DNA of 64,000 nt, taken from Chrysiogenes arsenatis DSM 11915 (GTDB lineage Bacteria > Chrysiogenota > Chrysiogenetes > Chrysiogenales > Chrysiogenaceae). Positions 1-64,000 of this stretch are shown piece after piece (position 1 is the first letter of the stretch; the number at the start of each line of letters is the position of its first letter). Below the pieces are notes generated by a model that saw nothing but the letters and a program-made list of their open reading frames with translations, ran no database searches and was not told the DNA's origin. Made by a program: the position numbers and the translations under genes. The stretch spans positions 246,178 through 310,177 of the forward strand of contig NZ_AWNK01000006.1 in NCBI RefSeq assembly GCF_000469585.1. Direction: 5' to 3'.

Positions 1-632
1 CCATCAAAAAAACCTTCGCACGCCGCTCCCGCCGAGAGTGCTAATCCCATGAATAATTCCTGATTAAAAGCACGCATGCGGATATACCCTTCATTACCCG
101 CCTTTCTCAGGCGATACTCAAATTCTGCGGCGACATCAACTTCGCGCATACCCGCCTTCAGAAACTGCGGAACCTGCTCAAATACGGAACAAAGCGACTT
201 CGCACTCTGTGTTAGTAATTGCAGCTCGAACGGTGTCTTTTCGGAGCGAATATCTCGATAGGGGAGGGAGATATCGCAGAACTCTTTTCCCGGAAGCAAT
301 TTGGAATAATACGCTTGTTGCTGCACTGGCAAGATGTCGTAGGAAAGTCCTATACGCATCACGCTTTCAGGAAAAGTTGCGGCAAATTCCTTACTCGGCG
401 GAAACGGGCGGATATCCTCCAGTGGACTCTCTTGACAAGCACGCGTGTAACTTTTTTTGACGAGCAGGATCGGAACGCCTTCGGCAGGAACCCACAACAC
501 TCCATTTTGCCGTGTGCCAGAGAAATAATAGATATCAATAGGAAGCTGAAAAAGCGCCCCGTCAATCTTTTGACCCTGTAGCGCAGACTGCAATTTTGCC
601 ACGCGCACCATCGCTTCAGTACGTGTAATCAT
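1..632 (-). CDS. M24-family aminopeptidase (Xaa-Pro peptidase-like), N-terminal part
   Basis: Open frame from ATG at 632 to the window edge (210 codons, no stop); the rest lies beyond position 1. The visible part is the creatinase/prolidase-type N-terminal domain followed by the start of the M24 fold. The opening (KIDGALFQLPIDIYYFSGT, then QNGVLWVPAEG) matches the family and is clearly related to the full-length M24 protein at 20000-21193 (KIEGALIQSGINLFYLTGT, QNGALYIPASG). The metal-binding residues are off the window, so activity cannot be judged. The ATG overlaps the TGA of the upstream nitroreductase (ATGA), so the two are translationally coupled. Confidence 0.85.
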   Translation of the reverse strand, partial: MITRTEAMVRVAKLQSALQGQKIDGALFQLPIDIYYFSGTRQNGVLWVPAEGVPILLVKKSYTRACQESPLEDIRPFPPSKEFAATFPESVMRIGLSYDILPVQQQAYYSKLLPGKEFCDISLPYRDIRSEKTPFELQLLTQSAKSLCSVFEQVPQFLKAGMREVDVAAEFEYRLRKAGNEGYIRMRAFNQELFMGLALSAGAACEGFFD

Positions 633-1180
633 GCATCACCTCCAGTAGGCATTTCTTGGTTCCATGAATTGAGCATTGCAATCTCTTTCATCGCCTTACG
701 CCCACGAGGCTTTGGATCTTGATCGGGATATCCCAGCGGCGTGATCCCCACCACGCGAATAGAAGGTGGGATTTGCAATACTTCGCGAATGCGTGCTTCG
801 TCAAACCAGCCGATCCAACACGTTCCCAGCCCAAGTGCTGTTGCAGCAAGGCACAATTGCTGGAATGAAACGGCAACGTCTGCAACATAATATTCGATCC
901 CGTTTTCAATGCCAGACTCCTGCGTATTCGCACAAACCACAATCACCACAGGCGCTTGCACAATCGCTTTGCGCCCGGGATTGTCTTCGGGAAATGCCGA
1001 GAGGATCTGCTCCTTGAGCGTTGGCATATCGATCACAATATAACGCCAGCATTGTAAGTTCTTCCAAGAAGGGGCAAGCCTCGCCGCTTCTAACACCTGC
1101 AGAATTGTTTCCTGTTGCACCGGTTGATTCGTATATTTGCGTATACTTCTCCGGTTTTTGATTACCTCGAAAATATCCAT
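629..1180 (-). CDS. Nitroreductase family protein
   Basis: A 183-residue FMN-dependent nitroreductase-fold protein. The N-terminal NRRSIRKY motif (flavin phosphate binding) and the C-terminal GITPLGYP motif are family hallmarks. Such enzymes reduce nitro groups, quinones, flavins or unsaturated bonds with NAD(P)H, and the substrate cannot be told here. The start is taken as ATG 1180, seven bases behind a GGAGGAG ribosome site; an in-frame GTG at 1192 would sit upstream of that site and is less likely. It lies 21 bp after icmF and overlaps the next gene by four bases, so it probably belongs to the acyl-CoA operon. Confidence 0.85.
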   Translation of the reverse strand: MDIFEVIKNRRSIRKYTNQPVQQETILQVLEAARLAPSWKNLQCWRYIVIDMPTLKEQILSAFPEDNPGRKAIVQAPVVIVVCANTQESGIENGIEYYVADVAVSFQQLCLAATALGLGTCWIGWFDEARIREVLQIPPSIRVVGITPLGYPDQDPKPRGRKAMKEIAMLNSWNQEMPTGGDA

Positions 1181-1201
1181 GATCTCCTCCACACAAACAC
1201 G

Positions 1202-4200
1202 TTACATGTTTCTCCGGTAGCGTCCGCCAACTTCAAAAAGCGCGCGAGTAATCTGGCCTAAAGAGGCATACCGTACCGTTTCCATCAGTTCGGCAAAGAT
1301 ATTCCCACCTGACGTAGCCACTTCTTGCAAACGTCGAATAGCTATAGCGGACTGTTCCTTGTTTGCTTCTTGGAATGCGCGCAGATTATTCACTTGTTGC
1401 TCTTTCTCTTCCGGAGTAGCGCGAGCAAGTTCTCCGACAGCGCCGTATCCTTCTTCACCAGCTCGTGGATTCAAGAACGTGTTCACGCCAATAATGGGTA
1501 GCTCACCACTGTGTTTTTTGTGTTCGTAGAGCATCGACTCTTCCTGAATCTTACTCCGCTGATATTGCGTCTCCATCGCACCTAACACGCCACCACGCTG
1601 ATCCAGCCTATCAAACTCACACAAAACCGCCTCTTCGACGAGGTCAGTCAATTCTTCGATAATAAAAGAACCTTGCTGCGGGTTTTCATTTTTGGCGAGA
1701 CCAAACTCTTTTGTGATAATCATCTGAATGGCCATGGCACGACGAACAGATTCTTCGGTCGGTGTCGTCACCGCTTCATCGTAAGCGTTGGTATGCAAAG
1801 AGTTGCAGTTATCATAGATCGCCATCAACGCTTGAAGCGTGGTACGAATGTCATTGAAATCCATCTCTTGCGCATGGAGCGAGCGCCCAGAGGTCTGAAT
1901 GTGATATTTCAGCTTTTGGCTCCGCTCATTGGCACCATATTTTTCGCGCATAGCAACCGCCCAGATTCTCCTAGCAACCCGTCCAATCACGGAGTATTCA
2001 GGGTCAAGGCCATTACTGAAAAAGAAAGAGAGACTCGGCGCAAAGTCGTCAATATGCATACCGCGCGAAAGATAATATTCAACGTACGTAAATCCATTGG
2101 CCATCGTAAAGGCGAGTTGGGTGATCGGATTCGCCCCTGCTTCCGCAATATGGTAGCCACTGATAGACACGGAATAATAGTTGCGCACTTTTTGGTCGAT
2201 AAAATATTGCTGAATATCTCCCATCATCTTTAACGCAAAGTCGATAGAAAACAGGCAGGTATTCTGCCCCTGGTCTTCTTTGAGGATATCCGCCTGCACG
2301 GTTCCACGAACTGTTTGCAACGTGCAGGTACGAATAGATTCGTACTCCTTTTTATCAGGCTCACGCCCTTTTTCCTGACGAAATGCATCGACCTGCTGAT
2401 CTATCGCGGCATTAAAAAACATGGCCAACATCATGGGCGCAGGGCCATTGATGGTAATGGAAACGCTGGTCGATGGGGCGCACAGGTCAAAACCGGCGTA
2501 CAACTTTTTGATGTCGTTCAGGGTACAAATCGATACTCCGCTTTCGCCAACCTTGCCGTAAATATCTGGTGGATAGTCCGGATCTTCGCCATAGAGTGTT
2601 ACGCTGTCAAAAGCGGTTGACAAACGTTTCGCGCCATCATCCTGGCACAGATAATGGAAACGGCGATTGGTTCGCTCTGGGCTCCCTTCGCCCGCAAATT
2701 GCCGCTTCGGGTCTTCTTCCGTCCGCTTAAAAGGGAACACGCCGGCCGTATAGGGGAAAGAGCCAGGAATATTTTCCAACATACTCCAGCGGACGATCTC
2801 GCCCCAGTCCTCATACTTCGGCACGCAGACTTTCGGGATGCGCGTGCCCGATAGGCTGGTAGTGGTGAGTTCAGTCCGGATTTCTTTGTCGCGAATTTTT
2901 GTAATTTGCACTTCCTGACGATAGGCCTCAATGAGCTTCGGCCACCCAGCAACAATTTGGCGCACTTCGGTGAGGAGGTGCCCTTCATGACTTTCAATTA
3001 ACCCCTGAATATCGTCGCCCGCCACACTGCCGCTCGCTTCAAGCAAGGAACGGACACCTTGCAACTGATACAGCGCACGTGCCACTTTTACCTGCTGCGC
3101 CACCATTTTACGATAGCCACGAACGGATTGCGTAATTTCGCCCATATAGTGGATTCTATCTGGGGGAATAATCACCTTTTTCAGGCTGTCCTTCTCAATA
3201 ATTTCGAGGGATGAATTCCATGCAAGGTTCTGCTTGCGATTCAATGTGTCGATGACCGCTCTATAGAGTACCGTGGTTCCCGGATCGTTAAATTGCGACG
3301 CAATCGTGCCATAGACTGGCAAGGCTTCATCTGGTGCGTCAAACAACTCTTTATTTCTACGGTACTGTTTGCGCACATTGCGCAATGCATCTTCCGCGCC
3401 TTTACGATCAAACTTATTGATAGCGACCAAATCAGCGAAATCAAGCATATCTATTTTTTCAAGCTGTGTCGGCGCGCCAAATTCGCATGTCATAACGTAA
3501 AGCGAAACGTCACACACGTTGACAATTGAGGCATCGCCCTGCCCAATCCCAGACGTTTCAACGATAATCAGGTCAAAACCTGCGGCACGTACAACATCGA
3601 TAGCGTCATGTATCGCAGCAGAAAGCTCGGTATGCGAGTCGCGTGTTGCCAGCGAACGCATGTAGACGCGATTGCCAACGTTTGCAATGGAGTTCATACG
3701 GATACGGTCGCCCAGCAAAGCGCCACCTGTGCGTTGACGCGAAGGATCAACCGCGAGGATCGCCACGCTTTTATCAGGAAAATCTCGCAGAAAACGGAGC
3801 ACCAGCTCATCAGTTAGTGAACTTTTTCCGGCACCACCGGTACCGGTTATACCCAGCACAGGAACATGAACCGCCATGCTATGGATTTGTTTTTGCAAAT
3901 CGGTATGTTCGGCAAATTGTGCATTTTCTGCGAGCGTGATGATGGTGTTAATCGCGCGAATATCACGATCTTTGAGTTTTCCTATTTCGGCAGCCGGATC
4001 TCTTTCAATGGGAAAATCACACTGCTGTAGTTTGAAATTTACCATCCCCTGAAGTCCCATCATGCGACCATCTTCCGGCGAAAATATCTTACAAACTCCG
4101 TATGACTCTATGAGCTTAATTTCATCGGGGATAATAACGCCGCCACCGCCGCCAAACACACGTATATGCATCGCATCGCGTTCGCGGAGCAAATCCATGG

Positions 4201-4450
4201 TGTATTTAAAAAATTCAACATGTCCGCCTTGGTAACTGCTGATACAAATTCCGTGGACATCCTCCTGAATGGCGGCAGTAACGATTTCATCAACCGAACG
4301 ATTATGCCCAAGGTGAATAACTTCGGCACCGGATGCCTGCAACAGCCGACGGATAATGTTAATGGAAACATCATGCCCGTCAAAAAGCGCTGTCGCGGTG
4401 ACAAAACGCAGCTTATGTTTCGTTTTATATGGTTCTATCTTTTCATGCAT
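1202..4450 (-). CDS. icmF: Fused isobutyryl-CoA mutase IcmF (B12-dependent acyl-CoA mutase with G-protein chaperone)
   Basis: A 1082-residue adenosylcobalamin enzyme with the IcmF domain order: B12-binding domain first ([15 protein letters not shown], with His26 as the likely lower cobalt ligand), then a MeaB-type GTPase chaperone (P-loop GTGGAGKSS at about 203-211, NKFD near 355), then the mutase barrel. The family interconverts isobutyryl-CoA and n-butyryl-CoA, and related forms act on other branched acyl-CoAs; substrate choice cannot be read reliably from this sequence. The fused G domain guards cofactor loading and repair. Neighbours (CoA hydrolase/transferase upstream, nitroreductase downstream) fit short-chain acyl-CoA metabolism. 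The start follows an AAGGAG site. Full family length and no visible damage. Confidence 0.93.
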
Positions 4451-4468
4451 AGAGTATCTCCTTTGTCT

Positions 4469-5014
4469 TTACTGTGGGGCATCCTGGGGGATAGTGAATT
4501 CCCATGCGCACCAATACTCGTCGGGATGTTGATCAGGAGGACATGCCACACAGGTGGTTACAATGCGAGGATCGATGGTTTTGGCAAATTCACGATATTC
4601 GACGATACCAACTGATTTACAGGGAAAATCGGCAAGCCCTTTGCGCTTTCTTGCCGACTGCACGCGGCAATCACGCATACGGAAAACAACTCGATTTTCG
4701 GTCTGCTCTATGGCATCTTGCAGGTTCAGTCTCGCGTAAAGCCGATGATATAAACAGGTCACTAACGCCGGTATTCCCCCACCGGGTTGCAAGTTCAATC
4801 GCTCCATAATTCGCTTTGCTTCGACAACCGTAAAGAGGCTCCATGCTTCGCGATCAATGTCGATTGCTCTATCAAGCCCGTAGCGCTTTTCGACTGCCTG
4901 AAACCATAGCCCGTCATGTGCTAGCCAGTTTTTGGCATCATCAATAATTATTTGGATAAGCTGCTCTTTGCTCATGTCAGCAAGAATTCTTATCCCTTCA
5001 TCTCCGTGTTTCAT
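4469..5014 (-). CDS. DUF6125-type protein of unknown function
   Basis: A 181-residue soluble protein with the pattern of DUF6125 (WFQAVEKRYGLDRAIDIDREAW, then a Cys-rich C-terminal half: RMRDCRVQSARKRKG, FPCKSVG, TTCVACPP). The cysteines could bind metal or an Fe-S cluster, but this is inference. No function is established for the family. It sits 18 bp upstream of icmF and shares its strand, and starts behind AAAAGGAG. Its position suggests an accessory role in the acyl-CoA pathway, for example cofactor handling or regulation, but nothing in the sequence proves it. Confidence 0.7.
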   Translation of the reverse strand: MKHGDEGIRILADMSKEQLIQIIIDDAKNWLAHDGLWFQAVEKRYGLDRAIDIDREAWSLFTVVEAKRIMERLNLQPGGGIPALVTCLYHRLYARLNLQDAIEQTENRVVFRMRDCRVQSARKRKGLADFPCKSVGIVEYREFAKTIDPRIVTTCVACPPDQHPDEYWCAWEFTIPQDAPQ

Positions 5015-5034
5015 AGCAAACTCCTTTTCTCAAA

Positions 5035-5070
5035 CACTTTGGCCGAAGGAGATTCCCTTCGGCCAAAGTG
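5035..5070 (-). terminator. 15-bp perfect hairpin between CoA-transferase and DUF6125 genes
   Basis: Perfect inverted repeat, CACTTTGGCCGAAGG and its complement, separated by six bases. On the minus strand it follows the CoA hydrolase/transferase stop by a few bases and is followed by TTTGAGAAAAGG, a weak U-tract. It may be an intrinsic terminator that is leaky, or a processing or stability hairpin separating expression of the transferase from the downstream icmF genes. Confidence 0.65.
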
Positions 5071-5073
5071 AGA

Positions 5074-6633
5074 TCAATCCCAGTTTGGAATTTTCATAGT
5101 GCCGTGGTTCTCCAAATACTCCTGCATCTTGAATGCTTTAAATAGCATATGCGGCTCATGACCAACCCCACGCGCAAAACACTCACGCTCCGAACGTTCA
5201 TAATATTCGGTCAAGATTGGTTTGAAATCGGGATGGACACACTGCTTGATGATTTCGCGCGCTCTTTCCCGTGGGCACAACCCACGCAAATCTGCCAACC
5301 CTTGTTCGGTGACGAGAATGTCAAGATCGTGCTCCGTGTGGTCAACATGAGTGGCAAATGGCACCACACAGGTAATTCCTGTCGGATCGGTTTTCGATGG
5401 ACGGGTCGATGGGGTGTGCATGATCGAAAGTTGAGCATTGCGTAAGAAGTCGCCCGAGCCTCCTATGCCGTTAATCATCCGCGTACCACCAACCAACGTC
5501 GAATTGGCATGTCCGTAAATATCGAACTCGACTGGCGTGTTCATGGCAATAACGCCAAGGCGCCGTATCGGCTCAGGATGATTGCTGATCTGCATTGGCC
5601 GGAGAACAACTTTATTGATATACGCATCCCAATTATCGTAAAACCGCTTAAATCCGGATTCTGACAGCGAAAGCGAGGTGGACGATGCAAAATTCAATTT
5701 GCCCGAATCGAAGAAGTCAAGCATGGTGTCTTGAATAACTTCCGTCCACACATTGACATTGGAGAAGGGACCTTTCACCATGCCACCAACGACAGCGTTT
5801 GCAATATTGCCAACGCCCGATTGCAGTGGCAGGAGATTTTTGGGTAAACGGCCAGCACGCACTTCGTGTCCGAAGAAATCGAGAATATACTGCGCAATCT
5901 GCTCCGAAAGCTCATCAGGAGCTGCGAGGGAGCGTCCTCTATCAGGGTTTTTCGATTCGACAATCGCGATAATCTTTTCGTGATCGCACGGAACGGTAAG
6001 GGTTCCTATCCGATCATCGACACGACTGATCAGAAATGGCTTGCGGTGCGGCGGATTCACCTGCATCACGATGTCATGAATCCCTTCAAACGAAGGAATT
6101 GCCGTGTTGATTTCAATAATCAGCTTGTCTGAATAGCGGATCGCTTCTGTGGCCGAGCCAATCGAACCAGCGAGAATAATTGAGCCATCTTCCGCAATGC
6201 CGGACGCTTCAATCAAACCTAAATCAAAGCCACCACCACGGTTTTTCGTATAAAATCCGTAGCCCAAATCTTGAGCGTACAGCGAAAGGTGCTTGTCACC
6301 CATCCGTACCTGTCCAGTGTTGACTTGCTTTTGAATAACCTTACCGGTTTGGTACGGCCAACGCTTATCAGTCATCCCAAGCGATGCCCAACGATCTTCT
6401 ACTTCCGCCCCTATCGAAGCGCCAATAAAGAGATTAAAGCGCATTTTTCCTTGAAGGTTATTTTGCTCCACATAATCGGCCAACGCCAGTGGAACCACTT
6501 TCGGGTAACCGACCGGAGTAAAACCAGACCACGCCAGATCCATCCCGTTTTTGAAAAAGGGAATGGTATCTTCCGGTTGCATAATTTTGGAGTGGAGACT
6601 TTTCTTTCTAATCCGTGTTAGAAGTTCAGACAT
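5074..6633 (-). CDS. Acetyl-CoA hydrolase / succinyl-CoA:acetate CoA-transferase family
   Basis: A 519-residue class I CoA-transferase of the AarC/Cat1/Ach1 type, which moves CoA between acyl-CoA (such as succinyl-CoA) and acetate or a similar acid. The GVGNIANAV motif (about 273-281) and the VWTEVIQD segment carry the expected catalytic Glu at about 298, which forms the glutamyl-CoA thioester. C-terminal motifs (GGSGDFLRNA, VTEQGLADLRG) are also family-typical. Length matches AarC-type enzymes. Context with IcmF suggests activation or recycling of short-chain acyl-CoAs. Start ATG 6633 behind AAGGAGCATTGCT. Substrate pair undetermined. Confidence 0.9.
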   Translation of the reverse strand: MSELLTRIRKKSLHSKIMQPEDTIPFFKNGMDLAWSGFTPVGYPKVVPLALADYVEQNNLQGKMRFNLFIGASIGAEVEDRWASLGMTDKRWPYQTGKVIQKQVNTGQVRMGDKHLSLYAQDLGYGFYTKNRGGGFDLGLIEASGIAEDGSIILAGSIGSATEAIRYSDKLIIEINTAIPSFEGIHDIVMQVNPPHRKPFLISRVDDRIGTLTVPCDHEKIIAIVESKNPDRGRSLAAPDELSEQIAQYILDFFGHEVRAGRLPKNLLPLQSGVGNIANAVVGGMVKGPFSNVNVWTEVIQDTMLDFFDSGKLNFASSTSLSLSESGFKRFYDNWDAYINKVVLRPMQISNHPEPIRRLGVIAMNTPVEFDIYGHANSTLVGGTRMINGIGGSGDFLRNAQLSIMHTPSTRPSKTDPTGITCVVPFATHVDHTEHDLDILVTEQGLADLRGLCPRERAREIIKQCVHPDFKPILTEYYERSERECFARGVGHEPHMLFKAFKMQEYLENHGTMKIPNWD

Positions 6634-6716
6634 AGCAATGCTCCTTCGACATGATGACTTTAATTTTCACGTCTCGTATATGGATTATTTTGTTACATAA
6701 ACATTCAGCTAGATTA

Positions 6717-7190
6717 CTATTGCCTTTTGTCCGGTATCCTCACAACAAGTACAGGTATTTCACTTTGCTGAACAATTTTTTTAGCGGTACTACCCATCAA
6801 CGTGCTGTACAGAAATCCATGCCCATGCGTTCCAGCCACAATCAGGTCAAACGCTCCAGCTTTTGCTTGCTTTACGACCTCGTCGACCGGGGAACCAGCT
6901 GCAACGTAAATATTTTCAATCAATTTTTCGTAGAGGCATTCTTCAATATTTTCTTTTTCACGGTAGATCTGCAATCGCTCTTTAATTTTATCCGTCAACA
7001 ACGTTTTCGCCGTCTGAAAATCAACCGAACGCATTTCGATATTGCGATTACTGGTTAATTTTTCATACACATTGATAATAGATATCTTCGCATTGTGTGC
7101 GAGAGCCATACTCAGTGCATACCCGAATGCATAATGCGCATTGGCCGAAAGATCCGTCGCATACAGTATTTTTTCAATTTTTGGTATCAT
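6717..7190 (-). CDS. Universal stress protein (UspA family)
   Basis: A 157-residue single Usp domain. The N-terminal strand (KILYATDLSANA) and the C-terminal ATP-binding motif (GTHGHG, then about nine residues, GS; near 125-139) mark it as an ATP-binding UspA. It lies 33 bp downstream of dctM on the same strand. Usp proteins encoded with TRAP transporters are known (TeaD with the ectoine transporter TeaABC, where it dampens uptake), so a role as modulator of this transporter is a reasonable inference. An 83-bp gap without a clear hairpin separates it from the CoA-transferase gene. Confidence 0.9.
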   Translation of the reverse strand: MIPKIEKILYATDLSANAHYAFGYALSMALAHNAKISIINVYEKLTSNRNIEMRSVDFQTAKTLLTDKIKERLQIYREKENIEECLYEKLIENIYVAAGSPVDEVVKQAKAGAFDLIVAGTHGHGFLYSTLMGSTAKKIVQQSEIPVLVVRIPDKRQ

Positions 7191-7223
7191 TAGTGAGCCT
7201 CCAATTATCTCTTCATCCTGTGC

Positions 7224-8534
7224 TCATCCAATTAAAGCCGGCAGCCATGTTATTATCCCAGGGAATACATACATAATTGCCATTCCCAGAATAAACAGTC
7301 CCACCATTGGCCACGCTCCCGCATAAACATCATCAAGTGACAAGCTCGGCATGGCACCTTTCAGCGCGAATATCGTATAGCCAAATGGAGGTGTCAGGCT
7401 TCCAAGGGTTAAGTTGATCAAAAAGAGCATCCAGAACCACACCGGATCGAAACCGTACACTTGCAGCAACGGGTCATAAATCGGAATTGCCACAAGCATG
7501 ACAGCAAAGAGATCGACAAACATGCAGAGAAGAAACGGTATCAACATGAGAATAATAAATGTTCCTACCGTAGGGAGATCCATTTCCGAAGCCATCCGCA
7601 CCAGCCCGCTTGAGGCTCCTGTAAAGGAGAGAAGTTGGCCGAAGAGCATGGAACTTGCCATAATAATGAGGATCATCGCACTGACGGAACACGTCCCCAA
7701 AAGTGCCTGATACATCATTTTCAGAGAGAGTTTTCTGAAAACCGCTGCAGCGACAAGTGCTCCCAGCACACCGGTTGCGGCCGATTCAGTCGGAGTGACA
7801 ACGCCAAGAAGAATCAATCCCATGACCGAAAAGATGACAATCAGGAATGGAAGCGTACGGACAAAGGCCATCACAAACTCTTTCAGGTTAAACTCAGCTT
7901 TTGCCTCTTTCTGTGGAGGCTCAAGAGAAGGGTCACGCAAGATTCTGATATAGGTGTAAATAACCATCACAAAAGCCATCATTACACCAGGGATAATGCC
8001 GGCAATTAACAGCTTGGCGATAGAAACATCAACCATCGACCCTACCATGACGACCAGAAGGCTTGGTGGAATGATCGGTGCCAAACTTGCTCCGCCCAGA
8101 ACGGCGCTGGTAGCAAGGCGCACGTCATAGCCACGCTGTTCCATACTCGGCAGCACGGTACGGCCAAGCATAGCGGCAACAGCCACGGCCGATCCGCTCA
8201 AGGCACCGAAAACGGTTGAAAGTGCCGTGACCAGCACATAATGCCGTCCACGGACATTTCCGACCATTTTATCAATCGAGTTCGCAAGAATATCGACCGC
8301 ATTCGAGCGAAAGAGAACCTCTCCCATCAAAATAAACAAGGGAATAGCGATAAGCGATTCCTGGTTGATTGTCTGGTAAATACTGTTGGTGAACATCCCG
8401 AACCCGCTGGTTCCAAACAGCATAAACACTCCGACAACGTTGATGACCAAGAAGGCGACGAAGACCGGCATCCCCAATGTAAACAACATTAAAAGCACTG
8501 CTATCGCTATGGTTAGCGTAACGCCCCAATCCAT
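7224..8534 (-). CDS. dctM: TRAP transporter large membrane subunit (DctM)
   Basis: A 436-residue, highly hydrophobic integral membrane protein of the DctM family, with about 11-12 predicted membrane spans. Typical features are the N-terminal LFTLGMPVFVAFLV region, the GALSGSAVAVAAMLGRTVLPSM stretch and SLAPIIPPSLLVV. It is the channel-forming, Na+-coupled subunit that receives substrate from DctP. It follows dctQ by 21 bp, completing a dctP-dctQ-dctM operon. The start has a GGAG site in front (AAAAGGAGCAATATC). Confidence 0.93.
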   Translation of the reverse strand: MDWGVTLTIAIAVLLMLFTLGMPVFVAFLVINVVGVFMLFGTSGFGMFTNSIYQTINQESLIAIPLFILMGEVLFRSNAVDILANSIDKMVGNVRGRHYVLVTALSTVFGALSGSAVAVAAMLGRTVLPSMEQRGYDVRLATSAVLGGASLAPIIPPSLLVVMVGSMVDVSIAKLLIAGIIPGVMMAFVMVIYTYIRILRDPSLEPPQKEAKAEFNLKEFVMAFVRTLPFLIVIFSVMGLILLGVVTPTESAATGVLGALVAAAVFRKLSLKMMYQALLGTCSVSAMILIIMASSMLFGQLLSFTGASSGLVRMASEMDLPTVGTFIILMLIPFLLCMFVDLFAVMLVAIPIYDPLLQVYGFDPVWFWMLFLINLTLGSLTPPFGYTIFALKGAMPSLSLDDVYAGAWPMVGLFILGMAIMYVFPGIITWLPALIG

Positions 8535-8555
8535 GATATTGCTCCTTTTAAAGTG

Positions 8556-9077
8556 TTACTGAGTACCGGGACGTATCCCCTGTCGCAAGAAATGCACCGC
8601 CGTCAGAAAAAAGCCAACCGGGATAACCGAAGATATCCACCACTTTGGAATGGGACTCACCCAGAGAGTCGCAATCCCAAGATCATACTGCCGTATTGTT
8701 TCCAGAGACGCTATGTAACAAACCACCAAGCAAACCACGCAACCCAAGAAAGCGACACTACGGCGCATAATCATCTGCTTGCTAGAACCAAGCTTGTCAA
8801 CAATCACCGTGATAGCAACATTACCGTTCGTCCGCGTGATTTCCGGCAGCGCCAGCATTATGCTGAGCGCTAGGAGCCACGTGTTCACATCAGTTGCCCA
8901 GCTCGACGGTGCGTTAAAGAAGTATCGCATGACAACTTCTTTTAAAATAATGATCACGATCAAAGCCAACGACCATGCGCTCAAGTGAAAACAAATTTTT
9001 GTAACGAGATCGAGGAGGGTGCTGGCCACCCTGCCCAAGGTGGCCAGCCAGCTAATGCGAATATCTTCGTATGTCAC
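8556..9077 (-). CDS. dctQ: TRAP transporter small membrane subunit (DctQ)
   Basis: A 173-residue protein with four predicted membrane helices, the usual DctQ size and topology (helices near 30-50, 65-85, 105-125 and 145-165). The family motif region around NTWLLALSIMLALPEITRTNGNV is recognisable. It bridges the periplasmic binding protein and DctM. Its start overlaps the dctP stop by four bases, so the two are translationally coupled. Confidence 0.88.
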   Translation of the reverse strand: MTYEDIRISWLATLGRVASTLLDLVTKICFHLSAWSLALIVIIILKEVVMRYFFNAPSSWATDVNTWLLALSIMLALPEITRTNGNVAITVIVDKLGSSKQMIMRRSVAFLGCVVCLVVCYIASLETIRQYDLGIATLWVSPIPKWWISSVIPVGFFLTAVHFLRQGIRPGTQ

Positions 9078-10063
9078 CGAGTCATTCCTGAGTCAACCGC
9101 GAGTTTGCGCATAGCATCGACCGCTTGGGCATTTGAAGACTGCTTTCCCATCTCCCACAGACCATCATTCCAGTATTTTTCAACATTGGCGACGTCTTCT
9201 GGGCTCAAGTGGGTCAAAGTCATTCCGCCTTCACCCAGCAAGTAGGCAATTTCCTCTTCGATCAAGTTGTTAAAGAATGCCAAGCTGTCGAGTTCGGTCT
9301 TTTTTCCCGCCTCGTCAATCCAACTTTTCTGCTCAGGAGTGAGCGAGTCATACTTCTTCAGGTTCATGATAATCATCATAGAAATCGAGCCAAAATTTGG
9401 GCTTACCAAATACTTTGCTACTTCATTCCACTTGAAATCCTTTACCCCGACCTGCGTCCATGCCGCGCCATCAATAACGCCACGTTGCAGCGAGGTGTAC
9501 ACTTCGCCACCTGCCATGGTTACAGGTGTGCCACCAAGTGCAATAATGGTATTCTGCAAACTTGGATTGCTGCGCATTTTAAGGCCAGCCAAGCTTGGGG
9601 TTTTACCGCTCAATGGCTGACGAGTAACAAAGTGGTACGGCGCAACAACCGGGAGAGAAACGAGCTTAATGCCAATCTTATTGTACTCTTTGTCAAGCAG
9701 GTCAAACAGACCGACTTCTCTGCGTTTCTCTGGATCCGCAATGGTCGCATCCATCCCAACGCCTATGCTGATACTTCCTGCATGGTACGTGGCATGTGTA
9801 AACGAGAGATCAAATATACCGGACTGCACCGGTTGTAATTGTTCAAATGTCGAAACAACATCCGGCCCATGGAAACTGATTTTAACCTTACCGCCTGACA
9901 TCTCTTCGAGATTTTTGATCATGTTATTCGTGGCGCCAATGTTAAAAATAAAGTTTGGATGAAACGCTGACAACATCCGAAGATTCATCGCTAACACGTT
10001 CGTAGAGAAAATACAAACTACCGAGAATACTGCCAAACAAGTGATTAAGACATTTTTCTTCAT
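9074..10063 (-). CDS. dctP: TRAP transporter periplasmic substrate-binding protein (DctP)
   Basis: A periplasmic solute receptor of about 329 residues. It has a signal peptide (MKKNVLITCLAVFSVVCIFSTNVLA) and the DctP fold; the conserved carboxylate-binding Arg is probably in GLKMRSNPS, and the helix around VYTSLQRGVIDGAAW is family-typical. The ligand is likely an organic acid, but DctP sequences do not reveal which one. The start is taken as ATG 10063, eight bases behind AGGAG, rather than the GTG nine bases upstream. It is first in the dctPQM-usp operon and faces the MFS gene across a 570-bp gap. Confidence 0.9.
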   Translation of the reverse strand: MKKNVLITCLAVFSVVCIFSTNVLAMNLRMLSAFHPNFIFNIGATNNMIKNLEEMSGGKVKISFHGPDVVSTFEQLQPVQSGIFDLSFTHATYHAGSISIGVGMDATIADPEKRREVGLFDLLDKEYNKIGIKLVSLPVVAPYHFVTRQPLSGKTPSLAGLKMRSNPSLQNTIIALGGTPVTMAGGEVYTSLQRGVIDGAAWTQVGVKDFKWNEVAKYLVSPNFGSISMMIIMNLKKYDSLTPEQKSWIDEAGKKTELDSLAFFNNLIEEEIAYLLGEGGMTLTHLSPEDVANVEKYWNDGLWEMGKQSSNAQAVDAMRKLAVDSGMTR

Positions 10064-10632
10064 GTGACTCACTCCTGTACTGGTTCGTGTGATTGTTTAT
10101 AAACCCTTCGCGAGAAAGCCCCCCGAAGAGAACGCCAGAACATCATCAACAACTCCGCGCCACCGATCAGCGACTACAGCCGAGCAGACTACGTAAACGA
10201 CATGTTGCACGATTCTTCCACGCGCCACACCCGCCAAACTAAACATCCATACGCTCCACCCCCTACAGACAACGGCTTTACATGCAATAATGCGTTCCTA
10301 AATCCAGTGGATTGACTCCATGCCATACACATAATCCGGACACTTCACTCATCAATTCATCTTAGACACGAACCTTCTACAACAACGTTGACGTGAATGT
10401 CAATTGATTTCATAACGAATTTTTATTATGGACAAGTGATAAATAATTAGATCATATTCACGTGCCGCCACCTTGATAATCTCAACGAATATTTCACTCA
10501 AAAGATGATCAAATTAGTAATGAATAAAGAGTATACCGATCAACAATCAACAAGGCACAACGAATCATTCCGTACAATCAATAATAAAACGCAAGTTTAG
10601 TAATACGAAAACCATAAATAGAGAGGATCAAC
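10064..10632. other. Non-coding divergent intergenic region
   Basis: About 570 bp between the dctP and MFS starts, with no credible gene. It becomes AT-rich towards the MFS side. Near dctP there is an imperfect hairpin (CTTCG ... CGAAG) and a TTTATAAA stretch that may be part of the dctP promoter. The only stronger signal is the dyad and promoter-like pair at 10388-10416. Confidence 0.6.
10388..10416 (+). promoter_or_regulatory. Candidate promoter with overlapping operator dyad
   Basis: TTGACG, 17 bases, CATAAC resembles a sigma-70 promoter reading towards the MFS gene. The -35 box is part of a dyad, TTGAC-N6-GTCAA (10388-10403), of the kind bound by dimeric repressors or activators. A leader of about 210 bases would separate it from the MFS start. 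No regulator gene is adjacent. Confidence 0.3.
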
Positions 10633-11820
10633 ATGCGCCCAATCTACGCAAAAAAATACCTTCCAGCGCTTGGCGGTATGCTCGCTCTGGCAGTTGCCAT
10701 GGGAACTGGCCGCTTTGCCTACACACCGCTCCTGCCATTTATGCAAAGCGGCGCAGGCTTTGACGATAGCATTGCAGGAATTATTGCTTCATGGAACTAT
10801 GCTGGATATTTAGCCGGCGCATTAGTATTCGGGCATATCCCGCGTCGTTTTCATAGTACCGGCTTCCGCCTAAGCCTTACTCTCATACTTATCGTAACCA
10901 TTGCCATGGGAATAGCTGAGGGACTTACTACATGGTATGCTCTCCGATTTCTTGCCGGAGTGCTGAGTGCGGCCATTTTCGTTTTCGGATCACTCTTGGT
11001 TATGGAAGCGTTGGCATTGCGCGGAGCAATTCACCTTTCCGGAATCATGTATAGCGGGGTAGGCGTTGGAATAGCACTTTCGGCTATCGGAGTCGCACCA
11101 CTTTGTGACTTTTTTGGCTGGAAAGAAGCATGGATTGGAATCGGAGTGCTTTCCATTTTTCCAGTCGCGTTTGCGTGGCTATGGGTGAAAAGCGAGTCAT
11201 TAGCACGAACGTCCACCACGAAAGTGACGACTGGTCTCAACGCGCCACAATCAGAAAAGCCACTCCGCGGGATTTTCATCCGACTGGGAGTGGCATATTT
11301 CCTTGAAGGGTTAGGCTATGTTGTTTCGGTAACTTTTTTGGTATTAATCGTCCGCACCCTCCTTGACTCACCAGTAGCGGGGACAATCTCATGGCTTCTC
11401 GTTGGGGTTTCTGCAGCAGTATCCACCATTTTCTGGCCACAAATAGCCGCACGATACGGCGAATCCCGTTCACTCATGGCAGCATATTTTATACAGTCTA
11501 TCGGTATCGCGAGCCCAGTATTCTGGCCAACAACATTCGGAGCATACCTAAGTGCGGTACTGCTTGGCGGGACATTTATGGGAATTGTCAGCCTAACAAT
11601 TATGTATGGTCGTAAATTAGCACCGCATAAAGCAGGCACATCGGTCGGAATGCTGACAGCCCTCGTCGGCGCTGGACAAATTATTGCTCCGGCACTCGCC
11701 GGATATATTGCAAAAATCCAAGGAAACTTTACGGTGCCACTGTTATTTGCGGCAGGATTAGTGGCTTTGGGTGGAGTTATCCTTGCGGCAGATGCTTGGA
11801 AAGCACACAAACCGGCATGA
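10633..11820 (+). CDS. YbfB/YjiJ-family MFS transporter
   Basis: A 395-residue major facilitator with 12 predicted membrane helices. The start (MGTGRFAYTPLLPFMQ, then SWNYAGYLAGAL) is diagnostic of the YbfB/YjiJ family. The substrate of this family is not established. Start behind AGAGGATCAAC. It stands alone on the plus strand, divergent from dctPQM and ending 35 bp from lysS, which converges on it. Confidence 0.88.
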   Translation: MRPIYAKKYLPALGGMLALAVAMGTGRFAYTPLLPFMQSGAGFDDSIAGIIASWNYAGYLAGALVFGHIPRRFHSTGFRLSLTLILIVTIAMGIAEGLTTWYALRFLAGVLSAAIFVFGSLLVMEALALRGAIHLSGIMYSGVGVGIALSAIGVAPLCDFFGWKEAWIGIGVLSIFPVAFAWLWVKSESLARTSTTKVTTGLNAPQSEKPLRGIFIRLGVAYFLEGLGYVVSVTFLVLIVRTLLDSPVAGTISWLLVGVSAAVSTIFWPQIAARYGESRSLMAAYFIQSIGIASPVFWPTTFGAYLSAVLLGGTFMGIVSLTIMYGRKLAPHKAGTSVGMLTALVGAGQIIAPALAGYIAKIQGNFTVPLLFAAGLVALGGVILAADAWKAHKPA

Positions 11821-11855
11821 CGCGACAAATGCCATTGCCCCCCCAACAAAACCAC

Positions 11856-13343
11856 TCACTCTGGCCGCATATGCGGGAAGAGAATCACGTCGCGGATGGA
11901 TGGCGCATTGGTCATCAACATCACCAAGCGGTCAATCCCCATCCCTTCGCCAGCGGTTGGCGGCAAGCCATACTCCAGCGCCCGGATGTAGTCGCTGTCC
12001 ATGTCGCAAGCTTCGTCGTCACCAGCTTTTTTTGCCTCGACTTGCTCAGCAAAGCGTTCGTACTGATCTTCGGGGTTGTTCAATTCTGTAAAGCCGTTCG
12101 CCAGTTCCCAACCGGCAACAAAGAGTTCAAAACGCTCGGTAATCATAGGGTTATCTTCGCGCGATTTTGCCAGCGGACTGACTTCTTTGGGGTAATCGAT
12201 AATGAATGTAGGCTGAATCAGTTTGTGCTCCACGAGCTCTTCAAAGAGGAAAAACTGGAGTTTGCCGTCGGAAGCTTGCGCGGCGTTTTCCATCCCCAAC
12301 TCACGCGCCAGCCGTTGCAGGGTGTCGCTGCTGGTCACATCTTCGTGCGTCAGCCCGCCATATTCCACCAGTGCCTGCGGAATGGTTAAGCGGCGAAACG
12401 GCGCTGTCAGCGAAATTTCGTGATCGCCATAGGTGATGGTTTCGCTGCCGGTCAGCTCAAGCGCTATACGACTGAGCAGATCTTCGGTCAGGCGCATCTG
12501 ATCTTCGTAGGAAGCGTAGGCTTCGTACCATTCGATCATGGTAAATTCGGGGTTATGTTTCGGCGAAATCCCTTCGTTGCGGAAGTTACGATTGATTTCA
12601 AAGACGCGTTCAAATCCACCGGCCACAAGGCGTTTGAGGTAGAGTTCCGGCGCAATACGCAAAAAGAGATCCATATCGAGGGTGTTGTGATGCGTAACAA
12701 ACGGGCGTGCCGTTGCGCCACCAACGATCGGGTGCATCATCGGAGTTTCGACTTCCAGATAGTCGCGCGCGGTGAAATAGTCGCGGATGAATTTAACAAT
12801 GCGGCTCCGCATCAAAAAACGGTCGCGTGACTCTTGGTTGACAATCAGATCGACGTAGCGTTGGCGATAGCGAGTTTCCAGATCTTTCAGGCCGTGCCAT
12901 TTTTCGGGCAGTGGCCGCGTGGCTTTGGTGAGCAGGGTAAAGCTGGTGGCATGCAGTGATAGTTCGTCAGTTTTAGTGCGGAATGGCCGTCCACCAACTT
13001 CAATGATGTCGCCCACTTCCATTTTTTTGAACAGCTCATACAATTCTTGGCCGATTTCGTCACGCGCGACGTAGCATTGCAGCGCGCCAGTGCGATCAAC
13101 GACTTTCACAAAAGCCGCTTTGCCAAAACTGCGGAGCGCTAGAATCCGCCCGGCAATGCGATAGGTCGGCACGGTTTCCTGAGCGGCTTCCAGTTCTTCT
13201 TTGGTGCTTGCGCCGTGCGCGGTGTGAATCTGCGCGATATCGGTATCGCGGCTGCTATGGTTGCGGTAGGGGTTGTGGCCCATTTCGCGGATGGCGTTCA
13301 ATTTTATCTGGCGTTGCACAATCTGTTCGTTTACTTCACTCAT
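11856..13343 (-). CDS. lysS: Lysyl-tRNA synthetase, class II
   Basis: A 495-residue class II LysRS: N-terminal OB-fold anticodon-binding domain (about 60-145), then the catalytic core with motif 2 (FEINRNFRNEGISPKHNPEFTM) and motif 3 (GEGMGIDRLVMLMT). It charges tRNA-Lys in the cytoplasm. Full length with all motifs intact. Start behind AAGGAGTCAGT. It is the last gene of a minus-strand run including rlmI, the LOG gene and a small unknown gene. Confidence 0.97.
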   Translation of the reverse strand: MSEVNEQIVQRQIKLNAIREMGHNPYRNHSSRDTDIAQIHTAHGASTKEELEAAQETVPTYRIAGRILALRSFGKAAFVKVVDRTGALQCYVARDEIGQELYELFKKMEVGDIIEVGGRPFRTKTDELSLHATSFTLLTKATRPLPEKWHGLKDLETRYRQRYVDLIVNQESRDRFLMRSRIVKFIRDYFTARDYLEVETPMMHPIVGGATARPFVTHHNTLDMDLFLRIAPELYLKRLVAGGFERVFEINRNFRNEGISPKHNPEFTMIEWYEAYASYEDQMRLTEDLLSRIALELTGSETITYGDHEISLTAPFRRLTIPQALVEYGGLTHEDVTSSDTLQRLARELGMENAAQASDGKLQFFLFEELVEHKLIQPTFIIDYPKEVSPLAKSREDNPMITERFELFVAGWELANGFTELNNPEDQYERFAEQVEAKKAGDDEACDMDSDYIRALEYGLPPTAGEGMGIDRLVMLMTNAPSIRDVILFPHMRPE

Positions 13344-13352
13344 ACTGACTCC

Positions 13353-13703
13353 TTAAAGTAATTCGTCGCACAGGGCATCAAAGACATCTCGTTCGCTTTC
13401 CCCATGCGTATCGACAAACAGTCCGGACACTTGGGCAAAGTGTGTTTCCCGCCACGATTCATCTACCGCATCGGCAAACATATGTTCCAGTTGGTAGTCT
13501 ATCGTCATGGCAGTCACGATCTGGCGCCGGAGTTCGTCAAAACTTTTGGCCTGATAATCGAAAACCGGCTCCCCTTCATCTAGCAAGTCCACCAAACCAC
13601 CTTTCCGAAAGTGTCCGCGCATTTCAAACGCGGTAGCTTCGGGTAATGGAATGTCGCGGTCGGGTTGCCCAGTCGTTGTAGTGGCGATCAGTCGCAGTAT
13701 CAT
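13353..13703 (-). CDS. Small hypothetical protein (116 aa)
   Basis: A 116-residue acidic soluble protein with no domain I recognise. The real-gene case rests on a good ribosome site (GAGGTGACCG before ATG), tight packing (8 bp after the LOG gene, 9 bp before lysS) and codon use like its neighbours. It has no membrane segment, signal peptide or cysteine motif; a single Cys lies near the C-terminus. Function unknown. Confidence 0.65.
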   Translation of the reverse strand: MILRLIATTTTGQPDRDIPLPEATAFEMRGHFRKGGLVDLLDEGEPVFDYQAKSFDELRRQIVTAMTIDYQLEHMFADAVDESWRETHFAQVSGLFVDTHGESERDVFDALCDELL

Positions 13704-13711
13704 CGGTCACC

Positions 13712-14743
13712 TCAATGAAAGCCGTTGATCATATCTATCAGTAAGCGGAGCCGCCCATAACTTCTGCGGTCAAAATGGAATGCTAAGCGCGGCATGCCGC
13801 ACGTGGCATCTTCGCCGTATTCGGCTTCGGTAGATTGATATTGTTCGATACTCCCGCTGGCAACAATATCGCGAAAATCCTGATTGAGATAGGCCACTTG
13901 CTCTGAACGCAGAGCGGAATTCATCCGGATAACGATGCGATCTTTCACGAAGCGATACGAGTGGAAACGACTATAGAAACTGATAATTTCGCTGATAGCG
14001 TCGTCAATGCTATTCGTCACGCGGTAGAGGTGCATATCGTCTTCGCTGATGAGCCCCGCACGATAGAGGTGTTCACGCATATAATCTTCTAGACCTTGCC
14101 AATGGTTATTGCCTAATGGGTCGATGAAAATTACTGGCACCACCACCGACTTACCAGTCTGAATCAAGGTTAGCGATTCAAAGGCTTCATCATGCGTTCC
14201 GAAGCCACCAGGAAACATCACAATCGCTTCGGCTTCTTTGACAAACAAAATCTTGCGCGAAAAGAAATATTTAAAATTGATCAGCTTGGAGTCGTTGTTA
14301 ATCCACTCATTTGCTCCCTGCTCAAAAGGAAGCGTAATGTTGACACCAAAGGAATTATCTTTCCCCGCCCCTTCGTTGCCGGCCTGCATAATGCCGCCGC
14401 CCGCGCCGGTGATGACCATAAACCCTTCTTCCACCATGCGGCGAGCGAATTCGCGTGCCGACTGATAGGCGGCATCGTCATGGTGAATGCGCGCCGAGCC
14501 AAAAATACTCACTTTGCGCCGTTCCGAGTATTCGGAAAAGAGTTTAAAAGAATAACGCAGCTCTTTCATTCCGCTATTGATGATTTTCAGGTCGCCACGG
14601 TCAAGCTTGTCGGCACCCGCGCGCAGTGCGGTGATGATCATTTCGCGGATCAATTCCTGATTGTGCGCCGTTCCCGACATAGCAATGAGCGCTTCGATCA
14701 GGTCGTCAATTTGTCCATTATGATTATTGTAGTCGAGTTTCAT
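13712..14743 (-). CDS. LOG-family protein (lysine decarboxylase-like fold, TIGR00730-related)
   Basis: A 343-residue protein with a Rossmann-type LOG domain at about 78-260. Visible motifs are SIFGSARIH, GAGGGIMQAGNEGA and the signature PGGFGTHDE. The signature is shared with cytokinin-nucleotide phosphoribohydrolases and PpnN nucleotide hydrolases, so hydrolysis of a nucleoside monophosphate is likely. The additional N- and C-terminal regions (about 75 residues each) place it among the longer LOG proteins. Start behind AAAGGATATGA. Confidence 0.85.
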   Translation of the reverse strand: MKLDYNNHNGQIDDLIEALIAMSGTAHNQELIREMIITALRAGADKLDRGDLKIINSGMKELRYSFKLFSEYSERRKVSIFGSARIHHDDAAYQSAREFARRMVEEGFMVITGAGGGIMQAGNEGAGKDNSFGVNITLPFEQGANEWINNDSKLINFKYFFSRKILFVKEAEAIVMFPGGFGTHDEAFESLTLIQTGKSVVVPVIFIDPLGNNHWQGLEDYMREHLYRAGLISEDDMHLYRVTNSIDDAISEIISFYSRFHSYRFVKDRIVIRMNSALRSEQVAYLNQDFRDIVASGSIEQYQSTEAEYGEDATCGMPRLAFHFDRRSYGRLRLLIDMINGFH

Positions 14744-14753
14744 TCATATCCTT

Positions 14754-15923
14754 TCACACGATCTGAAGCAGGAATCCTTTCAGGTATTCCCCTTCGCGAT
14801 GGCAGATGTTGCGCGGGTGATCAAATCCCGCACCTAAACGCTGCAAGACACGCACTTGGCGTCCACTGTCAATGGCAGCCCATCGGATAACTTCTTCGAA
14901 TCCAGCCATATCGATGTGACCGCTGCATGAAAACGTCAGCAGATACCCGCCACGATTGACGTGTTTCATCCCCATCAGGTTTATTTCTTTATATCCCGCC
15001 AAGGCTTGCTGCACTTTATCCGCCCGTTTCACAAACGGCGGTGGATCAAGAACCACAATATCATACGCCGATTCTTCCGCTCGGAGAAACTCAAACACGT
15101 CTTCGCGTACCATCACGTGGTGCGAACCATCAAACTTGTTCAGGCGGATATTTTCGCCCAAGGTATGCAAGGCGGGCGAACTAATTTCGACACTTTTAAC
15201 CAACGATGCCTCGCCAGCCAGTGCATTCAGCGTGAAGCCGCCAGTATAACTGAAGCAGTTTAAGACTTCTTTCCCTTTCGCGAGCGAACGCACCAAAGCG
15301 CGGTTGTCGCGCTGATCAAGGAAAAATCCGGTTTTTTGCCCCTGCAACGGATCAACGTGATATTGAATACCGTTTTCCATCACTATCAACGGATCGGGGA
15401 GCGTTCCGCAAATTAACTGCGTAACCCCTTCCAGCCCCTCGGCTTTACGCGCACTGGCATCACTGCGTTCGACAATAGTGGTAAAGCCCAGCGCTTGCAG
15501 TTCTCGCACAACCATGTCGCGCCGTGCATCCATCGAAGCAGTTGTGAGCTGCATTACAGCGACCTGACCATACACATCCACCACCAATCCGGGGGTAAAG
15601 TCACCTTCGGAATTCAACAAGCGGTAGCAGTTGGAGTGACGTCCGATCAATTCGCGGCGGCGATTGCGCGCAAAAGTAAGCGTCGCGCGCAAATGGGTGC
15701 TGTTGAACTCTACTGCCTCGCGCGAAAACATCCGCACCCGGATCTGGCTTTCAGGAGAATAAAGCCCCGAACCAACGCACCGCTCGCCAACATAGACCGC
15801 AACCGTATCGACAGCCGTGATAGTGCCCTCTTCGCGTTCAATCGCGCCACTGAAAATCCACGGGTGCCCGCCAGTCGCGTGTTTGCTCGCCTTCGGTTTA
15901 ATCCAGATCTTTTTCAGTGCCAC
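14754..15923 (-). CDS. rlmI: Class I SAM-dependent rRNA methyltransferase, RlmI-like
   Basis: A 389-residue protein with an N-terminal PUA domain (about 1-80), a central RNA-binding part and a Rossmann methyltransferase domain (SAM motif NCFSYTGGFTLNALAG, then DPPPFVKR and the catalytic LLTFSCSGHID). The RlmI family makes m5C in 23S rRNA (C1962 in E. coli). The start is a GTG directly after the stop of the YciI gene, so translation is probably coupled. Position specificity is inferred from family only. Confidence 0.87.
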   Translation of the reverse strand: MALKKIWIKPKASKHATGGHPWIFSGAIEREEGTITAVDTVAVYVGERCVGSGLYSPESQIRVRMFSREAVEFNSTHLRATLTFARNRRRELIGRHSNCYRLLNSEGDFTPGLVVDVYGQVAVMQLTTASMDARRDMVVRELQALGFTTIVERSDASARKAEGLEGVTQLICGTLPDPLIVMENGIQYHVDPLQGQKTGFFLDQRDNRALVRSLAKGKEVLNCFSYTGGFTLNALAGEASLVKSVEISSPALHTLGENIRLNKFDGSHHVMVREDVFEFLRAEESAYDIVVLDPPPFVKRADKVQQALAGYKEINLMGMKHVNRGGYLLTFSCSGHIDMAGFEEVIRWAAIDSGRQVRVLQRLGAGFDHPRNICHREGEYLKGFLLQIV

Positions 15924-16202
15924 TTAAAATACCCGCTTTACGCGGCGCACTTCAACGGTTTCAAATAAACCAGCTTTGGTATAAGGATCAGCATCCAGCA
16001 TAGCGCGCACCGCACCGAGATCGTCGCTGGTGAACACCAACAAACTACCGATCATCGTCTCACCAGCATCGTCTTGCAGCGGGCCAGCAAACGCAATTTC
16101 GCCTGCTTCGTGCAGTTTCGTGAGATACGCCACATGGTCGGGACGAGTCGCAAGGCGGATAGACAAGGCGTCAGCTTTGTCTTTGGCATATACAGCAATC
16201 AT
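15924..16202 (-). CDS. YciI-like protein
   Basis: A 92-residue YciI-domain protein (ferredoxin-like fold). The pattern RPDHVAYLTKLHEAGEIAFAGPL contains the conserved His and is followed by the expected GSLLVF strand and D-P-Y-x-KAGLF region. Biochemical function is mostly unknown, though some relatives have hydrolase or dehalogenase-like activity. The start is ATG 16202, eight bases behind AAGGAG; longer readings lack a ribosome site. Its stop abuts the rlmI GTG. Confidence 0.85.
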   Translation of the reverse strand: MIAVYAKDKADALSIRLATRPDHVAYLTKLHEAGEIAFAGPLQDDAGETMIGSLLVFTSDDLGAVRAMLDADPYTKAGLFETVEVRRVKRVF

Positions 16203-16333
16203 AATTGAAACTCCTTGAGAAGAATGGGAGATATGTACCATATTCCACCGCGGAAAGTCACTCTGCTGTTCAGGGAAAACAGCGAAGAGCAGGAATAACT
16301 GCACCAGATTGCGGGAAATACATTCAGCGCAGA

Positions 16334-16585
16334 TTACCTTCCCGCATTCGGGTATTCATCAAGCGTCGGCAGACCATGCGACGTTCTTTTTTGCGCACTC
16401 AATTCATAGCCAAATGTACGCAGAATACCATCGACCACCGCCAATGACACCGTGCCAAACTCGCCCCGTTCCACCTTGCCGAGCGTCACCCGACTGATTC
16501 CCGCTATTTGTGCCAGTTGCGTCTGTGTCATTTTGTGCTCTTTGCGTAACGCTCTGATTTGCATGCCGAGGTCATGGATAAGCAT
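16334..16585 (-). CDS. hipB: HipB-like antitoxin / XRE-family repressor
   Basis: An 83-residue helix-turn-helix protein (HTH about 9-62; recognition region TQTQLAQIAGISRVTLGKVERG). Size and neighbour identify it as the HipB partner of HipA: it should bind the toxin and repress the operon. It starts four bases downstream of the hipA stop, so the order is toxin then antitoxin, the reverse of classical hipBA. Confidence 0.85.
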   Translation of the reverse strand: MLIHDLGMQIRALRKEHKMTQTQLAQIAGISRVTLGKVERGEFGTVSLAVVDGILRTFGYELSAQKRTSHGLPTLDEYPNAGR

Positions 16586-16588
16586 GGT

Positions 16589-17764
16589 TTAACCTTCCTT
16601 CATCGCACGTAATGATTGCGACCAACTTTCTGTCAATTGCTTGCCCAGAACAGCGCAGCGATCATCCTGCCGCATGTATGCGGCGACATCGCGCAGCGTT
16701 TCTGCTACAGCGTTCGCGCACTGATCAAAAATATCCTCCGCTTGCTTGCTAGAGAGAGAACAGTGCTGCACGCCGAATTTTTCGAGCTTCTTGCGACCAA
16801 ACCAGATTTTTTTACCGAATAAACTCAACGCCGGGCGGTCGCGGGGAAAGTAGAGTGTCGTATTGACCACATCGTAAGCCGGAGCCAGCCAAGTTCGCGA
16901 ACGATCTTCATTATAGAGAATACCGAAATTTTTCAGGTGGCCATCGCCATTTTTAAGGAGAAAGTTCATCACAATCAGAGCATACAGATGTTGCAATTCG
17001 TGTAACGAATCGCTGGTTAACGTCTTTACTACTTTGGCAATTTGCTCATAGCTACCGGAGTATTTTTCTTCCTTGTTTTTACCAAGGAGCGTTGCGATCT
17101 CTTCAAAACCGTAATAAACGCCAGTATCTTTATCGTAATTGAAACGCTCCAGCACCAGAAAACGATTATTGGCGGAAAGCTGCACCGTTGGCACCGGAAT
17201 ACCCGCCTTGGCCACCGCCTGCAAACAAAAGAACTCATTCAGGGCTAGTTGAGGGTATTCATCACCCCACGTTTTGATGATGTATTCCCGCGAACTCAGG
17301 GATTCTTTGTTCGTGAGCAGCGCAAGAGATTTCGGTTGCACACCGCTGATAGCGTTTTTTTCCAGAAATTGCGCCACAATATACTGGAACGTATCCGGAG
17401 TATCGTTCTGCAACACATCGTCAAGATGAAACGTGGGAAATCTTTTGACCTCGCACCAACTCTGATACGTCAGATGGCTTTGAATATTAGGGCAAAGACG
17501 CGAAAAGATAAGAAAATCATCAACATATCCATACTCTTTGGCGAGAAAATTCTTGAAAAGCTCGAAAATATACCCTTCCGGCATATTCATATCAAAAATC
17601 GGATGCAAATGTTGCTTCCACAAGTACGTTGCATTCCGGCAAGGCATAATCAACGAAATAGGCGCAGCAAAAGCCGTGTAATTGAAGCCATAGCGATGAT
17701 GCTCTGCTTCGAAAAACAGCTTTCCCGCCTTTTGGCCAAACACGGAAACGTCAATCTGCGCCAC
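16589..17764 (-). CDS. hipA: HipA-like Ser/Thr kinase toxin
   Basis: A 391-residue HipA-fold kinase. The N-terminal subdomain is followed by SGVQPKSLALL (ATP-loop region), the catalytic NGDGHLKNFGILY (Asp274, His276, Asn279 in this numbering) and the metal-binding PAYDVV (Asp298), so the kinase site looks intact. HipA enzymes phosphorylate aminoacyl-tRNA synthetases such as GltX and cause growth arrest. Classical HipA is about 440 residues, so this is compact. The start chosen is GTG 17764, six bases after GGAGG; the GTG at 17770 touches that site. Base composition is lower in GC than flanking genes, consistent with transfer. Confidence 0.9.
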   Translation of the reverse strand: MAQIDVSVFGQKAGKLFFEAEHHRYGFNYTAFAAPISLIMPCRNATYLWKQHLHPIFDMNMPEGYIFELFKNFLAKEYGYVDDFLIFSRLCPNIQSHLTYQSWCEVKRFPTFHLDDVLQNDTPDTFQYIVAQFLEKNAISGVQPKSLALLTNKESLSSREYIIKTWGDEYPQLALNEFFCLQAVAKAGIPVPTVQLSANNRFLVLERFNYDKDTGVYYGFEEIATLLGKNKEEKYSGSYEQIAKVVKTLTSDSLHELQHLYALIVMNFLLKNGDGHLKNFGILYNEDRSRTWLAPAYDVVNTTLYFPRDRPALSLFGKKIWFGRKKLEKFGVQHCSLSSKQAEDIFDQCANAVAETLRDVAAYMRQDDRCAVLGKQLTESWSQSLRAMKEG

Positions 17765-17773
17765 GCCCACCCT

Positions 17774-17845
17774 CCATAAATGTAAATTTCACTTTTCATA
17801 TTTGCATCATCTTCAAAAAATGAACAGCAATATTTACATTAATGG
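17774..17845. promoter_or_regulatory. Inverted operator-like pair upstream of hipA
   Basis: CCATAAATGTAAAT at 17774-17787 and the inverted copy ATTTACATTAATGG at 17832-17845 match at 13 of 14 positions and bracket the presumed hipA promoter. Paired sites like these suit cooperative binding by a HipB dimer. The start-proximal copy overlaps the leader just before the GGAGG. The operator sequence is unlike the E. coli HipB site, so assignment is inference. Confidence 0.5.
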
Positions 17846-17907
17846 CAGATACCCGAGGCAGGCGAGCAAGGCGAAGGGGAAGCAAAAGCGCGAGGGCACT
17901 TTTCTTT

Positions 17908-18027
17908 GGTTCTTTCTTTTGATGCCAAAAGAAAGAACCATTGCGATTATTCACTCATTCTGCCCGTCATGCGGGAGAGTAAGACCACCCCGTCAGGCTA
18001 CGCCTGACACCCCTCCACACGGAGGGG
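17908..18027. repeat. Palindrome-rich interspersed repeat (three perfect hairpins)
   Basis: Three perfect inverted repeats in 120 bp: 14-bp arms at 17908-17921/17926-17939 (GGTTCTTTCTTTTG, loop ATGC), 7-bp arms at 17992-17998/18002-18008 (GTCAGGC, loop TAC), and 7-bp arms at 18010-18016/18021-18027 (CCCCTCC, loop ACAC). Flanking sequence also carries CCCG ... CGGG. This style is typical of REP-like dispersed elements. It lies between hipA and the 3' end of a diguanylate cyclase gene and may also end transcription of the latter. Confidence 0.65.
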
Positions 18028-18038
18028 AATGATTAACA

Positions 18039-19940
18039 TTAAAAATTATCACTTCCATCCCATAAGTCAGCCGTAAACCGCACACAACGATTACGCCCAC
18101 TCTCTTTCGCTTTATACAGCGCCACGTCGGCGTACTTAATCGCCTGCCAGAACCCATCGGTATCTTTCGGAAATTCACTGACCCCAACGCTGAGGGTCTT
18201 TTTCAGTGTGCCGTCGCTTACGCGGAAGCGCGCTTCTTCGACTTTCAGTCGAATTTTTTCGGCAATTTCCAGCGCATAGCCAGGGTCAACGTCAATCAGC
18301 AGCACCATAAATTCTTCGCCACCAAAGCGGATGACGACATCCGACTCGCGTACCGAATTGCGTAGAATCAGTGATGTCTCTTTTAAGAGCACGTCGCCAA
18401 CATCATGTCCGTATTGGTCGTTCACTTGTTTAAAGTAGTCCATATCGCACATCAAAAGACCAACTTGTTTTTGACGGCGCAGCACTCCGGCAATAATCTG
18501 CTTAGAATGATCTTGTAAGAACCGACGATTATAGAGTCCTGTTAAACCATCAATCAGCGCCGATTCGCGTAAGGTGTTCATCAGCCGCTTCGTTTCGATA
18601 ACCGACAGCGAGTGCTTGAGGTACATTTCCGCTTTAAACATTTTCTGGTTAATTTCATCCATATCAAGGTCGTCATCATCCGAGAAAAGGAACTGCACGA
18701 CGCCACCTGTGTTCCCCGATATAACCATCGGAACGCAGATATGGTGCCATCCTTCACCAGCTGAAAAATATTTACAGACACCCTCATATTCAAAAGAAGA
18801 GATGGTATGTCCTGTTTTCTGCGCACGACACAGCGAACATTCGCTGAGAATATCGGGATAGCACATTATCTGGCGGTCGTCGCCAATCATTAAGGGATAG
18901 GCGATATGCATTTCGTGCTTTGAGGTATTCACGTCAAATATGCGGTAATTCGTAATGCCCGCTTCGCGCTCAAAAATACTGCCAATCCGTTCGTAGACGC
19001 TTTCGAGCGTGGTATCTTCTTCAATCACTTTCTTAAAAACAGTCATGCCGTATACGGTGTCGATCAAACCATTAAATTTGCGCGACAAGGTGCCAATTTC
19101 ATCCTGTGACTTAATGGAAACCTTTTTACTCAAATCAACTTCACCCGTGCTGATGGAGTGAATTTGGTTAATAATCAATTCGATTGGCCGTGCAAAGGCA
19201 TCCGTCAGCCAGCGAGTAAAGACCCACAAGAGAAACAGCGCCATCCCGAGCACGATCACGATGGTATTGATCGAAAGTCGAACCGTATCGTTAATTTGCC
19301 CACTATACTGATGATACAGCGCTTTGGCGCGCTGGTCGAAACGCATAACGTCTTCTGAAAGCTTCCCGATTTGCATCCGCACTCGTTCCTTAATAGAGGC
19401 AGCTTGCTCCAAGCTGTATTCCCCTTCGCGATGCACCGCCAGCGTATCGCGCAACAACACCAACGTCCCTTCGATCTCTTTGACTTGTTCCAGCAGAGAT
19501 TGAAGCTGATGAAGCCCCTCCGTATCTTTTTGTGCCAACGAGTAGTTCAGTGCTTCAAAAAAATTACCGCTGGCAGCCGCCTCTTTGCGCTCAATAAGCG
19601 AGTTTGAAACAATCGTGCGAATTCTCTGTAAATGTTGGGTGACAACCGGAATATTCTCTCCCGGCGTCATGCGATAGCTCTCTGATACGGCACGCGAAAG
19701 CCCCTCTATTTCAGGCGAAATGGATTGCACCAGTTGCGTATAAGGAAAGGTGATTTGTGATATTTGCGAATAGCGGAAGTGAATGAAAACCAGCGAGCCA
19801 ACCGCAACCGTGCCAATCATAATAAACCAAAAGAGCGTTCCAATACCAAACACGGTAAATTTCCGTTTGATGGGCAAGTCGACAAATGTGATAAAACGCA
19901 CAAAACTTCGCCAAAAACCTAACGGTTCCTCTTTTTTCAT
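18039..19940 (-). CDS. Membrane diguanylate cyclase (HAMP, GAF-like, GGDEF)
   Basis: A 633-residue inner-membrane protein. Order: membrane helix about 30-55, periplasmic helical sensor to about 220, second helix about 222-245, HAMP, a GAF-like cytoplasmic sensor with clustered cysteines (CYPDILSECSLCRA and EYEGVCKYF), then GGDEF. The active site is GGEEF and the inhibitory RxxD site is present (RESD five residues upstream), so product-inhibited c-di-GMP synthesis is expected. The cysteine set could bind a metal, heme or Fe-S centre (inference). Start behind GAAGGAGGAATC. No obvious operon partner. Confidence 0.92.
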   Translation of the reverse strand: MKKEEPLGFWRSFVRFITFVDLPIKRKFTVFGIGTLFWFIMIGTVAVGSLVFIHFRYSQISQITFPYTQLVQSISPEIEGLSRAVSESYRMTPGENIPVVTQHLQRIRTIVSNSLIERKEAAASGNFFEALNYSLAQKDTEGLHQLQSLLEQVKEIEGTLVLLRDTLAVHREGEYSLEQAASIKERVRMQIGKLSEDVMRFDQRAKALYHQYSGQINDTVRLSINTIVIVLGMALFLLWVFTRWLTDAFARPIELIINQIHSISTGEVDLSKKVSIKSQDEIGTLSRKFNGLIDTVYGMTVFKKVIEEDTTLESVYERIGSIFEREAGITNYRIFDVNTSKHEMHIAYPLMIGDDRQIMCYPDILSECSLCRAQKTGHTISSFEYEGVCKYFSAGEGWHHICVPMVISGNTGGVVQFLFSDDDDLDMDEINQKMFKAEMYLKHSLSVIETKRLMNTLRESALIDGLTGLYNRRFLQDHSKQIIAGVLRRQKQVGLLMCDMDYFKQVNDQYGHDVGDVLLKETSLILRNSVRESDVVIRFGGEEFMVLLIDVDPGYALEIAEKIRLKVEEARFRVSDGTLKKTLSVGVSEFPKDTDGFWQAIKYADVALYKAKESGRNRCVRFTADLWDGSDNF

Positions 19941-19999
19941 GATTCCTCCTTCATTCTCTTGCCGAAATTCCGCAGAGCTTTCGGTTCATATACCCATCT

Positions 20000-21193
20000 T
20001 TATGTCAGATGTTGAATTGTATCGACATAATCGGTCAGTTTTTCGGTTGCATCGCGCCCAACGAGCCACGTATTTTCTACGCCAACGACCCCTAATCCTG
20101 GGATCACTTTTTTCGGTTCTACCGCAAAAACCATACCGGCCACGATCGGTTCATCAAAGCCTTTCGCCAGAGCCGGATATTCGTCAACCGCCAACCCCAC
20201 GCCATGCCCAAGGAATTTTACCGCGCGGTCACCATAGCCCATAAAGTGCTCCATCCACCCTTCGCGCGTCAGCGTGGCTGCCACGTCGGCGTAAATCGCT
20301 GATGGAATTTGACCGGGGCGGAGCCGTTCCACGATCATGTGTTGTATCTCTTCGCATTTCTTTTGCGCGTCCAATGCTGCCTGTGGCAAAGTTCCATCGC
20401 AGAAAATCCGCGTCATATCGACATGATACCCTGCAACGCCGAAGCAAAGGTCGATCAAAACCGGTTCATTTTCCTTGATAATGCGATGTGAGCCGAGTTC
20501 TGGCACGGCGGGTGTAATTCCTTGGCAACCGCCGGGGCCATCGAAAGGATGCGGAAAATAGCCATTTTCCCCAGCGCTCACGTATCCAATCAACAATCGG
20601 TTGCCCCAAGCCTGAATCACAGACGTGCCATGATGCCCCGCCAAAAGCATCGACCGTTCAATTTCAGCCGCCAGTTCCAGCTCGCTCATGCCACGGCGGT
20701 AATGCGACGGAATGGTGCGGAAATTTTCGGCTTGCTTCGCCCCTGCTTCGCGCAGCAACGCAATTTCCCATTCACTTTTAACGCTGCGTACCCGTGCCAG
20801 TAGGTTTTGCACATCGGAAAACTCAGCAACGACATATTTGGTCACACGCTGATACGCATCCATCGGGATTGAAAATTCAATCCCAATATGGCGTGGGCGG
20901 GCAATCGCAAACTGCGCCAGTGTGTCGTAGAAAGACTTAAACGATGTCATAGGAACGATATGATCAAGTGAAGATTCCATCTGCGCCCGCTCCAGCGAAC
21001 GGCGCACCATAAAGATCGGCGCACCGGAAGCGGGAATGTACAAGGCTCCATTCTGCATCGTTCCCGTCAGGTAAAAGAGGTTGATTCCGCTTTGAATCAA
21101 CGCCCCTTCGATTTTGCTTTGCATGAGTTGTTGCTGCACACGACCAATGCGTTCATCGAGTTCAGAGCGGGGTACATACAGATGTTGCGGCAT
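20000..21193 (-). CDS. M24-family aminopeptidase (Xaa-Pro peptidase-like)
   Basis: A 397-residue cytoplasmic metallopeptidase: creatinase-type N-terminal domain (about 15-150), then the pita-bread catalytic domain. The five metal ligands can be placed: two Asp in LIDLCFGVAGYHVDMTRIF, His in FLGHGVGL, Glu in VFAVEPKKV and Glu in VVGVENTWLV. It likely removes N-terminal residues before proline, or is a related amidohydrolase. Start behind AGGAGGTTCCAC. Related in its N-terminal half to the truncated gene at the left edge of the window. Confidence 0.9.
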   Translation of the reverse strand: MPQHLYVPRSELDERIGRVQQQLMQSKIEGALIQSGINLFYLTGTMQNGALYIPASGAPIFMVRRSLERAQMESSLDHIVPMTSFKSFYDTLAQFAIARPRHIGIEFSIPMDAYQRVTKYVVAEFSDVQNLLARVRSVKSEWEIALLREAGAKQAENFRTIPSHYRRGMSELELAAEIERSMLLAGHHGTSVIQAWGNRLLIGYVSAGENGYFPHPFDGPGGCQGITPAVPELGSHRIIKENEPVLIDLCFGVAGYHVDMTRIFCDGTLPQAALDAQKKCEEIQHMIVERLRPGQIPSAIYADVAATLTREGWMEHFMGYGDRAVKFLGHGVGLAVDEYPALAKGFDEPIVAGMVFAVEPKKVIPGLGVVGVENTWLVGRDATEKLTDYVDTIQHLT

Positions 21194-21249
21194 GTGGAAC
21201 CTCCTGTTGTTGAGCGTGAATAGGTCGAGAATGTGCTTTGTATGCTACA

Positions 21250-22215
21250 CTATACCGCAATAACCAGTATATTTTCGTCCAATTTCTCTTTGAATATCCC
21301 CTCGATCATCTGCAACGTTCCGGTTTGCGAACTCGCACATCCAGCACACGCACCACGATAGCGGATAAAGATCTCCACCGCACCATCCTTGTCGCGAATA
21401 TCGGCCAACTCAACGTTACCGCCATCACGCGCCAAAAGCGGACGCACATGATCGCGCAACACTTCTTCTGCCGCCTGAGTTTTACGCACCAAATTCATGG
21501 TCGCAAAAGATTCGTCTTCCAGCGACACACGCAAGGCATCTTTTTCCATTTCGGCACGGACGTCGCGCAAAATATCAACCAGATAATATTCACGCTTTTC
21601 GTGACCACCAGGACGGATGCACGACTTACAAAACGCTCCGGCTTTGGTGTAATCGGTAATCTCTTCGACCGTTTTCAGATCATTCAGACGAATGACTTCC
21701 TGTACCGTCCGCAGCGAAACCCGCGCGCATTCGCACACGATGGTTTCTTCTTCGAGCGATCCCAGATCGACCTTTTTATAGATTGACGCCGCTTTTTTGA
21801 TCACATCGTACGCCATAACGCTACAGTGCATTTTCTGTGGTGGAACAGCAGGGACATCGGGGTGATCGCGCAACGCTTTTTCAACGTCCAGATTGGTAAT
21901 CTTAATCGCCTCATCAACCGCTTTCCCGACACAGAGTTCCGCCATCACGTCACTCGACGCAATCGCCGTACCACAGCCAAAGCTGCGAAACTTTGAAGCG
22001 AGGATTTTGTCATTTTTCGGATCAACTACCCAATACAAACGGACAGCGTCGCCGCACGATTCAGCGCCAAAATCAGCGACGATCAATTCACCACCCAATG
22101 CAGTAGCTTCCTCTTCGCTGATTTCACCACGGTTGACGGGGTTTGCCATGCGCCGATTGACTTCTTCTGAATATTGCGCCCATAAGGAACCACCAAGTAA
22201 GGTATTCTTTGCCAT
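21250..22215 (-). CDS. nifU: Fe-S cluster scaffold NifU (three-domain)
   Basis: A 321-residue modular NifU: IscU-like scaffold (about 1-150; cysteines in ESCGDAV, SFGCGTAIASS and MHCSVMAYD), central BFD-type [2Fe-2S] domain (VCECARVS ... CKSCIRPGG) and C-terminal Nfu domain (GACAGCASS). All cluster-ligand cysteines are present. It assembles Fe-S clusters using sulfur from NifS, encoded 11 bp upstream. No NifA site or -24/-12 promoter precedes the pair, so it probably serves general Fe-S assembly as well as, or instead of, nitrogenase. Start behind AAAGGAAAATCTC. Confidence 0.95.
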   Translation of the reverse strand: MAKNTLLGGSLWAQYSEEVNRRMANPVNRGEISEEEATALGGELIVADFGAESCGDAVRLYWVVDPKNDKILASKFRSFGCGTAIASSDVMAELCVGKAVDEAIKITNLDVEKALRDHPDVPAVPPQKMHCSVMAYDVIKKAASIYKKVDLGSLEEETIVCECARVSLRTVQEVIRLNDLKTVEEITDYTKAGAFCKSCIRPGGHEKREYYLVDILRDVRAEMEKDALRVSLEDESFATMNLVRKTQAAEEVLRDHVRPLLARDGGNVELADIRDKDGAVEIFIRYRGACAGCASSQTGTLQMIEGIFKEKLDENILVIAV

Positions 22216-22226
22216 GAGATTTTCCT

Positions 22227-23444
<1,218 letters not shown>

Positions 23445-23457
23445 TCAGGCCAGTGAG

Positions 23458-23485
23458 TTTATGGGATGGAGTATGTATGTTTCAA
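23458..23485 (-). promoter_or_regulatory. Candidate sigma-70 promoter of nifSU
   Basis: On the minus strand TTGAAA, 16 bases, CATAAA, ending about 44 bases before the nifS ATG and just after the upstream terminator. Match is partial (4/6 in each box). No TGT-N10-ACA element was found in this gap. Confidence 0.3.
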
Positions 23486-23520
23486 GGATTATTTCAACAC
23501 TTCCCTACTAAATAAGTAAA

Positions 23521-23554
23521 GAAAACACGCGGAAGCGTTTGTTCCTGCGTGTTT
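23521..23554 (-). terminator. Intrinsic terminator after the Pit gene
   Basis: Inverted repeat AAACACGC ... GCGTGTTT extended by GGAA/TTCC with one unpaired base, followed on the minus strand by TTTTCTTTACTTATTT. It lies 33 bp after the transporter stop and separates it from nifS. Confidence 0.75.
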
Positions 23555-23586
23555 CAGATTTCATGCAAATAGCGTCACTGTATAGT

Positions 23587-24840
23587 CTATAAGATGGCAG
23601 TAAGCACTTTAAAGACAACAATGCTCATCAAGCCCGCGGCAGGTAATGTGATAAACCAAGAGAGGAAAATTCCCTTCAAGACGTTCATATTAATGCTGCC
23701 GATACCACCTGCTAATCCGACACCGATGACGCTTCCCACAAGGGTGTGCGTTGTTGAAATCGGCAATCCCATTTTTGAGCAAATAAGCACGGTAGTCGCT
23801 GCGCCAAAAGTTGCTGCAAAGCCACGCGACGGGGTTAAGAGGGTAATTTTAGTTCCGATAGTTTCAATCACTTTGTAGCCCATAGTGGCAACGCCGAGCA
23901 CAATACCCGAGCCTCCCAAAACGAGAACCCAGAAGGGAACTGCTACTTGAGTTTGCAGAATACCCGTTTGCACCGTGGTAACGATGGCAGCCAGTGGCCC
24001 GATAGCGTTGGCCACGTCATTTGCTCCGTGCGCAAAGGCGACATAACAAGCGGTCAAAATTTGCAGATAGCTAAAGATTTTTTCAACAATAGTGAATTTA
24101 ACGCCAAACCCTTTGCGATTCAGGGTGTCATCGGGAATTTTATTCACCAGATTACGTGCAAATAATGCCGCTGCCAGCCCCAAAAGTGCGGCAATTACCA
24201 TCGCCTGAACAAATGTCAAATACAGCCCAAGATTATTTAAGCCCTTGTAAGTAAATGATAAGCAAAGAATGACAACAACAAGGAAGGTAAGATACGGCGT
24301 AACTCGCTTCGCCTGACGCACCGGCGATTCGCTCGCAAAAACGGTGCGCTGAATAAACATAAACATCACCAAACTGATCAACAAACCAGCGATTGGCGAT
24401 ACAAACCAACTGGCGACAATCTGTCCAATCCGATTCCACTGAATGACATCAGGACCACCGGCAATCAGCCCAAAACCGATAACGGCGCCGATAATCGAAT
24501 GGGTCGTCGAAACAGGCCATCCTACAATGGTTGCCATTTGCAACCAGAGTGCAGCTCCGAGCAAAGCCGCCAACATGCCATAAACAAAAATCTCAGGCGA
24601 GTCCGCAAAAAAATTGATATCAACAATACCACGCTGAATCGTTTGCGTCACCGAAGAACCAACCAATACCGCCCCGAGAAATTCGAAAATAGCCGCGACG
24701 ATAATCACCTGTCTCAGCGTTAAAGAGCGCGATCCAACCGAAGTCCCCATCGCGTTGGCAACATCATTTGCTCCGATATTCCACGCCATATAAAAGCCAA
24801 AAGCAACCGCAAGGGAATAAATGACAACCAAAGAATCCAT
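23587..24840 (-). CDS. pit: Pit-family inorganic phosphate transporter
   Basis: A 417-residue PiT permease with about 10 membrane helices and the duplicated signature: NIGANDVANAMGTSVG near the N-terminus and FAHGANDVANAIGPLAA in the second half. It imports phosphate (as metal phosphate) with protons or sodium. It lies 25 bp after a DUF47 gene, a common partner. Full length. Start behind CGGAGTGATTTC. Confidence 0.95.
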   Translation of the reverse strand: MDSLVVIYSLAVAFGFYMAWNIGANDVANAMGTSVGSRSLTLRQVIIVAAIFEFLGAVLVGSSVTQTIQRGIVDINFFADSPEIFVYGMLAALLGAALWLQMATIVGWPVSTTHSIIGAVIGFGLIAGGPDVIQWNRIGQIVASWFVSPIAGLLISLVMFMFIQRTVFASESPVRQAKRVTPYLTFLVVVILCLSFTYKGLNNLGLYLTFVQAMVIAALLGLAAALFARNLVNKIPDDTLNRKGFGVKFTIVEKIFSYLQILTACYVAFAHGANDVANAIGPLAAIVTTVQTGILQTQVAVPFWVLVLGGSGIVLGVATMGYKVIETIGTKITLLTPSRGFAATFGAATTVLICSKMGLPISTTHTLVGSVIGVGLAGGIGSINMNVLKGIFLSWFITLPAAGLMSIVVFKVLTAIL

Positions 24841-24865
24841 GAAATCACTCCGTTATGAAGGCATA

Positions 24866-25537
24866 TTAGTTGGCAAGGATTAAGCTGAGATTTTTCGCGG
24901 TCTGCTCCGCTGAATTCGCAATCGAGCCAAGCTTTTTGGTAATCTCTGCAAGCATATAGATCGTCACCGGACTGATTTCATTCTCAAGCGCATAAAGCTG
25001 CTGCGCAAACTTATAAAGCCGTTTATCGCACTCCCATTCTTGGAACTCTATCGCGGCAATAGACTCACGGAGACTAGCCTTATGGATCTCACTAAAGCCG
25101 CTTTCAAAGAGGGACTGAACATCATCGCTCATCCCGAATGTGAGCTGTAAAATATCCCGCACACGCCCATAGAGTGCGTCGAACGAAACACGCAAACCGG
25201 AATGGAGCACCGTTTGGCGTACTGTCAGGATAAACATTAAGTCTTCCACCTGATCGGCAATGCTGTCTTGCGAGCGGATCAGCTCAAAATAATTGCTCCG
25301 TTTAATATTCAGGAAAAAAGAGGAAGGGAACGAGGTTTCGCTGGTAGTTTTAATGCGATCAGCATCATTTTCAAATTTCATCACTTTCTTGGCAACAAGC
25401 TTCAGTTGCGCAAAATCCTCATTAAGCCAATGCTCAATGGCCGGATCAAGACAATCGATACACTCCTTGACCGCACGCATGTGCTGGGCGATAAAACTCG
25501 ACGGATCAGGACCCCAGAGTCCGGAAATCGAACGCAT
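24866..25537 (-). CDS. DUF47 / PhoU-like phosphate transport accessory protein
   Basis: A 223-residue all-helical DUF47 protein (TIGR00153 group). Features include KFENDADRIKTTSE, the DSIADQVEDLMFIL helix and the C-terminal EITKKLGSIANSAE. DUF47 proteins are encoded with Pit transporters and are thought to bind metal and tune uptake. It starts the two-gene operon with pit and faces the exonuclease gene across 214 bp. Start behind GGAGCTTGT. Confidence 0.9.
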   Translation of the reverse strand: MRSISGLWGPDPSSFIAQHMRAVKECIDCLDPAIEHWLNEDFAQLKLVAKKVMKFENDADRIKTTSETSFPSSFFLNIKRSNYFELIRSQDSIADQVEDLMFILTVRQTVLHSGLRVSFDALYGRVRDILQLTFGMSDDVQSLFESGFSEIHKASLRESIAAIEFQEWECDKRLYKFAQQLYALENEISPVTIYMLAEITKKLGSIANSAEQTAKNLSLILAN

Positions 25538-25751
25538 ACAAGCTCCTTCAGCCCCGAAACGGGGGAGAAAAAATTATTATTCGCAACAGACTTCATGTAT
25601 GATCGGCCAAGTAATGCGGCGCGACATGCGCAAGAAGTCGAGCCGTGTTTAGCATAGTTTTTACGTTTTTATAACAATTCTCTCGCATGGTGCGAAATTA
25701 ATCGGCAAACCCGCAAAATTCGACAGCGAGAAGCAGATCAGGGAGGTTTTT

Positions 25752-26828
25752 ATGTTTATCAATGAGTTGCAATCAGGAGCGGCAGTACAAAGCGACTTTA
25801 TGATTGCGCAACACAGCGTAAAACTCGCCAAAAATGGCAAACAATACCAGTTCATTAAGCTGCAAGACCGTACTGGTCAAATTGATGCTTTCAACTGGAA
25901 CTACCAAGATGGCCAATACCTTTTTCAGGATGGCGAAGTAGCCACCGTCAAAGGGTCGGTCGTTGAGTTTAAAGGGAACTTGCAGGTTTCGATTACCTCT
26001 ATCGCCCCTTCTGGCGCCGCGTTTGATCGTGCCCGCTTTCTCCCTTCAACCAAATACAATATCGATGAACTGTTTGCGCGACTGGAAAAAGTGATCGGCA
26101 AAATCAGCGACTCCCACCTGAAGAAACTGCTTGTGACCGTCGCTTTCGATCCTGAAATTCACGCGAAATTACTCGTGGCTCCCGCCGCAAAAGGGATGCA
26201 TCATGCCTATATTGGTGGCTTATTGGAACACATGGTTTCAGTCATGGAACTCGCGCACCGCGTTTGTCCGCACTATCCCCACGTCAACCAAGATATGGTA
26301 CTGGCAGGAGCCTTTTTCCATGACCTCGGAAAAATTTATGAGCTCGAATACGACACCGCTTTTGGCTATTCTACCCCTGGCATGTTGCTTGGCCACCTCT
26401 ACATTGGCTGTGAAATCGTCGAACGATTTATCCACAAGATCCATAACTTTCCGGAAAAGCTGGCGCTCGAACTGAAACATATCATTCTGGCACATCACGG
26501 CGAATTGGAATATGGCTCGCCCAAACGCCCCAAAACCTACGAAGCGCTCATCGTCCACCACCTTGACGACCTTGATGCCAAACTTCAGGTTATCGAAGCC
26601 TCTTTTGTCGGCATTGAAGGCGAATGGAGTGATATGCACCGCCTCATGGGTCGACGCTTTTATCGTCCCTCCACCAGTACTCCCCCGAAAGAAACTCCGC
26701 TAGCACTCAAAAACGAGCCACCCCTTCAGAAAACACCGCCTAAAGCCGATACGTATGGTAATACCCCTTTCAAACAGATAGAGGGAATACTCCCGTTTGA
26801 AACGGAAGAGGAGGTGCCTCGTGAATAA
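25752..26828 (+). CDS. YhaM-type 3'-5' exoribonuclease (OB-fold + HD domain)
   Basis: A 358-residue protein: OB-fold nucleic-acid-binding domain (about 10-90), then an HD metal-dependent domain (about 155-300; GGLLEHMVSVMELA, FFHDLGKIYEL, ILAHHGELEYGSPK). This is the YhaM/CBF1 architecture, a 3'-5' exonuclease on RNA and ssDNA. A Pro/Thr-rich low-complexity tail of about 50 residues follows the HD domain. Start behind GGGAGGTTTTT. Its end overlaps the next gene by eight bases. Confidence 0.88.
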   Translation: MFINELQSGAAVQSDFMIAQHSVKLAKNGKQYQFIKLQDRTGQIDAFNWNYQDGQYLFQDGEVATVKGSVVEFKGNLQVSITSIAPSGAAFDRARFLPSTKYNIDELFARLEKVIGKISDSHLKKLLVTVAFDPEIHAKLLVAPAAKGMHHAYIGGLLEHMVSVMELAHRVCPHYPHVNQDMVLAGAFFHDLGKIYELEYDTAFGYSTPGMLLGHLYIGCEIVERFIHKIHNFPEKLALELKHIILAHHGELEYGSPKRPKTYEALIVHHLDDLDAKLQVIEASFVGIEGEWSDMHRLMGRRFYRPSTSTPPKETPLALKNEPPLQKTPPKADTYGNTPFKQIEGILPFETEEEVPRE

Positions 26829-26967
26829 AAATATTATTAAACTCATTGTTATGCTCGCAGTCGCAGCGGGAATCCTCGCCGTACTGGTGATGGTAGAGCA
26901 AAGTACAGAAAAAAATTACGGCTACGTCCGCACCGTCAAAGAAGCTCAGGGAGTGGAGATGAAGTGA
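26821..26967 (+). CDS. 48-residue single-pass membrane protein
   Basis: GTG start at 26821, six bases behind GAGGAGG; 48 residues. One hydrophobic helix (about 6-25, IIKLIVMLAVAAGILAVLVM) follows a short Lys-containing N-terminus, and a polar tail (EQSTEKNYGYVRTVKEAQG) follows. It overlaps the exonuclease gene by eight bases and the photolyase gene by four (GTGA), so it is translationally coupled to both. No family recognised. The tight placement and strong ribosome site argue that it is real. Confidence 0.7.
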   Translation: MNKNIIKLIVMLAVAAGILAVLVMVEQSTEKNYGYVRTVKEAQGVEMK

Positions 26968-28301
26968 CCAGACGGCTCCGCTACTGGCGCGCCACCAGCA
27001 CCAGTGGCGAATATGTTTTATACTGGATGCAGGCCGCCCAGCGGGCATGGCAAAACGCAGCGCTGGAATACGCGCTGGAGAGAGCTCGCGTGGCCAAACT
27101 CCCGTTGATCGTAGCATTCGTCCTGAACCCTCATTTTCCCAACGCTAACCAACGCCATTTCAAGTTTCTCCTCGAAGGGCTGGCAGATGTCGAAACGGGA
27201 CTTGGCGAGCGCGCTATCCCGTGGCACCTCGCGATAGGTGACCCTATCGAAATCATCCCGCATTTGGCACGCCGCGCCGCCCTGCTGGTTTGTGACTGTG
27301 GTTACTTGCGCCTGCAGCGCCAGTGGCGTCAAACCATCGCGAATGCACTTTCATGCGAGATAGTGGAAGTCGAAGGAGAGGTCGTCGTCCCTGTGACCAC
27401 CGCGTATCCTAAAGAGGCCTACACGGCGGCTGTGCTACGACCGAAAATCCATCAGCTTCTGCCGCACTTTCTGCTCCCGCTTCACGAGCGAGAAACCCCC
27501 GCCGTGGTTGCTGGCTTCCGTCCAGACCTTCCGGTCACCACCGTGGCCGACGCACACACTCAGATTGGCAAAATAGCTTCCCTTGGCGCCATTGCCCCAA
27601 TTCCCTCCATACGCGGCGGACAACGCGCGGCACGAGACAAGTTGAGCGCTTTTATCGCGACAAAACTCGACCGCTACGCCACCCAGCGCAACGACCCCAA
27701 TGCTGACGCCACCTCCGGCCTCAGCCCGTACCTCCACTTCGGCCACATCTCGCCGCTTGAAATCGCATTAGCGGCACTCGATACCGGCAGCGCTGGCACC
27801 ACCGTATTCCTTGAAGAACTGATCGTACGGCGCGAACTCGCCATGAATATGGCGTGGTATAACCCCAAGTATGATTCACTAGACGCCTTGCACCCATGGG
27901 TACAGGAAAACTTTGCGCGTCATACCGACGACGAACGCGAAATGATTTACACCCGTGAAGAGTGGGAGGCCGCCACAACGCACGACCCTTACTGGAATGC
28001 CGCCCAACATCAATTGATTCGCAGCGGAACCATCCACGGCATGATGCGCATGTACTGGGGGAAAAAGCTCATCGAATGGAGCACCACCTATCAAGACGCC
28101 TTCGCCACTGCCGTGCACCTCAACGACAGCTACGCCCTTGATGGGCGCGATCCCAACGGTTATGCCGGGATTCTCTGGTGCTTTGGGAAACACGACCGCC
28201 CGTGGCAACGCCGCCCAGTCTTTGGCACTATTCGCTATATGAATGCCGCCGGATTAAAGCGTAAATTTGACGCAGAGAGTTACGTTCGTCGCTATTCTTA
28301 G
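26964..28301 (+). CDS. phr: Class II CPD photolyase
   Basis: A 445-residue FAD flavoprotein that repairs cyclobutane pyrimidine dimers using light. It is class II by sequence: VLYWMQAAQRAWQNAAL at the start, LSPYLHFGHISPLEIAL, EELIVRRELAMN, and DGRDPNGYAGILWCFGKHDRPW at the FAD/DNA end. N-terminal antenna domain about 15-140, catalytic domain about 200-440. Start GTG, coupled to the small upstream gene. Clustered with an exonuclease and, further on, RecG, giving a repair theme. Confidence 0.93.
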   Translation: MTRRLRYWRATSTSGEYVLYWMQAAQRAWQNAALEYALERARVAKLPLIVAFVLNPHFPNANQRHFKFLLEGLADVETGLGERAIPWHLAIGDPIEIIPHLARRAALLVCDCGYLRLQRQWRQTIANALSCEIVEVEGEVVVPVTTAYPKEAYTAAVLRPKIHQLLPHFLLPLHERETPAVVAGFRPDLPVTTVADAHTQIGKIASLGAIAPIPSIRGGQRAARDKLSAFIATKLDRYATQRNDPNADATSGLSPYLHFGHISPLEIALAALDTGSAGTTVFLEELIVRRELAMNMAWYNPKYDSLDALHPWVQENFARHTDDEREMIYTREEWEAATTHDPYWNAAQHQLIRSGTIHGMMRMYWGKKLIEWSTTYQDAFATAVHLNDSYALDGRDPNGYAGILWCFGKHDRPWQRRPVFGTIRYMNAAGLKRKFDAESYVRRYS

Positions 28302-28336
28302 AGTGGCATACAATATGCATGTATTATGTGAACAAA

Positions 28337-28439
28337 AGCGATTTTTGTATCGTGCCGCAAGCGAGCCTGGATGGCGAGCGGTGGGCATTCGAGAACAGGA
28401 TTGTGGAGTATGCCCAAAAGGGACGATACAAAAATCGCT
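28337..28439. repeat. 103-bp element with perfect 17-bp inverted arms
   Basis: Arms AGCGATTTTTGTATCGT (28337-28353) and its exact complement (28423-28439) enclose 69 bp with a nested 7-bp pair TGGGCAT/ATGCCCA (28382-28388, 28410-28416). It fills the gap between the photolyase stop and the ribosome site of the next gene. It could be a small dispersed palindromic (MITE/REP-like) element, a terminator, or a structured leader. Confidence 0.6.
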
Positions 28440-28469
28440 ATTCTAACCCAGAAAAGGAGGGACACCACC

Positions 28470-28832
28470 ATGACCACCTACCACAACAAAGCCAGCTCCC
28501 TCTACAAAGAAAATAGCTTTGGCGTCCAAATGAACCTCCTAAAAACCAAAGCCATCGAACTGTGCGACAAACTCAACATCACCCAAACCATCCATCCCGA
28601 TAACCTCAACGTCCAGTACGAAGAGGTGGAAACCTTTCGCCGTCTTCTGAGCCGCATGGAAGGGCTCCTGTCCGAAATCGAATCCGTGCGCGAAGATCTC
28701 CGCGAGCAACGGTTAGAATACAAACAGCTCGAAAAAGAAAAACAGGAACTCGAAGTGCGCTCAGCACACTACCACCAGCGCGCCAAGCGGTTGTCGCACC
28801 TTTTCAAGGAAACCCTGCTTGACGACGAATAA
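28470..28832 (+). CDS. Coiled-coil hypothetical protein (120 aa)
   Basis: A 120-residue soluble protein. Its second half (about 50-115) is a long charged helix with heptad-like spacing (FRRLLSRMEGLLSEIESVRE, then EQRLEYKQLEKEKQELEVR), indicating a coiled coil. No enzyme motif or membrane segment. Start ATG 28470 behind AAAAGGAGGGACACCACC, an unusually strong site; longer readings run through the upstream palindrome and are unlikely. It overlaps the ROK gene by 14 bases. Function unknown. Confidence 0.75.
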   Translation: MTTYHNKASSLYKENSFGVQMNLLKTKAIELCDKLNITQTIHPDNLNVQYEEVETFRRLLSRMEGLLSEIESVREDLREQRLEYKQLEKEKQELEVRSAHYHQRAKRLSHLFKETLLDDE

Positions 28833-29640
28833 CACCACCCCCGTCGGGATCGACATCGGCGCCACCACCACAAAAGTCAGCTATCGTGACGCCGATGGCG
28901 CGTGGTGCACCGCCAAAGTGCCCACAAATTACACCGATATCGCCACACTTACCGCAACACTCGGCCTCGCATCAGCCCGCGTCGGCTGCGCTATCCCAGC
29001 GCCAGTCAAAAATGGCCGCTTGGCCGCCGCCGCCCCCAACCTCGCCACCCTGCCAACCATTCCCGCCGGAACACCACTGCTGAACGATGGCAATGCCGCC
29101 GCCTTCGGCGAGTACATCGCCCGTGATTTAACGCACCAATCGCTCTTTATGGCGAGCATTGGCACCGGACTGGGCGGAGGATTTATCAGCCACGGAACCA
29201 TTTTCGAAGGGGCAAATGGATTTTTTGCCGAAGCCGGACACTTTACTCTGATGAGTGGCGGCAAGCCCTGTAACTGCGGCGCCCGTGGCTGCGCCGAAGG
29301 GTACACCTCCAGCCAATTCTTTGTGCCTCACAACGATCAGGCGACTATCGCCCACCACTTTGCCGAACAAACCACCCTGTTTCAGGAATTTCTCCACCAT
29401 ATTGCCGCCATGCTGGGCAGCATCACCAACCTCTATGACCCCGACATCATCGTGATTGGCGGTGGCCTTGGCTCCCTACTGCGACCGCACTACAAACAGC
29501 TCTGCCACCTTACCGCACAGCAAATGTTTCGCGGTCGCCCCTTGCCCGCCATTGAGCCCAGCACACTGGGTGAATTTGCCGCCGCACGGGGCATGGTTGC
29601 CCACATCGAGCGACTGGCTCGCGATCCATTCGTGCTATGA
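28819..29640 (+). CDS. ROK-family sugar kinase-like protein
   Basis: A 273-residue ROK protein with the N-terminal phosphate-binding motif (VGIDIGATTTKVSYRD), a GTGLGGGFI glycine loop and the zinc motif (GH, then CNCGARGCAEGY). A C-terminal ATP-site loop, IVIGGGLGS, is also present. ROK kinases phosphorylate glucose or N-acetyl sugars; the substrate is not assignable. It lacks an N-terminal DNA-binding domain, so it is a kinase-type rather than repressor-type ROK. The start is probably TTG 28819 behind AAGGA, inside the preceding gene. Slightly short for the family (usually about 300). Confidence 0.85.
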   Translation: MTTNNTTPVGIDIGATTTKVSYRDADGAWCTAKVPTNYTDIATLTATLGLASARVGCAIPAPVKNGRLAAAAPNLATLPTIPAGTPLLNDGNAAAFGEYIARDLTHQSLFMASIGTGLGGGFISHGTIFEGANGFFAEAGHFTLMSGGKPCNCGARGCAEGYTSSQFFVPHNDQATIAHHFAEQTTLFQEFLHHIAAMLGSITNLYDPDIIVIGGGLGSLLRPHYKQLCHLTAQQMFRGRPLPAIEPSTLGEFAAARGMVAHIERLARDPFVL

Positions 29641-31667
29641 ATCCCGTTTCGTACCTGAAAAAAGTCGGCCCGCGCCGTGCGACACAGCTCGAAAAACTGG
29701 GTATCACGTCCGCGCACGACCTGCTGTGGCACATTCCACGCGACTACCGTCAATACGCCACCGACCTCCGCGCTGCCCACGAAGGGGAGCACCTGCTTGT
29801 CAGCGGCACCATCATCAACCTTGAGATGCCCCTCAAACCACCCCTGCGTGCCACGCTGCGTACAGCTCAGGGTGATGTCGGCCTCGTCTGGTTCGGCGCG
29901 CAACGCAAGTATATTCAAAACACGTTTGCGGTAGACACCACGCTCTGCGTGGAAGGGGAAGTACGCTTCTTTCAGGGTCGACCAACCATCGCCCATCCGC
30001 ACGAAACCAGCCCGTCAGGCGGCGGTATTGTCCCGCTCTATCCTCTTACAGAGGGGATTACGCAACGGTTGCTCCAAGAGATTTTTCAGGCCAACTGGCC
30101 TCGATTGCGCAGTGAAATCGACGAAATACTCCCGCCAGCGCTGGTGGCGAAATACCACCTCCCTTCGCTGGCTGAAAGTTTCGAACGCATTCACTTCCCC
30201 AAAGCCGACGATCTGGAAAAACTGCGTAATGGCACCAGCCGTTATCATAAGCGGCTTATCTTTCAAGAATTTTTTTTACATCTGCTGGGAAGGCACCTTG
30301 CGGGAGCCGCACAACTCCACCGCCCTGGTATAGCCTTGGCTCGAACCACCACAGCAGAAGCCATAACATTTGCCCACTCAACACTTGGCTTTACGCTCAC
30401 TGAAGGGCAACATGCCGCGATCGACGACATTCTTGATGACCTTGCCGCACCGCGACCCATGAACCGCCTTTTACAGGGCGATGTTGGTTCTGGCAAAACC
30501 GCCGTAGCAATTCTGGCCGCGTGGGCCGCACTCCGCAGCGGCGTACAAGTCGCCGTGATGGCACCAACTGAAATACTGGCGCAACAACTCTGGCGCCACC
30601 TGAGCGAAGCGCTCGAGCCAGAATATTGCGTCGCGCTCCTGTGCGGTTCGCTACGCAAAAAAACCAAAGAAACCTTGCAAAACAGCATTGCCGAAGGGAT
30701 CGTGCACGTCGTCGTCGGCACGCATGCCCTTGTACAGGAAGGAGTCGCGTTTCAGCGACTCGGGCTGGCGATTATCGACGAACAGCACCGCTTTGGCGTG
30801 GAGCAGCGCACCACGCTGATGCACCACACACCGGGCATCAATCAACTCTCCATGAGTGCTACCCCTATTCCGCGCACACTAGCACTCACGCTCTATGCCG
30901 ATATGCAGCTTTCGACGATCACCACCCTCCCGGCAGGGCGTCAGCCGATTAAGACTATCCTCATTGAGGGGAGCAGCGATAAGCGGATGATTGAACTCGT
31001 GCGCCAACAACTTGCCAGCGGTGCGCAAGGGTATGTTGTCACCCCGCTGATTGACGAAAGCGAAAAAATCGACCTACAAAATGCGGTCGCTACACATACT
31101 CATTTGTCACAAATGCTGCCGGAATTTTCGGTAGAACTGCTGCACGGAAAAATGAGTGCGGAACTCAAAGAAAATATTATGCAGCGCTTTATGCGGCACG
31201 AGACTGCGCTGTTAGTTTCCACCACGGTTATTGAAGTCGGTGTCAATAACCCGAACGCTACCGTCATGGTAATCTACCATCCCGAACGGTTTGGCCTGAG
31301 CCAATTGCATCAGTTGCGCGGGCGCGTCGGACGGGGCGCACAAGCGAGTATGTGCCTACTCTACGCGCCACAAAAACTGGCCGAACCAGCACGGGAACGG
31401 ATAGCCGTGCTTTTACAATCGCAAGACGGCTTTGAAATCGCCCAACGCGATTTGGAACTGCGCGGCCCCGGTGAAATGTTGGGCGTACGCCAATCGGGCG
31501 TCCCCGCCTTTCGTGTCGCCCACCTCGGACGCGACCGCAAAGCCCTCGAATTTGCCCATCAGGAAGTGCGCGAACTGATGGCGCGTGACAGTGGCCTTAC
31601 CCTGACGGAACACCGTGGATTACACACGTATTTTACCACCGGCAAGCTGGTCGAACGGATTCACTAA
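29637..31667 (+). CDS. recG: ATP-dependent DNA helicase RecG
   Basis: A 676-residue RecG. The N-terminal wedge/OB domain (about 60-150) is followed by helicase domains with Walker A (GDVGSGKTAVA), DEQHRFGV, SMSATPIPRTLA and the C-terminal QLHQLRGRVGRG. It remodels stalled forks and Holliday junctions. The ATG overlaps the ROK stop (ATGA). Full catalytic motifs; length is near the usual 680-700. Confidence 0.96.
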   Translation: MNPVSYLKKVGPRRATQLEKLGITSAHDLLWHIPRDYRQYATDLRAAHEGEHLLVSGTIINLEMPLKPPLRATLRTAQGDVGLVWFGAQRKYIQNTFAVDTTLCVEGEVRFFQGRPTIAHPHETSPSGGGIVPLYPLTEGITQRLLQEIFQANWPRLRSEIDEILPPALVAKYHLPSLAESFERIHFPKADDLEKLRNGTSRYHKRLIFQEFFLHLLGRHLAGAAQLHRPGIALARTTTAEAITFAHSTLGFTLTEGQHAAIDDILDDLAAPRPMNRLLQGDVGSGKTAVAILAAWAALRSGVQVAVMAPTEILAQQLWRHLSEALEPEYCVALLCGSLRKKTKETLQNSIAEGIVHVVVGTHALVQEGVAFQRLGLAIIDEQHRFGVEQRTTLMHHTPGINQLSMSATPIPRTLALTLYADMQLSTITTLPAGRQPIKTILIEGSSDKRMIELVRQQLASGAQGYVVTPLIDESEKIDLQNAVATHTHLSQMLPEFSVELLHGKMSAELKENIMQRFMRHETALLVSTTVIEVGVNNPNATVMVIYHPERFGLSQLHQLRGRVGRGAQASMCLLYAPQKLAEPARERIAVLLQSQDGFEIAQRDLELRGPGEMLGVRQSGVPAFRVAHLGRDRKALEFAHQEVRELMARDSGLTLTEHRGLHTYFTTGKLVERIH

Positions 31668-31695
31668 TTCTTTGAGACTACGCCATATGTTTTGA

Positions 31696-31724
31696 TTGCA
31701 AAATAGCCACTTATCGGTAATAAT
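31696..31724 (+). promoter_or_regulatory. Candidate sigma-70 promoter of the histidine kinase operon
   Basis: TTGCAA, 17 bases, AATAAT (4/6 and 5/6 matches), about 59 bases before the kinase ATG. Downstream, CCTGAC (31743-31748) and GTCAGG (31762-31767) can pair just before the GGAGGCGGGAG ribosome site, so the leader may fold. Confidence 0.35.
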
Positions 31725-31782
31725 TCCGCCGATTTGAGAACGCCTGACAATCACACAGTCGGTCAGGGAGGCGGGAGTCTCT

Positions 31783-34700
31783 ATGCAATTCCCCACATTT
31801 TTAGAGGGCTTTTTCTGGATTATCATTGCCAGCATTGCCTGTTCGCGTTTGGTGCATGATCGTCACCAACTTTGGCTTTGGCTGGTGGTCGTCGCCACTG
31901 CACGCTCCAGCGGAGAGTGGTTACAACTCCTTGCCCCTGGATTCGCGAGCGAATCAATGGTTTCCGTCGCCTCTAGCGCTACGATTCTCAGCTACGTTGC
32001 CACTGTAGAATTTGGTCGCCAAGCGCTTATTCGTGCGTTTCCTTCCGTAAAATCACTGCCATTACTCTTTCCACTGTTTTCTTTGTCCTTAGCCGCAGCT
32101 ACCCTCACGGTTGGGGGAACATGGATCCAAAGCGCTCTTCTTGCCGGTGCGATCCCTGGGTTTGCCGCCGCTACCATTGCCTTTGGCTGTTTTTTTTGGG
32201 TGGGAACTTGTGCAAAAAAGTTCTTTTTACTTCTCACAACACTTTCCCTATTGGCTCAAGTGGGTCTTTTAATTGCACATATGTTGAATATTGCATCCAG
32301 TCCCCTTTTATCAATCATCGTCTTACTTCTCTTTACCATCGCACTTGCAGGAGCTTTCTGGGAGGCGCAACAGTGCCGCAATACTGCGCTCCAAGCAGTG
32401 GTTCTCCCCCGTTGGCTCCTCTGGGCTGCCCCAACCGGCTACATTCTGATTGCCCTCTGCTCGTGGTACGGTGCGGAGTGGATTGCAGGTCAAGCATTTC
32501 AATCGGTTGAGCGCAAAGCACACGACGAAAGCCATACCCTCGCCCGTGCGCTGAACATGCGCCAATTGCAGCACTTTCAGTACCGTGCAAATGACATGAA
32601 CCTTCCACAATTTTGGCGTGCTTGCGAAATGCTCAGTAGCTACCATCGAGTCCATCTTGGGCTGCAACAAATATCAATGGTCACTCTGCGCGACGACCAG
32701 TTAGTCAGCGGCGTTGCCAGCATGAAGCGCGACCAACAACACTGTGATGCCCTACTGGGGCAGACCGCAGAAGTAGACCCCGCCGCCCGTAAAGCTTGGC
32801 AAGAATTACATTCGACGGAGGCTCTGCGTAAAGAGCAAAAGGTCTTAACCATTTATACCCCTCTACTCATCCCCAGTAGCAGGCAAGTAACCGCCCTCCT
32901 GCGAACCGACTTCGATCTCCACCAATTGCACCGACAGATATTTCGACAACAACTCTATCTACTCATACCTGCCATGGGGCTAACGCTCGTACTGGCTATT
33001 GGGACAATAATCCTTACCGTGCGCCGCTCGACGGGTAAAAATCAATACTGGATTGAGCCGACGATGGTACTCATTGCTGGCATCGCCCTCAGTTTTTTTG
33101 CTACCTTTTCGACAGCCAGTTACGATCACCAGCACCGCTCGACCCTGTTCCAGCATTGGGGATCGCAAAAATTTCGTCAGGCACAAAACCACATGTTACA
33201 ATTTGCCGAGTCGGTTTCGGTAATCGAACAACTGGTGAAACTTCCACGAACAATCAACGATAATGAATTTGCGTTACTCGCCCAGTCGCTAGTTAACCGT
33301 ACCGGCATTGAACTCTTAGCTTGGGCACCGGCCAGCACTCCAGAACGCAATACGACAACCTATACTATTGCGGCAACATCGAAGACGTTAGAAGGTCGCA
33401 TAGAACTCGGCCATAACCCACTGCAAACGTTACCAATAGCCATCGATATCCACCAGCTTTTCCGCCAGCCACTTCCCACGATGACAAAGCCCTTTTCGTT
33501 GCCAGAACAGAAGACACCAGACGGCTGGGTGGCAATTCTGATCCCCGTGGTCGCCAGCGAACAGAGTCCAAATCATGGCGTGCTCTTGGTGCTTATGAAT
33601 GTTCCCATGTTCTGGCAGCAAGCGCTTGAAAACGGTTTGCGCCGCAACCAAGATGTACTGCTCGATATTAGTATGCCGAGCGCTGACGGTGCAATGCAGC
33701 ATTTCCCCGTCTTTGATAGTGAGGTGCCCGAAGGGGCTGGCAGTGCGACATTGATCAATAACGCAGGGCTTGATGATGCCGAGTTTACCACCTACTATCC
33801 GCTCTTTCGTTATGGTCAGTCGTGGCTCTTTACCGCTACACCAGGCCCCCTGTTCTATCAAGCATTTCCGAAGCGACCCGACTGGATTATAGGAGCCTTT
33901 GGCCTCGTGATTACCCTCTGCATTTCTCTGCTTGTGCTGTGGCTGACGCGGACGAATACAGTAGTGCAGTCGGAAGTTGACAAAAAAACAGCCGAACTAC
34001 GCCAACTGCTCGCCGAAATGCAGCTACGCATTGATGCCGCAATTTTAGAAAACCGCCAGCAAGATGCTATTATTGAGGAGCAACGGCGGCGCCAAACATT
34101 GGCGGAACTGCTGGTGAATCTGGCTCACCAATGGCGCCAACCACTCAGTGTCTACGGCTTGGTGCTTGAAGAAATTTTAGAAGATTTCCGCGATGAGACG
34201 TTGACCATAGAGGTACTCGAAAAGCGGGTGGAAACCGCCTTGCGTCAGATTACATCGCTTTCGGAAACCATTTCACAGTTCACCGAAATTTATCAGAACC
34301 AAGATATCCCGATGCACGAATTCTACCTCAAAGCTACGTGGGATATGGCAAGCAAGATTATGAAAGCCAATCCCGTGTATTCGATTCAGGCCGAATGTAT
34401 GCTTGAGGCTGATCTCTCCTTCTTTGGGAATAAAGGTGATTGTATCGAACTGTTCACCGAGCTTTTGCGCAACAGCGACGAAGTTGCTCGCGAGCGCAAT
34501 CGCACTGATGTGCGGGCAACGATGCGGGCTTGGAAGGATGGAAATGGCGAACTGACCATCGTGTTCGAAGATAACGCGGGGGGAATTCTCTCCGAAATCT
34601 TTCCTGTTGTATGGGATCCTTATACCACCACGTCGTTTAAAACGCCAAATAAAGGGCTGGGGCTCTATACCCTCAAGCGGGTGGTTGAAGAACGCTACTA

Positions 34701-34824
34701 TGGGCGGGTATACGCTGAAAATACAGATGTTGGGGCTCGTTTTACGTTCGTTTTTCCCCGTCCGAAGAAGCAAGGATTTGTGACTCCAAATCGCCTGCAA
34801 ACCAAAAATATTGTTGAGGAGTAA
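31783..34824 (+). CDS. Large membrane sensor histidine kinase
   Basis: A 1013-residue orphan kinase. The N-terminal block of about seven membrane helices (1-215) resembles a MASE-type sensor; a periplasmic segment (about 235-385), helices near 395 and 430, a CHASE-like periplasmic domain (about 450-690) and a last helix near 700-725 follow. The cytoplasmic part has a coiled coil, H-box (NLAHQWRQPLS, phospho-His), N-box (ELLRNSDEVA), G1 (EDNAGGI) and G2 (KGLGLY), so the kinase looks active. No receiver domain or response regulator is encoded nearby. The chemoreceptor gene follows after three bases. Confidence 0.88.
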   Translation: MQFPTFLEGFFWIIIASIACSRLVHDRHQLWLWLVVVATARSSGEWLQLLAPGFASESMVSVASSATILSYVATVEFGRQALIRAFPSVKSLPLLFPLFSLSLAAATLTVGGTWIQSALLAGAIPGFAAATIAFGCFFWVGTCAKKFFLLLTTLSLLAQVGLLIAHMLNIASSPLLSIIVLLLFTIALAGAFWEAQQCRNTALQAVVLPRWLLWAAPTGYILIALCSWYGAEWIAGQAFQSVERKAHDESHTLARALNMRQLQHFQYRANDMNLPQFWRACEMLSSYHRVHLGLQQISMVTLRDDQLVSGVASMKRDQQHCDALLGQTAEVDPAARKAWQELHSTEALRKEQKVLTIYTPLLIPSSRQVTALLRTDFDLHQLHRQIFRQQLYLLIPAMGLTLVLAIGTIILTVRRSTGKNQYWIEPTMVLIAGIALSFFATFSTASYDHQHRSTLFQHWGSQKFRQAQNHMLQFAESVSVIEQLVKLPRTINDNEFALLAQSLVNRTGIELLAWAPASTPERNTTTYTIAATSKTLEGRIELGHNPLQTLPIAIDIHQLFRQPLPTMTKPFSLPEQKTPDGWVAILIPVVASEQSPNHGVLLVLMNVPMFWQQALENGLRRNQDVLLDISMPSADGAMQHFPVFDSEVPEGAGSATLINNAGLDDAEFTTYYPLFRYGQSWLFTATPGPLFYQAFPKRPDWIIGAFGLVITLCISLLVLWLTRTNTVVQSEVDKKTAELRQLLAEMQLRIDAAILENRQQDAIIEEQRRRQTLAELLVNLAHQWRQPLSVYGLVLEEILEDFRDETLTIEVLEKRVETALRQITSLSETISQFTEIYQNQDIPMHEFYLKATWDMASKIMKANPVYSIQAECMLEADLSFFGNKGDCIELFTELLRNSDEVARERNRTDVRATMRAWKDGNGELTIVFEDNAGGILSEIFPVVWDPYTTTSFKTPNKGLGLYTLKRVVEERYYGRVYAENTDVGARFTFVFPRPKKQGFVTPNRLQTKNIVEE

Positions 34825-34827
34825 GAT

Positions 34828-36870
34828 ATGAAGAATCTTTCAGTTGGTTATCGGATGTTAGCAGGCTTTTTGTTTGTCGCATTATTGTGTGTGGTTGTTG
34901 GTGCGACCGGCTGGTTCGCACTTGGGAAAATGGAACAAAATATTCTCGAAGTGGGTGAGGTGCGTCTTCCGAGTGTTTCAAGCTTACTGGAACTCAGTAA
35001 TGCCGCAGCCAATATCCGTGTGGCACAGCGAACACTTTTGAATCAAGCCCTTTCGAACGAAGAGCGCGAACGTCAGTTTGCCTCGATTGCTGCTGAAGAA
35101 GCCAACGCCAAGCGGGCATGGGATAAGTTTGCCGCTCTTCCCCAGAGTGGCGAAGAGGAAGTGCTCTGGAATGCCTTTGTGCCGCTGTATGAGGATTATC
35201 TCAAGGAAAATGCACACTATCTGCGGCTGATTCGCGAACTGAGCAATTACGGTGTGATTAATCCGCAAGGGGTCATTGCCTCATTGCAACAGTTTCGTGG
35301 TGATCACCTGATAGTAATGGAACGACTTGATACAGCCTTACGTACAGGGACAGACTTCCCTGGCGGCGATAACCCAACCCAGTGTAACTTTGGCCGTTGG
35401 CTGGCATCGTTCCGGACTTCGAATTCGACACTTGCGGCATTAATCGCCAGCGCGTCACAAGACCATAACCGTTTCCACGAATATGCAGGGCAAATTAAAG
35501 AGTTAGCCAATCAGGGAGAAGTAGCGCGTGGGCATCAACTCCTGAGAGGTGAAATGCAACAAGCGGTTAATGGGGTATTTGCCACGTTTGCCAAAATGCT
35601 CGACGTCGTTGAAGAAGTCAATATGCTGTACCAGGAAATGGAATTTCGCGTATTGGTTCGACAGGCGGAGCGCCAACAGGAAATGTTGACGGCGTTGCAG
35701 AAGATTATCGAGCTGAACGAGTCGATTGCTGCTGATTCGGTTCGCTACTCGATGGACGATGTGCAACAGGCGAGCGTGACCATTATTATGGTCGCGTTGG
35801 TGGCGCTGGTTCTGGCGATAGTGCTTGGTATATTTCTCACACGCAATATTACACGGCCAATTCTTCAGGGTGTAGCGTTTGCCCAACGAGTAGCGGACGG
35901 AGATCTTTCGCAAAAACTCGATCTTGATCAGAAGGACGAAATGGGGAGGCTGGTCGGCGCCCTCAACGCGATGGTAGAAAGCTTACGCCATACTGTCAGC
36001 GACATTCAACTTTCAGCCGATGGGGTAGCTTCAGCCAGTGAAGAGCTTGGCAGTTCTGCCAGTCAAATGAGCGCTGGCATGGATCAGCAAGCTGAGCGGG
36101 TGGCGCTGATAGCTTCGGCGTCGTTAGAGATGGCACAAACTTCAACCGAGATTGCCCGCAACATGCACACCATTCAAGACAATGCCGCGAGTGCGCTGGA
36201 GCAATCGCGCAAAGGGGGCGATGTGGTGCAACAGTCTGCTATCGAAATGGTTGCGATAGCGGAGCAGGTGGTGAAGGCGTCGAGCTCGGCGGGAGAGTTG
36301 AAGCAAAAAGCGGATAAGGTACAGCAGGTTATCGAAGTTATTAACGGTATTGCTGATCAAACAAACCTGTTAGCACTCAATGCTGCCATCGAAGCAGCTC
36401 GTGCCGGCGAAGCTGGGCGTGGATTTGCCGTGGTAGCCGACGAGGTGCGCAAGCTGGCAGAACGAAGTGGCTCTTCGGCGCACGAAATCAGCGAAATCAT
36501 CAAAAGCATCCAAGAAGGTGTTACGCATGTAGTGCGGGCGATGGAGCTGGTGACGAGCAAGGCGCAAACAGGCGAAGCCCTTTCCAAAGAGACAGATAAG
36601 GCATTTATGATAATTCTCGCTGGCATGGAAGGTCTGCAAGATTTGATTACGCAGAACGCGGCTGGTGTTGAAGAGATGTCAGCCACCGCCGATCAGATAA
36701 CCGAAGATATCCAAACGATCTCATCCACGGCTGAAGAGACCGCCTCCGTCGCAAACGAAGTAGCCCATGCCGCTGAAGGGTTGGCACAACTCGCTACCAG
36801 TGTTCAGCAGAGTGTTTCTGGTTTCCGCTTAGAAAATGCGCGACCGTTGCTGTCGCCACGTCAGTCATAG
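34828..36870 (+). CDS. Methyl-accepting chemotaxis protein with periplasmic CZB-like zinc site
   Basis: A 680-residue receptor: helix about 8-32, periplasmic four-helix sensor, helix about 317-340, HAMP (about 341-395) and a signalling domain whose tip reads NLLALNAAIEAARAGEAGRGFAVVADEVRKLAE. The periplasmic part holds a CZB-like pattern: His160, Cys186 (QCNFGRWLASF), His213 and His217 (HNRFHEYA), which match the 3-His/1-Cys zinc ligands of CZB domains. CZB is better known as a cytoplasmic C-terminal domain. A kinase gene precedes it (3 bp) and a GGDEF-EAL gene follows (5 bp). Confidence 0.93.
   Translation: MKNLSVGYRMLAGFLFVALLCVVVGATGWFALGKMEQNILEVGEVRLPSVSSLLELSNAAANIRVAQRTLLNQALSNEERERQFASIAAEEANAKRAWDKFAALPQSGEEEVLWNAFVPLYEDYLKENAHYLRLIRELSNYGVINPQGVIASLQQFRGDHLIVMERLDTALRTGTDFPGGDNPTQCNFGRWLASFRTSNSTLAALIASASQDHNRFHEYAGQIKELANQGEVARGHQLLRGEMQQAVNGVFATFAKMLDVVEEVNMLYQEMEFRVLVRQAERQQEMLTALQKIIELNESIAADSVRYSMDDVQQASVTIIMVALVALVLAIVLGIFLTRNITRPILQGVAFAQRVADGDLSQKLDLDQKDEMGRLVGALNAMVESLRHTVSDIQLSADGVASASEELGSSASQMSAGMDQQAERVALIASASLEMAQTSTEIARNMHTIQDNAASALEQSRKGGDVVQQSAIEMVAIAEQVVKASSSAGELKQKADKVQQVIEVINGIADQTNLLALNAAIEAARAGEAGRGFAVVADEVRKLAERSGSSAHEISEIIKSIQEGVTHVVRAMELVTSKAQTGEALSKETDKAFMIILAGMEGLQDLITQNAAGVEEMSATADQITEDIQTISSTAEETASVANEVAHAAEGLAQLATSVQQSVSGFRLENARPLLSPRQS
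36836..36858 (+). repeat. 23-bp direct repeat, left copy (end of the chemoreceptor gene)
   Basis: This 23-bp stretch encodes the last residues of the chemoreceptor and recurs at 39644-39666 with 21/23 identity. The pair brackets the GGDEF-EAL gene almost exactly (36876-39644). Confidence 0.7.
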
Positions 36871-36875
36871 GAATT

Positions 36876-39644
36876 ATGAAAATACGCATTCCAAAACCAC
36901 TTCTCTTTTTTGGCGTTGTTGCGCTTGCGATGTCGGCAGTCGTGTTTTTCCTGTTGGTGCATAACTATGATTCCCAGCAGCAACGAACTGCCGCCCAGCA
37001 CGGTGCGAGCGTTGATGCGGGGTATCGGGCTACGCTCAACATGTTCCGCCTCAACGCGGACACTCATTTTCAAACGCAACTCAATACGCTACCCATTGTT
37101 GCGATATTAGAGCAGGCGATTGAAACGGAGGATCGTGCTCTGCGCGATATTTTACGTAAGCAGCTCCGTCAATTGCTCGACACGGAATATCAGATTATGT
37201 TTCAGCAGGGGCTTAAAGGGCTTCACTTTGTTTTTCAAGATGGAACCACTTTTTACCGCTTTCACAATCCAAGCCAGCATAGCGACTCCATTTTTGCGAT
37301 TCGTCCTGCTATGCGTCAGGCAATCGAACAAAACACGATGGTGGTTGGCATGGAAGGGGGGCGGTCTTGGCCGGCGTACCGTCACATTTACCCACTGCAA
37401 ACTCCTGAAGGAAAGCGGTTGGGAATTATCGAAATTTCACTCCCTTTTGATATTATTCAGCGCGAACTGGTCAAGATACTTCCTGGCTTCGCGATTAACC
37501 TTATCCTCCACCGCAACGAGTCGTTTGATAAGGTGTTCACCGAGCGGCAAGATCTTTTCACCCCGTCGCGCATTCACGCCGATTACTTTTGCGAAAATGA
37601 GCATGTTTCGCAGAGCACCCAAGCGTTTACTCATTCACCACTGGCAGAGCATTTAAGCTACGCGTTGGCCAATTCGCCAACCGCTCGGGCACGAATGGAT
37701 CAGCAACAGAGCTTTTCCTTGCCCATTCTTGAAGCCCAAAAAGGGTATATCGCTACGTTCCTCGCTATTGAGGATCTCAATAGGACGTTTATCGGGTATG
37801 TTGTCGCGCTCAGCGAAGCTCCTATCCTGATTGAACAAAGACGCGTGGTCTGGGGGCAGTTTTTTGGTGGTTTACTCTTGGCTGTCATGAGCGCCATTGC
37901 CCTGTGGTTTGTAGGGCGTAGTTGGGAAACGCTGGAAAAAGAGCGGCAAAAGCTGGCAGTGATTACCGATACGATTCCCGATGGTCTCTGTGTTGTGGAG
38001 CATAGTCGCGGTACGGTGACCCTTTGCAACCGCGGGGCGAGCGAAATTCTGGGCTACCCGCCTGATATGATTATCGGGCAAGTGGCGCACGATCTTTTTC
38101 ACCGTCATTCCCAAAATGATGTGACTCTAGAGAATTGCCCCATCTACCAAGCCACTCATCAGGGGGAGTCGTTTCGCGGTGAAGTGGAGTTGGTTAATGC
38201 CGCCGGTCACGTATTTCCCGCCGAAGTTGCGAGCCAGCCGATCTATAATACTGAGCGAAGTTCGGTCTTAGTGTTTCGCGATATTACGGCTCGTAAAGAA
38301 GCCGAAGAGAATATTCGCCATCTGGCGTTTTACGATGCTCTTACCAGCTTGCCGAACCGTCATTTACTGCTTGACCGTTTGGGGCACGCAGCGGCGGGCG
38401 CAAAACGGAATAGCCAGAACTGCGCGCTCCTGCTTTTAGACCTCGACCACTTTAAGAATCTCAACGATACCCAAGGGCATGCCATTGGTGATCAATGGCT
38501 GGTCGAAATCGCCCGTCGTTTTTTACAAACGATGCGCAAGTCCGATACGGTAGCGCGGTTGGGGGGAGATGAGTTCGCTATTCTCCTTGAAGATCTCGGC
38601 GCGGAACGGGAAGAAGCAGCCCAGCGTGCGGAACGGACGGCGGAAAAGATTCTCGATCAACTTGATATCCCTTTCACCTTTCATGGCGATGCGCAAGGAA
38701 CTGATGCCGCTAAGGTTGCGGCTTACCGTGGTGCCGGAAGCATTGGCATTACCCTTTTTTCAAGTGATGATGAACAGGGTGATACCATTATTAAGCACGC
38801 CGAAATGGCGATGTATACAGCAAAAGAGTCGGGGCGGGGTACGACGCGCTTCTTTGATCCAACAATGCAGACGACGCTGGAGCTTCGCGCTGCGCTAGAA
38901 CGCGATCTGCGGCGAGCCATCGATGCGCAAGAGTTTCTGCTCTATTTCCAGCCACAAGTGAACGAAAATGGGGGAGTGATAGGGGCAGAAGCCCTCGTCC
39001 GCTGGCAGCACCCCACGCGCGGGTTAATATCGCCCACGCTGTTTATTCCGATTGCAGAAGAAACGGGCTTGATTGTCCCCATCGGGCGTTGGGTGCTCGA
39101 AGCGGCGTGTCAGCAATTGCGGCGCTGGCAAGAGTGCCCCAGTACGCAACACTTGTTTCTTTCGGTGAATGTGAGCCATCGTCAATTTGGTCAGCCTGAT
39201 TTTGTGGAACACCTCCAGACAGTGGTGCATCAAACTGGTATTGACCCCGCCTTCCTAAAGTTAGAGTTGACCGAAAGCATGGTGCACCGCGAACTCGAAG
39301 CAACGATTGAACGGATGTACGCGATTCAGGCGATGCAGATCAGCTTTTCGATGGACGATTTTGGCACGGGCTATTCATGCCTGAGTTCGCTCAAACGACT
39401 GCCACTCAATCAACTAAAAGTTGATAAATCGTTTGTCGATGATATTCCGCACGACCCCAACGCCGCCGCCATTGTCCGTACGATCGTCAATATGGGGCAA
39501 ATTTTGGGGCTGGAAGTTATCGCCGAAGGGGTAGAAACGGAAGAGCAACGGCAGTTCTTGCAGTCCATTGGGTGCCGCGCGCATCAAGGGTATCTGTTCG
39601 GTAAGCCGCGCGCAGTGATGGAGCCAACCGATATTTTAAAATGA
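36876..39644 (+). CDS. Membrane PAS-GGDEF-EAL c-di-GMP enzyme
   Basis: A 922-residue protein: helix about 8-28, periplasmic Cache-like sensor (about 30-325; FRFHNPSQHSDSIFAIRPAM region), helix about 330-350, PAS (about 360-470), GGDEF (about 475-645) and EAL (about 655-915). GGDEF is intact with an RxxD inhibitory site (RKSD); EAL carries EALVRW, ELTES, DDFGTGYS, KVDKSFV and EGVET, so both activities are possible. An insert of about 20 residues (DAQGTDAAKVAAYRGAGS) interrupts the GGDEF domain after the active site. Near-identical 23-bp repeats flank it. Third gene of the kinase-chemoreceptor operon. Confidence 0.93.
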   Translation: MKIRIPKPLLFFGVVALAMSAVVFFLLVHNYDSQQQRTAAQHGASVDAGYRATLNMFRLNADTHFQTQLNTLPIVAILEQAIETEDRALRDILRKQLRQLLDTEYQIMFQQGLKGLHFVFQDGTTFYRFHNPSQHSDSIFAIRPAMRQAIEQNTMVVGMEGGRSWPAYRHIYPLQTPEGKRLGIIEISLPFDIIQRELVKILPGFAINLILHRNESFDKVFTERQDLFTPSRIHADYFCENEHVSQSTQAFTHSPLAEHLSYALANSPTARARMDQQQSFSLPILEAQKGYIATFLAIEDLNRTFIGYVVALSEAPILIEQRRVVWGQFFGGLLLAVMSAIALWFVGRSWETLEKERQKLAVITDTIPDGLCVVEHSRGTVTLCNRGASEILGYPPDMIIGQVAHDLFHRHSQNDVTLENCPIYQATHQGESFRGEVELVNAAGHVFPAEVASQPIYNTERSSVLVFRDITARKEAEENIRHLAFYDALTSLPNRHLLLDRLGHAAAGAKRNSQNCALLLLDLDHFKNLNDTQGHAIGDQWLVEIARRFLQTMRKSDTVARLGGDEFAILLEDLGAEREEAAQRAERTAEKILDQLDIPFTFHGDAQGTDAAKVAAYRGAGSIGITLFSSDDEQGDTIIKHAEMAMYTAKESGRGTTRFFDPTMQTTLELRAALERDLRRAIDAQEFLLYFQPQVNENGGVIGAEALVRWQHPTRGLISPTLFIPIAEETGLIVPIGRWVLEAACQQLRRWQECPSTQHLFLSVNVSHRQFGQPDFVEHLQTVVHQTGIDPAFLKLELTESMVHRELEATIERMYAIQAMQISFSMDDFGTGYSCLSSLKRLPLNQLKVDKSFVDDIPHDPNAAAIVRTIVNMGQILGLEVIAEGVETEEQRQFLQSIGCRAHQGYLFGKPRAVMEPTDILK

Positions 39645-39708
39645 TGCGCAACCGCTGCTGTCGCCAGTGAAGCTCATCCAGTATTACGATCCATGATTGT
39701 ATTCCAAA
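39644..39708 (-). pseudogene. Chimeric scar: chemoreceptor-end repeat fused to a decayed porin-gene fragment
   Basis: Positions 39644-39666 repeat the end of the chemoreceptor gene (21/23). Positions 39664-39708 match the porin gene at 41419-41463 in 42 of 45 bases, in the same orientation. Read in the porin frame on the minus strand the fragment gives LEYNHGS-stop-YWMSFTG against LEYNQGSQYWMSFTG, so it is a dead remnant of a porin gene copy. Confidence 0.7.
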
Positions 39709-39729
39709 GCGAAAAACACCCCACTCTAG

Positions 39730-40965
39730 CTAAAGCGCATCAACAACTTCCACTCTATTACGCCCACCGCCTTTGGCAAGGTAAAGTGCTTGGTCTGCTT
39801 TGCCCAGCGCTACCTGCATTTCCCGGTCACTCGGATTGCGCAACGCAGCCACACCGAGACTAATTGTAATGGCTAACTCGGAGTCATTCCACACAAATGG
39901 ATTTTTCTCTATAATACCCCGTATACGTTCGGCAATAGCCCGTGCCGTTTCCAGCGTTGTTTCAGGCAAAACTACCAAAAACTCCTCGCCACCAAAGCGC
40001 CCGAACAAATCGCTTTCGCGCAACACAGAAGCGATCCGTGCACACACCTCTTTCAAAACAAAATCGCCTGCCTGATGTCCGCAGGTATCATTCACTTTTT
40101 TAAAATAATCAACATCTATGAGAATAAGGCTGTGGGACGCCAACGAGCAGGTACCATGCTGCCCATTACCATATAGCGAAAGCCGCTCACGCGCTTGGGT
40201 AAGCACTTCGTTACGCACAAGGACACCTGTAAGACCATCAATCGTAGCCTGTTGCTTGAGTTGACGCTGTGCAGATGCCAACCGACTTGTCAATATACGC
40301 ACAACTATCATTGAAGGGGCAAAAACGAGAATAAGAACAATCCCAAGAAGCGTTACATTCTCGGCTATCAGATTTTTTCCTGCCTCCGCGTAACGGGTAA
40401 CGTCCTTATATATCTCAAAGGCACCAACAACCGTACCATCTGCTGTTTGAATGGGAACATATGTTTCAACCACATCGATACCAAATACCTGCTCACCCTT
40501 TAAGTCAACCATGCTGCCCTTACGCTTCATAGAGGCATCGACTTCACCAGCCAGAGCACGCTGCAAGCGCGGGTTGTCGCTATCTAACATGCCAATAATA
40601 GCAGAGTCGGTGCTGTAAACCACCCGACCAGACTGATTGAATATCTTGATCTTATGGATCTCAAAGGGAAACAAGAAGCGACGGATGGTATAATCGAATT
40701 CCTGCGCCTGATCACTTTCAATGTAAACCCGAGTCTGATCGTTTACCTGCTGCTGCAAAATCATGTCAGAATAGGTTTCCAACAGCGCTTGCGCTACATG
40801 AGTCGCATCATCCTGAGCATCGACAGCAATTTGGTTCGTTATCGTTTTTTGCATACCATACGCTGAAAAAAACGCAATCATGCCGATAGATACTATGCCA
40901 AGTACAACAATAAGCGCAAAGAAGTGTTTGACAGAATCAGCAGGATACAACACGGCAATACGCAT
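39730..40965 (-). CDS. Membrane diguanylate cyclase with Cache-like sensor
   Basis: A 411-residue protein with two membrane helices (about 12-35 and 205-225) around a periplasmic sensor of about 165 residues, then GGDEF. The active site is GGEEF with an RESD inhibitory site five residues upstream. The start is ATG 40965 behind AAGGGG; a small dyad GCTAAC-N6-GTTAGC (40981-40998) lies just upstream and may be an operator. It is transcribed against the kinase operon and follows the porin terminator on the same strand. Confidence 0.9.
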   Translation of the reverse strand: MRIAVLYPADSVKHFFALIVVLGIVSIGMIAFFSAYGMQKTITNQIAVDAQDDATHVAQALLETYSDMILQQQVNDQTRVYIESDQAQEFDYTIRRFLFPFEIHKIKIFNQSGRVVYSTDSAIIGMLDSDNPRLQRALAGEVDASMKRKGSMVDLKGEQVFGIDVVETYVPIQTADGTVVGAFEIYKDVTRYAEAGKNLIAENVTLLGIVLILVFAPSMIVVRILTSRLASAQRQLKQQATIDGLTGVLVRNEVLTQARERLSLYGNGQHGTCSLASHSLILIDVDYFKKVNDTCGHQAGDFVLKEVCARIASVLRESDLFGRFGGEEFLVVLPETTLETARAIAERIRGIIEKNPFVWNDSELAITISLGVAALRNPSDREMQVALGKADQALYLAKGGGRNRVEVVDAL

Positions 40966-41110
40966 AAAAACCCCTTGCACGCTAACAATAGCGTTAGCAC
41001 CAGCCACTCAATGGAACGAGCATAAACCTACATCACGTTCCAAAATCGCACAAGCACTCTATCACAAGTATTGTTATGAACGTCGCCGTATTGATTCCTT
41101 CATGTTCAAT

Positions 41111-41146
41111 GAAAATCCCCGCTTACTAAATAAAGCAAGCGGGGAT
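41111..41146 (-). terminator. Intrinsic terminator of the cytochrome-porin operon
   Basis: 10-bp stem ATCCCCGCTT/AAGCGGGGAT with a 12-base loop, followed on the minus strand by a short T run (TTTTC). It lies 20 bp after the porin stop. Confidence 0.75.
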
Positions 41147-41165
41147 ACAAAGCTATTGCGCTAAA

Positions 41166-43088
41166 TTAGTAACGGAATTTCATTTGTAGATAGAAGTTCT
41201 GTGCTTTGTCGACGACTGGCATAAACGTATCGGCCACTTTCATGCTGTCGTTAATTTCGACCGGAGCGCCAAGCTGTGAGCCGGATCCAGTGTATTTGTA
41301 GTCATACAATTGAGCGCCGAGCTGTACTTCGAGATTCTTAAAGAAGGTGTGGGCGTAATAGCCTTCCCATACTTGACCGCGTGCCGCCAGTTTAGAACCA
41401 ATCGTATCATCCGCTGCACCAGTGAAGCTCATCCAGTATTGCGACCCCTGATTGTATTCCAAACCGACTCGCCCTTCCCATGGCAGCGCATACGAACCAC
41501 CAACATAGATGGAGTGACCGGTACGTGATTTGGTGAGTGAAGAGTAGTCGGGATTTCCCATGGCATCGAAAGCAATATCATTCAGCAGGCCAACTTTACC
41601 GGTCATCATAGCAAACGGATTGCGGCTATACTGGCCGTTAGGGCGAGTTTTAGAGTAACCGTAGTTGACAAACCACTTGAGGCCGAAGTTGTCACCCTGA
41701 AACAGTAGCGATGCCATGTCGAGATCGCCAAGGTGCTTGGTCGGCTCGATGCGTGATACGAAGCCATCCCAGTTTTGCGTTATGCCGGTAATCGTATCGC
41801 CAAAACCACGTTCTCCATCGTTATTGGTGTCCTGGAAGTTTACGATGTACGGCATCACGGTGGTGCCGCTAAAGCCATCGGTCACCTCAAAGGCACGCGC
41901 GTAACTCATGATCGCTTTGTACTGATGATCGTCGTACGCTTGCAGGATAATACCAAAGAGGTTGACGTCATTGAGTTCTGGCACAGCCGAACCATTCGTC
42001 GCGCTCATAGCATTGCCATTTTGGTTTTCAAAGCCAATACCGTAGCAGAGCTTCAGGTAGAGACCGGGAATTTCGGTTAACTCATCGAAATTCAGTTGAT
42101 AACTGAAGCCGTCAAACTCCCACTGGATCATGTTTGCCAATGGCGACCCACCAAGCGGAGTCCCTTTTTTGACTTCCAATGGTGCCCCTTCCGTTGATGG
42201 GCGACGGCCAAAGCTAAACGTTGAAGGGATGGTAAACGTGTCAAAGCTGGCGGTCACAAACGCCCGCTCCACGGAAAGATCAACACCATCTGGCGACGAT
42301 GATTTGACACCATCGAATCCCATAGAGCCGGGAGTTCCATTCATCCACTTCACGTTAGCGCTATCGCCAAATGCTTTGTACATGGCAAGCGTTGCGCCGA
42401 AGTGAAGGTTAGGATTTGGCTTGGCATCAACGTGCAAGCGAAGTTTATTTTTCAGGAGAGAATCGTTGTCGGCATCGAATTTGTCGAGTTGGTTAGGATT
42501 CATGCTGGCGAACATGCCATTAGCAGCCGCATTTTCAGCAGCGCTTAACGTTCCATCAACGGTATTCTGGCCAGAACGCTTCTCAATAAAATCTATGAGA
42601 AATGGATTACCAGTGCCGCCTAACATCACGGAAGTACCATTACCAAGTGCTCCACCCATTTGCGCAACCAGCGATTGAGGCTGAAAACTCTGCGACATCG
42701 CACCCATATTGGCGAATGTCATATTACCAACAACCCCTGGCATTGCCATCAACATATCCATTGCCGGTTTTTTAATCCCACGCAAATCTTTGTACTTTTG
42801 CTGCTCAACGTACGTGGTAAAGTCGACACTCCAATCCAGTTTATCGGTGATCGACTTGCGTTGCGCTTGGCGGAGTGCCCGCTCCATAGTTTTGCTTTGG
42901 TCGACTTGCTTTTCTTGTTGTACCTTTAGCTGCTCAACTTGCTGTTCTTGTTGTGTTTTCAGTTGGAGCAACTGTTGCTGTAATTCATTGATCTGTTGTT
43001 GCAATGCATCAATATTGACGGAAGCAAACGAAGGAACGCTCAGAGCAGCGACCGCGAGTGCGGCCAAAAGTACCTTTTTCTGTCTCAT
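41166..43088 (-). CDS. DUF3373-type outer-membrane beta-barrel (porin-like)
   Basis: A 640-residue exported protein: signal peptide (about 1-23, ends SFA), a Gln-rich coiled coil (about 25-75, LQQQINELQQQLLQLKTQQ), then a large barrel with alternating aromatic strands that ends in the outer-membrane signature FRY. It resembles DUF3373 proteins. A Met/Gly-rich, loop-like region lies at about 108-160. ATG 43088 is preceded by GAGGAG; a TTG nine bases upstream is less likely. The upstream cytochrome gene is 33 bp away. Substrate unknown; a decayed partial copy lies at 39664-39708. Confidence 0.85.
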   Translation of the reverse strand: MRQKKVLLAALAVAALSVPSFASVNIDALQQQINELQQQLLQLKTQQEQQVEQLKVQQEKQVDQSKTMERALRQAQRKSITDKLDWSVDFTTYVEQQKYKDLRGIKKPAMDMLMAMPGVVGNMTFANMGAMSQSFQPQSLVAQMGGALGNGTSVMLGGTGNPFLIDFIEKRSGQNTVDGTLSAAENAAANGMFASMNPNQLDKFDADNDSLLKNKLRLHVDAKPNPNLHFGATLAMYKAFGDSANVKWMNGTPGSMGFDGVKSSSPDGVDLSVERAFVTASFDTFTIPSTFSFGRRPSTEGAPLEVKKGTPLGGSPLANMIQWEFDGFSYQLNFDELTEIPGLYLKLCYGIGFENQNGNAMSATNGSAVPELNDVNLFGIILQAYDDHQYKAIMSYARAFEVTDGFSGTTVMPYIVNFQDTNNDGERGFGDTITGITQNWDGFVSRIEPTKHLGDLDMASLLFQGDNFGLKWFVNYGYSKTRPNGQYSRNPFAMMTGKVGLLNDIAFDAMGNPDYSSLTKSRTGHSIYVGGSYALPWEGRVGLEYNQGSQYWMSFTGAADDTIGSKLAARGQVWEGYYAHTFFKNLEVQLGAQLYDYKYTGSGSQLGAPVEINDSMKVADTFMPVVDKAQNFYLQMKFRY

Positions 43089-43121
43089 AATTTTCAACTC
43101 CTCAGAATAATATTTACTGTT

Positions 43122-43457
43122 TTACCCACAGGTCGCAGGTTGTGGCGAATCAAGAGCGCCGTCGTGCAGATAACGGTAAATATTTTTCAAATCCTGCTCT
43201 TTGACTTTCTCTTTCCACTCCGCAGCACAAGGCAACGCCATCATGTTGTCAAGGCGCTCAATCCACTGTTCCATCGTAAAGGTGTTCGGATTCATATCAC
43301 TTGCTTTCGCGCCATCATGACATGTACGGCATTCTTTCTTGAACACGAATCTCCCGCGTGGCCCCTTGCCATCTTCTGGTGGCGCAGCGATAGCTGATAC
43401 TGCAAAAAAAACAGCAGATGCGACAATTGCTCCAGTTAACAGTGCTTTGAGCTTCAT
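43122..43457 (-). CDS. Small periplasmic c-type cytochrome
   Basis: A 111-residue exported protein with a signal peptide (about 1-25, AIA cleavage) and one heme motif, Cys43-x2-Cys46-His47 (ECRTCHDG). Met residues at about 52, 59 and 68 are possible distal ligands. Two extra cysteines (ALPCAAEW and C-terminal TCG) could form a disulfide. ATG 43457 sits seven bases behind GGAGG; longer readings include the ribosome site and are unlikely. It heads an operon with the DUF3373 barrel, suggesting electron transfer near the outer membrane (inference). Confidence 0.85.
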   Translation of the reverse strand: MKLKALLTGAIVASAVFFAVSAIAAPPEDGKGPRGRFVFKKECRTCHDGAKASDMNPNTFTMEQWIERLDNMMALPCAAEWKEKVKEQDLKNIYRYLHDGALDSPQPATCG

Positions 43458-44075
43458 CTTCCATCCTCCAAGTAACATTTCCCGTCGTATGACAGGGTAG
43501 CATCCCATTTTGACCTAAGATTCACATAGCAATATCCACCTATGGGATTTGAAAACAATTACTACTTGAGAATCTGTCCATCTAATTACAGGGATAATTG
43601 TGCATATAATTCAACAGAAAAATTTCAGCAAGTGATTTTTTCTACAAAACTTTTCGCATAAGAATTTACCCGTAAAACCAAACTTATTAATGGCGCTTTG
43701 GCAATATGGCAAAACCTACAATAACTGTAGTGCCAACGAATTACCAAGGGGTTATTAACGCTCGTTGCGTCCATAGAGGTGACCGCGCTATAGATAGAAA
43801 CACATAAATATAATATGAATAAAAAATATCTTTATATCTTCTAGAAAAAAGATCCCATCGTGCGCAAAGTTTACCCACAGCATCACCACTTCACGCTCAA
43901 CAAAACCCACGGTATACATCCCGCTGGTGCTCACATGGAATGTTTCACAAACGATTGGCTGACTTTTTGCATTTTAACCATTAAACTAAAAATAGTGAAT
44001 CCTAGCGCCGCAGCTGCCCGCTTGATGCGCTTTACACGATGTACAATGTTCCAATTTTAACCTATGAGGTGCTCC
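43458..44075. other. Non-coding divergent region between cytochrome and DUF4405 genes
   Basis: About 620 bp, AT-rich, no convincing gene. It holds one dyad (CTACA-N5-TGTAG, 43716-43730) and AT-rich promoter-like stretches near 43800-43850 and 43970-44000. Short open frames here lack ribosome sites. Confidence 0.55.
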
Positions 44076-44714
44076 ATGTCGAACAGACCAGCTTCCACAT
44101 TCCTTATGCGCCGTTTCACTTCGCTTTTTTTGGGCTTTTGCGCACTCGTCTCGCTCGTTTCAGGCTTTGTATTGTATGTCGTCCCTGCAGGTCGCTTGGC
44201 GGACTGGAATGGTTGGAGCTTGTTTGGTTTGAGCAAAAGCGAATGGGGAAGCTTGCATACGATCCCAAGTTTCTTCTTTTTCGTGCTGCTTCTGTTTCAT
44301 CTCTTTTATAACTGGAACGTGCTTATGGCGTACCTAAAAGACCGCATTTCGCGCTCATTCACCCTGACGAAAGAGCTGGTAATTGCGGTTGTTTTGACAC
44401 TGATAGTCATACATGGCTCCATCGTGCAGTATCAACCATTCGGTGCAATAATGCATTTTGGCGAATACACAAAAGGACTTTGGTATCAAGGCGAAAAGCA
44501 GAATCCCCCGTTCGGCCATGCCGAGCTTGCCTCAATGAAATCGCTTAGCCAGAAGATGGGATTTAAAACAAAATCGGTCTTACTTCTTCTACAAGAATCA
44601 GGGTTTCCTGAAGTAACACCTGACACGACGCTTGCGGATCTTGCACAGCAGTCGGGAAAGACACCCGCGCACATCTTTGACCAGATCGCCAATGATGACC
44701 GCGCGTACGAGTAA
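44076..44714 (+). CDS. DUF4405-domain membrane protein
   Basis: A 212-residue protein with three to four membrane helices (about 17-38, 60-80, 98-118). The segment RLADWNGWSLFGLSKSEWGSLHTIPSFFFFVLLLFHLFYNW is typical of DUF4405, with His residues in paired helices that could bind heme as in cytochrome b561-like proteins (inference). The C-terminal 70 residues are soluble. Start ATG 44076 behind GAGGTGCTCC; an ATG 12 bases upstream overlaps the ribosome site. Followed by a phosphodiesterase-like gene after 24 bp. Confidence 0.8.
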   Translation: MSNRPASTFLMRRFTSLFLGFCALVSLVSGFVLYVVPAGRLADWNGWSLFGLSKSEWGSLHTIPSFFFFVLLLFHLFYNWNVLMAYLKDRISRSFTLTKELVIAVVLTLIVIHGSIVQYQPFGAIMHFGEYTKGLWYQGEKQNPPFGHAELASMKSLSQKMGFKTKSVLLLLQESGFPEVTPDTTLADLAQQSGKTPAHIFDQIANDDRAYE

Positions 44715-44738
44715 CACGCACTCTACCGGGAGAACTGC

Positions 44739-45539
44739 ATGTATCTGATTATTTTTGCCATATGCCTGAACGTGTTTTTGTCTATAAACGCACTGTCGGC
44801 TTCACCAATGCCGCCGATGCAAGTTGTTGTTGTTTCTATCGATGCGCTTCATCCCAATGCTCTTACCAAAGAGAATAGCCCGCATCTTGTGGATATTATG
44901 CAGCGCGGCCACTACACGCTACGTGGCACCAGCACGCAGCCACCAAAAACACTCATTGCGCACAGCGCCATGATAACTGGCCATGAACAGCGGCAAAACA
45001 ATGACTGGAAGCCGGGCGAGCCGACTATTGCCGGATCAACGATTTTCGATTGGGCGAAAAGCAAGGGGATGGCAACCGCCTTCTATTATAGCAAGCCAAA
45101 ATTAGGCTACTTGCAGAGCCGTGCTGTCGATAGTGCGGCTCTCAGCCCAGATGACGCTCAGGGTCATGCCGAGCGGTTTCTCGCAAAAAATGCACATGCC
45201 TTTGCCTTCGTGCACATCAGCGGCCTAGATTGGCAAGGGCCGGTGACCGGTTGGCTTTCACCAGGCTACAACGAAGTACTCCGCTTTATTGACAAAGAAC
45301 TCAAGACACTTATTGATAGTTTGGCAGCACGAAAAAACTTTCTTTTGATTGTCACCAGCGACCATGCTGGACACGGCAAAATTCACGGCTCTGACCATCC
45401 TGAAGACGACAAGCTCCCGCTGATCGCATGGAGCGACACGTGCAACACCTCACACGTGACTGATAAAATATTTCATGTCACCATGCTCGCATCAACTATC
45501 GAAAGCCTCCTACGGCAGTGCGTGCTGCCGCCAAAATAG
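44739..45539 (+). CDS. Alkaline phosphatase-superfamily phosphodiesterase
   Basis: A 266-residue exported protein (signal peptide about 1-21) of the type I phosphodiesterase/nucleotide pyrophosphatase group. VVVSIDALHPNAL carries the first metal Asp, PPKTLIAHSAMITG contains the likely Thr nucleophile, and TSDHAGHG plus GSDHPEDDKLP give the metal-binding Asp/His pairs. It probably hydrolyses phospho-esters in the periplasm. Somewhat short for the family (often 400 or more). Start behind CCGGGAGAACTGC. Confidence 0.8.
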   Translation: MYLIIFAICLNVFLSINALSASPMPPMQVVVVSIDALHPNALTKENSPHLVDIMQRGHYTLRGTSTQPPKTLIAHSAMITGHEQRQNNDWKPGEPTIAGSTIFDWAKSKGMATAFYYSKPKLGYLQSRAVDSAALSPDDAQGHAERFLAKNAHAFAFVHISGLDWQGPVTGWLSPGYNEVLRFIDKELKTLIDSLAARKNFLLIVTSDHAGHGKIHGSDHPEDDKLPLIAWSDTCNTSHVTDKIFHVTMLASTIESLLRQCVLPPK

Positions 45540-45571
45540 GCGTTCCAGCAGCTCTGGCAAGAGCTTTTCCA

Positions 45572-46210
45572 CTATGAACCCTGCAATAACTGAGGATGCA
45601 CGCGGCGCAGAAAAACGATCAAGAGTCCAGTCACGACCCCTTCGGCAATAATCAGCGGTGCATGAGCCATCATAAAAAACGTTATCGCCGTACGCTCGGT
45701 GCTGCCATGAAGTGCTGCAGGAAGAAAACCGATAACAATCCCTGCAAAAATCAGCACCGCCAATGCAGCTCCAAGCGCTCCAGCAAATCCACCAATAATC
45801 AGCGCGCACCTTTCTGACTGACATTTCGCGGTTCCTATCCGAAAGAGCATCATGGCTATGAGCGCCGGAGCACCGAGCATGATTCCGTTCACTCCCAATG
45901 TTGTAATGCCACCATGCCCGAATAGTATGGCTTGAAGAAAGAGACCGATAAGGATTGCCGGAACCGCATACACACCCAACAACACGCCAAGCATACCGCA
46001 AAGCGTCAGGTGAACGCTGGCGGGAGGGATAGGGATAGCGATGGAGCTCAAAACAAAAAAAGCGGCACTGAGCAGAGCGGCTTTTGGTATTCCGGCACGA
46101 GGATTGGAGGAACGATTGATCTGCCTGAGCGCGTACCACGTAGCAATACCTGTAGCCACAAATCCGCCAAGAACTGCGGGAAGAGGAAGAAGTCCATCAG
46201 GTATGTGCAT
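45572..46210 (-). CDS. cbiM: CbiM-type cobalt/nickel transport S component
   Basis: A 212-residue integral membrane protein with about six helices, beginning MHIPDGLLP. The N-terminal Met-His loops inward to bind the metal ion in CbiM/NikM proteins. The ATP-driven partners (CbiQ, CbiO) are absent from the window: the gene ends 33 bp from a convergent phosphodiesterase gene. It overlaps its upstream partner by one base (TGATG). Whether it moves Co or Ni is not decidable here, but a B12-dependent mutase is encoded in this window. Confidence 0.9.
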   Translation of the reverse strand: MHIPDGLLPLPAVLGGFVATGIATWYALRQINRSSNPRAGIPKAALLSAAFFVLSSIAIPIPPASVHLTLCGMLGVLLGVYAVPAILIGLFLQAILFGHGGITTLGVNGIMLGAPALIAMMLFRIGTAKCQSERCALIIGGFAGALGAALAVLIFAGIVIGFLPAALHGSTERTAITFFMMAHAPLIIAEGVVTGLLIVFLRRVHPQLLQGS

Positions 46211-46641
46211 CAGGCGCTCCGCCGCTTAAAGTAGAGCGCCGTGCCGATGGAACCCCACACAACGCACAACACCATCACCCCTTTTTGCAAGGATGAAAGC
46301 TCGTTACTTGTTACGGTTATGTTCTGCTGGGAGCCAATTTCAACGTGCACCATAGCACCATGCCCTGCTTGGCGAATCTGCACCCCCCACTGGCCGACGA
46401 TGGTATGATCCGGCACGAAGCGAAATTCGCCAGAATCATTGGTAGTACCGCGCAGCCACGGTGTGCGAGGATTGTCAGGTGCGTATACGTTCACTTGCGC
46501 GTGAGCGATTGGGGTAGCGTCGTCGTAACGTGCACTCACGGTGACACCCGTACTGGTCACTACCCGTGTTACCACGCCATGAGCCTGCGCGGAGAAAACA
46601 GCAATTATCACTACCAAAAGCGTACGAAGCGCGTGTTTCAT
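46210..46641 (-). CDS. NikL/CbiL-like exported accessory protein of the metal transporter
   Basis: A 143-residue protein with a signal peptide (about 1-20), one immunoglobulin-like (carboxypeptidase-regulatory type) domain (about 30-105, with VSARYDDATPIAHAQVNVYAP and DSGEFRFVPD) and a C-terminal membrane helix (about 118-138). Cleavage after SAQA would leave a mature N-terminus HGVV. Such domains accompany NikM/CbiM in some Ni/Co systems. The start is ATG 46641, overlapping the small upstream gene (ATGA). Assignment rests on context and topology more than on close sequence match. Confidence 0.65.
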   Translation of the reverse strand: MKHALRTLLVVIIAVFSAQAHGVVTRVVTSTGVTVSARYDDATPIAHAQVNVYAPDNPRTPWLRGTTNDSGEFRFVPDHTIVGQWGVQIRQAGHGAMVHVEIGSQQNITVTSNELSSLQKGVMVLCVVWGSIGTALYFKRRSA

Positions 46642-46784
46642 TGACATTCGACGTCACAATATCCTTCGCCAACGTCTCCAACATGCCGTCCGCGCCGTGA
46701 AACGGTTTGCATTTCATTCGTTGCGCTGACAAACGGAGTAAAACCGAGAAGGAGTGAAAAAGCGCGACGAGAACCTGTTTTCAT
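46638..46784 (-). CDS. 48-residue exported peptide upstream of the metal transporter
   Basis: ATG 46784 with GGAGG four bases upstream; 48 residues. The first 21 look like a signal peptide (MKTGSRRAFSLLLGFTPFVSA); the short mature part is charged and ends CDVECQ, with two cysteines four apart. Its TGA overlaps the ATG of the next gene. It could be a secreted metal-binding peptide or a leader peptide that couples translation. No family recognised. Confidence 0.55.
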   Translation of the reverse strand: MKTGSRRAFSLLLGFTPFVSATNEMQTVSRRGRHVGDVGEGYCDVECQ

Positions 46785-46814
46785 GGAGCCTCCGAATGGT
46801 TTAGAATGTTTCTG

Positions 46815-46843
46815 GTTCGTATACGTGGTATTTTTATACGAAC
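46815..46843. promoter_or_regulatory. 9-bp inverted repeat in the cbiM/lpxK divergent gap
   Basis: GTTCGTATA and TATACGAAC spaced by 11 bases, between the metal-transport operon (start 46784, minus) and lpxK (plus). It resembles a dimeric-regulator operator and sits where the metal operon promoter would be. Confidence 0.4.
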
Positions 46844-46922
46844 ATTGCGTCCATCACAAGTCATACATACCTGCGCTGGTGCTCAGTTCTACCGATTACC
46901 GCGCAATACGAAGGATCATCAA

Positions 46923-47984
46923 TTGCGTAATATACTCTGTCAATTCTCACTCCACCAGTATCTCTATGGTACGGGTCTGTGGCGCATTCCTCGCGTCCTA
47001 CTCCTGCCGCTGGCGTGGATCTATCCTACCGTCAGTTGGCTTCGCTACCATGTAGCTCGCCCCAAGCACTTCCCCTTTTTTACCGTTGCCATTGGCAATC
47101 TCGTCGCTGGCGGCACCGGCAAAACCCCTCTGACACTTTTTTTTGCGCAACATTTGCAGGCAAAGGGGTTCAAGGTAGCGATTCTTTCGCGCGGCTACGG
47201 TGGGAAATATAAAACCCCTTTTGCCGTAATTACCCCTGAAACGACTTGGGAAGTTGGAGGCGACGAGCCACTGCTGTTGGCGCTACGCTCTGGCGCAACA
47301 GTCGTTGTGAGCCGCAACCGTTTCGATGGGGCGCGCTACCTTGCAACGCAGGAAATAGACGTGGTGATTCTTGACGACGCTTTTAGTAATCATGCACTGC
47401 ACAAAGATTTTGAGTGCCTTTTGCTGGACGCAACCACACCATACGGCAATGGATGGCCGATTCCCAGCGGCACGTTGCGTGAATTCCCTTCACAACAGCA
47501 GCGTGCCGATACCGCACTCTTAACACGAGTTCCGCTGGAGTATACCGGTGCGCACCCCGCATTTCATTTCGCCTTACGCCTTGCGCTCCCAACAGGCTGC
47601 GCCATCGCGTGTGCCAGCGCACTGGGCGACAATCGGCAATTTCAGCAAGCACTGCGACAAGCAGGATTTATTATCGAAAAAACCTGGGAAGGGTTGGATC
47701 ACCACCCAATTCCCGCCGCAGTTATCGAGGAACTTGCCTCACACGGGCTTCCCGTGGTAACTACCGTAAAAGATTTCGTGAAGATTCCTGCGCAGCTCCG
47801 TTCGTTGGTGCATGTCGCAGAGTTGGAGCCAATCCCTATCAATGTACACGAGGTTCTTGATTCCCTTGAAAAACGCATTGACCTATTTTTCACTCAAAAT
47901 AATCGCCAGCCTCTTTCGGCTCCTTCCCGCCAAAACAGCACTTTCGCTGGGACGGATGATGGGGAAAATCGCCTACACCTGTAA
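46923..47984 (+). CDS. lpxK: Tetraacyldisaccharide 4'-kinase LpxK
   Basis: A 353-residue inner-membrane kinase that adds the 4'-phosphate to lipid A disaccharide. The N-terminal membrane helix (RVLLLPLAWIYPTVSWL) precedes the P-loop GNLVAGGTGKTP; SRGYGGK, GDEPLLLA, NRFDGA and LDDAFSNHALHKDF follow as in the family. TTG 46923 behind AAGGA matches family length; the ATG at 46806 would add about 39 unrelated residues. The last 25 residues extend past the usual end and overlap the next gene. Confidence 0.88.
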   Translation: MRNILCQFSLHQYLYGTGLWRIPRVLLLPLAWIYPTVSWLRYHVARPKHFPFFTVAIGNLVAGGTGKTPLTLFFAQHLQAKGFKVAILSRGYGGKYKTPFAVITPETTWEVGGDEPLLLALRSGATVVVSRNRFDGARYLATQEIDVVILDDAFSNHALHKDFECLLLDATTPYGNGWPIPSGTLREFPSQQQRADTALLTRVPLEYTGAHPAFHFALRLALPTGCAIACASALGDNRQFQQALRQAGFIIEKTWEGLDHHPIPAAVIEELASHGLPVVTTVKDFVKIPAQLRSLVHVAELEPIPINVHEVLDSLEKRIDLFFTQNNRQPLSAPSRQNSTFAGTDDGENRLHL

Positions 47985-48732
47985 TCGCCGCCATCGTGCA
48001 ATTGCCGAGGAGAATATTCGTTGTGCCGGATACGACACGGACTTCACTCCCGAAGTCTACGCCCATCTCGGTGGCATGCTTGCCGAATGTTTCCGCCTGC
48101 CACTGATAACACCACATAATTTCCAACATGCGGCGCGGGTCGAAGGGTGGGAACACTACCAGCAAGCGCGTCACAATGCCGGACGTGTGATTCTGGTGAC
48201 GGCTCATCTGGGAAATTGGGAAAAACTCGCTCTCCTGCATTCACTCCATGCTCAGGTGGGTTTTGATATTGTCGGGCGCAAACTTGATAACGATGGCGCT
48301 GACCGTTTCGTCCGCGAAATGCGTGGCCAGGCCGGATCGGTTATTGACAAGCAAAACGGCTTACGTCAGATGCTTAAATCGCTCCGCAGCGGTCACGATC
48401 TTGGTATTTTAATCGACCAAGCCCTCCATCCTGACCAAGCCGTTCCGGTGCAGTTTTTTGGCCGCCCCGTCACAGCAGTTCCGGTCGTAACACTGCTGGC
48501 GCAGAAAACTGGCGCCGCCGTTGTATGCTGTTTTATCGGGCGCGAGCCTGATGGAACCGAACTGGTCACCTACTGCCCGCCTACTCGTATCACTGGTGAC
48601 CAGCAACGCGATTCACAGGAGCTTACTACAATAATCGAAGCGTTTATTCGCCGTTATAAAGAACAATGGTTTTGGGTACACCGCCGCTGGAAACATAGTC
48701 AAGAGCTGAGCGAACAGGAAATGCAGCCGTAA
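47842..48732 (+). CDS. Lipid A biosynthesis acyltransferase (LpxL/HtrB family)
   Basis: A protein of about 296 residues with an N-terminal membrane anchor (LKIIASLFRLLPAKTALSLGRMMG) and the acyltransferase motif H-x4-E/D as TAHLGNWEKLA, plus IDQALHPDQAVPVQFFGRP. It likely transfers a secondary acyl chain to Kdo-lipid A. The start is unclear: ATG 47842 is used, but TTG codons at 47857, 47866 or 47878 fit the family N-terminus as well. With ATG 47842 it overlaps lpxK by 143 bases, unusually long. Confidence 0.82.
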   Translation: MYTRFLIPLKNALTYFSLKIIASLFRLLPAKTALSLGRMMGKIAYTCNRRHRAIAEENIRCAGYDTDFTPEVYAHLGGMLAECFRLPLITPHNFQHAARVEGWEHYQQARHNAGRVILVTAHLGNWEKLALLHSLHAQVGFDIVGRKLDNDGADRFVREMRGQAGSVIDKQNGLRQMLKSLRSGHDLGILIDQALHPDQAVPVQFFGRPVTAVPVVTLLAQKTGAAVVCCFIGREPDGTELVTYCPPTRITGDQQRDSQELTTIIEAFIRRYKEQWFWVHRRWKHSQELSEQEMQP

Positions 48733-48815
48733 AAAGTATCACTCAGCAGCGTATATTCTGATATGCTACTGCCAAATCCCTTGCACGAAAGAACTCCGAA
48801 ACAAGCAGGTGTAAC

Positions 48816-49622
48816 GTGAATGTCTACCGGGTAAGTAGTTGGAACGAGCTACAAGATCAACTCTTCGCTGACTCCTGGAGCGAGCAACTCGGTCGCTTTC
48901 GCTCGCGTTACGCCTTTCGTGGCCTTTCCGACGCCTCTTACCCATTATACACCACACTACAACGCCTCGGTGGTTCCTACGAAATCCTCGAGCAACACTT
49001 GCTACGCAACTTTCGCAAATACGCGCACCGCTCGATGGTGCAACGCGATTCGCTGTGGCACTGGCTTTCCGTTGCACAACACTACGGACTTCCCACTCGC
49101 CTGCTGGATTGGACCTATTCGCCCCTGATCGCGCTCCATTTTGCCACTGCCAATATTGAGCGATTCCATACTGATGGAGCAATATGGGCCGTCAACTACG
49201 TAAAAGTACATCAGCTTATTCCAGAATCGCTGATATCAATCCTTTCGAAAGAGGGTGCGAATGTCTTTACCGTTGAAATGCTCAGTGCCGAGTTGGGATC
49301 CATGGAGGAATTTGCTGCACTGAGCAAAAACGACTTTGCCCTGTTTTTTGAACCCCCTTCGATAGACGACAGAATCGTCAACCAATTTGCCTTCTTTTCG
49401 CTGATGTGGCGTATCGACGCAATTTTTGACGAATGGCTGGCAGACTATCCCGACATCTGGCGTAAAATTATTATTCCCGCTGAATTAAAGTGGGAAATTC
49501 GCGATAAACTCGACCAGTCAAACATTACCGAAAGAGTGCTCTTTCCGGGAATGGATGGACTCAGCTCGTGGCTGAAAAGGCATTACAGCCCGAAACACAC
49601 TTTTACCGAGGTAAAAACATGA
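48816..49622 (+). CDS. FRG-domain protein
   Basis: A 268-residue soluble protein with an FRG domain in its first half: YAFRGLSDASYPLYTTLQRLG (about 32-52) and QHYGLPTRLLDWTYSPLIALHFAT (about 88-111). FRG domains are scattered in bacteria and phages, often next to defence or toxin genes; no activity is firmly assigned. The C-terminal half (about 130-268) shows no domain I recognise. Start GTG 48816. Its TGA overlaps the ATG of a PilZ-domain gene, so the two are made together. Confidence 0.82.
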   Translation: MNVYRVSSWNELQDQLFADSWSEQLGRFRSRYAFRGLSDASYPLYTTLQRLGGSYEILEQHLLRNFRKYAHRSMVQRDSLWHWLSVAQHYGLPTRLLDWTYSPLIALHFATANIERFHTDGAIWAVNYVKVHQLIPESLISILSKEGANVFTVEMLSAELGSMEEFAALSKNDFALFFEPPSIDDRIVNQFAFFSLMWRIDAIFDEWLADYPDIWRKIIIPAELKWEIRDKLDQSNITERVLFPGMDGLSSWLKRHYSPKHTFTEVKT

Positions 49623-49972
49623 AACGAGATATCCGCAGTCAGAAACGCTGGAACCTGCTCTTTTACCTACCGGTATATGACAGCGAAACGGGCGAGCTCC
49701 ACGGGCGAGTGGTCGACTTGACGACGCACGGCATTATGCTGGTTCACGACACGCAGATTCCGCGCGAAACGATTTTAGATGGCTACATTCAGGCACCACC
49801 CGAAGAAGGAAGTGACGAGCCATGGATTGTGATGGTTCGCGGCAAAGCGATGTGGTCGCGCCCCGATATCAACCCCAACCTGTGGGTAACCGGCTACCAA
49901 TTAATTGACCCACCCGCCGCCGTACAGCGCGAAATCACCCGCCTTGTTGGCGTCTATCCCTTTCATAGATAA
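49619..49972 (+). CDS. PilZ-like domain protein
   Basis: A 117-residue single-domain protein. The pattern IRSQKRWNLLFYLPVYD ... GRVVDLTTHGIMLV resembles the PilZ c-di-GMP site (an R-x3-R-like start, then D-x-S-x2-G); here DLTTHG replaces the canonical D-x-S-x2-G, so ligand binding is uncertain. ATG 49619 behind GAGGTAAAAAC overlaps the FRG gene stop. Several c-di-GMP enzymes are encoded in this window. Confidence 0.7.
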   Translation: MKRDIRSQKRWNLLFYLPVYDSETGELHGRVVDLTTHGIMLVHDTQIPRETILDGYIQAPPEEGSDEPWIVMVRGKAMWSRPDINPNLWVTGYQLIDPPAAVQREITRLVGVYPFHR

Positions 49973-49989
49973 CATCGGCACTCCACCGC

Positions 49990-50019
49990 TTGACTTGTGT
50001 ACCGCGCCACCAGTAGTAT
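49990..50019 (+). promoter_or_regulatory. Candidate sigma-70 promoter of leuCD-thiD
   Basis: TTGACT, 18 bases, TAGTAT (5/6 and 4/6 matches), about 29 bases before the leuC ATG and just after the PilZ-like gene ends. Confidence 0.4.
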
Positions 50020-50047
50020 TCACCCAAATTCTGTTCAGGAGTAACGC

Positions 50048-51346
50048 ATGGGACAAACCATCGCCCAGAAAATTTTCGCCGCCCACTTGCGCGACGAGCC
50101 ATTTCCCGGAACCAAAGTTCTTTCGCTTGATGCCGTATTCTGCCACGAAATTACGACCCCGATTGCTATTGACGACCTCAAAGCGCGCGGCAAAGATCGC
50201 GTGTTCGACGCTAGCAAAATCAAAGCCGTCATCGACCACGTCACCCCCGCCAAAGATTCGAAAACCGCCATGCAAGGGAAAATCCTGCGCGATTGGGCGC
50301 GTCAGCACCAGATCAAGGACTTCTTTGACATCGGCAATAACGGCGTCTGCCACGCCATCTTCCCCGAAAAAGGGTTCGTTCGCCCCGGCTACACCATTAT
50401 CATGGGCGATAGCCACACCTGTACCCACGGCGCTTTCGGCGCCTTTGCCGCTGGTGTCGGCACCACCGATCTCGAAGTTGGTATCCTCAAAGGGGTGTGC
50501 GCCTTCCGCGAACCAAAAACCTTCCGCATCAACGTCAGCGGCACCCTGCCCGTCGGCGTGTATGCCAAAGACATCATCCTTGACATTATCCGCCGCATCA
50601 CCGTGAATGGCGCAACCGACATGGTTGTCGAATTTGGCGGGACAGTTGTTGCAGGACTGTCGATGGAATCGCGCATGACACTCTGCAACATGGCCGTCGA
50701 AGCTGGAGCGACCAGCGGTATCTGCGCTCCTGACATGGTCACAGTAGAATACCTCTGGCCGTTCATCAAAAGCGAATATGCCTCCAAGCAAGCCGCACTC
50801 GAAGCCTTCACCAAGTGGCTTCCTGATACCGATGCGGCGTACGAAAAAACACTCGACGTCGATGCCTCTACCCTCCAGCCAATGTGTACCGACCAATTTA
50901 AGCCGGACTGCGTTGTTCCGATTGCCGAACTTGGCGACCGCCGTGTCGACCAAATCTATATCGGTTCTTGCACCAACGGACGGATCGAAGATCTGCGCCA
51001 AGCCGCATCCATCCTCAAAGGGCGCAAACTCGCCGACCACGTGCGCGGCATTGTTTCCCCAGCTACCCCTGATATCTTCAAGCAAGCCAACAAGGAAGGG
51101 ATCATCGATATCTTTATGGAAGCAGGATTCTGCGTTACCAACCCCACCTGCGGAGCCTGCCTTGGGATGAGTAACGGCGTACTGGCCGAAGGCGAAGTCT
51201 GCGCTTCCACCACCAACCGCAACTTCAATGGTCGCATGGGCAAAGGGGGCATGGTGCATTTAATGAGCCCCGCCTCCGCCGCCGCTTCCGCCGTTACCGG
51301 CTACCTCACCGATCCCCGTAAACTTCTTGCAGAGAGTGTGAACTGA
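50048..51346 (+). CDS. leuC: 3-isopropylmalate dehydratase large subunit (LeuC, class II type)
   Basis: A 432-residue aconitase-family subunit. Cluster cysteines lie in YIGSCTNGR and NPTCGACLG, and substrate motifs include GDSHTCTHGAFGAFAAGVGTTD. It isomerises 2- and 3-isopropylmalate in leucine synthesis; homoaconitase-like relatives share this fold, so a homolog acting on homocitrate cannot be excluded, though nifV is the only homocitrate-type gene nearby. Start behind CAGGAGTAACGC. Overlaps leuD by one base. Confidence 0.92.
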   Translation: MGQTIAQKIFAAHLRDEPFPGTKVLSLDAVFCHEITTPIAIDDLKARGKDRVFDASKIKAVIDHVTPAKDSKTAMQGKILRDWARQHQIKDFFDIGNNGVCHAIFPEKGFVRPGYTIIMGDSHTCTHGAFGAFAAGVGTTDLEVGILKGVCAFREPKTFRINVSGTLPVGVYAKDIILDIIRRITVNGATDMVVEFGGTVVAGLSMESRMTLCNMAVEAGATSGICAPDMVTVEYLWPFIKSEYASKQAALEAFTKWLPDTDAAYEKTLDVDASTLQPMCTDQFKPDCVVPIAELGDRRVDQIYIGSCTNGRIEDLRQAASILKGRKLADHVRGIVSPATPDIFKQANKEGIIDIFMEAGFCVTNPTCGACLGMSNGVLAEGEVCASTTNRNFNGRMGKGGMVHLMSPASAAASAVTGYLTDPRKLLAESVN

Positions 51347-51873
51347 TGAAAACATTTGGCGGCCCAGTCCTGTTCCTTGATCGGGACGACATCAACACCG
51401 ACGAAATTATCCCCGCAAAATACCTGACCGAACTGACCAAAGAAGCACTGAAGCCGTACATTCTGGAAGACCTCAAACTCCCCGGCTTCGACCAAAAAGG
51501 GGAAGCTACCAAGCAGGCACGCGTCATTGTAACCCGCAAAAATTTTGGCTGCGGATCGTCGCGCGAACACGCCCCGTGGGTCTTTGAAGTGAACGACATT
51601 ACGGCGGTCATTGCCGAAGGGTACGCCCGCATCTTCCGTCAGAATATGTTCAACGGCGGCATGCTGGCTATCGAACTCCCAAAAGCCGATATCGATGCCA
51701 TTTTTGCCTACGCAAGCGTAGCCGGAAGCGCTCTCGCGATTGACATCGACAGCAAAAAAATGTGCGTCAGTGGCGGCGGCAAAGAAACCGTCATCGACTT
51801 CACCCTCAGCCCGTTTGACGAAGCCCTCGTCCGTGCTGGCGGTTGGGTTGAATACGCCGACGCCAAATACTAA
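51346..51873 (+). CDS. leuD: 3-isopropylmalate dehydratase small subunit (LeuD)
   Basis: A 175-residue swivel-domain subunit. DRDDINTDEIIPAKYL at the start and NFGCGSSREHAPW in the middle are family signatures; the latter contacts substrate in the LeuCD complex. Translation is coupled to leuC (TGATG). Full length. Confidence 0.93.
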   Translation: MKTFGGPVLFLDRDDINTDEIIPAKYLTELTKEALKPYILEDLKLPGFDQKGEATKQARVIVTRKNFGCGSSREHAPWVFEVNDITAVIAEGYARIFRQNMFNGGMLAIELPKADIDAIFAYASVAGSALAIDIDSKKMCVSGGGKETVIDFTLSPFDEALVRAGGWVEYADAKY

Positions 51874-51894
51874 GCGACGGACGAGACCCGCCGC

Positions 51895-52704
51895 GTGAAT
51901 CCCATCCCCATAGCCCTTACTATCGCCGGTTCCGACCCTTCGGGGGGAGCCGGCATTCAGGCTGATCTCAAAACATTTCTGGCACTCCGCGTCTATGGCG
52001 CGGCAGTGCCAACCTGTTTAACCGTGCAAAACACCCAAGCGGTCGCTGATGCCATGATGCTCCCCGGCGAATTCGTCGCCGCACAGGCGCAGATGGTATT
52101 CGATGATCTCTCCGTTGGGGCATTGAAAACTGGTATGCTTGGTAATACTGACATTGTGGAAGCGGTCGGTCGTGTTATCGACGGAAAGCCCAACATTGTC
52201 TGCGATCCCGTCATGGTTTCCACGAGTGGCTATCCGTTGCTTAACGAAGCCGCCCGCGATGCCCTATGCCAGTGCGTGATCGCCCAGGCGACTCTCGTCA
52301 CCCCGAACGCACACGAACTCAAACTCCTTGCCCCAGATATCCCCAACTCAACCGAAGCGGGCTACCGAGTGCTGCAGCGATTCCCCGAACTGCGCGGCAT
52401 CCTGATTAAAGGCGGCCACTGGGACGAAACCGGTCATACCGTTACGGACACATTACTGGAACGCACCGCTGATGGGGCGATTGCCACCCATCACTTCCGC
52501 CATCCACGCTATCAAACCAAAAACACCCATGGCACCGGCTGCACACTGGCCGCCGCCATCACCGCCGGACTGGCCCGCGGGCGGCACCTGAGCGAAGCGG
52601 TGAGTGCGGCGGTAACATTCGTCGATGCCCTGCTGGGAATATCTGCCGAACACAGTGTTGGTAAAGGGCACGGGCCGTTGCTACATCATCTGCATAGGAG
52701 ATAG
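51895..52704 (+). CDS. thiD: Hydroxymethylpyrimidine/phosphomethylpyrimidine kinase ThiD
   Basis: A 269-residue ribokinase-fold enzyme that phosphorylates HMP and HMP-P for thiamin synthesis. Signatures: ALTIAGSDPSGGAGIQADLKTF near the N-terminus and the C-terminal anion hole and base NTHGTGCTLAAAI. GTG start 21 bp after leuD with only a weak ribosome site, so it likely depends on leuCD transcription. No thiamin riboswitch seen upstream. Confidence 0.93.
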   Translation: MNPIPIALTIAGSDPSGGAGIQADLKTFLALRVYGAAVPTCLTVQNTQAVADAMMLPGEFVAAQAQMVFDDLSVGALKTGMLGNTDIVEAVGRVIDGKPNIVCDPVMVSTSGYPLLNEAARDALCQCVIAQATLVTPNAHELKLLAPDIPNSTEAGYRVLQRFPELRGILIKGGHWDETGHTVTDTLLERTADGAIATHHFRHPRYQTKNTHGTGCTLAAAITAGLARGRHLSEAVSAAVTFVDALLGISAEHSVGKGHGPLLHHLHRR

Positions 52705-52712
52705 CAACTATT

Positions 52713-52780
52713 CAGTATCGCATCCCGTCATTAGATTTCTCCTCGCTTCGCTCGTTCGAAATGACTGAGTGATACCCTGA
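52713..52780. repeat. REP-like palindrome between convergent thiD and nifV
   Basis: Nested inverted repeats: outer TCAG-TATC pairs with GATA-cc-CTGA, inner GTCATT (52727-52732) with AATGAC (52760-52765) around a CG-rich core (CCTCGCTTCGCTCGTTCG). The core and the AGATTTCT/GAAATGAC edges have the look of widely dispersed bacterial palindromes. It also sits where a two-way terminator is expected. Confidence 0.6.
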
Positions 52781-52795
52781 AGAGTTCCCTTTGCC

Positions 52796-53911
52796 CTACA
52801 GCGACGCCTCATACAGTTCGCACAGCTCATCGTCGCTTAACGCCCGCTTGCGTTCATTTGCCAAGCGGCGGATCTGCGGCATAATTCCATTCACCGAATG
52901 GCGATCCGCAACAACCCCCCGCTGATGCAGTCGATGAATCACTCCCTGCGTTCCGCTGTGCGATCCCACCACAATATGGCGCTGCATCCCGAGCACTTCC
53001 GGTGGAAATGGCTCATAGTTCGCTGGATTTTTCAGGACGCCATCGGCGTGGATACCTGATTCGTGCGTAAACATCAGTTCGCCAATCACCGGGCGATACG
53101 GCTCTATCGTCCGGCCAGAAGCCGCCGCCACATACTGTGCTAACGAGCGCAGATCAGCAGTATTGTACGTTACGGGCTGCTGATACACGTAGCGAAGCGC
53201 CATAATAATCTCTTCGAGTGGCGCATTTCCCGCCCGTTCACCCAAGCCAATAACAGTGGTATTGATGTGCGTCGCTCCGGCTTTCACTGCCGCCAGCGCA
53301 TTGGCTCCCGCCAAACCAAAGTCGTTATGCGTGTGAATTTCGACCGCCAGCCCTGATTCGGCAATCAAACTCTTCACCGCATCATAGGTAGAGAACGGAT
53401 CGAGAATACCGACGGTATCGCAATAGCGAAAGCGCGCTGCACCGTGCTCCTTGGCGGCCTTAGCATACGCAATGACAAAGTCAAGCGGTGCCCGAGACGC
53501 ATCCTCTCCGCCAACGGAAACATACAGATTTTTCGTCGCACAAAAATCGAGTACGCGCCGCAGTTGGTCAATCACCCACGGCGGTGTTTTCCCAAGTTTC
53601 GACGATATTTGAATTTCTGAAAGCGGCAGGGATATCTCCACCGAGGTCGCGCCAGCATCGAGTGACGCTCGAATATCACTGATAACCGCGCGATTCCATG
53701 CGAGCAGTCTCGCTTTCAACCCCAAATCAGTCAACGCGCGAAAGGCTTCCTGCTCATCATCACCCATCACGGGAATACCTGCTTCGATCTCTTCCACGCC
53801 AATCGCATCAAGGCGACGCGCAATTTCAAGTTTATCGGCAAGGCTGAAAGCTACGCCTGGGGTTTGTGCCCCATCGCGGAGCGTTGTATCGTCGATAGTG
53901 ACCGGACCCAT
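52796..53911 (-). CDS. nifV: Homocitrate synthase NifV
   Basis: A 371-residue DRE-TIM enzyme that condenses acetyl-CoA and 2-oxoglutarate to homocitrate, the organic part of FeMo-cofactor. DTTLRDGAQTPGVAF, LPLSEIQISSKLGKTP, RFRYCDTVGILDPF and HTHNDFGLAGANALAAV are NifV-like. The LeuA-type regulatory domain is absent, as in NifV. ATG 53911 behind AAGGAG; a longer reading starts upstream of this site. A -24/-12 promoter lies 31 bp or so upstream and a NifA site beyond it. Confidence 0.93.
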   Translation of the reverse strand: MGPVTIDDTTLRDGAQTPGVAFSLADKLEIARRLDAIGVEEIEAGIPVMGDDEQEAFRALTDLGLKARLLAWNRAVISDIRASLDAGATSVEISLPLSEIQISSKLGKTPPWVIDQLRRVLDFCATKNLYVSVGGEDASRAPLDFVIAYAKAAKEHGAARFRYCDTVGILDPFSTYDAVKSLIAESGLAVEIHTHNDFGLAGANALAAVKAGATHINTTVIGLGERAGNAPLEEIIMALRYVYQQPVTYNTADLRSLAQYVAAASGRTIEPYRPVIGELMFTHESGIHADGVLKNPANYEPFPPEVLGMQRHIVVGSHSGTQGVIHRLHQRGVVADRHSVNGIMPQIRRLANERKRALSDDELCELYEASL

Positions 53912-53951
53912 ACCATCTCTCCTTGGTGAACGAGTTCTTATGGAAAGACAA

Positions 53952-53967
53952 TACAATCCCCATGCCA
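53952..53967 (-). promoter_or_regulatory. Sigma-54 (-24/-12) promoter of nifV
   Basis: On the minus strand TGGCATGGGGATTGTA: GG and G of the -24/-12 pair are spaced correctly; only the last C of -12 is T. It would start transcription about 31 bases before the nifV ATG. NifA site 54032-54047 lies about 65 bases further upstream. Confidence 0.7.
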
Positions 53968-54031
53968 CGAGCTATCCTACCTAGATAGACTACGTTACAG
54001 GAAATTCAATTACGACATATCCAACATGTCA

Positions 54032-54047
54032 TGTCAATAAACTGACA
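54032..54047. promoter_or_regulatory. NifA upstream activator site shared by nifV and nifB
   Basis: TGT-N10-ACA, here also a longer dyad (TGTCA-N6-TGACA). It lies about 65 bases from the nifV -24 element and about 97 from the nifB one, both usual distances. Being palindromic, it can serve both directions. A 9-bp inverted pair, CTGACAATG (54042-54050)/CATTGTCAG (54067-54075), overlaps its edge. Confidence 0.8.
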
Positions 54048-54143
54048 ATGCTGACACGAACAACGCCATTGTCAGCCTCGCGTCCACGACAGAGATCCAT
54101 CCAGCGACCAGCAAACTACGATAATAAAAAGGCGTAAGCCAGA

Positions 54144-54159
54144 TGGCATTGCCGTTGCT
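54144..54159 (+). promoter_or_regulatory. Sigma-54 (-24/-12) promoter of nifB
   Basis: TGGCATTGCCGTTGCT fits the TGGCAC-N5-TTGCW consensus at all but one position. Transcription would begin near 54170, 27 bases before the nifB ATG at 54197. The in-frame ATG at 54143 is part of this promoter and cannot be the start. Confidence 0.8.
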
Positions 54160-54196
54160 CTACTGCTTCGCATCCTGTTACCCATTGGAGGTTTCC

Positions 54197-55153
54197 ATGC
54201 AGCCAGTTCTCCCACAAGATGCCGCCGCGATTGCCGAGCACCAGCGGATTCGCGCTCAGATAGAAAAACACCCCTGTTACTGTAAATCAGCGCACACCAA
54301 ATTTGCGCGCATCCACCTGCCGGTAGCGCCGCGCTGCAATATTCAGTGCAACTACTGCAATCATAAGTACGACTGCTCCAACGAATCGCGCCCCGGCGTC
54401 ACCAGCTCCATTCTCTCGCCACAAGCCGCCATCGAACGTCTGAAAATGACGATGGAGCAAGTACCAAACCTCAGCGTTGTCGGCTTTGCCGGCCCCGGTG
54501 ATGCCCTCGCCAACCCCGAAGAGGTCTTTGCCACCGCCAGCATGGTACGAAGCCTGAACCCGGATCTCATCCTTTGCCTGAGCACCAACGGCCTCGCTCT
54601 GCCAGAGCTGGCGGATGAAGTCATTGCCCAGAAGTTCGGCCACGTTACCGTTACCATGAATACCATCAATCCAGCGATTGGTGCTGACATCTACCGTTGG
54701 GTCAAAGATGGCACTATCACCTTGCACGGCGAAGAAGGCGCAGCGCTCTTACACGAACGGCAACTCGCTGGCATTCGCCGCCTCACCGCCGCTGGAGTAC
54801 TCGTCAAAGTCAACACGGTTATGATTCCTGGCATTAACGACACCGATATCCCCAACGTCGCCAGCACGATTAAAGCCGCTGGCGTCTTCATCCACAATAT
54901 CATCCCACTGATTTGTCAACCGGAACACGGAACCGTTTTTGGCGAAATGGGGATTCGCGAACCGCAACATCAAGAGATTGTGGCCGTCCGCAAAGCCTGC
55001 GGGGTTATTATGGGCGGGGCGGATCGCGTGATGAGCCACTGCAAACAGTGCCGTGCCGATGCCATCGGCATGCTGGGAAAAGATATTACGCTCAACCAAC
55101 CCGCCGCCCATGGTGGCTGCAAAAAACAAGGCGATCAGAAGATCGCCGGATAA
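54197..55153 (+). CDS. nifB: FeMo-cofactor biosynthesis radical SAM protein NifB (core only)
   Basis: A 318-residue radical SAM enzyme that builds the carbide-containing NifB-co precursor of the nitrogenase cofactor. The SAM cluster motif is CNIQCNYC (C-x3-C-x2-C), preceded by HPCYCKSAHTKFARIHLPVAPR and followed by CNHKYDCSNESRPGV. Near the end, MSHCKQCRADAIGMLG supplies the other conserved cysteines. It lacks the NifX/NafY-like C-terminal domain found on longer NifB proteins. ATG 54197 behind GGAGG. First of a nifB-mop-nifA series. Confidence 0.95.
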   Translation: MQPVLPQDAAAIAEHQRIRAQIEKHPCYCKSAHTKFARIHLPVAPRCNIQCNYCNHKYDCSNESRPGVTSSILSPQAAIERLKMTMEQVPNLSVVGFAGPGDALANPEEVFATASMVRSLNPDLILCLSTNGLALPELADEVIAQKFGHVTVTMNTINPAIGADIYRWVKDGTITLHGEEGAALLHERQLAGIRRLTAAGVLVKVNTVMIPGINDTDIPNVASTIKAAGVFIHNIIPLICQPEHGTVFGEMGIREPQHQEIVAVRKACGVIMGGADRVMSHCKQCRADAIGMLGKDITLNQPAAHGGCKKQGDQKIAG

Positions 55154-55173
55154 TCACAAAGGGAGAAATGACC

Positions 55174-55461
55174 ATGAAAATGCACAACCATCACCTTATT
55201 CGCGGCACCGTTGAAGATTTAAGCGTAGGCCATGCCATGGCGAGCGTTACTGTCCGTTCAGGCAAACGACTGATCCACATGATGCTCACCACAGGCGAAG
55301 CCTTCCGCGCCGGCGTCGAGTTAAACCGCGACATTTACTGCCTGATTGAAGGGAAAAGCGTCACCCTTTTTCGCGATGCCAGCGAGTACTTTCGCCTCTT
55401 TGCGCGCAACCACCAAGTGCTGGAATGCTCCGTCGCTCACGACAAAGTGCACAGTTTCTAA
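55174..55461 (+). CDS. Single Mop-domain (molbindin-like) protein
   Basis: A 95-residue protein. RGTVEDLSVGHAMASVTVRSG and YCLIEGKSVTLFRD resemble one Mop/TOBE-like unit, the fold that binds molybdate or tungstate as multimers. It lies 20 bp after nifB, before nifA, so molybdate storage or sensing for nitrogenase is a reasonable inference. Start ATG 55174 is eight bases behind GGGAG; the ATG at 55168 is too close to that site. About 30 residues longer than minimal molbindins at its C-terminus. Confidence 0.75.
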   Translation: MKMHNHHLIRGTVEDLSVGHAMASVTVRSGKRLIHMMLTTGEAFRAGVELNRDIYCLIEGKSVTLFRDASEYFRLFARNHQVLECSVAHDKVHSF

Positions 55462-55467
55462 GCGAAT

Positions 55468-55506
55468 TGTCACAATAGCGACACCACCACTGTCACAGAG
55501 CGAACA
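55468..55506. promoter_or_regulatory. Two tandem NifA upstream activator sites before nifA
   Basis: TGT-N10-ACA occurs at 55468-55483 and again at 55491-55506, 23 bases apart. They are 43 to 66 bases upstream of the nifA -24/-12 promoter. Two sites in register suggest NifA activates its own gene. Confidence 0.7.
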
Positions 55507-55548
55507 ATCATGTACGTAACTATCTCATGAATAATACGATGCGAGTTT

Positions 55549-55564
55549 CGGTTCACTCATTGCA
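55549..55564 (+). promoter_or_regulatory. Sigma-54 (-24/-12) promoter of nifA
   Basis: CGGTTCACTCATTGCA: GG and TTGCA are perfectly spaced; the -24 half is weaker than in nifB. Predicted start near 55575, 27 bases before ATG 55602, the same leader length as for nifB. Confidence 0.65.
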
Positions 55565-55601
55565 GTTTCGTAACGACACGGCACTTCAGAAAGGTGAAAC
55601 C

Positions 55602-57221
55602 ATGGAAACACGCAGTAATTACTACAAGCTGGCACTCGAAACAGTGTATGAAGTCAGCAAAGTGCTCTCATCGAATTACCAATGCTCAACAACTATGCAA
55701 GGCGTTCTCAGCATTGTCTGCAATAACCTGAATATGCGACGCGCCATGATTATGCTTTACGACGATGAAACGCGTGAACTTACGCTGAAAGCTTCCGTTG
55801 GCCTTTCAACGAATATGATCGGCGCGCTACGCTACCGCTTGAACGAAGGGGTGGTCGGTAAAGCATTCCGCCACGGCATGTCGATTCTTGTTCCCGATAT
55901 TTCCGACGAACCAGGCTTTTTAAACCGCGTCGAACGCGAAATGAGCGACGAAAAACTCAGCTTCTTGGCAGTTCCAATCAAAGAAGGCTCCAATGAGTAC
56001 GGCGTTTTGACTGTCGACAAACCAACTGCCGAAATTTTCAGCTATTCAACAGAGTTTGACATGCTAAAAATGATCGCAACGTTGATTGCCTCGTTTTTAC
56101 GCAAGTCAAATTTTATCACCCATGAATGGCAACAAATCGGCGCCGAGCGCGACCGCCTCAGTCAGGAAGTACTCGGGCGCTTCCGTATGAGCGGACTCAT
56201 TGGGCGCGGCAAAAACATGCGCAAAGTGTTCGAGCAGATTCAACTCATGTCGCGCAGCCGCTCCAACTGCCTGATACGCGGCGAATCAGGCACCGGCAAA
56301 GAGGTGGTCGCAAAAACTATTCATTATAACTCTGCCCGCTCCCACAAACCGTTTGTTGCCATTAACTGCGCGGCTATCCCCAAAGAACTCTTGGAAGCGG
56401 AATTATTCGGGCATGAAAAAGGGGCGTTTACGGGAGCCTTAGCGCGTCGCAAAGGGAAGTTTGAACTCGCTGACGGCGGCACACTTTTTCTCGACGAAAT
56501 CGGGGATATGCCGCTCGATGCGCAAAGCAAGCTGCTGCGCGTCCTTCAGGAAAAATCACTGGAACGCGTCGGTGGTAACGAAGTGATCCCCGTTGATGTC
56601 CGCGTCATCGCTGCCACCCATAAGCCACTGGAAACCATGGTGCAAGAAAAAACCTTCCGGCTCGACCTCTACTATCGCCTCAACGTCCTGATCATCGAAC
56701 TCCCCCCACTGCGCGAACGGCGCGAAGATATTCCCCTACTTGCCCAACATATCGTCGATAAAATTAACAACACCTACGAAATGCAGCTCAAGATCGCGCC
56801 ACAACTCTTTGCACCGCTGAGCCGCTGCTGCTGGCCGGGCAATATTCGCGAACTGGAAAACTGCTTGGAGCGCGCTGCTCTCAATGCTACCGATAACATC
56901 ATCCGCACTGCCGACCTGCTCTGTGGCCGACACGAACCATGCCCTTCGCAGATTATCGGCCATGCCACGAATGATGCCATCGCGCCGCAGGTGGCAACTC
57001 TAAAGCACAGTAATGCCATCAGTGCTGCTAAAAAAGTTGATCATAGCGAGCCAAACCATGAGCGGATGCGCTTTGAACAAGGTGACGAAATAGAAGCGGT
57101 CAGCCTCGCCCTGCGCCGCTCAGGGTACGTGCAAGCCAAAGCCGCCCGCACCCTAGGTATAACCGTCCGCCAACTGCGATACCGGATTCAAAAATACTCC
57201 ATCGAAGTGAAACGCTTCTAA
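55602..57221 (+). CDS. nifA: Nif-specific sigma-54 activator NifA
   Basis: A 539-residue activator: GAF domain (about 25-165), AAA+ domain (about 205-430; GESGTGKE Walker A, GAFTGA sigma-54 loop, GTLFLDEIG) and a C-terminal Fis-type HTH ([19 protein letters not shown]). The interdomain region has Cys409, Cys421, Cys441 and Cys447, spaced C-x11-C-x19-C-x5-C, close to the C-x11-C-x19-C-x4-C of oxygen-sensitive NifA proteins. Direct redox sensing without NifL is therefore likely. ATG 55602 follows AAAGGTGAAACC; ATG 55527 would lie upstream of the predicted transcript start. Confidence 0.93.
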
Positions 57222-57288
57222 AGACTGGCGATTGCCTCCTCGTACTATTGGTGCTATTTTTGTCGCATACCAACGCAAGGAGAGCAGC

Positions 57289-57861
57289 ATGAAAGTAGTC
57301 GCGTTCAATGGAAGTCCGCGCCAAGGCGGGAACACCGAAATACTGCTTCAGGCCGTATTGACACCCATCAAAGCCGCCGGCATTGAAACAGAACTCGTTC
57401 AAATCGGCGGCCAAGCCTTACGTGGCTGCGTGGCCTGCATGCACTGCCGCACCAAGCACCCCGGACGCTGCGGCATCACCAACGATCAAATGAACAGCTA
57501 TATCGAAAAAATGCGCGAAGCCGATGGCATCCTGCTCGGTTCGCCGACTTACTTTGCCGATGTGACCAGCGAAATGAAAGCATTGATCGACCGTGGCGGC
57601 TACGTCACCCGCGGCCATAACGCCGAGCTGAAACGCAAAATCGGTGCTGCCGTCGTAGCCGTGCGCCGCGGCGGTGCCACACATGCCTTTGACACCATGA
57701 ACCACTTCTTCCAAATCTCACAAATGATTATCCCCGGATCAACCTACTGGAATATGGGCTACGGATTGCACCCCGGCGATGTCCTCGGCGACAGCGAAGC
57801 GCTCAAGAACATGCAGGATCTTGGTGAAACTATGGCGTGGCTGCTGAAAGCTACCCGGTAA
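57289..57861 (+). CDS. Iron-sulfur flavoprotein (NADPH-dependent FMN reductase fold)
   Basis: A 190-residue flavodoxin-like protein. FNGSPRQGGNTEILLQ binds the FMN phosphate, and LLGSPTYFADVTSEMKALIDR is the second flavin loop. The compact cysteine motif C-x2-C-x2-C-x7-C (GCVACMHCRTKHPGRC) is that of Isf-type proteins with a [4Fe-4S] cluster. Likely a redox carrier or O2/peroxide-handling reductase. ATG 57289 six bases behind AAGGAG. An imperfect -24/-12 sequence (TGGTGCTATTTTTGTC, 57249-57264) precedes it, without a NifA site. Confidence 0.87.
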   Translation: MKVVAFNGSPRQGGNTEILLQAVLTPIKAAGIETELVQIGGQALRGCVACMHCRTKHPGRCGITNDQMNSYIEKMREADGILLGSPTYFADVTSEMKALIDRGGYVTRGHNAELKRKIGAAVVAVRRGGATHAFDTMNHFFQISQMIIPGSTYWNMGYGLHPGDVLGDSEALKNMQDLGETMAWLLKATR

Positions 57862-57914
57862 GCGGTAAAATGTAATGGGCAATGACCGCTACCTGAAGCG
57901 AGGGAGGTGGATTG

Positions 57915-59087
57915 ATGCCAAAGAAGCTACAGAATGATATTGATGGGCACAGGCAAAATAAAACCACGCAAGGCCAAGGGCGGAAGCGGCGGGATAATAG
58001 CAAACACCAAGGGGTGATTATGCCGGTTCCTGTTGGTTCTGTGGAGTTGCCGGATGACTATATCGACCTCTTGAAACAAGTTAAGCAACGGGTAAAGACC
58101 GAACGGCTGAAAGCTGTTTTGTCTGCTAATACTGCTCAGATACTCATGTATTGGGATATCGGACATGATATTCTGCGCAAGCAGGATCAGGCGGGTTGGG
58201 GAACGAAGGTTGTTGACCGGCTTGCGTGTGACTTGAAAGACGCTTTTCCGGAGATGAATGGATTTTCTGCTCGCAACCTCAAATATATGCGGAAATTTGC
58301 AGAGGAATGGCCGGATCGTGCAATAGTGCAACGCACCGTTGCACAAATACCCTGGCGCAGCAATTTAACCCTTTTGGAAAAAATTAAGGATTCGAAATTA
58401 CGGCTTTGGTATGCTGAGCAAACCATTACAAATGGCTGGAGCAAAAATATTTTGGCTGTGCAGATAGAAACAAAGCTGCATAAACGAACCGGACAGACAG
58501 CTAATAATTTTCAAGCAACTTTGCCGCCAGATGATTCCGATATGGCGAACCAGATATTTAAAGATCCGTATCTGTTTGATTTTCTGGGAACTGCGGAGGT
58601 ACGCAAAGAGGCCGAGCTGGAAAATAAGCTTATCGAACATCTGGAAAAATTTCTACTGGAGCTTGGTCAGGGATTCGCTTTCGTTGGGAGACAAGTCCAT
58701 ATGGAAGTGGGTGGCGACGATTTTTATATCGACTTGCTTTTTTATCACTTAAAGCTGCGCTGTTATGTGGTGGTAGAACTAAAAGCCGGAAAGTTCTGCC
58801 CTGGCCATGTGAGCCAATTAACTATGTATATGAATATTGTCGATGACTTGCTTCGCCATCCGGATGATAAGCCCACCATCGGCCTGCTACTGGTCAAAGA
58901 GAAAAATCATACCGTTGCTAAATATGCACTTACAGGCAATACCAAGCCTATTGGTGTCGCCGAGTGGGAGCAACACATCACCGAATCTTTACCGGAAGAC
59001 CTTCAGCCGAGCCTGCCATCCATTGAGGAAATTGAGAAAGAATTGGACAGGGAGACAGAAGGCGGAGAAGGAGATGACCAAGTCTAA
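57915..59087 (+). CDS. DUF1016 (YhcG-type) PD-(D/E)XK nuclease-domain protein
   Basis: A 390-residue protein: N-terminal helical DUF1016 region (about 50-200, with YWDIGHDILRKQ and FSARNLKYMRKFAEEWP) and a C-terminal nuclease fold (about 215-345) whose DDFYIDLLFYHLKLRCYVVVELK carries the catalytic D...ExK pattern. Such proteins are predicted DNA nucleases, often found in mobile or defence contexts. The gene is richer in A/T than its neighbours, suggesting transfer. ATG 57915 behind GGGAGGTGGATTG. A charged N-terminal tail (QGQGRKRR) may bind nucleic acid. Confidence 0.88.
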   Translation: MPKKLQNDIDGHRQNKTTQGQGRKRRDNSKHQGVIMPVPVGSVELPDDYIDLLKQVKQRVKTERLKAVLSANTAQILMYWDIGHDILRKQDQAGWGTKVVDRLACDLKDAFPEMNGFSARNLKYMRKFAEEWPDRAIVQRTVAQIPWRSNLTLLEKIKDSKLRLWYAEQTITNGWSKNILAVQIETKLHKRTGQTANNFQATLPPDDSDMANQIFKDPYLFDFLGTAEVRKEAELENKLIEHLEKFLLELGQGFAFVGRQVHMEVGGDDFYIDLLFYHLKLRCYVVVELKAGKFCPGHVSQLTMYMNIVDDLLRHPDDKPTIGLLLVKEKNHTVAKYALTGNTKPIGVAEWEQHITESLPEDLQPSLPSIEEIEKELDRETEGGEGDDQV

Positions 59088-59177
59088 ATCTCGACACCAA
59101 AATGCTCATTTTCATCTCACATCACGAACACAATATGATATATCAACACTCAAATTAACGCCCCACAGGAGCTTCGC

Positions 59178-59732
59178 ATGTCACATCCTGTCGCCGATCC
59201 TTTCCGCCACAAACTCGAAGTAAAAATCCAACTGATGGCGGGCGGCCTGCTCCCCTGCTATGCCTACGAAGGCGATGCTGGGATGGACTGCTACGCTCGC
59301 CTGGACCGCGACCTGATTCTGACACCACTCCCTTGGGCAGCCAGCGCCGACCAAGGTGTTGCGCAAGTACGGCAATGGTGCATCGAAAGCAACATCAATC
59401 CCGACGAAATACAAATCGCGCTGAAATTCCCCATCCCACTCGGCTTTGCCGTTGAGCTTCCCGAGGGCTTTGAGGCACAAATCCGCCCGCGTAGCGGCCT
59501 CAGCCTGCAAGGGCTTTTCTGCCTCAACTCTCCCGCCACTATTGATAGCGGTTACCGTGGCGAAGTACACTTTATTGCCGCCAATATGGATACGCAACCG
59601 TTCTACATTGGTCAAGGAGCACGCATCTGCCAAATGCTCATCCTCCCCGTACCGCGCATCAATCTTGTTCTCTCCGATTCCCTTTCCGCCTCGCAACGCG
59701 GCACCAAGCGTTTTGGTTCCAGCGGCATATAA
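59178..59732 (+). CDS. dut: dUTP diphosphatase (trimeric type) with an insertion
   Basis: A 184-residue dUTPase with motifs in order: GDAGMDCYA (1), RPRSGLSLQG (2), ATIDSGYRGEV (3, with the catalytic Asp), GARICQMLI (4) and RGTKRFGSSG (5). It removes pyrophosphate from dUTP. About 20-25 extra residues sit between motifs 1 and 2 (ADQGVAQVRQWCIESNINPD), making it longer than the usual 150. ATG behind CAGGAGCTTCGC. The ATPase gene begins right after its stop. Confidence 0.88.
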   Translation: MSHPVADPFRHKLEVKIQLMAGGLLPCYAYEGDAGMDCYARLDRDLILTPLPWAASADQGVAQVRQWCIESNINPDEIQIALKFPIPLGFAVELPEGFEAQIRPRSGLSLQGLFCLNSPATIDSGYRGEVHFIAANMDTQPFYIGQGARICQMLILPVPRINLVLSDSLSASQRGTKRFGSSGI

Positions 59733-62156
59733 ATGGCACAGAGCGCGTGTCACCACTGCCTCCTTCCTGTCACCACGGAAGCCGCTATTCACGAAACCGT
59801 TGATGGCGAAGAGCGGCTTTTCTGCTGCAAAGGGTGTCAAGGTGTATACCACGTTATTCACGATGCTGGGTTTCAGGCTTTCTACGCGAAGCGGAACGAC
59901 TGGCAACCCGGCCCGCCGGAAGAGGCTGGTGATATCGCCGCCGAGCTCGTCGCCCCTTTTATCCGCACCACCGAAGATGGCGAGCAGGAAATTGATCTGA
60001 GCATCGGCGGCATCCGCTGTGCCTCGTGCATTTGGCTGGTAGAACATTTCGTTGGAAAAACCGCTGGCGTTACTACCATTCGTGTCAACTACGCCACCCA
60101 CCGCGCGCGCCTGCGCTGGAATCCCGCACTCACCGATATTCGCACCTTGCTACGGCAGATTTTTTCGATCGGCTATCATCCCGTCCCCTTCACGCAGTCT
60201 GATTACGAAGCGCGCTTACAACACGAAAAGCGCGACCTGCTGATCCGCTTCGCTTCTGCTGGACTCTTGACCATGCAACTCATGCTCTACACTTTTGCGC
60301 TCTACGCCGGATATTTTCAGGGAATGGAGCCTCTTTATCGCACGGCTATGGAAGTTATCGCGTGGGGACTGACCACACCAGTGCTGTTCTATTCCGGCGC
60401 GCCATTTTGGCAGAGCGCGTGGTCTGGCATGAAAAATCGCACCCTGAACATGGACTTCCTGATCGTCCTCGGCTCGGCCAGCGCCTACTTCTACAGTATC
60501 ATCGCCGTGTTTGTTGGTCGTGAAATCTACTTTGATGTTACGTGCATGATCATCTCGCTCATTCTGCTGGGGCGCTTAATTGAAGCGGGAGCCAAAGGGA
60601 GCGCCTGCGACGCTGTGGCCTCGCTGTTTCGCCTGCAACCAAAAGATGCGCGCCGTTGGGAAAACGGTCAGGCAACACTCGTACCGCTGGAATCGTTGCG
60701 CGCCGGCGATCTGGTCGAAATTCTCCCAGGAAGTTCGATACCGCTCGACGCACACGTGGTCGAAGGGATTTCAGAAGTGGATGAATCAATGCTAACGGGC
60801 GAATCGATGCCCGTTACCAAACAACAGGGCGACGAACTGATTGGCGGCACCATGAACCGCTATGGCCGCTTGGTCGCGCAGGTGGTACGCACTGGCGAGG
60901 CCACCGTACTGGCGCAGATCATCCGTACCGTCGAAGAGGCACAAAACCGTAAAGCGCCTATCGAAACCGTGGCCGAGCGGGTCGTTACGTGGTTTACACC
61001 TGCCATTGTTGCCCTCGCCGTGCTGACTTTTGTGGGATGGTATTGGAGTGGCGGCGAATTTATCCCCGCCCTGATGACCGGCGTTGCCGTATTGGTTATT
61101 TCCTGCCCCTGCGCGCTGGGACTCGCTACGCCGCTCGCAATCCTTGTTTCGACCACTTCGCTGTCGCGCCGCGGCATCATGGTTAAAGGGGGCGATGTCA
61201 TGGAAAGTGCCGCGCGCGTGCGCCACATCTTTTTTGATAAAACTGGCACACTGACCGAAGGGAAACCCCAACTGGTAGCGGCGCTCAGCACATCGGCCAC
61301 ACTCAGCCGCGAAGCGCTCATCACCCTTGCAGCCGCCGTTGAACGCTCGTCGGAACACGTTTTGGCGCAAGCTATCGTGCAAGCGGTTCCCGCAGGAAGA
61401 TCATTCCCGCAAACCGAAGGCTTTCAGGCACATCCCGGCCAAGGGGTTAGCGCTACCGTGGAGGGAGCACAAGTACTGGTTGGCAAACGGGGGTTTTTGC
61501 AAATGTCAGGCATTGTTATCACGCAGGAACAGGCAGAAGAATGGAACGCTTTCGCCGCCACAGGGAAAACCACCGTTGGCGTCGCACGTTCTGGGATATT
61601 GCTGGGACTTTTAGCCATTGCCGATACGGTTCGCGCTGAAGCCGCCAGTGCCATCAGCCGCCTGCAGCAGCAAGGCAATCAAGTGGTCATGCTGACTGGT
61701 GATAGCGCACTGGTCGCTTTGCACGTAGGGGAATCGCTCGGTATCGCACCGGAAAACTGCCGCGCCGAACTGAGCCCACTAGATAAATCGACTCACATTC
61801 GCACCGCCAAAGAACGTGGCGAATACGTCGCGATGGTCGGCGACGGCATTAACGACGCCCCTGCGCTGATCGAAGCGCACGTTGGGATTGCTGTCGGCAA
61901 AGCGACGGATATTGCACTGGAAAGCGCCGATGTCATTTTCATGCGCCCAGATATTGCCCTGCTCCCACCTTTTTTGCGGCAATCGCGCCGCACACTCTCG
62001 ATCATCCGGCAAAACCTTTTCTGGGCGTTTTCGTACAATGTCGTAGCGATACCGCTGGCCGTCACTGGATTTATCCATCCGGTTATCTCAGCCGCTATGA
62101 TGGCCATCAGCTCGCTGATCGTGGTGGGGAACTCGCTGCGACTAAAAAGGAGCTGA
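59733..62156 (+). CDS. Heavy-metal P1B ATPase, CcoI/FixI-like copper exporter
   Basis: An 807-residue P1B ATPase. A Cys-rich N-terminal metal domain (CHHC, FCCKGCQGVYHVIH) and a heavy-metal-associated domain (GGIRCASCIW) precede the membrane core with CPC (ISCPCALGLATPL), the TGES actuator loop, DKTGTLTEG phosphorylation site and GDGINDAPALIEA. N-terminal pattern and size match CcoI/FixI, which supply copper to cbb3 oxidase; no oxidase genes are in the window, so that role is inferred. Starts immediately after dut. Confidence 0.9.
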   Translation: MAQSACHHCLLPVTTEAAIHETVDGEERLFCCKGCQGVYHVIHDAGFQAFYAKRNDWQPGPPEEAGDIAAELVAPFIRTTEDGEQEIDLSIGGIRCASCIWLVEHFVGKTAGVTTIRVNYATHRARLRWNPALTDIRTLLRQIFSIGYHPVPFTQSDYEARLQHEKRDLLIRFASAGLLTMQLMLYTFALYAGYFQGMEPLYRTAMEVIAWGLTTPVLFYSGAPFWQSAWSGMKNRTLNMDFLIVLGSASAYFYSIIAVFVGREIYFDVTCMIISLILLGRLIEAGAKGSACDAVASLFRLQPKDARRWENGQATLVPLESLRAGDLVEILPGSSIPLDAHVVEGISEVDESMLTGESMPVTKQQGDELIGGTMNRYGRLVAQVVRTGEATVLAQIIRTVEEAQNRKAPIETVAERVVTWFTPAIVALAVLTFVGWYWSGGEFIPALMTGVAVLVISCPCALGLATPLAILVSTTSLSRRGIMVKGGDVMESAARVRHIFFDKTGTLTEGKPQLVAALSTSATLSREALITLAAAVERSSEHVLAQAIVQAVPAGRSFPQTEGFQAHPGQGVSATVEGAQVLVGKRGFLQMSGIVITQEQAEEWNAFAATGKTTVGVARSGILLGLLAIADTVRAEAASAISRLQQQGNQVVMLTGDSALVALHVGESLGIAPENCRAELSPLDKSTHIRTAKERGEYVAMVGDGINDAPALIEAHVGIAVGKATDIALESADVIFMRPDIALLPPFLRQSRRTLSIIRQNLFWAFSYNVVAIPLAVTGFIHPVISAAMMAISSLIVVGNSLRLKRS

Positions 62157-62172
62157 AAACGCATCCTGACGA

Positions 62173-62619
62173 TCAACGCAGCTGCAATTGAAGCGAAAGA
62201 GTGACGAAAGTTCGTGCACTATCGTCATCAACTCGCTCTAACGTTCCATCCATCAGCAACCACGGCAATGCCGCCAACTCCTCTAAGAACCGATACAGCG
62301 CCTCGGGATTCTGCACGTTGCGCAGTACCAGCACTAGCCCACCATTCTCCTGCCGCTCAATGTTTTCCAAAAACGGTTGCAGTCGGTGGTTCTGCACACG
62401 ATGATTAACCTCATCCAACAATGACCGTGACTCCAACACGCCTTGCTGCCTTAATTCCAGATAACGCTGTGCTAGCCTCTCGACCTGCGTAACCTGACTG
62501 CGAAACTCAGCGCGTTCGGCATTTAGCTGCGCCGCCTGCCACGCAAAGCCACCAGAAACGACTACCGCAACGGCCAACAAAACAAAAGCGATACGCACTG
62601 GAAATGATACCTTACTCAT
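62173..62619 (-). CDS. gspM: Type II secretion GspM-like protein
   Basis: A 148-residue inner-membrane protein: one helix (about 9-28), a short coiled coil (about 30-60) and a ferredoxin-like periplasmic domain (about 85-148). Topology and position after gspL identify it as GspM, which binds GspL in the inner-membrane platform. Its ATG overlaps the gspL stop (ATGA). Sequence similarity alone is weak, as usual for GspM. Confidence 0.7.
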   Translation of the reverse strand: MSKVSFPVRIAFVLLAVAVVVSGGFAWQAAQLNAERAEFRSQVTQVERLAQRYLELRQQGVLESRSLLDEVNHRVQNHRLQPFLENIERQENGGLVLVLRNVQNPEALYRFLEELAALPWLLMDGTLERVDDDSARTFVTLSLQLQLR

Positions 62620-63590
62620 CGCACACCCCCACTGCGTATAACCGTGCTTCTCGGCAGTGTGTCAGCCTCAAAACGCCATATCAAGCCTGTCTTCTCTTGT
62701 ATTTCGTCAAGCAATTCATCGTGGACGCGTTCCGACGCAACGACGATTTCCCCCACGGCATTCTGATAGGCAATGCGCTGCGCCATTGGGAAATCGGAAA
62801 ACTCCGCAAGGTTTTGCAGCAATGTCCCAAAATCATATTGCTTTGGCGGATAGCTCTCCAATGCCTGCTCGATGGTAGCCAAAGTTTGCAATGGTTCTTT
62901 TTTCTGCCCCGTCAGCGCTTCTGCCATCAACGCAAAACCAACCTGTTCCCGCTCAAACAAAACGCGCGATTCGTACCAGTAGCTCCCTTGCCACAACAGC
63001 AAACTTGCCGCTAATGCCACCAAACCAGCGGCGAGCAATTGGTCGTAATGCTGCTCTACCTTCCACTGCAAATGGCGACGCATCACGCCAGCCAAATTTG
63101 CCCCAGCAGGTACTTTCCGAACACGCGCCACATATTCCGCACGACTCGAAACCTTATGATCAAGAAATTGCTGACGAAGCTCCTCAAGTGTTTTCTGATG
63201 GCGTTGCCACAGCAAAAACACTCGCCCATCTTCCTGAAACAGGCGCGCGTACATTTTTTCTGAGATGTAGGCACAAGGAGAACTATTCGCCCCTTGCATT
63301 ATCGGGAGCACCTCCCACAGCCAACATAAAGCCGGAACGGTTACTTTTGCGGGCAAAGGCGTCTCGCCACCAAGCTCTTCGCACAATTCCGCCACAGAGA
63401 AATTCACCCCGACTTCGTAGTCGCCACGGAAGCCAATCGAAATCAGGCCACTATCCAGATCGTCCGCTGGATACAAGCAACCAATTTCACGCAAAGCCGA
63501 AACATGCAGCCTTTGCCAAAACGGCGGCGCGCTCACAACACTCAACAAAACAAGGTGGTCAGGAAGAAAAAATATCGGTGATTCGTGCAT
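62616..63590 (-). CDS. gspL: Type II secretion GspL-like protein
   Basis: A 324-residue protein with an actin-like cytoplasmic domain (about 1-175), a membrane helix (about 188-205, LLAAGLVALAASLLLW) and a periplasmic ferredoxin-like domain. This is the GspL plan: link the secretion ATPase GspE to the envelope platform. Shorter than classical GspL (about 400). It follows gspK by 48 bp and overlaps gspM. Confidence 0.75.
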   Translation of the reverse strand: MHESPIFFLPDHLVLLSVVSAPPFWQRLHVSALREIGCLYPADDLDSGLISIGFRGDYEVGVNFSVAELCEELGGETPLPAKVTVPALCWLWEVLPIMQGANSSPCAYISEKMYARLFQEDGRVFLLWQRHQKTLEELRQQFLDHKVSSRAEYVARVRKVPAGANLAGVMRRHLQWKVEQHYDQLLAAGLVALAASLLLWQGSYWYESRVLFEREQVGFALMAEALTGQKKEPLQTLATIEQALESYPPKQYDFGTLLQNLAEFSDFPMAQRIAYQNAVGEIVVASERVHDELLDEIQEKTGLIWRFEADTLPRSTVIRSGGVR

Positions 63591-63638
63591 ACGGTATCGC
63601 CCTCGTAGGTGTCATACAAAATATTTTCAAAATATCCT

Positions 63639-64000
63639 TCAACTCATTGCCGCAAGATGCTCGTACCAGAAATGGAGCTTCCCGTCCGGATACATCAACC
63701 CTTCGTACCGGTACGTCCGCCCAGAAGGACGGTGCTGCACCGTAATATCAAGTCGGTACCATGTCACCCGTGTAGTAAAGATCCGCTCCAAATACTGGAA
63801 CTGATGAATATCTAAGATTCCGATAGTATAGATTTCGCCCATTTCAAGATAGTGACGACGCGCGCGATTCGACACAATAACTTCTGCCACCTGCTGATTA
63901 AGCGCACCCGCCGTCGCAAGCACCAATGACGAAGGTGCCGTATTGATGTATACGCGCGACTCAGTTTCCGGCAATGCCGTAAAAAGCGTATAAACTCGCT
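63639..64000 (-). CDS. gspK: Type II secretion minor pseudopilin GspK, C-terminal part
   Basis: Frame open to the right edge (120 codons visible, then stop); the start is off the window. ALPETESRVYINTAPSSLVLATAG is a recognisable GspK region (the minor pseudopilin that caps the pilus tip), and the downstream genes are gspL and gspM-like. A TTG near 63974 is an internal codon, not a start, because coding continues upstream (RVYTLFTALPE). Confidence 0.75.
   Translation of the reverse strand, partial: RVYTLFTALPETESRVYINTAPSSLVLATAGALNQQVAEVIVSNRARRHYLEMGEIYTIGILDIHQFQYLERIFTTRVTWYRLDITVQHRPSGRTYRYEGLMYPDGKLHFWYEHLAAMS

Follow-up and report, generated by a model that had tools for sequence, protein, structure and literature searches.

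The head-to-head arrangement of nifV and nifB in Chrysiogenes arsenatis DSM 11915 raises the question of how the two genes are switched on from the region between them. This question was addressed in a 64,000-nucleotide stretch of DNA (the window), in the remainder of the genome and in related genomes. The first-pass annotation had proposed control by NifA and sigma-54 in both directions, a proposal that was strongly supported by sequence and comparison; a divergent NifA/sigma-54 control region, with a circuit that may well be self-amplifying, is very probably the best explanation of the locus. The gene identities nifV and nifB assigned in that annotation both scored above the curated NCBI cutoffs, and its coordinates and letters for the palindrome and both promoters proved exact. 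The features concerned were as follows.

52796-53911, minus strand: nifV, homocitrate synthase (TIGR02660, 484.3 bits, cutoff 462.9); probable start ATG 53911, preceded by AAGGAG at 53924-53919 as read from the sequence
53912-54196: proposed control region, separating nifV (minus strand) from nifB (plus strand)
53967-53952, minus strand: predicted sigma-54 -24/-12 promoter facing nifV, TGGCATGGGGATTGTA; transcript start predicted at about 53941
54027-54074, strandless: presumed NifA enhancer of five TGTCA/TGACA half-sites, starting at 54027, 54032, 54043, 54052 and 54070
54032-54047, strandless: palindromic NifA-type upstream activator sequence TGTCAATAAACTGACA, that is TGT-CAATAAACTG-ACA, by sequence match
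54144-54159, plus strand: predicted sigma-54 -24/-12 promoter facing nifB, TGGCATTGCCGTTGCT; transcript start predicted at about 54170
54197-55153, plus strand: nifB, short form (TIGR01290, 393.4 bits, cutoff 343.65)
55174-55461, plus strand: small protein gene, with homologues near nifB in every nifB locus compared
55602-57221, plus strand: nifA (TIGR01817, 561.5 bits, cutoff 528.85); probable start ATG 55602, from the N-termini of relatives G001 and G002, the longest frame running from 55527

In the proposed mechanism, the region 53912-54196 would act as a divergent control region dependent on NifA and sigma-54. NifA would bind the central TGTCA-N6-TGACA, probably together with neighbouring TGTCA half-sites, and would then contact RNA polymerase-sigma-54 waiting at the two outward-facing -24/-12 promoters. 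The minus-strand promoter would transcribe nifV from about 53941, and transcription from the plus-strand promoter, starting at about 54170, would cover nifB, the small TOBE-like gene and nifA.

The two promoters were the only matches to TGGCAYN5TTGYW in the 64-kb window, where 0.47 were expected; at least two matches anywhere were obtained in 7 of 100 shuffles. Relative to TGGCAYN5TTGCW, the nifB element had no mismatch and the nifV element had one, at the C of the -12. The activator site at 54032-54047 lay at about -138 to -123 with respect to the predicted nifB start and at about -106 to -91 with respect to that of nifV, within approximately 150 bp upstream of each, in agreement with the earlier claim that it stands at the usual distances from both promoters. 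No IHF-like site within one mismatch of the consensus was found in the nifV-nifB region of the window, and sigma-70-type promoters and terminators there came close to what shuffled sequence gives. In three relatives (G007, G011 and G005; L063, L065 and L066), a perfect IHF consensus, TATCAATAACTTA, separated the NifA-type site from the nifB promoter.

The position of the nifB promoter bears on where the gene begins. The first in-frame ATG, at 54143, overlapped the -24 element and would be excluded from a sigma-54 transcript, since the predicted start at about 54170 lies downstream of it. The ATG at 54197, which is 54 bases later, was preceded by GGAGG (54187-54191) with a five-base gap. It lay 53 bases past the first base of the -24 element; the corresponding distance was 38 to 44 bases in the seven relatives measured. 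In G002, an in-frame ATG was again located inside the nifB -24 element. The earlier suggestion that the nifB promoter contains the first in-frame ATG, 54 bases too early, was borne out by the GGAGG upstream of ATG 54197 and by the N-termini of relatives, and ATG 54197 is the supported start. The nifV side appears to mirror this problem, a point missed in the first-pass annotation: the longest nifV frame opened at GTG 53968, at nifV's own -24 element, and the correction to ATG 53911 would hold equally. No NifX domain was found in NifB, in which Radical_SAM was the sole Pfam match. The small protein encoded at 55174-55461 had no Pfam or NCBIfam match and was judged TOBE-like by eye only.

In 15 of the relatives compared, which belong to several families, nifV and nifB were head to head. 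With 0-1 mismatch, a level reached in about 0.7% of shuffled half-regions, the nifB sigma-54 element was present in all 15 and the nifV element in 13. The position of the sigma-54 elements was therefore conserved. The palindrome appears not to be universal, because no perfect match to TGT-N10-ACA was found between nifV and nifB in four of the five g5 genomes despite perfect sigma-54 elements on both sides; in G004, which is one of these four, TGT-N10-ACA was present at nifH. Between nifV and nifB, a single NifA-type site was observed in the window and in G002, as well as in several further relatives, and double sites, one by each promoter, were observed in four relatives (57 bp from the nifV -24 element and 44 bp from the nifB -24 element in G003, G005 and G011; 51 and 45 bp in G007). 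The spacing between the NifA-type site and the nifB -24 element was 96 bp in the window and 43-45 bp in seven genomes. In G001 the order was nifB-TOBE-like-nifA-nifV in one direction, with nifV last, so that nifV would stay with nifB by a different route.

These results bear on the earlier statement that one NifA site serves both genes. It was correct in that the nifV-nifB intergenic region of the window holds one full TGT-N10-ACA, and a perfect palindrome with five-base arms (TGTCA-N6-TGACA) occurred once in the window. The TGT-N10-ACA pattern by itself is weak evidence: there were 16 matches in the window against 13.25 expected, and it was not enriched genome-wide (431 places against 435 for a reversed-pattern control). 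The five TGTCA/TGACA half-sites that crowd the 48 bp from 54027 to 54074 were matched in 1 of 20,000 shuffled versions of the region and formed the densest such cluster of the window, with a maximum of two per 48-bp stretch elsewhere; comparable clusters were found in the same genome at the nifH and nifEN/ferredoxin-nifZ promoters. With one palindrome and five half-sites here, and from zero to two separate sites in the relatives, a single shared NifA site is not established and would seem too simple a description.

The alternative that survives best is an enhancer in the form of an array, in which separate NifA dimers on TGTCA half-sites serve each promoter, as the two-site relatives suggest. 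The density of the cluster, its counterparts at the other nif promoters and the paired sites in G003, G005, G007 and G011 favour this arrangement, but the window has only the one full palindrome, and the remaining half-sites, which are candidate NifA sites by sequence, form no pairs at the known spacing. We put its chances somewhat short of even. More tentatively, and with some doubt, it may be that the Chrysiogenaceae have, as their NifA enhancer, a compact array of TGTCA half-sites instead of a single TGT-N10-ACA, so that one cluster fires two divergent operons, one of them encoding NifA.

At the level of sequence, the claim of paired sigma-54 promoters held in full for the nifB promoter, which matched the consensus, and in part for the nifV promoter, which lacks the consensus C at -12 (TTGTA, with T in place of C, compared to TTGCW). 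Its counterpart was TGGCATCGGGATTGAA in G002, with TTGAA at -12, and TGGCAC-N5-TTGCA in most f2 relatives. The nifB side might be the sole working NifA/sigma-54 promoter, with nifV weakly driven or otherwise transcribed and its -24/-12 element decaying. The replaced C is nearly invariant, G002 is likewise off consensus, and nifV belongs to the nifB operon in G001. However, NifA-regulated promoters of M. loti, nifH among them, have been listed with TTGAA and TTGAT (PMC3538637), the nifH promoters of the relatives compared had TTGAT or TTGTT at -12, the -24 half was kept in both the window and G002, and the nifV element was perfect in most f2 relatives. A working promoter on the nifB side only is unlikely. 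Because such -12 sequences occur in M. loti and at nifH of relatives, TTGTA is compatible with function at nifV, perhaps at lower strength.

Evidence from the whole genome (2,825,161 bases on 22 contigs) was obtained from pattern searches and selected stretches. RpoN was encoded once, by the one Sigma54_DBD protein, so that NifA and RpoN are both present in this genome; contig 22 carried nifHDK and contig 13 carried nifEN. TGT-N10-ACA occurred 70-100 bp upstream of TGGCNYN5TTGC at three places genome-wide (control, none), including nifB and nifHDK, and 40-70 bp upstream of a looser promoter pattern at five places (control, one), including nifV and ferredoxin-nifZ. Four of these eight joint matches (40-100 bp) were therefore nifB, nifV, nifHDK and ferredoxin-nifZ, and the combination of a NifA-type site with a downstream sigma-54 element is rare and mostly found on nif genes. 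The third of the 70-100 bp matches, at C13:12953, was rejected as a chance occurrence, since it lay inside a gene that read as peptidase-like on the opposite strand.

On contig 13 (L069:9750-10220), nifEN faced a ferredoxin gene and a NifZ-like gene across a second head-to-head control region, in which sigma-54 elements pointed to either side and a single TGT-N10-ACA was accompanied by five TGTCA half-sites; its nifEN side carried TGGCAATTCTTTTGCT, as read by eye. Since this region has sigma-54 elements in both directions, the genome appears to have two head-to-head nif control regions of like design. A further site, TGTCATGATTGTGACA with an extra half-site (C4:227810; L138:2311-2326, about 18 kb before the window), was set aside because it had no sigma-54 element; it lay upstream of a gene that read as a chemotaxis receptor. 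Half-site triples at the end of contig 1 and in contig 10 were discarded as 24-base tandem repeats. These repeat arrays (TGACAGCTTCGGTTGGAGCTTCGG) extended over 430692-431344 of contig 1 and from 60047 onward in contig 10, with one of the two at a contig end.

The TGTCA cluster might also be bound by a sigma-54 activator other than NifA, a reading that is in keeping with the dozen or more sigma-54 activators encoded by relatives and with arms longer than the minimal TGT/ACA of NifA. Against this, the sites do fit TGT-N10-ACA, half of the joint matches in the genome are nif promoters and nifA is encoded just downstream; we regard a different activator as very unlikely. Finally, a chance coincidence of short motifs can be dismissed, because although chance would produce the palindrome by itself in about 9% of cases (a rate of 0.09 in 20,000 Markov shuffles of the intergenic region, compared to 0.00015 for the nifB element and 0.00185 for the nifV element), none of the 20,000 contained all three elements and the recurrence of the layout in relatives contradicts it.

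Control by NifA and sigma-54 from the nifV-nifB region would extend to the activator itself. The nifA gene is two genes downstream of nifB, and its product had GAF, AAA+ and HTH_8 domains (Pfam). NifA-type proteins were found in the relatives, and the DNA-binding helix was conserved where it could be aligned, the C-terminal helix of the window's NifA (TVRQLRYRI) being shared with relatives; only rows that aligned in the right orientation and frame were used. The portion of NifA encoded at 56800-57000, which covers the end of the AAA+ domain and the linker, had cysteines in the arrangement C-X11-C-X19-C-X5-C, kept in several relatives. We take these to resemble the oxygen-sensing cysteines of rhizobial NifA.

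The following elements were located directly upstream of nifA.

55468-55483, plus strand: TGT-N10-ACA site TGTCACAATAGCGACA, by pattern match
55491-55506, plus strand: TGT-N10-ACA site TGTCACAGAGCGAACA, by pattern match
55548-55565, plus strand: possible weak sigma-54 element for nifA, TCGGTTCACTCATTGCAG (GG-N10-GC), with a poor -24

Close TGT-N10-ACA pairs occurred twice in the genome and also twice in the control, so the significance of the pair at 55468-55506 rests on its position. Neither such a pair nor the GG-N10-GC element was found upstream of nifA in G001 and G002. The sites at 55468-55506 suggest a NifA-responsive promoter of nifA's own and may form an additional, local feedback loop. 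Feedback of NifA through the nifB promoter is likely. The circuit would probably be self-amplifying through nifA, since nifA lies downstream of nifB and NifA-type sites lie upstream of nifA.

Proteobacterial nif promoters that depend on NifA and sigma-54 combine a TGT-N10-ACA enhancer with a TGGCACG-N4-TTGCW promoter (PMC4999443, PMC7294313, PMC3538637). The nifV-nifB region resembles them in both types of element, in their order and distance (enhancer no more than about 150 bp from the start), in the activator family and in the target genes. It differs in that its host is a deep-branching anaerobe, in that the TGTCA arms of its enhancer are longer and further half-sites are present, and in that the enhancer is flanked by two head-to-head operons. 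In the nifH-pnfA region of Pseudomonas stutzeri A1501, divergent NifA/sigma-54 genes likewise share intergenic -24/-12 and TGT-N10-ACA elements (PMC2820453); the genes are different, and the likeness is to the text description of that region, not to its site-by-site layout. Self-activation of nifA through an upstream NifA-dependent operon is known from fixABCX-nifA of S. meliloti and from R. leguminosarum UPM791 (PMC3538637). As in those bacteria, NifA would here activate the promoter of an operon that includes nifA as a downstream gene, but the operon would be nifB-TOBE-like-nifA, with the pair of sites directly upstream of nifA in addition.

No description of nif regulation was found in a search of the literature on the Chrysiogenota group, genome papers included. 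Judged by its sequence, the nifV-nifB region appears to use an ordinary, known mechanism, of which it would be a new and solid example in a little-studied phylum. The findings to retain are the half-site clusters, the nifEN region, the corrected gene starts given for nifB, nifV and nifA, and the conserved head-to-head layout with its varying number of enhancer sites. For the latter, the relatives, with none, one or two sites between the same promoters, provide a natural series in which the evolution of shared enhancers may be followed. For nitrogen fixation in the Chrysiogenota and the Denitrovibrio-like relatives compared, the proteobacterial NifA/sigma-54 logic is indicated, down to its letter-level elements.
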